Origin: Candidatus Roizmanbacteria bacterium
GTDB lineage: Bacteria > Patescibacteriota > Microgenomatia > UBA1406 > GWC2-37-13
Assembly (NCBI GenBank): GCA_027002315.1
Contig: JALWZV010000089.1
Location: 1 to 32,379 of the forward strand
Reading direction: 5' to 3'
DNA: 32,379 nt
Shown: in pieces, positions 1 through 32,379 of the stretch
Numbering within the stretch: position 1 is the first letter of the stretch
How the letters are laid out: the number at the start of each line of letters is the position of its first letter
Translations under genes and position numbers: made by a program
The notes under the pieces: model-generated
Databases searched by the model: none
The model's input: the letters and a program-made list of their open reading frames with translations, nothing else
What the model was told of the DNA's origin: nothing

Positions 1-130
1 GGCTCAGATGTTCAATGAGACTAGCTCTTTTGAACGAAGTGAAAAAAGAGCAAAAGTCGAATTAACCCTCCGAATCGGAGGGGCAACTCTTTGAAGGTGT
101 GAAGTTAAAAAGGTTTGGGATAGAAAATGA

Positions 131-204
131 CGGGGATTGGCGCAGACGGCTAGCGCGCACGCCTGGGGGGCGTGAGGTCGCGGGTTCAAGTCCCGCATCC
201 CCGA
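131..204 (+). tRNA. tRNA-Pro (anticodon GGG)
   Basis: Acceptor stem CGGGGAT/ATCCCCG with C1:G72 and A73 as in bacterial tRNA-Pro; anticodon stem cacgc/gcgtg with loop CTGGGGG; T-arm gcggg-ttcaagt-cccgc. 3' CCA is not encoded (followed by CACAA). Confidence 0.93.
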
Positions 205-306
205 CACAATTGTAACTTCATTTTTAGTCCTTTGTAATATGGGTACCACAGTTAGATAATTAAACAATATGTGAAAAGATGTATCTCTATCTTAGAAGTT
301 TAAAAA

Positions 307-429
307 TGCCCTGGCTGCGACCTACTTTCCCGTCCGACTAGGTCGGAGAGTATCATCAGCGCTGGCCTGTTTCACGACTCTGTTCGGGATGAGAAGAGGT
401 GGTTCCAGACCGCTCAAGCAACCAGAGCA
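307..429 (-). rRNA. 5S ribosomal RNA
   Basis: Reverse complement TGCTCTGGTTGCTTGAGCGGTCTGGAACCACC...CATCCCGAACAGAGTCGTGAAAC...GCAGCCAGGGCA has the conserved CCCGAAC loop and a roughly 12-bp terminal helix I. Confidence 0.92.
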
Positions 430-435
430 ATTGAT

Positions 436-464
436 ATTATAACAGTTGATATTGATAAGTTAAA
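436..464 (-). promoter_or_regulatory. sigma70-like promoter of 5S rRNA (TTTAAC-N17-TATAAT)
   Basis: Minus strand: -35 TTTAAC (464-459), 17-nt spacer, -10 TATAAT (441-436), then 6 nt to the 5S 5' end at 429. Confidence 0.65.
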
Positions 465-481
465 GAGCAAAATTAATATAG

Positions 482-487
482 TATAAT
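482..487 (+). promoter_or_regulatory. -10 element of leaderless promoter for the 495 CDS
   Basis: TATAAT at 482-487, 7 nt before ATG 495. The -35 is weak (TTAAAG, 460-465) and overlaps the 5S -35 on the opposite strand. Confidence 0.5.
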
Positions 488-494
488 ATGTTCA

Positions 495-1055
495 ATGCCT
501 GTAAAAAATGTAAAGAAGAAAAACATTGGACATAATCGTTACTTTCACGCTCTTTCATTTTACCCAGATGTTCATTTTAAGTCTAAACTACCAGATGAGG
601 AAGTTGTCTTGATATTAAGAGCTCATCCTATAACTCAGTTATCATGGGTATTTAATACTTTTATTTTGCTTTTACTTTTACTTGGAAGTAATTTTATAGC
701 GGTTTATTTTTTAGATATCTTTAAAGTTCTGTTTTTAGACTTAATAATGTTGGTAACAATCTTTAATTACGCATGGTCAAATTTCTTAAAGTGGTTTTTT
801 AATGTTGGTGTTGTGACAACGAAGAGGATAATTGACGTAGATTTTTATAGTATTTTAGTAAGAGAGACCAGCGGTACAAGAGTTGATAGGGTAGAAGATA
901 TAAGTGCTAATGTATCTGGATACTTAGGGTCACTTTTTAATTATGGCGATGTGATGGTTCAGACAGCGGGAGAGGAAACAAACTTAGAATTTTTACGTGT
1001 TCCAGAACCAGCGTTAGTAGTAAAAGCTATAAACAGCGTTATTAGAAGAGAATAA
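495..1055 (+). CDS. bacterial PH-domain membrane protein (YdbS/bPH2-like)
   Basis: ORF 186 aa; 'LPDEEVVLILRAHPITQ', two hydrophobic segments, then 'VVTTKRIIDVDFYSILVRETSGTRVDRVEDISANVSGYLGSLFNYGDVMVQTAG', typical of the PH-like domain. Confidence 0.75.
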   Translation: MPVKNVKKKNIGHNRYFHALSFYPDVHFKSKLPDEEVVLILRAHPITQLSWVFNTFILLLLLLGSNFIAVYFLDIFKVLFLDLIMLVTIFNYAWSNFLKWFFNVGVVTTKRIIDVDFYSILVRETSGTRVDRVEDISANVSGYLGSLFNYGDVMVQTAGEETNLEFLRVPEPALVVKAINSVIRRE

Positions 1056-1057
1056 AT

Positions 1058-1288
1058 ATGATAAATTACCAAGATTTCTTAACACAGGATTTTGTTATCT
1101 CTTTTTTTTATAAAGCATTTGTAATTACACTAGCTATAATATATGTTTTTTACTCAATAGTGCTTGTAAGACAGGTTAAAGTTATGTTAGAGTTTATAAG
1201 AGGAAGAACCTATAACACAATGATTTTAATCTCAAAGCTGCAGATACTTTTATCTATTATCATATTAATATTAGCTATTTTTATTTAA
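1058..1288 (+). CDS. small two-TM membrane protein, unknown function
   Basis: 76-aa ORF with two hydrophobic segments, 2 nt after the previous gene; possibly a CPR-type small DUF family (not verified). Confidence 0.6.
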   Translation: MINYQDFLTQDFVISFFYKAFVITLAIIYVFYSIVLVRQVKVMLEFIRGRTYNTMILISKLQILLSIIILILAIFI

Positions 1289-1293
1289 AGACT

Positions 1294-2961
1294 ATGTTTT
1301 TATCAGCAGGGTGGCGTGGTTTACAGAAGAACCATAGAGTGTCCAACTTTTTTAAGTTCTCAAACCTATTTTTTATAATTACGGTTGATATGGAAAACAG
1401 TGAAGCAACTGTCAACAAGTTTGCTAGGGATATTGAGTTACAAAACTTTAGACATTTATCTGATCTAGATGCCTTTATTTTTGAAGAGATAAAAAAACTC
1501 AATCTTCCTCCTGGAATTTCTCTTGCACTTGGTTTTATAAAGGATAACGGAACTGTGTATTTAAAGACTGTTGGAGAGGGAATTGTGTACTTAAGAAGAG
1601 GACGTAAGTTTGCAAAGATAATTGAGGGAGATAACTCAGCATCGGGAGTTATTCAGAATGACGATAAGTTTGTTTTTACAACAACTAGGTTAGTCGAAGC
1701 AATACAAGGTGAGGATAAGATTAAAAATATCACAGATGAAAAATTACCTGAGTCTATGGTTGAGAAATCAGCCCTCAACCTTAGCGTGATGGAAAGCAAT
1801 CCTGGAAGTATATTATTTGTCAGAAAAGTTAAGGATGAGGATAATAGGTTTTCTCCCACTGTACCTTTAAAATTAGAACAACCATTTTCCAAATTTAAAC
1901 TTGATAAAAAAATCAAGATAGGATTAGGCATTTTGGTTATAGTTTTTATCTCGGTATTGGTATTTCTCAGAATTCAAGGAGGAGGGTTGAAAAATGATAG
2001 AATCTTTAAGAACGCAAATAATCTAATAAGACAAGATTTGAATGAAGCTAAGAAATACTCTAACTCCGATGTGCAAAAGTCTCAGGAAGCAATTCAGAGA
2101 GCTAAAGACGAGTTAAGTAGTTTAAAGAAAGAGGTAGGAAAGGATTATCAACAGAAAATATCTTCTCTACAAGAGTTAATTAATAATACTGAAAAAGAAG
2201 TACTTGAGGCACAGATGGAAAAACCAAAAGAGTTTTATGATTTAACACTATTAGACAAGAATATAGAAGGTAAAAATCTAACGTTGTATGATAGTGACCT
2301 TTCGATACTAACTAATAATCAATTTATCTACACCTTGTCGTTAGATGACAAGGCTACTAAAAGATTTAAGAACGATGTTTTTAAGAGTGGACAGTTTGTA
2401 ACAACTAACAATAATGGACTATTTGTGCTTGTAAAAGAAAAAGGTATTTATAAAGTTAATGACGATAAGAGCATAGAGTTGATTATTGAGGCCACTGATG
2501 ATTGGAATGACGTTAAGGATTTTAAAGGGTATGGAAGCAATCTTTATATCTTGAGAGATGATAATATTTATAAATTTACACCTGTTAGTGCTGGATATTC
2601 TGGCGCTTTACAGTATTTCCCAGTAGATAAAGACCTAGAATCAGCGTCTTCGTTTGCCATAGATAAATATGTTTATGTTGCATTTTCGGACACGATTGTG
2701 CGTTATCTTTCAGGCAAAAAAGACGAGATTAAGTTTGAGTTCCCAAAAACTAGTTTTAAGATTTACAAGATCTTTACGAACAAAGATATTGATATGATTT
2801 ATGTTTGGGATAAAGACAACGGAGAAACCTTTGTTTTTGATAAAGAGGGCGAGTATCAGAGATCAATACTATCAAGTGTTTTAAAAAAAGCATCAGATTT
2901 AGTCGCGTATAATGGAAAAATTTTTGTTGTTTATAAAAACAAGATTCTTACTTTAGAATAG
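1294..2961 (+). CDS. hypothetical membrane protein: N-terminal PP2C-like region, TM, coiled coil, C-terminal propeller-like repeats
   Basis: 555-aa ORF; N-terminal 'LALGFIKDNGTVYLKTVGEGIVYLRRGRKFAKIIEGDN...DDKFVFTTTRL' resembles PP2C-type strands; TM 'IGLGILVIVFISVLVFL'; Lys/Glu coiled coil; Tyr/Asp-rich repeated strands. Confidence 0.6.
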   Translation: MFLSAGWRGLQKNHRVSNFFKFSNLFFIITVDMENSEATVNKFARDIELQNFRHLSDLDAFIFEEIKKLNLPPGISLALGFIKDNGTVYLKTVGEGIVYLRRGRKFAKIIEGDNSASGVIQNDDKFVFTTTRLVEAIQGEDKIKNITDEKLPESMVEKSALNLSVMESNPGSILFVRKVKDEDNRFSPTVPLKLEQPFSKFKLDKKIKIGLGILVIVFISVLVFLRIQGGGLKNDRIFKNANNLIRQDLNEAKKYSNSDVQKSQEAIQRAKDELSSLKKEVGKDYQQKISSLQELINNTEKEVLEAQMEKPKEFYDLTLLDKNIEGKNLTLYDSDLSILTNNQFIYTLSLDDKATKRFKNDVFKSGQFVTTNNNGLFVLVKEKGIYKVNDDKSIELIIEATDDWNDVKDFKGYGSNLYILRDDNIYKFTPVSAGYSGALQYFPVDKDLESASSFAIDKYVYVAFSDTIVRYLSGKKDEIKFEFPKTSFKIYKIFTNKDIDMIYVWDKDNGETFVFDKEGEYQRSILSSVLKKASDLVAYNGKIFVVYKNKILTLE

Positions 2962-2962
2962 A

Positions 2963-3862
2963 TTATTCTTGAGAAGGTTTTGGGTTGTTGAAGTAGTCTT
3001 TCCCTTTAAGTATATCGCTTAGGTAAACACCGTTTATTTTGTAGGTAAAGTTTGAGTTAATATCTGTGTTGGCAAGATAGTAGTTAATATTATTCTCTCT
3101 CTTTTTTTGTAAAATCAGTGTCTTAGTCTTGTTATTTTCTACAACCAAGATTTTTATTTGTGGAGTAATTTTCACTCTTTTTAAGATATCAGATGCTTTA
3201 AGTGTTTTGAGTGTGTTAAGGAAGAAATCAACTCTCTCTTGTTTTACCTCTTTTCCATTTAGATACCAACCTTTGTTGTTTTTAGTTAGCGAAATATTTT
3301 CATTTGGTAACTTAATTTGAACTTTACTAATTTTATCTTCTGAGTTTATTAGATGTGGATTTAAATCTTTTAAATCGCTAATAGATGCTATATCTGGTAC
3401 ATCATTCACAATAAATACATCCTTTCCAACCCTGATGTAGTTGGAGTTAAGACCAAATGTTTTTCCTATATATATTTTGGCTAAGATTTTATGGCTCTTG
3501 TCATAAAGTACAATCTTGTTGTTGTTAACATCAAATTGGGCGTAGTTTTTTTGATTTCTTGAGACTAAGTTCTCTTTATCAAATGAGAGCATACTTGAAA
3601 TAATTTCTTTAACACGGGAGTTATCTACTGGAAATAGCATTTGTTTATCTTTTTGATACCATTTCTGACCATTTCTGCTTAGAATGATTTTTTTATCCTT
3701 GGACTCGATATTTATTTCGTATACATCATTGCTTGTAAATTTAAACAGATTTTTATTAACAGCATCTTTTTTAAAAGGTGAATATACTTTCAAAAGATAA
3801 AAGAGTGCTAATAATACTGATATAACTACAACAGACAGAAGCTCTTTATTTAGTTTTCCCAT
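2963..3862 (-). CDS. DUF4340-type membrane-anchored protein
   Basis: 299 aa; N-terminal TM then 'DVYEINIESKDKKIILSRNGQKWYQ...FPVDNSRVKEIISSM...YAQFDVNNNKIVLYD...KIYIGKT', matching the DUF4340 pattern. Confidence 0.7.
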   Translation of the reverse strand: MGKLNKELLSVVVISVLLALFYLLKVYSPFKKDAVNKNLFKFTSNDVYEINIESKDKKIILSRNGQKWYQKDKQMLFPVDNSRVKEIISSMLSFDKENLVSRNQKNYAQFDVNNNKIVLYDKSHKILAKIYIGKTFGLNSNYIRVGKDVFIVNDVPDIASISDLKDLNPHLINSEDKISKVQIKLPNENISLTKNNKGWYLNGKEVKQERVDFFLNTLKTLKASDILKRVKITPQIKILVVENNKTKTLILQKKRENNINYYLANTDINSNFTYKINGVYLSDILKGKDYFNNPKPSQE

Positions 3863-3878
3863 ACTTGAGAGTTAAATT

Positions 3879-4256
3879 TTAAGGAAATAAACTTGGTATG
3901 CTAATTACCCAACTTCCATCCGCAGCCTTTTTAACAACTCCCAAGATATTGCCTGCAAGGAAACCGAATAATGTGTATGTTATCACAACTATGAGCAAGC
4001 CAATAACCGCGTGTGTAATTTTAAGCTGAGCTTTAATTAATCTTTCTTTTTCTCCTTTAGACGCAATCCAGTCTAGACCTGCCCACAGAAGATAAAAGAG
4101 CAAAAGTATGCCGGCGATTATAATTGCATAATTTACAAACTTTGCGATAACACTTCCCATCAACCCTGCAAAGCCACTATTACCACTTGAACCAGATGCC
4201 GCGTTGTTAATTGCGTTGCACATGGGTCCAAAACATATATTTGTTGTCAGTATCAT
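3879..4256 (-). CDS. VirB2/TrbC-like pilin-type membrane protein
   Basis: Two hydrophobic helices flanking 'DWIASKGEKERLIKAQLKITHAVIGLLIVVITYTLFG', the G-x-x-x-x-(L/I)xKA(K/Q) loop of VirB2-like proteins. Start moved from 4328 to MILTTN (4256) to avoid overlap with the upstream gene. Confidence 0.72.
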   Translation of the reverse strand: MILTTNICFGPMCNAINNAASGSSGNSGFAGLMGSVIAKFVNYAIIIAGILLLFYLLWAGLDWIASKGEKERLIKAQLKITHAVIGLLIVVITYTLFGFLAGNILGVVKKAADGSWVISIPSLFP

Positions 4257-4281
4257 TTTTATCTTAGTCAGATTTGTAAAC

Positions 4282-4644
4282 TTATATTTTTGTAAATTGT
4301 GGGTTAAGTATTGCATCCCAACGGCCAAACACTGTTATTCCAATAATAGCTGCCAGCAAAGGAGTTAGGACAATAATAACCAACCCTATCGCTGTATATG
4401 TCATTTTTAAATTTGCTTGTGCTACTTTCTTAGGATCACCATTAGCTGAGATGTATGAGTATCCTGCTAGTATGAAGTTAATTAGTGTAAATATTCCCGC
4501 GACAATTAATACTGCTTGTAGAGCAACATTGAGCATCTTAACCAGTCCTTCTTCTGGGCTGGTAAATGTTGGGGTTCCTATCGGAGGAGTAACTTGACCC
4601 ATTACCGTAGGGACAGTGTCTGCTAATAATTTTAGTTTATTCAT
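4282..4644 (-). CDS. VirB2/TrbC-like pilin-type membrane protein
   Basis: 120 aa; two TM helices around 'SYISANGDPKKVAQANLKMTYTAIGLVIIVL'. Confidence 0.75.
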   Translation of the reverse strand: MNKLKLLADTVPTVMGQVTPPIGTPTFTSPEEGLVKMLNVALQAVLIVAGIFTLINFILAGYSYISANGDPKKVAQANLKMTYTAIGLVIIVLTPLLAAIIGITVFGRWDAILNPQFTKI

Positions 4645-4664
4645 ATATTTAATTTAATTATAAC

Positions 4665-4967
4665 TTAGAAAGGAGAATTTGGACCTCCTATTCCTAAAAG
4701 ACTTGCTATAAGCTTAACTAATAAATAACTTGCCAATATAATGCCAAAACCGATAAGGGACATATTCAAGGTAGCCTTAACCTTTTTCAGTTTATCTGGA
4801 TTTCCGTCGCTTGACATATACTGAAAACCCATATATATGAGCATTAAGAATAACAAAACCCCTGCGACTAAAATTATATTAGGTATAATGACATTAAGAA
4901 TCATTGCCAAGCTTGTAAATTGAGCAGGGGCAAAGTTACTAGAATCGATAGTAAGAGCATATACCAT
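4665..4967 (-). CDS. VirB2/TrbC-like pilin-type membrane protein
   Basis: 100 aa; 'QYMSSDGNPDKLKKVKATLNMSLIGFGIILASYLLVKLI', same two-TM/loop architecture as its neighbours. Confidence 0.75.
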   Translation of the reverse strand: MVYALTIDSSNFAPAQFTSLAMILNVIIPNIILVAGVLLFLMLIYMGFQYMSSDGNPDKLKKVKATLNMSLIGFGIILASYLLVKLIASLLGIGGPNSPF

Positions 4968-5009
4968 AGCGTTTTTAGTATATTAAAATTTAAAGAAGAA
5001 ATCAATTTT

Positions 5010-6053
5010 ATGTTTGAACCAAAATATAGAATTACTAACAAGATACTTGTTAACATATCAAAGATTGAGGCAGCGGAGGAGATTATTAAGAATTCGCCCC
5101 TTTTGCCTTTGTGGGAAAAAAAGTTTCGTGAAGACGCGATAGTTAGATCTGTTCATCACGGCACTCATATAGAAGGAAATCCCTTAGATAGAAATGATGC
5201 TCAGGATGTTCTGCAGGGTAAGAAAATAGCTGCAAGACCACGAGATGTCCAAGAAGTGATAAATTATAGAAGAGTTATAAGTTTAATTGATGAAGAGGCA
5301 AGAAGGCATTTAAGTAAAATAACCGAACAACTCATAAAAAAACTTCATAAAATAGTTACAAATCGTGTTTTATCAGAAGATAAATCTGGCGTTTACAGAA
5401 CACAGAACGTAATTATCAGGAACTCAGCAACAGGAGAGATTACATTTAGACCACCACCATCGATAAAGGTACCTTTTCTAATGAAGGAGTTTGTGTATTG
5501 GTTAAATAAGTATGGAAGTGATGAGATACACCCGGTCATTAAAGCTGGGATTGCCCATCATGAGTTGGTCAGGATACATCCTTTTACTGATGGTAATGGT
5601 CGCGTAGCGAGAGTTTTAGCGACCTTAATATTGTTTCTTGGCGGGTATGATATTCGGCGTTTTTTTTCTTTAGAGGAGTATTATGATAAAGATGCTGTTT
5701 CTTATTATGAGAGCTTACAAAAAGCTTCAGCTGGTAATTTAACTGCGTGGTTAGAGTATTTTTCTTTAGGAGCAGCTGTTGAGTTTGAGAGAGTAAAAAA
5801 GAAGATATTGAAGATATCAAAAGATGTGAAGATGAAACAAAAGATTGGAGGAAAACAGCTTTTCTTGAATGAAAGACAGATTAAGATAATAGAGTATATA
5901 CAGGAGGTAGGATACTTACAAAATAAGATGTTCTCAACACTTTTCCCTGATTTATCGGAAGATACTGTGTTGCGCGAGATAAAACCATTAGTAAATAATA
6001 ACATTGTTAAGAAAATAGGGAGAACAAAATCTAGCAGATATATTTTGGCCTAA
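5010..6053 (+). CDS. Fic-domain protein (putative AMPylase/nucleotidyltransferase)
   Basis: Complete Fic motif 'HPFTDGNGRVARVLATL'; N-terminal 'GTHIEGNPL' inhibitory-helix-like segment; C-terminal winged-helix-like region. Start at MFEPKY (5010) preferred over 4920. Confidence 0.88.
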   Translation: MFEPKYRITNKILVNISKIEAAEEIIKNSPLLPLWEKKFREDAIVRSVHHGTHIEGNPLDRNDAQDVLQGKKIAARPRDVQEVINYRRVISLIDEEARRHLSKITEQLIKKLHKIVTNRVLSEDKSGVYRTQNVIIRNSATGEITFRPPPSIKVPFLMKEFVYWLNKYGSDEIHPVIKAGIAHHELVRIHPFTDGNGRVARVLATLILFLGGYDIRRFFSLEEYYDKDAVSYYESLQKASAGNLTAWLEYFSLGAAVEFERVKKKILKISKDVKMKQKIGGKQLFLNERQIKIIEYIQEVGYLQNKMFSTLFPDLSEDTVLREIKPLVNNNIVKKIGRTKSSRYILA

Positions 6054-6063
6054 TTAATCACAT

Positions 6064-7851
6064 ATGTTTTTTTCAAAAGTAGCTGAGTATTTCAAACAAA
6101 TAGATAGAACTCAATCCCGTCTTGAGATAACAGATCTTTTATCATCTTTATTTAAAGAGCTAAGCGTAAGTGAAATACAGCCGACTCTCTATCTTTTACA
6201 GGGGCGTGTTGCTCCATTATATGAAAAAGTAGAGTTTGGTATGGGTGAGAAAATAATCTTGAAAAGTTTATCCTTAGCCCTAAGTCTTGATTCGAGCTAT
6301 TTGAATAAAGAGTATAAAAGAGTTGGAGATTTAGGTCAGGTAGTAGAAAACTTTAAAAAACAAATAACCTCTTTTGATAGGCGAGATTTGCAGGTAATTG
6401 AGGTATATCGAGAGCTTAAGAAAATGGCCTTGGCGAGTGGTACTGGCTCTCAAGAAACGAAGATAAAGATACTTGCTAGTTTAATTAGACAACTAGACCC
6501 ACTTTCTTGTAAATATTTAATAAGAATTCCTTTGGGGAACTTACGTTTAGGGTTTTCTGATATGACTGTTTTAGATGCATTTTCTTGGATGATAAAAGGA
6601 GATAAGAGTTTAAGACCAACTATAGAGAGGGCTTACCATTTGCGACCGGATTTAGGGTATTTAGGTTTTTTGATTAAAAAAAGTGGGGTTGATGAGTTAC
6701 AAAATGTTCGCCCTGAAATATTTACGCCGATCTTAATGATGAGAGCAGAGAGATTATCTTCAGCAAAAGAAATTATTAAAAAGATTGGTAAGTGTATAGT
6801 TGAGCCGAAGTTTGATGGTTTTCGTCTCCAGGTGCATTACTCGAAAAAAGACAAAAGGGTTAGATTGTTTTCTCGCAATCTGGAGGATGTAACCCATATG
6901 TATCCCGATATTGTGAGAGGAGTTATTAAGGAGGTTGTTGCAGATGAGGTTATTTTAGAAGGAGAAGCTATAGGTTTTGATGTTGACACAGAAACGTTTC
7001 TACCTTTTCAGGCCACGGTGCAAAGAAGAAGGAAATATGATGTTGAGGAAAAAGCCAAGGAGATTCCTCTCAAATTGTTTGTTTTTGAACTTCTATATCT
7101 TAATGGTGACGATTACACAAATAAGCCCTTTAAAGAAAGAAGGAGAGCTTTAGAGACCGTGATCAAGTCATCAATAAATGTAGCAAAGAGCACTATTTTT
7201 AAGACTAAAGAGATAATTACAGATGATCCTAAAAAACTAGAGTTAGAGTTTGAGGAATCGGTAGCCGATGGTTTGGAAGGTATAGTGGCAAAAAAGATAG
7301 ACGGAGTATATCAACCGGGAGCGCGAGGATGGAACTGGATAAAGTTTAAAAGAAGCTACTCTTCTAAACTTGAGGACACGATAGATGTTTTAGTTATGGG
7401 TTATGACTATGGTAAAGGAAAAAGAACAGGGTTTGGAATAGGTGCTTTTTTAGTTGGAGTATATGATAGGAAAAATGATAGTTTCAAGACGGTCGCTAAA
7501 GTAGGAACAGGTTTAACAGATGACGAGTGGAAAAAAATGGTTAAGAAATGCCGTATGTTCCAGACAAAAACAAAGCCAGCTATTTATGAAGTGGATAAAC
7601 AGGTCATACCTGATGTCTGGATAAAACCATCGATTGTTGTTGAGATTTTAGCAGATGAGGTGAGTCGTTCACCTGTTCACACAGCTGGAAGAAAGATGAG
7701 AGCAACAAAAAGTGGCCAAGGACTAGAGGTGGATGTTCCTGGTTTTGCTCTAAGATTTCCTCGTTTACAAAGGTTTAGAAATGATAAAAGACCAGAGGAT
7801 GTAACAACACTAACTGAGTTACAAGAAATGTTTAGAGAACAGAAAAAGTAA
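6064..7851 (+). CDS. ATP-dependent DNA ligase (LigB/archaeal type)
   Basis: 595 aa; nucleotidyltransferase motif I 'VEPKFDGFRLQVH', 'LFSRNLEDVTHMYPDI', 'EGIVAKK', 'GWNWIKFKRSY', and N-terminal DNA-binding domain. Confidence 0.93.
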   Translation: MFFSKVAEYFKQIDRTQSRLEITDLLSSLFKELSVSEIQPTLYLLQGRVAPLYEKVEFGMGEKIILKSLSLALSLDSSYLNKEYKRVGDLGQVVENFKKQITSFDRRDLQVIEVYRELKKMALASGTGSQETKIKILASLIRQLDPLSCKYLIRIPLGNLRLGFSDMTVLDAFSWMIKGDKSLRPTIERAYHLRPDLGYLGFLIKKSGVDELQNVRPEIFTPILMMRAERLSSAKEIIKKIGKCIVEPKFDGFRLQVHYSKKDKRVRLFSRNLEDVTHMYPDIVRGVIKEVVADEVILEGEAIGFDVDTETFLPFQATVQRRRKYDVEEKAKEIPLKLFVFELLYLNGDDYTNKPFKERRRALETVIKSSINVAKSTIFKTKEIITDDPKKLELEFEESVADGLEGIVAKKIDGVYQPGARGWNWIKFKRSYSSKLEDTIDVLVMGYDYGKGKRTGFGIGAFLVGVYDRKNDSFKTVAKVGTGLTDDEWKKMVKKCRMFQTKTKPAIYEVDKQVIPDVWIKPSIVVEILADEVSRSPVHTAGRKMRATKSGQGLEVDVPGFALRFPRLQRFRNDKRPEDVTTLTELQEMFREQKK

Positions 7852-7880
7852 GATCTTCTCAACTACACCCACGATTTAAT

Positions 7881-8558
7881 TTAGATTATTTTTTTATACT
7901 TCATCACAGTCTTAACAGCTCGAATTGGGTATTCAATAAAGAAGGATGCGGGATGTTTTTTTATTCTTCTTGCTGATATATGATTAACAAGGTCATAATC
8001 ATACTTAATTCTTCCCCCTGCAAGCAGGATATTAAGACCTAGATCAATATCTTCATGTACTTGTTTATCATCAAGACAAACTTTGTCTCTAACTTTCTGC
8101 CAAATCTTTACTGTTAAAGCCATGTTCGGACCAATAAGAGTGGGTCCATTTTGTACTAATCTCATAATCTTTAAGAACTCTTTCGCAGGTAGATCTGTTT
8201 TAAAAGGTAGATCATAAAACACAACGGGACCAGTTAAAGCATCAATCTTTTCTTGTAAGAAATTATTTTTAATTTTACTTATCCAATCTTTAGGAACTAT
8301 AGCATCTGCATCTGTCCTAGCAATAACACCATTCTTTACTGAATCAAATCCTTTATTTCTTGCAGGAATCATACCTTGCTTCTTTTCTTTAATTACTTTA
8401 ACAGGGAACTTTTTAGCAATTTGAATGGTGTTATCGGTACAGTTATTGTCAACAATGATTATTTCATCAGCTGGCTCAGTTTGTCCGAGCAGAGATTGAA
8501 GACACTTTCCAATATATCTTTCTTCGTTATACACAGGAATCACCACAGAAATTTTCAT
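7881..8558 (-). CDS. family 2 glycosyltransferase
   Basis: 'ISVVIPVYNEERYIGKCLQSLLGQTEPADEIIIVDNNCTDNT' and 'RTDADAIVPKDWI'. Confidence 0.9.
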   Translation of the reverse strand: MKISVVIPVYNEERYIGKCLQSLLGQTEPADEIIIVDNNCTDNTIQIAKKFPVKVIKEKKQGMIPARNKGFDSVKNGVIARTDADAIVPKDWISKIKNNFLQEKIDALTGPVVFYDLPFKTDLPAKEFLKIMRLVQNGPTLIGPNMALTVKIWQKVRDKVCLDDKQVHEDIDLGLNILLAGGRIKYDYDLVNHISARRIKKHPASFFIEYPIRAVKTVMKYKKII

Positions 8559-8586
8559 GTGATTATTATATAATTTTGATTACAGT

Positions 8587-9420
8587 ATGAAAAGCAAGCT
8601 TTCAATAATTATTCCCACCTTGAATGAATCTAAACATCTACCCCTGCTATTAAAAGACTTATCTAAACAAACAAATAGAGATTTTGAGGTAATTGTTGTT
8701 GATGGAGATTCGGACGATGATACCCGTTCTGTTGCTGAAGGTTTTAACAAAACCATTCAGATAACTGTTATCAACGCGCATAAAAGACACCTCTCATATC
8801 AGAGAAATTTAGGAGCGGAGCATGCTAAGGGGGATTATGTTGTGTTTATAGATGCAGATTCTAGAGTGAGGAGAAGTTTTGTTAATAGCATTTTTAGAGT
8901 TTTAAAGAAGCAAAAACATCTTGTTATATTACCTGTGTTTGATACAAATGTTAGCGGTGTTGCAGAAAAGACCCTTTTTTCTGTGACTAATTATATGCTT
9001 GATATCTCACAGCTTTTGAGGCTACCTTTTACTCCTGGAGCCTGTTTAATCTTCGAAAAACATTTTTTTCTGTTTGTTGGAGGATTCAGAATTACAAAAA
9101 AACAGAAGAAGAAAAAATTGTTTCCAGAAGATGTAGATATATTAAAGCGGGTATTAGCTTGTGGAGTTATTCCTTACCTCGCTTCCGAGGTAAAGTTTTC
9201 TTTTTCTATGCGTAGGTTTAAAAAAGAAGGATTTTTAAAGGTGTTCACAACTTACACTTTAAGTGCTATTAATATGCTCACAAGAGGGAAAATGGATTTC
9301 GATATAGAGTATAGAATGGGGGGAGACTACTATAAAAGAAGACTTCGAGTTGATAAGAAATCTGATTTAGTTAATAAATTAAAGACAATGCTTTCTCGAG
9401 TTAAGAAAATATTAGAGTAG
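8587..9420 (+). CDS. family 2 glycosyltransferase
   Basis: 'LSIIIPTLNESKHLPLLLKDLSKQTNRDFEVIVVDGDSDDDT', 'YVVFIDADSRV'. Confidence 0.9.
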   Translation: MKSKLSIIIPTLNESKHLPLLLKDLSKQTNRDFEVIVVDGDSDDDTRSVAEGFNKTIQITVINAHKRHLSYQRNLGAEHAKGDYVVFIDADSRVRRSFVNSIFRVLKKQKHLVILPVFDTNVSGVAEKTLFSVTNYMLDISQLLRLPFTPGACLIFEKHFFLFVGGFRITKKQKKKKLFPEDVDILKRVLACGVIPYLASEVKFSFSMRRFKKEGFLKVFTTYTLSAINMLTRGKMDFDIEYRMGGDYYKRRLRVDKKSDLVNKLKTMLSRVKKILE

Positions 9421-10152
9421 GGTTTTTGTCAGTGTAAATTTAGAAATAACTGGATAGTGATCAGAGCTCATTTTCTCAAGTCTCACAGTGCTAACTTTTT
9501 TAATGTTACGGTATAAGATATAGTCTAACTTCACTTTTGCTGAAAATATTTTTAGAACCCTTGTTAAATTTGTGTAGTTAATGTTATTGGTTGCTTCTTT
9601 TAGGTTATATCGTTCTATTATTTTTTCGAACCTCTTTTTGTTATACATAAAGTTAAAATCACCCGCGATAATAATAGGCTCCTGTTTTGAGTTAATAGTG
9701 GATAAAAATGAGTTCATTTGTTTAATTCTTGTCCCGTTGCTACTCACTAGATGTGTAAGATGCACATTGTATACTGTTAGAGGTTTATTTTCTTTTTTAA
9801 ACTCTAAGTACGTTTGTAGGACTGTTCTTGACTTGTTTCCTCCTTTGAGTATGAAAAGTAGTATCTCATACATACTTCGTGGTAAATTAAGGACAAGATT
9901 TTTTTTAACAGAAAATTTTTTAGAGTTATAGTATGTTGCTACACCGAAAATTTTTCCAAACTTAACAAATGAGTTAGAAAAATCAGCGAGTTTGAGTCCA
10001 AGCGTAGTTGATATTTTATTTAGGTTACTGATCTCTGTGTCGACTTCTTGTAGACAAACAATATCTATGTTTGGATTTTCCTGCAAGATAAGTTTTAGAT
10101 CACCTATTCCTTTATTAAATAACGTATTGTATGTTAACAAAGTTACTTTCAT
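9412..10152 (-). CDS. endonuclease/exonuclease/phosphatase family protein
   Basis: 'LLTYNTLFNKG', 'DIVCLQEVDTEI', 'IIAGDFNFMY', 'LDYILYRN', 'SSDHYPVISKF', the EEP fold motif set. Confidence 0.87.
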   Translation of the reverse strand: MKVTLLTYNTLFNKGIGDLKLILQENPNIDIVCLQEVDTEISNLNKISTTLGLKLADFSNSFVKFGKIFGVATYYNSKKFSVKKNLVLNLPRSMYEILLFILKGGNKSRTVLQTYLEFKKENKPLTVYNVHLTHLVSSNGTRIKQMNSFLSTINSKQEPIIIAGDFNFMYNKKRFEKIIERYNLKEATNNINYTNLTRVLKIFSAKVKLDYILYRNIKKVSTVRLEKMSSDHYPVISKFTLTKTLL

Positions 10153-10261
10153 AACTAGTAGGGATTATAGCAAAAAACCCCAAAAAACATTGTATGTTAG
10201 TCTTTTCAAAGTTATCCACACAGTTGTTGATAAATATTAGAGATTGTTACACCAGTCTTTT

Positions 10262-10281
10262 CTATAGTTTATAAACTATAG
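10262..10281. repeat. 20-bp perfect palindrome CTATAGTTTATAAACTATAG
   Basis: Read directly. The right half plus flank (ATAAACTATAGGACT, 10271-10285) repeats at 10304-10318. Confidence 0.9.
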
Positions 10282-10317
10282 GACTACTTATAGTAGTTAG
10301 TTAATAAACTATAGGAC

Positions 10318-10346
10318 TTGACAAAGAAAGAAAAGTTATTTATTAT
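10318..10346 (+). promoter_or_regulatory. consensus promoter TTGACA-N17-TATTAT
   Basis: -35 TTGACA 10318-10323, 17-nt spacer, -10 TATTAT 10341-10346; ATG of the micro-ORF follows after 6 nt. Confidence 0.75.
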
Positions 10347-10352
10347 TAAGCT

Positions 10353-10487
10353 ATGGAATTACGAAAGAAGAAAAAAATAATGAAGTTAAAGATCTCTGTC
10401 AAAAGGGATGTTGGTTTTGCCAAAAGAGAGTTAGGAAAGATTGCACGTAAAAAACTAAATTTGCCGTTTAAATTATTTACTTTATAA
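10353..10487 (+). CDS. 44-aa highly basic small protein (MELRKKKKIMKLKISVKRDVGFAKRELGKIARKKLNLPFKLFTL), unknown
   Basis: ATG placed 6 nt after the -10 box of a consensus promoter; ends at TAA 10485-10487 just before a stable inverted repeat. Below the ORF-track length cutoff. Confidence 0.5.
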   Translation: MELRKKKKIMKLKISVKRDVGFAKRELGKIARKKLNLPFKLFTL

Positions 10488-10490
10488 AAA

Positions 10491-10548
10491 AGAAGGGCAT
10501 TACTACCGCTCATTTTTTTAAGGTTATGACGAGTAGTAATGCCCTTCT
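10491..10548 (-). terminator. 16-bp stem inverted repeat, likely terminator for the 10618-12729 minus gene (possibly bidirectional)
   Basis: AGAAGGGCATTACTAC (10491-10506) and GTAGTAATGCCCTTCT (10533-10548) are perfect inverted repeats; on the minus strand the stem is followed by a T tract. Confidence 0.7.
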
Positions 10549-10617
10549 CTTTGCCAATATTTATTTCGAAAAACAGAATAGCACAAGAATATTTTAAAGT
10601 CAAGAACTTATGTAGTA

Positions 10618-12729
10618 TTACTTTATCATGTACAGAGAGGCTTGGCCGTTTGATGACGTGAATATTTTATAAGCAACCTGGCTGAATTTTTCTTCATTTA
10701 ACTGAGGATATTTTTCTCTTTCTAAGGGAGAGACGACGATGTATTTAATATGGTATTTTCTTGCCATTGCTAACACAACATTTGGATCACTGGTTGCGTA
10801 GAAGGTTTGAATTTCTGGTATCCTTTTGCCAACAACATTCGCTGATCCTCGCCATAACCACTCATGCACCTGCCAACCGGCAACCGTAGGTAAGCCAGTG
10901 TAAGCTGAAACGGAGTTATAGTCTGTGTACGAGTCTCCTTGAGCTTCTATAATTATTGGTTGTCCTACGATATTATGATTGACAAACTCAATAATTTCTT
11001 TTATCGCAGGGTGTTGTGTCTTCATCCACTTAGAACCATCTAAATCGGCTTTTTTATTTAATTTTCCGTAGTATGAAGTGATGGCAAAATATGGATATAT
11101 CACAACAAGCATTGTTAACGCAGAGAAAATGAGTTTAACTATTACCCAACGTATTTTTTTTAATTTTGTCTTTTTGACTAGTGCTATTGTGTACACAGTT
11201 GCAATACTCATCATTATAAAAGCCTGATATCCTAGTTTAAACATAGTATTTGCTCTGAAATAACCAGGATAGATATCTTTAGCATAAAAAAACTCAGGTA
11301 TTATTATTAAAATTGTTCCTACAAAAAACAAAGAGAACACAAATAAAGCAACCTCGCTAATCTTTTTCTTTTTTATATTAAGTGATAGGAATGTTACAAA
11401 ACCAAACCAGAAAAATCCCCATAAGACTAAGAGCATCCAGAGAGGCGATATCTGACAATTTTCAGACAAAAACACAAGTGGCCCAATGTGCTTAATTGAG
11501 GATAAGAAAGACGGAGGACAGTTTAACCCAATTTTATTAGAGAAAGGTGAAAAGTGAGATGAAAAAGGATAAGAAAAGACCAAAAATGACGCTATCAAGG
11601 TAATTAGTCCTAAGAAAGTTTTTCTATTAAATCCTTTTATAAATAAAAGAATGAATGAGAAATATAACAGATATATTGGACCATCAAATGCATTTGTCAT
11701 ATAGTGAATAGCTATAAGAAATCCAAATATTGCCCCTAAGAAATATGACTCAAGTTTTAACTTAAAAACAAGCAGGTAGGATAAAGCTAATGTTAAAAGT
11801 ACAATTGGAATATCGAACACATGTCCATGTAGATCGGCTACGACGTATGAGTATGCTGGAAATTCATGTATTGTGTGATATATAAATCGTGTTGCATTTG
11901 GATACCAATATTTTTCTGGGTGAGGTACTAAAGTAAATATTTTCCAAAAAGGTAGAGGATTATTAGCATCGTATCCTTTTGTGAAAACATATATTGTGTG
12001 GAGATTTCCGCCTAAGTTAGCAATAAAAGCTCCAAATAAGCCGAACAGAATAACAAAAAAATTAGAAACCTTTTTAAAACTGTTTTTAATAAGCGTTGTT
12101 ACGATGGAAAACACCTCTGTTATGCCTAAACCGAACAAAGTTGCCAGTATGAGATTATAACCAAACTTGGAAGGAATATTGCTTAGTTTTATAAGAACAG
12201 CTCCTGTTAAATGACCGAAGTAGTAATAATTAATTGGATACCCTTTAGGATGAGTAGGATCTGCAGATAACCACATATCTAATGGAGGAAGATGTTTGGA
12301 TCTGAGAATTGAGTTCATAAAACCAAAGTCCATAAATTTTTCTAACCCATGTATTGATGGTTCTTGTCCTCGAACAAAGATCCAAAAAGCGAAACTTAGT
12401 ATAAATAAGATCTCAACTCCAACAATCTTTTTTATCGATTTTTTTTCTAATAACTTGAACTTGGGAAAGTATTTAGAAATTAAAAAGTACTCAAGTGTGG
12501 CAAAAGTAAAAAGAGATGTAAAAAGAAAGACCCTTGTAAATTCGAACAGCTGTGTTGCTACCAATGTAAAATAGCTCAGTAACACAATTGATACTATTTT
12601 TGAGAAAGCATAACCATCATCAAAGAAAGTGCGACCAAGTACTAGTTTTACCAACGGGTAGAAAACTATTCCTAACCAGAATAGGTAAATATACCATGTG
12701 ATAGCATACCCAAGTGACGATAGTTCCAT
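10618..12729 (-). CDS. DUF2298-type (Chlor_Arch_YYY) polytopic membrane protein
   Basis: 703 aa, many TMs; 'YPINYYYFGHLTGAVLIKLSNIP' and 'FPAYSYVVADLHGHVFDIPIVLL' typical of the YYY family. Confidence 0.85.
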   Translation of the reverse strand: MELSSLGYAITWYIYLFWLGIVFYPLVKLVLGRTFFDDGYAFSKIVSIVLLSYFTLVATQLFEFTRVFLFTSLFTFATLEYFLISKYFPKFKLLEKKSIKKIVGVEILFILSFAFWIFVRGQEPSIHGLEKFMDFGFMNSILRSKHLPPLDMWLSADPTHPKGYPINYYYFGHLTGAVLIKLSNIPSKFGYNLILATLFGLGITEVFSIVTTLIKNSFKKVSNFFVILFGLFGAFIANLGGNLHTIYVFTKGYDANNPLPFWKIFTLVPHPEKYWYPNATRFIYHTIHEFPAYSYVVADLHGHVFDIPIVLLTLALSYLLVFKLKLESYFLGAIFGFLIAIHYMTNAFDGPIYLLYFSFILLFIKGFNRKTFLGLITLIASFLVFSYPFSSHFSPFSNKIGLNCPPSFLSSIKHIGPLVFLSENCQISPLWMLLVLWGFFWFGFVTFLSLNIKKKKISEVALFVFSLFFVGTILIIIPEFFYAKDIYPGYFRANTMFKLGYQAFIMMSIATVYTIALVKKTKLKKIRWVIVKLIFSALTMLVVIYPYFAITSYYGKLNKKADLDGSKWMKTQHPAIKEIIEFVNHNIVGQPIIIEAQGDSYTDYNSVSAYTGLPTVAGWQVHEWLWRGSANVVGKRIPEIQTFYATSDPNVVLAMARKYHIKYIVVSPLEREKYPQLNEEKFSQVAYKIFTSSNGQASLYMIK

Positions 12730-12818
12730 TCTTATAAATTACATTTTTTAAATTGAGTTTTCAACCTCTTTTCCATATAATTAACTCGTTAAATATTCAT
12801 TTTAATACATTAAGATAC

Positions 12819-14927
12819 ATGGACAAAAAATATAGATATAAGGATGTTGATAAGAAAATATATGAGATGTGGGAAAAGAAAAAATATTTTAAAGCCAATC
12901 CTAACTCTAAAAAGAGACCTTTTTGTATAATACTTCCTCCACCAAACGCAAATGCTAATTTACACCTTGGTCACGCGATGTATGTTTACGAGGATATAAT
13001 GATACGTTTTTACAAATTGCGAGGTTTTGAGTCTTTTTGGTTGCCAGGAGCCGATCACGCTGGTTTTGAGACTTGGTATGTTTTTGAAAAACATCTAAAA
13101 AAGAAAGGTAAATCTAGGTTTGATTATAAAAGAGAAGAGTTGTTTAAAATGGTGTGGGAGTTTGTTATGCAGAACAAGAATAATATGGAGGAACAGTTGA
13201 AAAGGCTTGGGTTTTCCTTAGATTGGGAGAGAAAAAAATTTACTCTTGATGAGGATATAGTACAGATTGTGTACAAAACTTTTAAAAAACTGTTTGATGA
13301 TAACTTGGTTTACAGGGGTAAAAAACTTGTTAATTACTGTGTTAAGTGTGGAACCTCGTTTTCTGATTTAGAGGTAACCTATAAAGACGTCAAGGGAAAA
13401 TTATGGTTTATATTGTACAAGTTAGAGAACAGTGATAAGGGTTTGGTAGTTGCCACAACAAGGCCTGAAACTTTGTTTGGAGACGTTGCTGTTGCAGTGC
13501 ACCCAGATGATAAGCGTTATAAAAAATTTATAGGAAAAAAAGTAATACTTCCCTTTATCAATAAAAAGATTCCGGTTATAGCTGATGAGATGGTTGATAT
13601 GAAGTTTGGTACTGGAGTTGTAAAAATAACACCTGCTCATGATAGCAATGATTGGTTAGTGGGAGAGCGTCATAATTTACCATTTGTTCAGGTTATAGAC
13701 TTTAATGGAAAGTTAAATGAACATGCTGGAGAGTTTTCTGGCCTGCACATAAAGAAAGCAAGGCCACTTATAGTACAGAGATTAGAAGATCAAAAACTTC
13801 TTGTAAAAGTAAAAGACTACGAACATAGAGTTGGTCACTGTTATAAGTGTGGTTCTGTAATAGAACCATTACCAAAAGAGCAGTGGTTTATAAAGATAAA
13901 ACCTCTAGCTCAAAAAGCAAAAGACGCAATTTTAAAAGATGAGATCGAGATATATCCACATCGTTTTAAGAAGATACTTTTAGATTGGTTGGATAAATTT
14001 TATGACTGGAACATCTCTAGACAGATAGTTTGGGGAATGCAGATACCTGCTTACTTTTGTAAGTCACAAAAAAAGTGGTTTGTGTCTGTAAATAAACCTA
14101 GTAAATGTCTTGTTTGCGGTAAGGATGACTTTGTTCAAGACACAGATACATTTGATACCTGGTTTTCATCTGGTCAATGGCCATTTGCAACCCTACAGGC
14201 ATTGGGTAAAGAGTTTTTTAATTTTTTTTATCCCACATCCGTTATGGAAACAGGTTATGATATTTTGCCATGGTGGGTTGCAAGGATGATAATGTTTGGT
14301 ATTTATATTACTGGGAGTGTTCCATTTAAGAACGTTTATCTTCATGGATTAGTTCGTGATAGTAAGGGCCAGAAGATGAGCAAGAGCAAGGGTAATGTTG
14401 TTAATCCTATGGATGTGATTGATAAATATGGAGCCGATGCATTGCGAGCCTCTCTGGTTTTTGAGACAGCTCAGGGAGGAGACGTTGTTTTTTCGGATAA
14501 TAAAGTTAGAAGTATGCGTAATTTTGCTAACAAAATTTGGAATATTGGTAGATTTATTTATTTACAACACACATTAACAGAGAGAGATAGTTTAGATAAA
14601 GATGTGGTTAATGGTGATAAACACATAAAGGATTTAGAGAAGGAAAGTTCTAAGTTCAAAAAAAGATACATGCAACTTATGGAGAAATATAAGTTTGGTC
14701 AAGCTTTTGATGAGCTGTATGAATTTGTTTGGCATAGAGTGGCAGATTATTACATAGAACAGTTGAAAGAATCGTTAAGAAGTGGTAACATTGAGGTTCT
14801 AGAAAGGTTAACAAATATTTATTTTGAGCTGTTAAAGATGCTTCATCCTTTTATGCCTTTTGTAACAGAGGCAGTGTGGATGAATCTAAACAAGAGCAAT
14901 AAATCTATTTTAGAAACAACTTTATAA
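12819..14927 (+). CDS. valS: valyl-tRNA synthetase (C-terminally short)
   Basis: 'PPPNANANLHLGHAMY' (HIGH), 'VATTRPETLFGDVAVAVHPDD' editing domain, 'GYDILPWWVARMIMFGIYITGSVPFKNVYLHGLVRDSKGQKMSKSKGNVVNPMDVIDKYGADALR' (KMSKS). Start at MDKKYRY (12819) preferred. Confidence 0.9.
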   Translation: MDKKYRYKDVDKKIYEMWEKKKYFKANPNSKKRPFCIILPPPNANANLHLGHAMYVYEDIMIRFYKLRGFESFWLPGADHAGFETWYVFEKHLKKKGKSRFDYKREELFKMVWEFVMQNKNNMEEQLKRLGFSLDWERKKFTLDEDIVQIVYKTFKKLFDDNLVYRGKKLVNYCVKCGTSFSDLEVTYKDVKGKLWFILYKLENSDKGLVVATTRPETLFGDVAVAVHPDDKRYKKFIGKKVILPFINKKIPVIADEMVDMKFGTGVVKITPAHDSNDWLVGERHNLPFVQVIDFNGKLNEHAGEFSGLHIKKARPLIVQRLEDQKLLVKVKDYEHRVGHCYKCGSVIEPLPKEQWFIKIKPLAQKAKDAILKDEIEIYPHRFKKILLDWLDKFYDWNISRQIVWGMQIPAYFCKSQKKWFVSVNKPSKCLVCGKDDFVQDTDTFDTWFSSGQWPFATLQALGKEFFNFFYPTSVMETGYDILPWWVARMIMFGIYITGSVPFKNVYLHGLVRDSKGQKMSKSKGNVVNPMDVIDKYGADALRASLVFETAQGGDVVFSDNKVRSMRNFANKIWNIGRFIYLQHTLTERDSLDKDVVNGDKHIKDLEKESSKFKKRYMQLMEKYKFGQAFDELYEFVWHRVADYYIEQLKESLRSGNIEVLERLTNIYFELLKMLHPFMPFVTEAVWMNLNKSNKSILETTL

Positions 14928-14942
14928 ATTCACTAATTAATA

Positions 14943-15077
14943 ATGAAAAGAACATATCAACCTAAAAAGAAAAGACGTAAGAAAGTTCATGGATTTCTCT
15001 CTCGTATGAAAACAAGAGGAGGAAGAAGGGTAATCTCGTCTAGAAGAGCAAAAGGTAAAAAAAAGTTAACCGTTTAA
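14943..15077 (+). CDS. rpmH: 50S ribosomal protein L34
   Basis: 44-aa [46 protein letters not shown], diagnostic L34; directly upstream of yidC; absent from the ORF track because of length. Confidence 0.97.
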
Positions 15078-15092
15078 CAACTATCAAACATA

Positions 15093-15911
15093 ATGTCTAA
15101 TCCAAATATTTTTACAACAATCTTTGTTTTTCCAATACTTAATGTTTTAATACTTTTTTATAAGGCGCTGGAGATAATCAAGATTCCTGGAGCATTAGGG
15201 TTCTCAATATTGCTATTAACAGTCTTGGTTAGAGTGATATTACACCCTTTTTTCAAGTCTCAGATAGAAACTGCCAAGAAGATGCAGGACATCAAACCAC
15301 ATCTTGACAAATTGTCCAAAAAACATAAAAAGAACCCAAAGAAACTTCAAGAAGAGCAGATGAAGCTTTATAAAGAGATGGGTATTAATCCTGCCAGTGG
15401 ATGTTTGTTAATGATAATCCAGGTACCAATTTTTATTGGCCTATATCAAACTCTCTCTATGCTTTTGGTTAACACAGACTTAACAAAGATTGTTACAGAT
15501 ATTAATAATGCACTATATTTTTCTTTTTTGAGAATAAACTCTATTAATCCATGGTTTTTTGGAATTAATTTAGCAATATCTCCATCTAAAGCAAACAATG
15601 TTTTTTATCTTTTGATTCCCTTAGTAATAGGAGTTTTACAGTATTATCAGAGTATTGTTACATTACCATCAAACAAGAATGAAAAGAAAGATGATAAAGT
15701 GAATAAAGACAAGAAGAAGAGTGAGCCAGATTTTCAAAAGGCAATGGGAACGCAGTTTAAGATAATCTTTCCCTTAATGATAGGTTGGTTTGCTTACACC
15801 CTTCCTGTTGGTTTATCTGTTTACTGGGGAATATTTTCTGTATTTACTATAATGCAGTATAGAAGTATGCAAAAAAAATCTCCTGAAGTAGTTACTTCGG
15901 GAAAAAATTAA
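15093..15911 (+). CDS. yidC: YidC/Oxa1 family membrane insertase
   Basis: 'GFSILLLTVLVRVILHPFFKSQIETAKKMQDIKPHLDKLSKKHKKNPKKLQEEQMKLYKEMGINPASGCLLMIIQVPIFIGLYQTL', the YidC core. Confidence 0.95.
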   Translation: MSNPNIFTTIFVFPILNVLILFYKALEIIKIPGALGFSILLLTVLVRVILHPFFKSQIETAKKMQDIKPHLDKLSKKHKKNPKKLQEEQMKLYKEMGINPASGCLLMIIQVPIFIGLYQTLSMLLVNTDLTKIVTDINNALYFSFLRINSINPWFFGINLAISPSKANNVFYLLIPLVIGVLQYYQSIVTLPSNKNEKKDDKVNKDKKKSEPDFQKAMGTQFKIIFPLMIGWFAYTLPVGLSVYWGIFSVFTIMQYRSMQKKSPEVVTSGKN

Positions 15912-15929
15912 AAGTTTGGGTTAAAAAAT

Positions 15930-16385
15930 ATGGATAAAAAAGAAATTTTGAAAAAGGAAGCACAAGAAATAGTTTCTAAGTTAATAGATAAGTTTGAGAT
16001 AGAGGTTATTCAAGAGGACGAATTTTATAGATTAATCATAAAGACAGAGGAAGAAGCGTCTACTGTTATTGGAAGATATGGAGAGACAATTCGTGCGTTG
16101 CAAAGACTACTTGAGGTTATAATGTTCAAGAAGCTTGGTGAGAAGATGGAGATCTTGGTTGATGTTAACGATTTTAGGGTAAAGCAAAGAGAGAGATTAG
16201 AAGGAAAAGCTAAAGAATGGGCAGATCAGGTTATCTCAGAGGATAGGTCTATTTATATACGAAACCTTAGTCCTTATGAGAGAAAGATTGTTCACGAGTT
16301 CATAAGTGCTAATTATGACGATTTAACAACATCTTCAATAGGAATGGGTAGAGGAAGAAAGCTTATAATAGAAAAGAAAAAATAA
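15930..16385 (+). CDS. Jag/KhpB-like KH-R3H RNA-binding protein
   Basis: KH segment 'TVIGRYGETIRALQRLLEVIMFKKLG', R3H segment 'LSPYERKIVHEFISANYDDLTTSSIGMGRGRKLIIEKKK'; downstream of yidC. Confidence 0.9.
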   Translation: MDKKEILKKEAQEIVSKLIDKFEIEVIQEDEFYRLIIKTEEEASTVIGRYGETIRALQRLLEVIMFKKLGEKMEILVDVNDFRVKQRERLEGKAKEWADQVISEDRSIYIRNLSPYERKIVHEFISANYDDLTTSSIGMGRGRKLIIEKKK

Positions 16386-16471
16386 AATCCGGACCACATT
16401 CAGACATCATACTAGAGCATAATATTCTTCTTTTAATGGCGTAATGGCACTACAGGGTGTAAAATATAAGT

Positions 16472-19400
16472 ATGGAGATTAGAAATGGGCGTGAGTTTAT
16501 TAACTCCGCAAAACAAGACGCGAGAAGAGCACTAGACTCTTTACTAAGGAGAAGGAGTGCTGACACTCCAGAGATAATTAGAGATAGGAAAGAAATGGTT
16601 GAGAGAGGCGTTCAGAATAAGTTTAAGAAGGCAAAAAAAGAGGTAAGAGATATGAGAAAGGCTGATGAAAAAGGTCGTGAAGTAACTAATAAAGGGGAAA
16701 AACAAAAGAAGATAGTAAAAAGTTTTGCTGAATTAGTTGCCGCAACTGAGAAAGGTTTAGATGTAGTTCCTCAACAAGTTAGACCTATTTTACAGGAACT
16801 TGCCTCAAGAGATCTAAACTATGCCGCTGTAGAGTCAAGCCTCTATTTTTTAGGGGACTACTTTACTGGAGACAAGCAGATCGCCTCAGGTGGAAGGTTT
16901 ACCGATGAGTTTAGATCTGATATACAAAGTTTTATGCTTGATAATCACTACACTGCTGAGATGATTTTGGACGCAATTAATAAGCACAGAGGCGAGTATG
17001 GAGTAACCTATGATGAAATACAAATACTGAAAGGTGAAAAAAGAGAATCAGGAGCAACCAGTAAGAAAACGGGTTTTGATAAGATTGAGAGGTATTATAA
17101 AGACTCGAGAGTATTAGGCGAGGAGTTAAAGGACTATCTTAAGTATGGGATTAGGTTTAATGAAGGAGTATTGGAGGTTGAAGTGAGAAGCGAACGTGGT
17201 TGTGACTCTGATCCAGGTCTTCCAGATTGTACTCCTGAAGCTATCAGAGCTGGTGTTGAGTCTAGAAAATCTGTGTTGATAGCAGATATCAGAATGTTGG
17301 TTACAGATGTGCCTAAACCGGGAGAAAAAGTAGATAGTGTAAAGAGGAGAAAAATGCAGGAAGTTGATAGATTAAGAGGACTAGGATATATAGACAATGA
17401 TACAGCGGATAAATTAAAGGAATTTGTGGGAAGATATACTGTAATGACAGAGAAATATGCCGATATTGATCAGATATTAGCTGGTAACAGTCTATCGATG
17501 ACAGCAAGAACTTTCAAAATCACAATTAGTGAAGAAGGAAACAGGATTATGCGTCTAATAGATAATCCCGCCATTTTTGATAGTGAAATAAAAGATCCTG
17601 GTTCTTTTTATCACAAAAGGTATGTAGTAAATGGCAGGATAGACTTTGCAAAGTTGTATGATGATATTCTTAATTTAGGAGAGGAAGTTATCAGCATGAT
17701 TGATTACACGCCTGATCAAAACTTTGATGCGAGCTTTAGTCCTTATTATGAGGGGGCTTTTTATAAACAGTTAATAAGGAGAGTTCAGCAACTAGGAGAA
17801 GAGTTAGATAAGTTTGAACTGGGAAGCAGTATTGTAGAGGTGGAGGACACAATGTTATTAGCCAACCCTAATCAAGATGGAATAGGAGGAGAAGAGAGGA
17901 TGTCGTATCGCGTTAGGAAACGAAAAACACTTGCGGAGGCGTTTAGAGAGGATATGTCCTCTGGACTAGCTAAGCTTCTTAAGGTAAATAGGTCCTTACA
18001 TGATATAGAGTACATCGTTGATAATGGGTTGGGTTGGGATAAATTAGCACAATTTGTTGGCACATTAAGTTCGGAAGATGTCGATTGGTTGTTCAGCCGA
18101 GACCCAGAGCTTATTGCTGCTTATCAGTTATATATCCAAAACTTAAAGAACAGAGTAGCGTTGAATAACAGGATTATAGATGTAGACTTTGGTAAAAAAA
18201 CATCGGAAGGATTTGACAATGAACAGCTCATAACACGCAATCAGCTTTTAGCTATGCGTGGTGATGATAGCGGTATTGCGGGTCGTAGAGTAGCAAGAAA
18301 GGTTAGGTTAGCCACAGCTATAGCAAAAGGCTTTAGTGGTGAGTTTTGGGGTGTCCTCATGACCTCTTCTATGCCTATGAGCTATGAAGGAAACTTGGTT
18401 TACGACAGTGAAGGAAGGGTAATAGGGGTAAAGCACAAACAAAAGGCTATCTTTACAGGTCCGCATCACTCAGGTGTGGAAAAGATGTTAATGGGCATAG
18501 ATCCTGTTAAGATGTGGGAAAGATTTGGAGATTTACCTCACTGGGCTCCAATGTTAAGATTTATGTTTATGCCTCGAGATACTGCTAAGTATGAGGGTTG
18601 GGATCATACATTGGTATATGAAGTAGGAGATAAGTATAAAGAGGCTTTTTTTATGGGAGCAGATGAGGACTTTCTTGAGTTCTTAAAAGATCATGTTTTA
18701 ATGGCAGATGTTTTGAGAGTGCCTTCTATAGATATTTTCCAAAGATTAGGATGGAGACCTATGCAGTACAAGGCCTTTTTAAGGTTTAAGGAAAGTGAGG
18801 TTGCAGGACGAAGAATTGATTTTCAAAAAAGTTTAGCTACTATGATGGCCGCCGGAACTTTACCCACAAGAGTTTTTATTGACCACCTTGAGGATGTTGT
18901 TAAGGAAGCAGGATTTATAGATATCTCTACTTTGCCTGATGATATGTCTGGAAATATCAAACGTTTATTTTCAAGGTTAAATACCGGAGCAATAACTGAT
19001 GATGAAAAAAAGATACTTACCCAGTTTATGTATGAAAGATATATCTTTAAAAGGGCACTTAATACATCACCTACACGTGTAATTGGTTTTGAACGAAGAG
19101 TGTACACTCCGAAAAAGGAAAGTTTAGTTGGAGAAGACTTACAGGCTTTTTTGATGAGAGAATATCCCGACATCAATCCCGGACTTATACGAAACAAGAT
19201 ACTTCCTTTGTATATAGAGGCTATAAACATAGCTGAAAAAAATAAGTGGGTGAAGAATAAGAACAAAGCACTTGAGATATTGCAAAATAGCAATGCGTCT
19301 CCAGCAGAGGTTAAGAAAGCATATGGGCTACTTGATTATACATTTTCACTTGAGGATTTGCTAAATCCTGAGGTACAAAAACAGGTAAACAAATATTTCG

Positions 19401-20410
19401 AGAAGATGGTAAATGTAACAATACTACAGTATCAAGGTAGAGATATAGAGTTGAGTAAGATAATTACTCCAGAGAAATTTAGAACAACACTACCAGGTTT
19501 TTTTACGGAGATGAGAAACAGTATTAACAAAACAAGAGTTAGAGGCAAAGGTGAGCGTAATTATTTGAAAGAACCAAAAGGAATACGTTACTCAGCTGAT
19601 ATCACTCTCGAAGAAAGATTTTATCACTGGGCGCACCACCTAAAGATTCTTGATTATGATTTAGGAGCTGATGATCTGGATTTCAGACTTTTTGCCATGG
19701 AGCAGGCAGGAAGAAATGTGCACGGTAGAAGCTTTGGGGATACGGCTAATGTTGCTAAAGAGATAGTTCCAAGTATGCAAAAATTATTTTTAGATAGGGT
19801 TGCTGACTTTACTAAACAGGAATTTAAGGATAATAATAAAATGATGGAGTATGTTGGAAAAGAGATTATCCCGTTAGCTCACAAGATTACAGATGTGATG
19901 GATAAGTATGCAGGAAAGCCTGCTGCAGATGAGATGGCAATAAGACTGGCTCAGGCATTCCGTAGAGCTGTAGGTGAGGACTCTGATTATGATAATTTAT
20001 TTATTGGATGGGCAAAGAGAAGAATACATAGAGCGTATAGACTGAGAGAACAAAGTTTACTTCAAGATTTTTTCCCGTCAACTTATGAAAGGCCAACGAC
20101 AGCTCTGAATGCTGGACAACAAAAGATGGTGGAATTGGCTATAGCTAATGCCTGCAACGTTCCATTGAGAAAAGAAAATCCCGATGGATATGAAACTAAA
20201 ACTGCAAAATTGTTAGGCATAAAGCTTTTTAAGTATAGAAAAAAGAAAACAAAGGAAAATAAATTTTCTATAGAAGGGAGTCTTAAGCCCGCGGAAGGTT
20301 TTACGTTTGGCAGGGAGTTGTTGAATAGGTATGGACCAATAGCAACGATAGCTCTTTTAATGATTTTAATTATGCTCATTCGTCAAGCTTTGAAAAAAGA
20401 CAAAGAATAG
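16472..20410 (+). CDS. 1312-aa membrane-anchored protein of unknown function
   Basis: Single long ORF, charged and mostly helical, with one C-terminal TM ('GPIATIALLMILIMLIRQALKKDKE'); no recognisable domain. Confidence 0.85.
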   Translation: MEIRNGREFINSAKQDARRALDSLLRRRSADTPEIIRDRKEMVERGVQNKFKKAKKEVRDMRKADEKGREVTNKGEKQKKIVKSFAELVAATEKGLDVVPQQVRPILQELASRDLNYAAVESSLYFLGDYFTGDKQIASGGRFTDEFRSDIQSFMLDNHYTAEMILDAINKHRGEYGVTYDEIQILKGEKRESGATSKKTGFDKIERYYKDSRVLGEELKDYLKYGIRFNEGVLEVEVRSERGCDSDPGLPDCTPEAIRAGVESRKSVLIADIRMLVTDVPKPGEKVDSVKRRKMQEVDRLRGLGYIDNDTADKLKEFVGRYTVMTEKYADIDQILAGNSLSMTARTFKITISEEGNRIMRLIDNPAIFDSEIKDPGSFYHKRYVVNGRIDFAKLYDDILNLGEEVISMIDYTPDQNFDASFSPYYEGAFYKQLIRRVQQLGEELDKFELGSSIVEVEDTMLLANPNQDGIGGEERMSYRVRKRKTLAEAFREDMSSGLAKLLKVNRSLHDIEYIVDNGLGWDKLAQFVGTLSSEDVDWLFSRDPELIAAYQLYIQNLKNRVALNNRIIDVDFGKKTSEGFDNEQLITRNQLLAMRGDDSGIAGRRVARKVRLATAIAKGFSGEFWGVLMTSSMPMSYEGNLVYDSEGRVIGVKHKQKAIFTGPHHSGVEKMLMGIDPVKMWERFGDLPHWAPMLRFMFMPRDTAKYEGWDHTLVYEVGDKYKEAFFMGADEDFLEFLKDHVLMADVLRVPSIDIFQRLGWRPMQYKAFLRFKESEVAGRRIDFQKSLATMMAAGTLPTRVFIDHLEDVVKEAGFIDISTLPDDMSGNIKRLFSRLNTGAITDDEKKILTQFMYERYIFKRALNTSPTRVIGFERRVYTPKKESLVGEDLQAFLMREYPDINPGLIRNKILPLYIEAINIAEKNKWVKNKNKALEILQNSNASPAEVKKAYGLLDYTFSLEDLLNPEVQKQVNKYFEKMVNVTILQYQGRDIELSKIITPEKFRTTLPGFFTEMRNSINKTRVRGKGERNYLKEPKGIRYSADITLEERFYHWAHHLKILDYDLGADDLDFRLFAMEQAGRNVHGRSFGDTANVAKEIVPSMQKLFLDRVADFTKQEFKDNNKMMEYVGKEIIPLAHKITDVMDKYAGKPAADEMAIRLAQAFRRAVGEDSDYDNLFIGWAKRRIHRAYRLREQSLLQDFFPSTYERPTTALNAGQQKMVELAIANACNVPLRKENPDGYETKTAKLLGIKLFKYRKKKTKENKFSIEGSLKPAEGFTFGRELLNRYGPIATIALLMILIMLIRQALKKDKE

Positions 20411-20418
20411 TCTACAAT
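20390..20418 (+). promoter_or_regulatory. promoter TTGAAA-N17-TACAAT for the 20426 gene
   Basis: -35 20390-20395, -10 20413-20418, ATG 20426 after 7 nt; lies in the end of the previous gene. Confidence 0.6.
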
Positions 20419-20425
20419 TTTTTGT

Positions 20426-21301
20426 ATGCACACTAAGTTGCTTAAGTTAACAGCACTGTTGATTTTGGTTATTCTTTTTAATTTGGTGCGTGTTAGCTCT
20501 ATTTTTGCATTACCAACTTATACTCCTGTTCCCATTCCTTCCACATATTTTGCGACTCCTACTTTAACTGGTCCTATTACGATAACAGGAGGTGGAACGG
20601 TTATACCGGTAAGCGGTGCGCCTGTTATTGTAGCACCAGGTGATAGTGTTCCGATGGAGACCTGCGGGATAGCTGGTGATCCAGCTAAACAACAGTGTTG
20701 CTTTACCCCAAAAAGGGGAATAATTGGTTTTAGCATACTGAAAAAAATTCCATATGTGGGAGATTGGTTGGGGATTGTAGATACTGCTTTAGGGGCTTTT
20801 AGCGGTGTGCAGGCACCATGTATTTATGGACATCCTGATAGAAAAAATTACAAGGATCCTATGTGTAAATGTGTTTTGGATTTAACACCCTCTCCGGTGA
20901 AAAAGATTAAAGAGATGTGTAAAAAATATGTTCCTACACTAAGACCAGGAGTTCCTTCTCAGGTTAGAGCTAAGGCTCAAAAAATGTCGGATGCATGTAT
21001 AGATTGTGCTGTTAACAAATCAGGATATTGGTCTGGTATAGGATGTATTCCTTTGACTGTGGGTGGAGTGGTAGGATTTTTTATGGTAAAGGTCGGTATG
21101 AGTTTAGGTGGAATTTTAGCTTTGTTATGTATAATTTATGGTGCTATCAGTTTGCAGTTATCGCAAGGCAACCCTGAAAAAGTTAAAAAAGCAAGAGAAC
21201 TTATAACATCTTGTGTTTTAGGATTAATTCTCATAATATCTTCTGTGTTTATACTCAAAGTAATAGGTGTAGATATCTTGAGAATTCCTGGTTTTACTTA
21301 G
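20426..21301 (+). CDS. secreted/membrane protein: Cys-rich ectodomain fused to VirB2/TrbC-like two-TM module
   Basis: N-terminal signal-like helix, about 10 Cys in the ectodomain ('MCKCVLDL','DACIDCAVN'), C-terminal 'GGILALLCIIYGAISLQLSQGNPEKVKKARELITSCVLGLILIISSVFILKVIGVDIL'. Confidence 0.78.
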   Translation: MHTKLLKLTALLILVILFNLVRVSSIFALPTYTPVPIPSTYFATPTLTGPITITGGGTVIPVSGAPVIVAPGDSVPMETCGIAGDPAKQQCCFTPKRGIIGFSILKKIPYVGDWLGIVDTALGAFSGVQAPCIYGHPDRKNYKDPMCKCVLDLTPSPVKKIKEMCKKYVPTLRPGVPSQVRAKAQKMSDACIDCAVNKSGYWSGIGCIPLTVGGVVGFFMVKVGMSLGGILALLCIIYGAISLQLSQGNPEKVKKARELITSCVLGLILIISSVFILKVIGVDILRIPGFT

Positions 21302-21345
21302 TTCGTCTTAATCAAATCTATAGTTTTGTAAATTACAAAGAAGGT

Positions 21346-22998
21346 TTATTTTTTTCCTCCAATGGCTCCGCTATGAGGAAACTCTATGTTTAAAGTGTTT
21401 TTAAGTATTTTGGCTACAGGACCAATATAAGCTGCTGTTGAGGCAAAGCCCATACCTGTCTGGAATCCAGACCCCAAGCTACCAACTCCTCCAAAGAAAA
21501 CACCTGGAGAGAACTTTGGCATCGGAATTGGTTTTGGATTGAGCAGCTTTTTAGCTAACTTTATTAGGTCAGGGGTCATAAAAAGAACAGTCATTGAGAT
21601 TAGAAGTGAAAGAGCATCGGGATCCATACCCTTAGTAAATGGAGGATGAAATATATTAGGAGAGGTGACATTAATCACATTTAACAACGTGTGACCTGTT
21701 AAAAGTATTGTTACCAGGATAGGAAATGTGAGGAGTTCAACGGTTAATCCTTTTAACCAGCTTGAGAATGCGTTGTTCCCTGGAATTGCGTTAAACATTA
21801 TTAGGAGAGGAGAGAATATAATAAGAAGGATAATATTAACATAAGCAACCAAGACCATAATCAGTACTCTAAAGGCCAAGAATAATATTGTTAGAAAAAT
21901 AATTATCCCTATTAGTAGTGGACCTAAAATAAATGCTAACGCGACAGCTAATATTATTTCAGGACCATATATTAATAAGTCTGCGATGCCGTGAACAATT
22001 TTACTTGCAATTGCTACATCTGCTATCAAAATACCTAGTTTCCCCTCTATTTTGCTAATAAGATCTGTAAGCCAGTTGTAAATTTTCGCATTGTTTACCA
22101 TTGGCAACGTTATAAATATCGTTGTTGGGATAACAACGGCCACTCTAAACAAAGCTCCCCACCAGCGGTTGAATATATCAAGCATTAAAGGTCCGATAGC
22201 AAAAATTGTTTTAACATCTTTAAACAATCCTCGACCGCCTAATAGTTTACCTAAAATTGTTGCGGGGTTAGCCTCAAGATATGAGCTTATTTCCTGTGAC
22301 GTTTTAGCAGCGTCAAGTCCATTGATATGTGAGAAAATACTCACAATAATCGCAGTTGAAATGTACATTAAATCTATTAATAGTCCCGCAATAGCAAAAG
22401 AGAAGGTTACCATAATTATGGTAACTATTATTCGAGGTAGAGAATTTTCTAGTGTTACTATAGTTTGAGGGTTAACCTTCATTCTAAACATAACCATAAA
22501 GCCTATTGTTACAAGTACTAAGACTAGTAGAACAAAGGAAATATTTCTGAATGTTAACCAGATTATGGAATAAGTTTGTATACTAGCGAAACCTATCCCT
22601 GTTGCGTAAGTTTTAGGTATAAACCCTGCATTTTGTAAACTGTTGGCAGCCCAGGTGGAAAAGGAAGCAGGAGGGTATAGATATGGCATTATTGTAATTG
22701 TGGAGAAGAATTTCCCCAAAGATTTAGTTCTTTGAATGGCTAATTTTTTTTCTGTTTGGGATGAGCAGTATTTCTCGTCCAGAAAACACCTCATTTTTAC
22801 ATATAGTTCTTTTTTTTGTTGATTCTTTTCGATGGAGGTAGGAATATATAAACTCTGTTGACCTTGATGAGTAATGGTTTGTTGTGGAGATAAGACTATA
22901 AATGCTATTATTATAATAACATAAGTTGCAACAATAAAAATCACCTTTTTAGAAAATTTTAGTGACTTTTTTATTAGAAACCAAATATATTCCAACAT
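21346..22998 (-). CDS. VirB6/TrbL-like polytopic membrane protein (putative T4SS-like component)
   Basis: 550 aa, multiple TMs, Gly-rich C-terminus; general TrbL/VirB6 architecture next to a VirB2-like gene. Confidence 0.65.
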   Translation of the reverse strand: MLEYIWFLIKKSLKFSKKVIFIVATYVIIIIAFIVLSPQQTITHQGQQSLYIPTSIEKNQQKKELYVKMRCFLDEKYCSSQTEKKLAIQRTKSLGKFFSTITIMPYLYPPASFSTWAANSLQNAGFIPKTYATGIGFASIQTYSIIWLTFRNISFVLLVLVLVTIGFMVMFRMKVNPQTIVTLENSLPRIIVTIIMVTFSFAIAGLLIDLMYISTAIIVSIFSHINGLDAAKTSQEISSYLEANPATILGKLLGGRGLFKDVKTIFAIGPLMLDIFNRWWGALFRVAVVIPTTIFITLPMVNNAKIYNWLTDLISKIEGKLGILIADVAIASKIVHGIADLLIYGPEIILAVALAFILGPLLIGIIIFLTILFLAFRVLIMVLVAYVNIILLIIFSPLLIMFNAIPGNNAFSSWLKGLTVELLTFPILVTILLTGHTLLNVINVTSPNIFHPPFTKGMDPDALSLLISMTVLFMTPDLIKLAKKLLNPKPIPMPKFSPGVFFGGVGSLGSGFQTGMGFASTAAYIGPVAKILKNTLNIEFPHSGAIGGKK

Positions 22999-23004
22999 AA
23001 TTTC

Positions 23005-23034
23005 ATTATAAACAAAAACTAAACCTTATTACAA
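23005..23034 (-). promoter_or_regulatory. promoter TTGTAA-N18-TATAAT for the VirB6-like gene
   Basis: Minus strand TATAAT at 23010-23005, 6 nt before ATG 22998; TTGTAA at 23034-23029. Confidence 0.5.
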
Positions 23035-23051
23035 TTTAGTATTTAAAAATA

Positions 23052-24158
23052 TTATCCTCCGTATTGTGACCATACATACTCACAGTATGTTTTACTGCCT
23101 AACCTTTTGTATTTACTCGAACAATTCCCATAATAATTTTTAACAGCTCGGTATGTTTCTTCCTTGGTCCAGCCAGTCGTTTTTTGAACTTTGCCAAGTT
23201 TTTTTAACTTCATTGCAGCTGCATACAGATTATCTCTAAGATTACATGGATTAGGTTGATGAGTATATCTGCCATACTCTTGCACAGCATTACCATACAA
23301 AGCCCAGTCATTAGGACAGCCTCCTTGAGTGCTAAGACAAATACCATTACTACAACATAAAGCGCAGGATGGTGAGCCGTTAGAATCAATTCCTATAGAT
23401 AATCTCATTGGCCCTGTTAAGGAACACTTATCAGGACCACAATCAGGGATAATGCTTCCTGGCGTTGAGTATTTAGTTATTTCTTTGGATGAATAAGTTA
23501 AGATAGGTGAGTAATCTATATAAACCATTGCTTCTAAGACTTTTGGAGGAACTCCAACATTCATACCAACTTCATATATTAAATCAGATAAGTTATAGAC
23601 TGTGTTTAGTTGTCTAACTGGTGTTGGGGTGAGTGTAGGTGTTGGTGTTCCTGGGTTGTTTTTCTTCTCAATTTTTTCTACTTGATTATTGAGTGTAAAA
23701 AGGTATGTGGCCAAATTTTCTAAAGACTTAAGTTGTCTTTGTTGATAGTTGGGAGTTGGTTCTGGAGTTATTTCAAATAAATCTTTATTTTTTTTAAAAA
23801 ATTTTTGTATATCTTTACTCTGAACTTTCAACCACTCTTGAAAACTTTTTTCTCCATTTGAATTTTTAGTATAAACTACAAATTTATTTTTTTTATACGA
23901 GTACTTAAGTTCAAAATCTTGTTGTTTGACAGGGAGTCTGTTATTTAGTAATACATCAAAAGTCTCTGTATCCTTTGATGGCAATCTGTAACCCATAATC
24001 ATTCGTACTGTGGTTGGTGTCGGGTACTTTTTAGCTTCTTTTTTTGGATTTTTGCGCGAGAATATCAGATTTATGATTATAAGTAAAAAAAGTAAAAAAA
24101 GAAGAACTCCTGTGATAATAACTATCCTTTTCTTATCTGTAAATATCGTGTTCATCAT
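23052..24158 (-). CDS. membrane-anchored lytic-transglycosylase-like protein with N-terminal shared module
   Basis: N-terminal TM; shared module 'RLPVKQQDFELKYSYKKNKFVVYTKNSNGEKSFQEWLKVQSKDIQKFFKKNKDLFEI'; TP-rich linker; C-terminal 'VGVPPKVLEAMVYIDYSP...YGNAVQEYGRY...AAAMKLKKLG...TYRAVKNYYGNC' resembling SLT/lysozyme-like domains. Confidence 0.65.
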   Translation of the reverse strand: MMNTIFTDKKRIVIITGVLLFLLFLLIIINLIFSRKNPKKEAKKYPTPTTVRMIMGYRLPSKDTETFDVLLNNRLPVKQQDFELKYSYKKNKFVVYTKNSNGEKSFQEWLKVQSKDIQKFFKKNKDLFEITPEPTPNYQQRQLKSLENLATYLFTLNNQVEKIEKKNNPGTPTPTLTPTPVRQLNTVYNLSDLIYEVGMNVGVPPKVLEAMVYIDYSPILTYSSKEITKYSTPGSIIPDCGPDKCSLTGPMRLSIGIDSNGSPSCALCCSNGICLSTQGGCPNDWALYGNAVQEYGRYTHQPNPCNLRDNLYAAAMKLKKLGKVQKTTGWTKEETYRAVKNYYGNCSSKYKRLGSKTYCEYVWSQYGG

Positions 24159-24619
24159 TTTATAAATCTAAACCTTTGTAAACTTATATCTGGGTAATTT
24201 TTACCTCTCCATTTTTCGAACTCATTTTTTGTTTTTTCTCTGTCTTTTTTAAGTTGCACCTCAAAAACATCGTCGACATAGTTAAAGGTTATTGTAAAGT
24301 ATTGAGTTTTAACTGGACTTTTGTGTCTCAGTTCCACCTCCTCATTTATTGATTTTTGTTCTTTCGGGTCTATGGAAATTTTAGGGTTAGCTCCTGTGAA
24401 ATCAGTTGGAGCAATTGTTGGTGATGTTTTTGGACTTAGTTGAGTTGAAGTAGACGGTTTGTTGATATCAGTTGGAATAGCCACAGTAGGAATATTTACC
24501 CCCCCATTTTTTTTATTATTTTTCCTCCAGGTTAAGCTAATAATAATGTATGTAATAATTGCAAAAATGACAAAAGTGACTGTTAATATTAAATACATAT
24601 TTTTTTTAGAGTTTAGCAT
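24155..24619 (-). CDS. single-TM protein carrying a divergent copy of the shared module
   Basis: 154 aa; N-terminal TM, PT-rich linker, 'EVELRHKSPVKTQYFTITFNYVDDVFEVQLKKDREKTKNEFEKWRGKNYPDI'; overlaps the next gene by an ATGA. Confidence 0.7.
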   Translation of the reverse strand: MLNSKKNMYLILTVTFVIFAIITYIIISLTWRKNNKKNGGVNIPTVAIPTDINKPSTSTQLSPKTSPTIAPTDFTGANPKISIDPKEQKSINEEVELRHKSPVKTQYFTITFNYVDDVFEVQLKKDREKTKNEFEKWRGKNYPDISLQRFRFIK

Positions 24620-24631
24620 ATTTTAATTATG

Positions 24632-26086
24632 TCATTTTTTAACACCAAATGCTGACATATATTTTGGATACGGATAATATGAGTTTTCGTTAAATGGAAT
24701 ATGATATCTGCCATAATATGCATCGTATGCTAATACATTATTGTTACTGTCTACGTCTGTTATCCAAAAGAAATGTCCTCCTTTAGGATAAGGTTTGTAA
24801 TATGCTAGGACAAATATTGTCCACCCTGCATCTGTGTAATTTTTGAAATCTTGGATAACCTTATCTACTTTTTCTGGAGGATCAAAATAGAAAATATACC
24901 TTGTTGTTTTTAAACCATGTTCTTCAAGTATCACTTTTGCTTGTTCTGTTAACGAACCGTTTGTACAGGTTATTGAATAACCGTGTCTTTTGTACATATC
25001 AACAACCTGCTGTGGTCCATATCCAGGATTAACAAGCGATGAGAGTATCATAGAAACAGTAGTTGGTCCACAGCCAGCTCTACACAAAGTACACCCAGAA
25101 TCATTTAATGGTATGTTTCTATATTTAGGTTCACACTGAGAATAATAAACATATTGACTTGGATCAACTTGTCCCGCTATGGTTGGAAGAGGAGTTGGTG
25201 GGGGGATGGTTGCTTGAGCAATTAAGGTTGGTGTAGGAGATGGGGTTAAAGATAACTGTTTGTTAATCTCCTTTTCTGTTTTTTCTACTTCCCCCCCGAG
25301 TCCAAAATAAAACATCGCTAGTTTTTTAAATGCATCTATTTGAGGTGACAAATAATCAAGGTAGCTCAAAGGCGTGGGTGTTGGAAGCTTACTTTGTGTA
25401 TTATATGCCTCCTCCTCCCTTTTTTTTCCAAGAACCTTTTCACTATTTTTTTCTACAGTTTTTGGGGACGTATCAGAGATGGTGACTAAATCTGAGTGAT
25501 TTTGAAAGAAATCCTGAACATCTTTAGGTTGAGTTTTTATCCATTCCTGATACTTTTTTACCCCGTCTGCATTCTTGGGGTAGAGAATAAACTTATTTAA
25601 TTTATCGGAGTATATGAGTTCAAAATCTTCAGTTTTTATAGGCAACTTTTTTTGAATAAGAGCCAATATTTTTAGTTCTTGAGTGCTGAGTGTTTTTTCT
25701 ACAGCTTTAGCTATAAGTTGCAACCTGTGTTGCTTTTGTTGTTCTGTTTCTTGGAAATTATTATCAGACGCTCCTGTTTCTGCAGGCTCAATATTGCTAC
25801 TGTCATTTTTATTTTTTGAGAGTGTTTGATTAATGTTTCTATCTACATCCTTTTTATTATTAGAATTGCTTATATCGTTTATATTATCTCCTTTTTTTGT
25901 TAGACCTAAAAAATTAAAAAGTGATTTAGATCTTTTTACCCCTGAGTTATTAATATTATACGGTGTAATCTGTGGAAGGTTAGATTTATTTTGACGATTT
26001 TGTTTTAAGCTGTTAATAATGATACTAATTATTATTATCAAAACAAGCGTTATTGTGGAAGTTACTATGATTATTTTTTTCGACAT
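24632..26086 (-). CDS. membrane-anchored C39-like (papain-fold) peptidase with N-terminal shared module
   Basis: Catalytic-type motifs 'AGCGPTTVSMILSSL' (Cys), 'GGHFFWITDVD' (His), 'LAYDAYYG' (Asp); N-terminal TM and 'KLPIKTEDFELIYSDKLNKFILYPKNADGVKKYQEWIKTQPKDVQDFFQNHSDLVTI'. Confidence 0.78.
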   Translation of the reverse strand: MSKKIIIVTSTITLVLIIIISIIINSLKQNRQNKSNLPQITPYNINNSGVKRSKSLFNFLGLTKKGDNINDISNSNNKKDVDRNINQTLSKNKNDSSNIEPAETGASDNNFQETEQQKQHRLQLIAKAVEKTLSTQELKILALIQKKLPIKTEDFELIYSDKLNKFILYPKNADGVKKYQEWIKTQPKDVQDFFQNHSDLVTISDTSPKTVEKNSEKVLGKKREEEAYNTQSKLPTPTPLSYLDYLSPQIDAFKKLAMFYFGLGGEVEKTEKEINKQLSLTPSPTPTLIAQATIPPPTPLPTIAGQVDPSQYVYYSQCEPKYRNIPLNDSGCTLCRAGCGPTTVSMILSSLVNPGYGPQQVVDMYKRHGYSITCTNGSLTEQAKVILEEHGLKTTRYIFYFDPPEKVDKVIQDFKNYTDAGWTIFVLAYYKPYPKGGHFFWITDVDSNNNVLAYDAYYGRYHIPFNENSYYPYPKYMSAFGVKK

Positions 26087-26093
26087 TTTATAT

Positions 26094-26122
26094 TTGACAA
26101 ACTATGCAAGTTTATTCATAAT
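26094..26122 (+). promoter_or_regulatory. promoter TTGACA-N17-CATAAT for the Clp ATPase gene
   Basis: -35 26094-26099, -10 26117-26122, ATG 26129 after 6 nt. Confidence 0.7.
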
Positions 26123-26128
26123 GAAAAC

Positions 26129-29100
26129 ATGGGATTCTTTTTTAATTCTAATAAAAAAAACGATTCTAAGTCAAACGATAATAACAATCAGCAAGCACAA
26201 CCATCTCAGTCTGTAAACAAACCCCAGACATCTCAACAGAGCAACACTGTTCAACAACAACCTGTTGTCGCTCCCACTCAGGCAAAACAACAAAATGTAA
26301 GTCAGAGTACAGATACATCTCAAGCTAATATTTCTCAGCAACAAATAAAAGAGGTGAATAAGAACGTTAGCACAAGCAGTACAATTAATAATCAGCAACC
26401 TTCGAATGGCGCTAAGGCAACCCAGATGGGCGAAAGTAAGAAAGAGCCTGTTGCTGATGTTGCTAATAAAAACAATGATGTAAATAAAAGTAACGGTGAT
26501 AGTAATGAAAATGTTAAGGGAGATAAAGACAAGCAAATTAACAATGAAAAGGTGGATTTAAAAAAGGAAAATAAGAATATTACAGCTGATAAAATGAGTG
26601 ATTTGGACTTGATGACTCACCTTACTCAAAGATCGAATCGTGTTTTTTTTAATGCTCAAACAAAGGCCAAAGAGTTGAAAAATCAGTACCTAGACAGCGA
26701 ACACTTATTGTTTGGTCTTTTGTCTGATAGTGAGATTTATAATTTACTAACAGGCCTTAAGGTTTCTCCTCAATTAGTGTTGGCAGAGTTAAATAAATTG
26801 TTTAAGGAAGGAAAATTTACGGGGAATCCTCAACCGTCCCCAAGAGTAAAACGCATAGTGAATAGCGCTTTAGTTACGGCTCGTAAACTTGGGTTTGAGT
26901 TTGTGTCCCCAGAGCATTTACTTATGGCTTTGTATGAAGAAGGAGAAGGTTTAGGAGCGAGAGTCCTTACAAAATTTGGCTTAAAGAAAGAGGATTTAAA
27001 CAAGAAGATAACTGGTAAAAAACAAGGTGTTGAGGAAGATGCTCGGAATAAGTCAGCAACTAGAAGCGCTCTGGCACAGTTTACAATAGATTTAACAGCA
27101 AGAGCCGCACAGGGCTTATTAGATCCTGTTGTTGAGAGATCTGATATTATTGAACGAGTTATACATGTGCTTTCACGCAGACGAAAGAATAATCCGGCAT
27201 TAATAGGAGAAGCGGGAGTTGGAAAAACTGCTATAGTAGAGGGTCTAGCTCAACAGATAGTTAAAGGAAAGGTTCCTGAGCCACTTTTAAATAAGAAGGT
27301 ACTACAACTTGATTTAATGAGCGTATTAGCAGGCGCTTCTCATAGAGGTGAGTTTGAACAAAGAATGAAGAACTTGATTAATGAGATAAAAGAGGCAGGA
27401 GGAGAGATAATACTCTTTATTGATGAGATGCATAATATAGTTGGAGCAGGCGGCAATGAAGGGACTCTAGATGCCTCTAACTTTCTTAAACCTTCTTTAG
27501 CTAGAGGTGAAATGCAGATGATAGGAGCAACAACAACAGAGGAGTACAGAAAGTATATAGAAAAAGACCCTGCTTTGGAACGTAGATTTCAACCAATTCT
27601 TGTTCCTGAACCAACAATCGATCAAGCTATTGAGATGTTAAGAGCATTAAAAAATAAGTATGAGGCATTTCATAGAGTTAAGATTCCCGATGAGGTAATA
27701 CAACAGGCTGTTAAATTATCGAAGCGATATATAGGGGATAGATATCTTCCTGACAAGGCCGTTGATCTAATAGACGAAGCTGCATCAGCAGTAAGGCTAC
27801 CTTTGATATCACTGCCTGAAGAGATAAAATCTTTGGGTACGCAAATTAAGAAATTGCAACAGGAATCACAGGAAGCCAAGCAAAGAAGAGACAGAGTTAA
27901 GGCAAGAATACTAAACTCTAAAATAGATGACCTCAATCACGAACTAAACGAAAAAAAAGAAGAATATGAAACTCAAAGAGCAAGAACGACCACAGAGGTA
28001 AGCGTTGATGTTGTAAAAGATATCATTTCTAAGTGGACAGGAATTCCTGTCTCTAAGATTAGCGAGTCAGAGACAGAGAAATTAGCCAACTTAGAAAAGA
28101 TAATGCATAAGAGACTTATTAATCAGAATAAAGCAGTTGTTGCTGTTGCTGAGGCTATACGTAGAGGAAGAGCTGGATTAAAATCTCCACGTAGACCAGT
28201 TGGTAGCTTTGTGTTTTTAGGACCAACAGGAGTTGGTAAAACAGAGCTTGCTAAGACGTTAGCAGAGGTGTTGTTTGGAAAAGAGGAATCTATGATTAGA
28301 TTTGATATGACCGAGTATATGGAGAAGCATGAGGTTGCTAAGTTATTAGGAGCTCCTCCGGGTTATGTTGGATATGAGGAAGGTGGTAAACTAACGGAAG
28401 CTGTTAGAAGAAAGCCATATTCTGTTGTTTTATTTGATGAGATTGAAAAAGCACATCCCGATATCTTTAATATATTATTGCAGATATTAGATGATGGGCG
28501 ATTAACAGATAATAAAGGACACACAATCTCTTTTAAAGAAACTGTGGTTATTTGTACGTCTAACATAGGCACAAAGATAATACAAAAGAGGCTCTCTGAG
28601 GCAGCAAATTTAAAAGAAGAGATGAAGGATAAGGAGTATGAAAACGTTAAAAAAGAGGTTATGGCTGAGCTGGGTAAATTTTTTAGGCCAGAATTAATTA
28701 ACAGATTTGATGGTGTGGTGATCTTTGAACCTCTTAAATTTAAACACATTCAAGAAATAGTTAGATTACAGTTAAAGGGGGTTGCAAAGCTTCTAGAGGC
28801 TCAAAATATGGGATTAAAATACTCAGATAGAGCAGTTGAGGAAATTGCTCAACGGGGATTTGACCCGGTATTCGGAGCCAGACCATTAAGAAGAACGATA
28901 CAAAGACTCATAGAGAATCCAATATCCACTCTAATTATCAGAGGTAAAGTAAAGGAAGGGGATATAATATCTATTGATTTTAAAAATGGTGCTTTTACTT
29001 TTGAGGTAGAACGCGTTGTTGAGCTTACAGAAGAGAGTCCAGTTATGGTTCAGTTTAAGTGTAATAAATGTGGAAATGTTTTTGAGACAGAGGTTATAAA

Positions 29101-29434
29101 GAACTCAACAACGATTTGTTCCAAATGTGCATCTACTGATGTAACAGAGCAACAAAATGAGGAAGTGGAAAAACAAGAAGATAAAGATAAAAACGATAAA
29201 TTGAGTAAAAATAAAGACGAGAGTGTAAAGGTAGAAGACAAACAGGAGGCAGTAAGTAAAAAACAGAGTGAGCAAGAGAGTATAAAGAGCAAAAATAAGA
29301 ATGTAGTCAATGAGGATAAAGGTGAAGAAAACAAGAATACATTACAAGCTGATGATGAAACAAATAAGAAGGAAGACGAGAAACCCACACAACCTCAAAC
29401 TAGTGGAGGTTATGATTTTTCAGCAGTTAACTAA
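26129..29434 (+). CDS. ClpB/ClpC-type AAA+ unfoldase with Q/N-rich N-terminal extension and C-terminal zinc ribbon
   Basis: Clp_N repeat ('[12 protein letters not shown]','[13 protein letters not shown]'), two Walker A ([18 protein letters not shown]), Walker B ([17 protein letters not shown]), C-terminal '[11 protein letters not shown]...TTICSKCAS'. Confidence 0.93.
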
Positions 29435-29443
29435 TTAAACAAG

Positions 29444-29836
29444 ATGGAGAATTATACCCCCTTAGATTTAAATAAGTTTGAGAAAAAAGGAAGTGGTGTT
29501 AGTAAGTTGAACACGGTTCTTTTATTAATAGCGACAATTACAGCGGCTGTTTTATCTGTTCTTTTATTTGTTCTAATACAAAGAAAATTGCAATCTAATA
29601 ATACTTCTCCTACCTCTACTCCACAAGTTAATGTTTCTGTTACTCCGGCGTCAAACAAAGAAGACGAAAACATAGAACCTTCAGTAACTACTCAGGTAAC
29701 TCAGTCACCGACTAAAGTTGCTACTCCTACCAGTGCGTTATCTCCTACCATTATTGAGAAAAACGCGACGGTTTCACCCACAATTATTAATAATAGTGAA
29801 AACGTAGCGACTGAAACACCAGTTGTTGAAAAGTAA
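29444..29836 (+). CDS. single-TM protein with Thr/Pro-rich extracytoplasmic tail
   Basis: 130 aa; TM 'VLLLIATITAAVLSVLLFVLI' followed by low-complexity T/P/S tail. Confidence 0.7.
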   Translation: MENYTPLDLNKFEKKGSGVSKLNTVLLLIATITAAVLSVLLFVLIQRKLQSNNTSPTSTPQVNVSVTPASNKEDENIEPSVTTQVTQSPTKVATPTSALSPTIIEKNATVSPTIINNSENVATETPVVEK

Positions 29837-30512
29837 AGTGATATTGTATCAATCAGTCCTAACCTTAATTCTTATAATTATTATCTTTTTCGTAACGCGT
29901 CGTTTAACTCAAGAACTGTACAATATTTTATACTTTATATTCAAAAATAGAAAAATTGCCTTTACACTTTTGGCAGTAATCTTTTTACCTGGAACTGGAT
30001 TACATGAGGTCTCTCATTTTTTGATGGCAACAATACTGATGTTAAAGGTTGTTGATTTTACTTTACTTCCTGAGGAAAAAGAAGATAGAATAAAGTTAGG
30101 GAGCGTTGTTTATCAAAAAAAAGATTTATTAAGGGCAATAATAGTTGGAATTGCTCCCATATTTGGTGGGCTTACCTTTTTTTTCGGGTTAGCATACTTC
30201 AATCTTTTCCCATCTTCAAATATGATTATTAATTTATTGTTGATTTATTTAATATTTGTTGTTTCATCCACAATGTTTTCCTCAAAACAAGATTTAAAAG
30301 ACTTAATCTATATAATTCCATTTCTAATACTTTTTGCTGGAATATTCTACGTTTTTGACTTAGGCCACCTGTTTAAATTTACAGATGAGTTTATTCACTC
30401 CGTCACAAATATGATCTATAAAGTTAATATTTATCTTTTATTGTCGCTTTTCATTAATGTATTTTTATTTTCTGTGTTAAAATTAGAGAGTAAATTGTTA
30501 CTTAAAAGATGA
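29823..30512 (+). CDS. polytopic membrane protein with HExxH motif (putative M50-like metalloprotease)
   Basis: 'LPGTGLHEVSHFLMATILMLKV': HEVSH within a hydrophobic segment, plus further TMs; overlaps the upstream gene. Confidence 0.6.
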   Translation: MLKSKVILYQSVLTLILIIIIFFVTRRLTQELYNILYFIFKNRKIAFTLLAVIFLPGTGLHEVSHFLMATILMLKVVDFTLLPEEKEDRIKLGSVVYQKKDLLRAIIVGIAPIFGGLTFFFGLAYFNLFPSSNMIINLLLIYLIFVVSSTMFSSKQDLKDLIYIIPFLILFAGIFYVFDLGHLFKFTDEFIHSVTNMIYKVNIYLLLSLFINVFLFSVLKLESKLLLKR

Positions 30513-30826
30513 TAAGTATCTTATTAGCTCAAAGGCTTCAGATAGGGAATGAGCCCATAGAAGGTCCACTCCAAGGGATTGATACAATAGGAGATTTAGT
30601 TTCTAAGTTGATGGAGTTTGCAACCCCTTTTGCATTAATAATTCTATTTTTTGTTTTTGTGTGGGGAGGATATGATTTATTGTTATCTCAAGGTAGACCT
30701 GAAAAAATAAAATCAGCAAAGGCTAAGTTTACAACAGGAATTATAGGATTTGCCTTGATAGTTTCAGCATATATCATAGCGTTTTTATTTAAGTATATAT
30801 TTAATTTAGGTAATGGAGCTATATAG
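30509..30826 (+). CDS. VirB2/TrbC-like pilin-type membrane protein
   Basis: 105 aa; two TMs around 'YDLLLSQGRPEKIKSAKAKFTTGIIGFALIVSAYIIAFLFKYI'; ATGA overlap with the upstream gene. Confidence 0.75.
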   Translation: MISILLAQRLQIGNEPIEGPLQGIDTIGDLVSKLMEFATPFALIILFFVFVWGGYDLLLSQGRPEKIKSAKAKFTTGIIGFALIVSAYIIAFLFKYIFNLGNGAI

Positions 30827-30841
30827 AACCAGGATTAGCTC

Positions 30842-30869
30842 TTGTTTTTAAACAAAGGTGTACTATAAT
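30842..30869 (+). promoter_or_regulatory. promoter TTGTTT-N16-TATAAT of a short transcription unit
   Basis: -35 30842-30847, -10 30864-30869; about 80 nt before the 30930-30957 terminator. Confidence 0.5.
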
Positions 30870-30929
30870 TATTAATCACATGGAATATTTAACAGGATTG
30901 AAATTTATTAAAAATTAAGATAGCTTTTT

Positions 30930-30957
30930 AAACGACTCTTTTGAGTCGTTTTTTTTT
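30930..30957 (+). terminator. intrinsic terminator
   Basis: AAACGACTC-TTTT-GAGTCGTTT 9-bp stem followed by a run of T. Confidence 0.88.
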
Positions 30958-30975
30958 GGTAATTATAAAACAATA

Positions 30976-32316
30976 ATGATTAAGTATAAGGAACGACCAA
31001 TAGTTATTTCGGTAGGGGGTTCACTGTTAATCAACCAAGATGGTATTAACTATCGTTTTTTACGTAAACTCAACCATTTCATCCGTAAACAAGTAAAACA
31101 AGGGAGAAGATTCTTTTTGGTTGCTGGTGGAGGTAAAACTGCTAGACATTATAGAGATGCAGGTAAAGCTGTGATTGGTGGTATGTCTGATGAAGATTTA
31201 GATTGGTTGGGCATACATGCAACTCGTTTAAATGCACACTTATTACGTACAATATTTCAGGATATATCCCATCCTAGAATTATAGAAAATTATGATAGAA
31301 AACTTCATAATTGGAAGGAACCGATTGTTATAGGAGCAGGTTGGAAACCGGGGTGGTCTACAGATTATGACGCTGTTATTTTAGCTAGAGATTATGGAGC
31401 AGATTTAATTATCAACTTATCTAACATTGACTGGGTTTATGATAAAGATCCTAATAAGTATGATGATGCTAAGATAATCAAAAAGTTAACATGGGAAGAA
31501 ATGGAAAAACTTGTAGGAAAAAAATGGAAACCTGGAATTAATGCCCCCTTTGATCCAGTAGCAGCGCAATTGGCTAAGGATTTAGAGCTCACAGTAATAG
31601 TTGCTAATGGAAATAACTTTAGTAATTTAAACAAGATACTTGAGGGAGATAGTTTTAAAGGAACGGTTATAATGCCATTTAAAATGGATGCGAGCTTTTA
31701 CGATAGAGAATATTATACAGGGGATAAAGGAGGACTGAAGTTTAAGTACTTACAGAAGAGTTTCTTGGGAAATGTTATTCAAAAAGCCACAAACTTATAT
31801 AGAGCTTTTATGATCAAGATATATTTGAGACCTAAAACCTGTCTTGATGTTGGATGTGGAACGGGCGAGTTAGTTAAGTATTTGAGGAAGTTGGGGATAG
31901 ACGCTATGGGTGTAGAGATATCGTCTTATGCTTTTGAGTTTGCTGACAAGGAGGTTAAACCATTTTTAAAGCACGGAGATATACTTAAATTACCATTTAA
32001 AGATGATAGTTTTGACTTGGTGTTAACGTACGATGTATTACAGCACATCGACAGATCAAAGATAAAGAAAGCGATAAAGGAAACAGTTAGAGTGAGTAAA
32101 AAATACATTCTTCATAAAATATATACAAGAGAAAATGTGTGGTTTCAGGTATTTCATAATAAAGATCACTCTGATATCTCAGTTTTTTCACGTGCCTCGT
32201 GGAGAAGGATGTTTTCTTCACTTAAGAATGTTGTTGTTATGAAAAAAGGCATCTTAAGATTGCCATCATTTTTTGAGACAATCTTCCTTTTGAGGAAAAA
32301 AGAAAAAGAGGTATGA
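30976..32316 (+). CDS. UMP kinase-like amino acid kinase fused to SAM-dependent methyltransferase
   Basis: N-terminal 'IVISVGGSLL', 'FLVAGGGKTARHYRDA', 'IVIGAGWKPGWSTDYDAVILARDYGADLIINLSNIDWVYDKDP'; C-terminal 'TCLDVGCGTGELVKYLRKLGIDAMGVEIS...LPFKDDSFDLVLTYDVLQHI'. Confidence 0.88.
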   Translation: MIKYKERPIVISVGGSLLINQDGINYRFLRKLNHFIRKQVKQGRRFFLVAGGGKTARHYRDAGKAVIGGMSDEDLDWLGIHATRLNAHLLRTIFQDISHPRIIENYDRKLHNWKEPIVIGAGWKPGWSTDYDAVILARDYGADLIINLSNIDWVYDKDPNKYDDAKIIKKLTWEEMEKLVGKKWKPGINAPFDPVAAQLAKDLELTVIVANGNNFSNLNKILEGDSFKGTVIMPFKMDASFYDREYYTGDKGGLKFKYLQKSFLGNVIQKATNLYRAFMIKIYLRPKTCLDVGCGTGELVKYLRKLGIDAMGVEISSYAFEFADKEVKPFLKHGDILKLPFKDDSFDLVLTYDVLQHIDRSKIKKAIKETVRVSKKYILHKIYTRENVWFQVFHNKDHSDISVFSRASWRRMFSSLKNVVVMKKGILRLPSFFETIFLLRKKEKEV

Positions 32317-32379
32317 GTTTACAAAAAATCTTTTTAAAAAACTTTCGTAATTTAAAACATAATTTATTTAGCATTAATC
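32313..32379 (+). CDS. recF: 5' end of RecF-like gene (truncated by window)
   Basis: MSLQKIFLKNFRNLKHNLFSIN... matches the RecF N-terminal 'L.NFRN' pattern; ATGA overlap with the upstream stop. Confidence 0.55.
   Translation, partial: MSLQKIFLKNFRNLKHNLFSIN

Follow-up and report, generated by a model that had tools for sequence, protein, structure and literature searches.

A putative DnaA-coupled sense/antisense locus of Microgenomates, in which a regulated leaderless micro-gene faces a structured RNA

The locus described here lies in an intergenic gap of a 32,379-nt stretch of Candidatus Roizmanbacteria DNA (contig JALWZV010000089.1), hereafter called the window. The gap holds a regulated promoter, a DnaA box, a micro-ORF of 44 codons, and, on the opposite strand, a predicted small RNA that faces the micro-ORF (Table 1). 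One of the two flanking genes, encoding a DUF2298 membrane protein, also adjoins the locus in relatives from the same family. The initial annotation had described operator-like palindromes, a consensus promoter, a micro-ORF, and a stable inverted repeat, and every one of these elements was found in its place. It was correct yet understates what the locus contains, namely the DnaA box (10212-10220), a minus-strand promoter (10603-10575), and the minus-strand orientation of the hairpin U-tract. Elsewhere on the plus strand of the window, a 446-aa protein (30976-32316) joins an amino acid kinase (PF00696) to a SAM-dependent methyltransferase (PF08241), which is an unusual fusion, and positions 6064-7851 encode a three-domain ATP-dependent DNA ligase (PF04675, PF01068, PF04679), a kind that archaea and eukaryotes usually have, here in a bacterium.

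Table 1. Features of the locus and its neighboring genes, with positions in the window.
Feature	Position	Strand	Remarks
Endonuclease/exonuclease/phosphatase-family gene (neighbor, context only)	9412..10152	-	Divergent; Pfam PF03372, E = 9e-14
Perfect DnaA box TTATCCACA	10212..10220	+	97 bp upstream of second CTATAGG (10212 to 10309)
DnaA-like box TTATCAACA in inverted orientation, possibly a second site, with one mismatch	10225..10233	-	Weaker evidence; TTTGGATAA similarly placed in many relatives
Perfect 20-bp palindrome CTATAGTTTATAAACTATAG	10262..10281		Lineage-specific; not conserved in aligned relatives
Conserved operator, 18-bp dyad CTATAGGACTACTTATAG containing first CTATAGG (10276-10282)	10276..10293		CTATARGNNNNCYTATAG dyad in relatives
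Second CTATAGG repeat, two bases upstream of -35	10309..10315	+	33-bp spacing to first repeat
Plus-strand promoter TTGACA-N17-TATTAT	10318..10346	+	-35 at 10318-10323, -10 at 10341-10346; conserved in family alignment
Micro-ORF, 44 codons, ATG at 10353, stop at 10485-10487	10353..10487	+	Conserved; probably leaderless
Predicted small RNA, with hairpin HP2 as its terminator	10486..10568	-	Model R1, E = 1.7e-12; 5' end inferred from promoter
Minus-strand promoter TTGACT-N17-TATTCT, extended -10 (TG), near-consensus	10575..10603	-	TTGACA-N14-TGNTA form in most relatives
DUF2298 membrane protein gene (neighbor, context only)	10618..12729	-	Ends close to small-RNA promoter; Pfam PF10060, E = 5e-83

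The pattern of substitutions indicates that the micro-ORF is a real gene under strong purifying selection as a protein. The Ka/Ks check proposed in the initial annotation was run on its homologs and gave, for 92 pooled pairs, a dN/dS of 0.047 in frame compared to values >1 in both other frames, the in-frame value being approximate because synonymous differences approach saturation. When relatives were searched at the protein level, short ORFs in syntenic position turned up in several genera of the family (Roizmanbacteria), and a profile search found the micro-ORF at the same genomic place in 53 of its 72 genomes and 26 of its 34 genera; beyond this family, homologs occur elsewhere in the order and class. 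A lack of conservation in relatives would have spoken against the small gene proposed initially, and the ORF is conserved, so that this objection fails. Homologs share the C-terminus xFxxxQFxxLxKKNLxxPxKLYHL-stop. The mRNA is probably leaderless, because the ATG follows the -10 element by only a few bases in relatives too. The micro-protein is basic and carries no hydrophobic membrane stretch. AlphaFold2 predicted one long helix followed by a short tail, with modest confidence (pTM 0.37) that makes the model not useful for a fold search, and no relative was found in Pfam, NCBIfam, or PDB, including small DNA-binding and ribosomal proteins. Of the roles initially suggested for the peptide, antimicrobial-like activity gained no support, and nucleic-acid binding found none in the form of a known DNA-binding fold, a single helix being predicted.

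Two hits of the first protein search (L008 and L010) were discarded as chance matches within larger ORFs, lacking both promoter and hairpin. Second, unlinked copies of the micro-ORF, with neither a CTATAGG promoter nor an intact hairpin, are present around 1501-1602 in L092 (G010:C2) and L098 (G069:C63). Upstream of the second copy in L098 lies a fragment, ACTCGTCGTCCCCTTTAATATT, and its resemblance to the hairpin suggests that this copy arose from a duplication.

The plus-strand promoter in front of the micro-ORF matches the consensus at 11 of 12 positions. In the alignment of relatives, CTATAGG starts 7-9 bases upstream of the -35 element in most loci, and a second conserved CTATAGG lies 33 bp further upstream, which in the family of the window falls within the 18-bp dyad CTATARGNNNNCYTATAG. 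In the window itself, a direct repeat, TAGTTWATAAACTATAGGACT, occurs at 10265 and 10298, its copies being 33 bp apart and identical at 20 of 21 positions. A pair of CTATAGG motifs at exactly 33 bp was found by a strict pattern in 45 of 88 loci, compared to 2 occurrences in a background of 3.2 Mb of sampled genome, both strands included. These data suggest that the two CTATAGG sites bind a control factor. The perfect palindrome of the initial annotation is instead specific to this lineage. Perfect palindromes of at least 20 bp occur on average 0.04 times per dinucleotide-shuffled window and twice in the actual one, but a search for further copies, as proposed in the initial annotation, found CTATAGTTTATAAACTATAG nowhere else in the genome (866 kb), even when 3 mismatches were allowed. 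The proposed operator is thus upheld as to its repeats, whose conserved form is the CTATAGG pair at 33 bp together with a phased DnaA box, and not as to the perfect palindrome. With ORF, operator repeats, and promoter all conserved, the proposal of a tightly regulated small gene was borne out. The other perfect 20-bp palindrome of the window, GTTACCATAATTATGGTAAC (22406-22425), is situated inside a coding sequence (21346-22998).

DnaA boxes were counted in the 83 loci with a recognizable promoter. In 70 of them, a box that is perfect (53 loci) or has one mismatch is present 95-105 bp upstream of CTATAGG, and the distance is exactly 97 bp in 45 of 83 and 95-100 bp in 69 of 83. Of the 13 loci without a box at 95-105 bp, several carry theirs at 107-108 bp, approximately one helical turn beyond 97 bp. 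Most of the loci came from one hairpin pattern search, so these spacing statistics apply to hairpin-carrying loci; from the box density in the window, we estimate that approximately 0.3 such box-bearing loci would be expected by chance. The spacing of 97-100 bp recurs in the families with the anonymous labels f7, f17, f19, f21, f23, f25, f28, and f42, and the combined geometry of 97-100 bp and 33 bp was seen again in many other families of the class. Genome G007 has only 18 perfect boxes in 800 kb, so that they are rare, and two of these adjoin dnaA, which supports TTATCCACA as the true DnaA box. Consensus, spacing, and presence at dnaA suggest that the 9-mer at 10212 is a DnaA-binding site. 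The idea that the locus is oriC was rejected because it coincides with neither the GC-skew minimum nor dnaA: both of these map to ~1.04 Mb in G007, whereas the locus is found at 1.20 Mb, 163 kb off, and in G180 it lies ~67 kb from dnaA.

The 3' end of the micro-ORF meets the hairpin HP2 (arms 10487-10513 and 10526-10552), and a 208-nt region folds with z = -2.7. On the plus strand, patescibacterial loci have A-runs before the hairpin and inconsistent T-runs after it; therefore, the tract is the U-tract of a minus-strand transcript, and in the window it overlaps the complement of the micro-ORF stop codon. An internal U.G pair on the minus strand, corresponding to a C.A mismatch on the plus strand, is kept in 31/32 and 28/28 sequences. 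Together with the inconsistent T-run, this mismatch rules out the hairpin as a plus-strand terminator. Directly upstream of the RNA on the minus strand, most loci contain TTGACA-N14-TGNTA. The predicted RNA has its own promoter, an intrinsic terminator, and a conserved structure with covariation, as is characteristic of structured small RNAs. The stable inverted repeat of the initial annotation is therefore present, but it belongs to a separate small RNA of the opposite strand rather than to the micro-gene, and the coding gene and noncoding RNA offered there as alternatives both appear to be present, the RNA being on the other strand.

In Levybacteria, a second hairpin, HP1, lies between the minus-strand promoter and the terminator, and a second hairpin is found in most families. 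The HP1 stem shows two-sided compensatory changes in 19 cells compared to 8.5 in shuffles (0 of 500). Its loop is conserved in Levybacteria (UCCUGCCU), and loops reading CCUGUCC, UCUGUCC, UCUGCCU, and CUGCCC occupy the equivalent place in other families, the general form being YCUGYCY. Roizmanbacteria, the family of the window, have the terminator hairpin only, and covariation is thin in this family because HP1 is absent and HP2 nearly invariant. No Rfam match in the region exceeded the gathering threshold of any family, and no relevant literature on the RNA or the locus was found among open-licence papers. A function of the loop as an anti-Shine-Dalgarno seed was rejected, since translation starts in G180 and G007 show no enrichment of 7-8-mers complementary to it. 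Levybacteria loci (e.g., L108 and L140) also carry a conserved TTTTAGCYTC ~10 bp before the minus-strand -35 element, and both promoters are preceded by motifs resembling TATCAATC; these motifs are possibly the site of a further shared regulator.

Run against the class (Microgenomates), a covariance model of the terminator hairpin recovered the RNA from 192 of 281 genomes, representing 160 of 220 genera, mostly as a single locus per genome, with about a third of the class genomes giving no match. Among phylum genomes outside the class, there were only two marginal matches, in surroundings with neither ORF nor promoter. Named contigs bearing the locus belong to Roizmanbacteria, Levybacteria, Gottesmanbacteria, and Woesebacteria, all of the Microgenomates group. 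Non-patescibacterial matches to the hairpin pattern (Rhizobium and others) were set aside as coincidences without A-run, promoter, or ORF. In many families, a radA-like gene neighbors the locus, with rho-like or PIN/TRAM-like genes nearby, as identified by eye from the sequences, whereas in the family of the window the neighbors are the DUF2298 gene and an endonuclease/phosphatase gene. Families f7, f8, f10, f19, f36, f38, and f39 have the promoter followed by the hairpin and no recognizable micro-ORF in the one to four loci read for each. Because promoter and small RNA both remain in these families, the constant unit across the class, as judged from the sequences, is the promoter with the small RNA and not the peptide, the ORF being present in most lineages. 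Inheritance is vertical and mostly single-copy, in a recurring gene context.

The architecture of the locus is well supported at the sequence level, and what is inferred from it comprises the function along with transcription, DnaA binding, the factor acting on CTATAGG, base pairing, and the link to replication. We propose, with a probability of roughly 0.55, that the locus is a DnaA-coupled sense/antisense pair in which a regulated leaderless micro-gene faces a structured RNA. On the plus strand, a sigma-70-type promoter would be controlled jointly by DnaA, bound 97-100 bp ahead of the second CTATAGG, and by a factor occupying the two CTATAGG sites, whose 33-bp spacing corresponds to about three helical turns. 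The plus transcript would start at or beside the ATG and be translated as a leaderless mRNA, giving a basic helical micro-protein with a conserved C-terminal motif (of PxKLYHL type in the family of the window). A strong minus-strand promoter, at which no operators are visible, would produce a structured small RNA of ~55-110 nt, whose conserved terminator hairpin overlaps the 3' end of the micro-gene. Firing of the plus promoter would yield an RNA complementary to the small RNA and run into its gene, because the two units converge and overlap; the small RNA could in turn pair with the micro-gene mRNA. This antisense interplay is deduced from the geometry of the two units. Most likely, such an arrangement would couple the small RNA level, and that of the micro-protein where present, with the replication cycle through the amount or ATP state of DnaA. 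A far more tentative extension of this proposal is that, across the whole class, the sense/antisense RNA ratio (plus, in most lineages, the micro-protein) reports or limits replication initiation.

Other readings of the locus were weighed against this proposal. The small RNA may be a trans regulator acting through the YCUGYCY loop, with the plus transcript serving as a mere sponge or source of interference and the micro-protein as a secondary addition. The wider spread of RNA and plus promoter compared to the ORF, as well as the conservation of the HP1 loop in many families, are consistent with this, but HP1 is missing from the family of the window, sequences complementary to the loop are not enriched at translation starts in the two genomes analyzed, and the ORF is strongly selected where it is present, which leaves such a regulator possible but doubtful. 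Somewhat less probable, and in our opinion unlikely, is a type I toxin-antitoxin-like pair, in which the micro-protein would be harmful when overproduced and the small RNA would overlap the 3' end of its mRNA and trigger decay. Convergent genes overlapping at their 3' ends, a small ORF, and a strong antisense promoter fit such a pair; however, the micro-protein is basic, predicted to be helical, and free of any hydrophobic membrane stretch, RNA and plus promoter persist where the ORF is missing, which is unexpected of an antitoxin, and a locus that is inherited vertically, mostly as one copy and with recurring neighbors, also argues against it.

A more ordinary explanation would combine a micro-ORF of unknown function with a 3' hairpin that does no more than terminate transcription, both of the micro-ORF and of the convergent DUF2298 gene. 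Although the hairpin does lie between two converging genes in the family and its U-tract follows the direction of DUF2298 transcription, a separate promoter sits between the hairpin and DUF2298, conservation of the hairpin sequence extends to loci with other neighbors (radA, rho, and PIN/TRAM genes) and to loci without the ORF, and conservation of sequence throughout a class is not expected of terminators; we regard this explanation as quite improbable. Marginally lower still is the probability that the locus titrates or recharges DnaA in the manner of datA or DARS, its transcripts being incidental. The helically phased box at a conserved distance from the other sites would suit that function, as would a position 67-163 kb from dnaA and away from the origin, but there are usually only one or two boxes, and these are tightly coupled to a promoter, a selected coding sequence, and a structured RNA.

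The DnaA-coupled sense/antisense reading concerns organisms in which the control of cell cycle and replication is almost unknown, since few Patescibacteria are cultured. A DnaA-box promoter of near-fixed geometry, facing a small RNA retained in most of a class of bacteria with minimal genomes, offers a directly testable entry point into this control, and the locus adds two undescribed families, one of small RNAs and one of micro-proteins. Standard annotation misses both because of the size below 60 aa, the leaderless mRNA, and the lack of an Rfam or Pfam model. If the replication-coupled device outlined above exists, it would be a chromosomal analog, in Microgenomates, of plasmid copy-number control.

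Several known systems share individual features with the locus. The E. coli datA and DARS sites are non-origin chromosomal sites of DnaA control, and the locus resembles them in being such a site with a DnaA box at conserved spacing to other sites; it differs in having few boxes, embedded in a promoter with a coding gene and a small RNA. ColE1 plasmids control their copy number by the antisense pair RNA I/RNA II together with the small protein Rop, and the likeness lies in sense and antisense RNA hairpins combined with a small helical protein and, as proposed here, a link to replication, whereas our locus is chromosomal, away from the origin, and makes no replication primer. The closest parallel in layout, by analogy, is yonT/SR6, a type I pair in which the small ORF and the antisense RNA are convergent and overlap at their 3' ends (PMC5848175). 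The toxins of type I pairs are, as a rule, small hydrophobic peptides (PMC6563280). The geometry of the antisense overlap and the promoters, with transcripts that are predicted, fit the type I layout, and the convergent small ORF and small RNA overlapping at their 3' ends are shared with both txpA/RatA and yonT/SR6. In contrast to these, the peptide here is basic and not a membrane peptide, the RNA is kept without the ORF, and the ORF promoter bears a DnaA box and an operator; membership among toxin-antitoxin systems was rejected because of the peptide type and the retention of the RNA. Neither yonT/SR6 nor sda is related to the locus by sequence, and homology of the micro-protein to Sda (PF08970) was rejected as chance, only 1 of 29 members giving a hit, at E = 0.087. 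By functional analogy, nevertheless, the closest parallel is sda of Bacillus subtilis, a gene for a tiny protein whose promoter contains DnaA boxes and is directly activated by DnaA, with ATP-DnaA binding far better than ADP-DnaA at low concentration (PMC4447404). The likeness, which is one of function only, consists in a very small protein gene with a DnaA box at its promoter (here the phased TTATCCACA box of 70/83 loci). No sporulation is known from these bacteria. Unlike the array at sda, the locus has one main box at a fixed distance, accompanied by CTATAGG sites, a putatively leaderless mRNA, and a facing small RNA.

Follow-up and report, generated by a model that had tools for sequence, protein, structure and literature searches.

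The locus and its gene order

The window, that is, the whole stretch of DNA that was analysed, comprises 32,379 nt (positions 1-32,379 of the forward strand of contig JALWZV010000089.1, assembly GCA_027002315.1) from Candidatus Roizmanbacteria bacterium, which is tiny and probably host-dependent. Three adjacent genes, here called A, B and C, occupy positions 23052-26086 and, as the initial annotation described, each encodes a protein with a single N-terminal TM segment. The gene layout is as follows:

16472..20410, plus strand: protein of 1312 aa whose only TM lies at the C-terminal end; a syntenic partner gene of the locus in relatives
20426..21301, plus strand: T4SS pilin (PF18895, VirB2-like), convergent with the virB6-like gene and syntenic in relatives
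21346..22998, minus strand: polytopic VirB6-like membrane protein (550 aa), separated from the downstream end of A by 53 bases
23052..24158, minus strand: gene A, 368 aa, with TM (aa 12-30), module, helix, TP-rich linker and LT/GH23-like domain
24155..24619, minus strand: gene B, 154 aa, with TM (aa 10-28), a linker that contains the FTG motif of the family, and the module at the C-terminus; no enzyme domain
24632..26086, minus strand: gene C, 484 aa, with TM (aa 5-23), module, amphipathic segment, TP-rich linker and C39-like cysteine peptidase domain
26129..29434, plus strand: ClpC-like AAA+ ATPase, divergent from gene C and syntenic
30509..30826, plus strand: second T4SS pilin (PF18895), on the far side of clpC

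The start of gene A overlaps the stop of gene B by 4 bases, and C, B, A and the virB6-like gene form a probable operon with the latter at its end. The proposal that the neighbours are VirB2- and VirB6-like was borne out. The pilin lies above the Pfam cut-off, and hhalign matched the VirB6-like protein, with probability 96.6 and E 6.5e-10, to a set that has one member with a weak match to TrbL/VirB6. The 1312-aa protein has no family in Pfam or NCBIfam. VirB4 of the same genome is on another contig (PF19044 match, G000:C16, E 2.1e-32), adjoined by a PrgI homologue; in the family of the window virB4 has left the locus. With its pilins and VirB6-like protein, and VirB4/PrgI in relatives, the locus belongs to the Patescibacteria T4SS (PMC12102498). 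The window is best explained as one half of such a system, consisting of pilins, the VirB6-like protein and three single-pass proteins that carry a common module.

The shared module and its predicted fold

The module lies between the TM and the enzyme in A and C, and at the C-terminus of B:

23763..23966, minus strand: module of A (aa 65-132), with the same element order as that of B
24161..24367, minus strand: module of B (aa 85-153), AF2 pLDDT about 90-98
25475..25663, minus strand: module of C (aa 142-204), placed by alignment and profile
23658..23753, minus strand: second shared segment of A (aa 136-167), a predicted helix
25268..25339, minus strand: second shared segment of C (IDAFKKLAMFYFGLGGEVEKTEKE, aa 250-273)

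A two-sequence BLASTP search aligns A and C over 115 aa at 36% identity (E 3e-23), and their Smith-Waterman score is 231 against a shuffled maximum of 78, so the similarity first noticed between these two proteins holds. B had been described as a more divergent third copy. Its pairwise similarity is marginal with A (BLASTP E 0.003) and not significant with C, so that the third alignment was insufficient alone; the case for B is settled by an iterated profile built over relatives, which recovers its module with an iE of 7.7e-14. Chance similarity is thus ruled out by the shuffles for A and C and by the profile for B. The module coordinates first given were roughly right and needed small corrections (in A about 23763-23966, not 23664-23960). 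The second segment reported in the two long proteins (LKSLENLATYLF / IDAFKKLAMFYF) is a helix in A and a conserved, recurring stretch among C-type relatives.

AF2 predicts helix 85-100, strands 108-113 and 118-123, helix 127-141 and strand 150-153 in B, and helix 65-74, strands 82-87 and 92-97, helix 102-111 and strand 128-132 in A. These models support, at high confidence, a common predicted fold of the A and B modules in the order helix-strand-strand-helix-strand. No Pfam or NCBIfam model covers the module; a known domain of either collection was therefore rejected, and the module is uncatalogued in both, in line with the first claim. A Foldseek search with the B module gave no significant match (best E 0.28), so no known docking fold is established for it, and searches of the PDB by sequence with the module and the LT domain returned no credible match. 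The top 50 PDB fold matches are enriched in T3SS/flagellar ring proteins, none of them significant, and SPOR and LysM are absent from them. The ring-building domains of PrgK/EscJ/PrgH and FliF are membrane-anchored assembly domains and are the best, non-significant matches of B. However, they belong to another secretion system, with E of at least 0.28, low TM-scores and no sequence similarity.

The module proteins resemble VirB8-like proteins (PrgL, TraM, TraH, OrfG) in having one TM, a small extracytoplasmic domain, a T4SS locus and a link to VirB1: in pCF10 the VirB1 protein PrgK and the VirB8-like PrgL interact, and PrgL probably directs PrgK to the T4SS (PMC11323569). This topology, the position of the module beside VirB1-like enzymes and the fact that VirB8 is otherwise undetected in the phylum (PMC12102498) would fit a strongly diverged true VirB8 domain. 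VirB8 is NTF2-like, however, while the module is predicted to be a helix-strand-strand-helix-strand unit of about 65 aa, smaller than the NTF2 domain and unlike it, with no detectable similarity. As VirB8 is absent among the Foldseek matches listed and no PDB sequence matches, homology to VirB8/NTF2 is not supported and we consider it extremely improbable.

In a module tree (68 columns, deep branches poorly resolved), the B-type rows, which carry the module only, stand apart from most hydrolase-borne modules. The modules of A and C are sisters (support 99/98), which suggests that they arose by duplication or gene conversion within the lineage.

Hydrolase domains and their exchange

The C-termini are as initially described, LT-like in A, C39-like in C and without any enzyme domain in B:

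23058..23591, minus strand: LT/GH23-like domain of A (aa 190-367)
23514..23516, minus strand: Asp215 codon of A, in the column of the predicted catalytic Glu
24638..25156, minus strand: C39-like peptidase domain of C (aa 311-483)

The Pfam C39 model (Peptidase_C39_2, PF13529) scores 19.9 bits on C itself, against a cut-off of 24 (E 0.0012), and matches 18 of the 19 aligned C-type sequences (best E 2e-8). Q317, C339, H438 and D455 of C are invariant in the 19 sequences. By motif, Q317 would be the oxyanion Gln and C339/H438/D455 the Cys/His/Asp triad of the C39 family. Unlike the C39 leader peptidases, which are cytosolic and belong to ABC exporters, this domain is fused to a T4SS-linked module and is predicted to lie on the outer face of the membrane.

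The LT assignment in A draws on its relatives, two of ten matching Pfam SLT (E down to 8.4e-4); in Foldseek, the top matches of the domain are to GH23 chitinase and not significant (E 0.19). The column of the catalytic Glu, picked by motif, holds Asp in A and Glu in all 22 other rows aligned there, so this LT, at least, may have lost its activity or act as a regulator. The module is missing from some of the LT relatives. A viral origin was also considered and rejected: no relative turned up when viral contigs were searched with the LT, and no significant match was obtained in BFVD.

Among 15 class loci outside the family of the window, 14 have the short module gene and a hydrolase gene as immediate neighbours in the same orientation (permutation mean 2.9, maximum 10 in 20,000 trials); in the fifteenth, L116, one gene separates them. 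The partner varies among C39, LT, LT+CHAP, glucosaminidase, CHAP, M23, NlpC/P60, M14 and amidase. In the family of the window the module is also fused to hydrolases, including a module-LT-C39 protein, and another fusion joins two modules, LT and CHAP.

Such proteins recall the monoderm VirB1-like hydrolases (PrgK of pCF10, TraG of pIP501, Orf14 of Tn916), which are single-pass membrane proteins of T4SS loci with LT/SLT and peptidase-type (CHAP) domains; LT+C39 and LT+CHAP fusions occur in the present set too. A difference is that the family of the window has a separate module between TM and enzyme. In addition, the individual enzymes are mostly encoded by separate genes, most class loci have C39 in place of CHAP, and a protein with only the module is usually encoded close by.

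Fusion to several wall hydrolases, on linkers outside the membrane, could also mean that the module is a peptidoglycan-binding domain with a SPOR/LysM-like role, tethering B and the hydrolases to the wall near the T4SS with no protein docking. Small alpha/beta domains of its size can bind glycan, SPOR being an example. Nevertheless, no Pfam wall-binding family matches relatives of A, B or C, the fold matches lean to ring proteins as described above, and a generic wall binder is not expected to pair tightly with virB4. We regard this possibility as unlikely.

The exchangeable enzymes, together with the view that Patescibacteria are epibionts (PMC10633639, PMC12102498), could instead point to weapons, or to effectors for opening the host wall, that the T4SS displays or exports, with the module as a tag for display or secretion. 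This is distinctly unlikely, since B, the most conserved partner, bears the module without an enzyme, each protein has an N-terminal TM anchor, unlike a released effector, and there is a precedent in VirB1 of monoderm T4SSs, which opens the cell's own wall.

Linkage to the T4SS and a proposed role

The module was found in the syntenic Roizmanbacteria locus, more widely in the class and also in further classes of Patescibacteria. The conserved Roizmanbacteria locus contains a C39-module gene, B, a virB6-like gene, a pilin gene and a gene of 1200 aa, and yidC, jag and clpC are also syntenic around it. In a blind search of the phylum with the 64-residue module alone as query, 19 of 380 genomes had a detectable module at E<=0.001, a count in which the short sequence limits sensitivity. 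In 11 of the 14 loci outside the class, virB4 lies a few genes from the module, and in two more (L162, L163) the module is beside VirB6-like and pilin genes. This synteny strongly supports the link between module and T4SS, which the initial annotation had offered only as an inference.

The presence of yidC, jag and clpC, with dnaA/dnaN near the module in other families and T4SS loci reported near dnaA (PMC12102498), might suggest a locus for general envelope growth or division, whose association with the T4SS would be a side effect of gene crowding near the origin. However, outside the class the module and virB4 stay together although the remaining neighbourhood differs (e.g. L155), L162 and L163 keep the module with VirB6-like and pilin genes, and within the class one locus reads PrgI, a 220-aa gene, VirB4, C39 and the module gene, the latter directly after VirB4 and the C39 gene. 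We therefore think this explanation very unlikely.

We consider it probable that the module is a membrane domain associated with the T4SS and serves as a dock for exchangeable VirB1-like hydrolases, docking being the part that we infer. It is an extracytoplasmic domain of about 65 residues that three single-pass membrane proteins share, and a flexible linker would hold it close to the outer face of the membrane for assembly or docking. B, with only TM and module, would be the ancient and conserved component, and its genomic partner an exchangeable VirB1-like peptidoglycan hydrolase. By packing with other modules and/or with the VirB6/VirB4 translocon, the module would position a wall-cutting enzyme at the very point at which the channel or pilus has to pass through the wall. 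In the family of the window the module would also have been transferred to the hydrolases, allowing several of them (the C39 peptidase of C, the LT of A) to join one assembly. The scaffold of TM, module and linker with different hydrolases, as first proposed, fits these data, and the module extends through the phylum beside virB4 with changing hydrolases; the enzymes would be delivered or docked by it. The module would bind protein partners, and the C39 domain would presumably cut peptidoglycan cross-links.

VirB8 and VirB1 are rarely detectable in Patescibacteria and mostly missing from their published T4SS, and in Ca. S. epibionticum the genes for peptidase and lysozyme that follow virB4 are essential (PMC12102498). 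The module perhaps takes the role of the undetected VirB8, and would thus do what VirB8 does elsewhere, that is, recruit VirB1. More tentatively, it may be an unnamed structural T4SS subunit of the whole phylum, a replacement of VirB8 with another fold. In that case it would build a ring close to the membrane that accepts interchangeable wall hydrolases, some of them tagged with the module. We found no description of the module and its hydrolase partners in the T4SS literature cited here.

In the cultivated case, epibiotic growth requires the T4SS (PMC10633639), and its wall-passing and wall-opening parts, VirB8 and VirB1, have been unfound in most of the phylum (PMC12102498). The module-only membrane protein and the variable hydrolase encoded beside virB4 can now be named as a candidate pair, with a module profile available for finding more. 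The place of the module beside T4SS genes and changing wall-cutting enzymes suggests how Patescibacteria fit a secretion machine through the cell wall. Domain shuffling, in which the module is fused to LT, C39, LT+C39 or LT+CHAP, is a natural experiment that ties the module to hydrolase function.

The module shared by three adjacent genes

The initial annotation proposed that the adjacent genes A, B and C have an N-terminal module in common, with different C-terminal domains. A and C are clearly related: BLASTP between just these two sequences gave E 3e-23 with 36% identity over 115 aa, and their Smith-Waterman score of 231 compares with at most 78 after shuffling. A versus B gave E 0.003 and B versus C no significant pairwise similarity. 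The three-copy claim holds because a profile built from A and C via their relatives recovers B at iE 7.7e-14.

The AlphaFold2 model of B, obtained with 27 B-family sequences, contains helix 85-100, strands 108-113 and 118-123, helix 127-141 and strand 150-153 (pLDDT ~90-98 in the module block). The model of A presents the same order of elements (65-74, 82-87, 92-97, 102-111 and 128-132; pLDDT ~81-96). The module is not a known Pfam domain, as no Pfam model covers the region in relatives of A, B or C; in the proteins of the window it likewise lacks an NCBIfam match. Foldseek against the PDB, run with full models whose TM helices lower the TM-scores, returned nothing significant, and VirB8 was absent from the match list. 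Among the best non-significant matches were ring-building domains of type III secretion systems and flagella (PrgK, EscJ, FliF) and KH-like folds.

In a module tree of 68 columns, with unresolved deep branches, B-type modules stand apart (starred branch, 97/93, with 27 B rows and 11 class rows). Modules of lytic transglycosylase (LT) proteins occupy eight separate positions, while those of A and C from the window are sisters (99/98). Since LT-borne modules are scattered and those of A and C are sisters, the sequences suggest repeated grafting of the module or homogenisation within genomes.

Gene order and enzyme domains

The window corresponds to contig C89 in a genome of 866 kb and 90 contigs, related to Candidatus Roizmanbacteria / Microgenomates.

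Features of the window
3879-4967, minus: three short two-TM proteins clustering by BLAST with type IV secretion system (T4SS) pilins, a small pilin array away from the main locus
16472-20410, plus: 1312-aa protein, single TM at its C-terminal end, without Pfam or NCBIfam match
21346-22998, minus: VirB6-like gene
23052-24158, minus: A
24155-24619, minus: B
24632-26086, minus: C
26129-29434, plus: ClpC-like ATPase; its N-terminus has a long Q/N-rich extension and its C-terminal part resembles a zinc ribbon (sub-threshold)
30976-32316, plus: archaeal-type UMP kinase (TIGR02076 above cut-off) apparently fused to a methyltransferase domain, syntenic in relatives

C and B are 12 bases apart, A and B share 4 bases and 53 bases separate A from the virB6-like gene; given these spacings, C-B-A-virB6 is likely one operon. 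The clpC-like gene is divergent from C, with a second pilin gene beyond it, and genes for a T4SS pilin (PF18895) and the 1312-aa protein are convergent with the virB6-like gene. The proposed VirB2-like neighbour is supported by PF18895. The VirB6-like family has no Pfam match. Its assignment is backed by a profile-profile match (probability 96.6, E 6.5e-10) to polytopic proteins of other classes whose genes lie upstream of PrgI/VirB4; one of these proteins weakly matches TrbL/VirB6 (E 0.0013).

The C-terminal domain of C is a C39-like peptidase. PF13529 falls below cut-off on C itself (E 0.0012) and matches 18 of 19 aligned sequences (best 2e-8); Q317, C339, H438 and D455 are invariant in the alignment. 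The C-terminal domain of A is LT/GH23-like: Pfam SLT matches 2 of 10 aligned sequences (best 8.4e-4), and the eight top Foldseek matches of A, not significant, are to one GH23 chitinase (probability up to 0.85, E 0.19). A carries Asp215 at the predicted catalytic column, picked by motif alignment, where Glu occupies all 22 other aligned rows, some of which represent one gene more than once. Window A is also the only aligned row with an Arg within the GPMQ motif. Judging from these residues, its LT may have weak or no activity, or a regulatory role. SLT is the sole active domain in PrgK of pCF10, where it is downregulated by the LytM and CHAP domains (PMC11323569).

Gene order is nearly fixed in 30 relatives retrieved through their C39 genes, which comprise named Roizmanbacteria as well as related MAGs: clpC divergent from the C39 gene, then B and virB6-like, followed on the other strand by pilin, a gene of 1200 aa, jag and yidC. 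The C39 gene carries the module in most of them. In the window, A is inserted between B and virB6-like; elsewhere LT genes lie at other positions or are fused. In genome G055 (L067/L119), C is replaced by a single protein of 620 aa that combines module, LT and C39, and B comes next; G008 encodes one protein with two modules, LT and CHAP, and G040 three consecutive module genes. The clpC-like gene is divergent from the module-hydrolase genes in all family loci read. In most relatives, jag and the T4SS pilin gene flank a gene of 1100-1300 aa related to that for the 1312-aa protein, which is a probable unnamed T4SS-linked component.

Module genes across the class and the phylum

The module alignment matched 58 of 233 class genomes (E<=0.01). 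We picked 15 loci of other families by module match, disregarding neighbours. A hydrolase gene directly adjoins the module gene on the same strand in 14 (C39-like in 13, LT in L114), whereas permuted module positions gave 2.9 on average and never more than 10 of the 15; in the fifteenth (L116, LT plus CHAP) one gene separates them. VirB4 is present in 5/15. L107 reads VirB4, C39, module gene, with dnaN and dnaA nearby (confirmed by Pfam), and L117 has PrgI, a 220-aa gene, VirB4, C39 and the module gene in that order, beyond which genes the size of dnaN/dnaA occupy the other strand.

Several C39 proteins of other families (L107:5763-9158, L112:1883-4978, L113:9656-13300, L108:9121-12450) have ~480-800 aa ahead of the first TM and the C39 domain, with no Pfam match and probably cytosolic. 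In L114:2297-7558, nine T4SS pilin genes in an array immediately precede an LT gene and a module gene, with a VirB6-like gene nearby.

The module-only alignment matched 19 of 380 phylum genomes (E<=0.001), of which 14 belong to other classes; absence from a genome means little because detection of a 65-residue domain is insensitive. The proposed VirB-gene neighbourhood recurs in these other classes: VirB4 (E 1e-139 to 1e-264) lies a few genes from the module gene in 11 of the 14 loci outside the class, VirB6-like and pilin genes take its place in L162 and L163, and L161 has a ClpC-like gene. The neighbouring enzymes differ from locus to locus.

Enzymes in the neighbourhood of the module gene outside the class
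L151: glucosaminidase (below usual single-scan significance) and NlpC/P60
L152, L154, L163: CHAP
L155, L161: M23
L157: NlpC/P60
L159: M23 and M14
L160: M23 and amidase
L153, L156: C39-like
L158: C39-like, weak (below usual single-scan significance)
L150, L162: neighbours without assigned enzyme

Beside VirB4 and C39, L153:6756-10055 has five successive single-TM genes (161-237 aa), one recognised as module; the other four may be diverged copies.

A split secretion system and the possible role of the module

The window has no VirB4 because the T4SS of this family is split over two loci. In the window's own genome, and in relatives whose VirB4 neighbourhood was read, VirB4 lies at a separate locus with a PrgI homologue and a ~215-aa gene, where module, hydrolase and VirB6-like genes were not recognised. 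Both halves are joined at one locus in other families. PF19044 had no match in G068. G046 has a second, different VirB4; this more divergent copy lies with pilins (L137, G046:C3:60000-79500), and the typical family VirB4 (L136) is in the same genome.

In monoderm T4SSs the wall is opened by a VirB1-like hydrolase, and in pCF10 the VirB8-like PrgL interacts with PrgK and likely directs it to the secretion system (PMC11323569). When Patescibacteria were surveyed, VirB8 was almost confined to one class and VirB1 was rare in the vicinity of VirB4; the survey suggested that another protein may stand in for VirB8, and other glycosidases for VirB1 (PMC12102498). In Ca. S. epibionticum, the essential genes include those for peptidase and lysozyme downstream of virB4 (PMC12102498; T4SS Tn-seq in PMC10633639).

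Among the MAGs compared, module and hydrolases are syntenic, become fused and exchange partners. We propose that the module would bind the hydrolase and hold it at the secretion channel, where it would act. A module-only protein such as B, together with a neighbouring exchangeable hydrolase, fits both the VirB8 and the VirB1 gaps.
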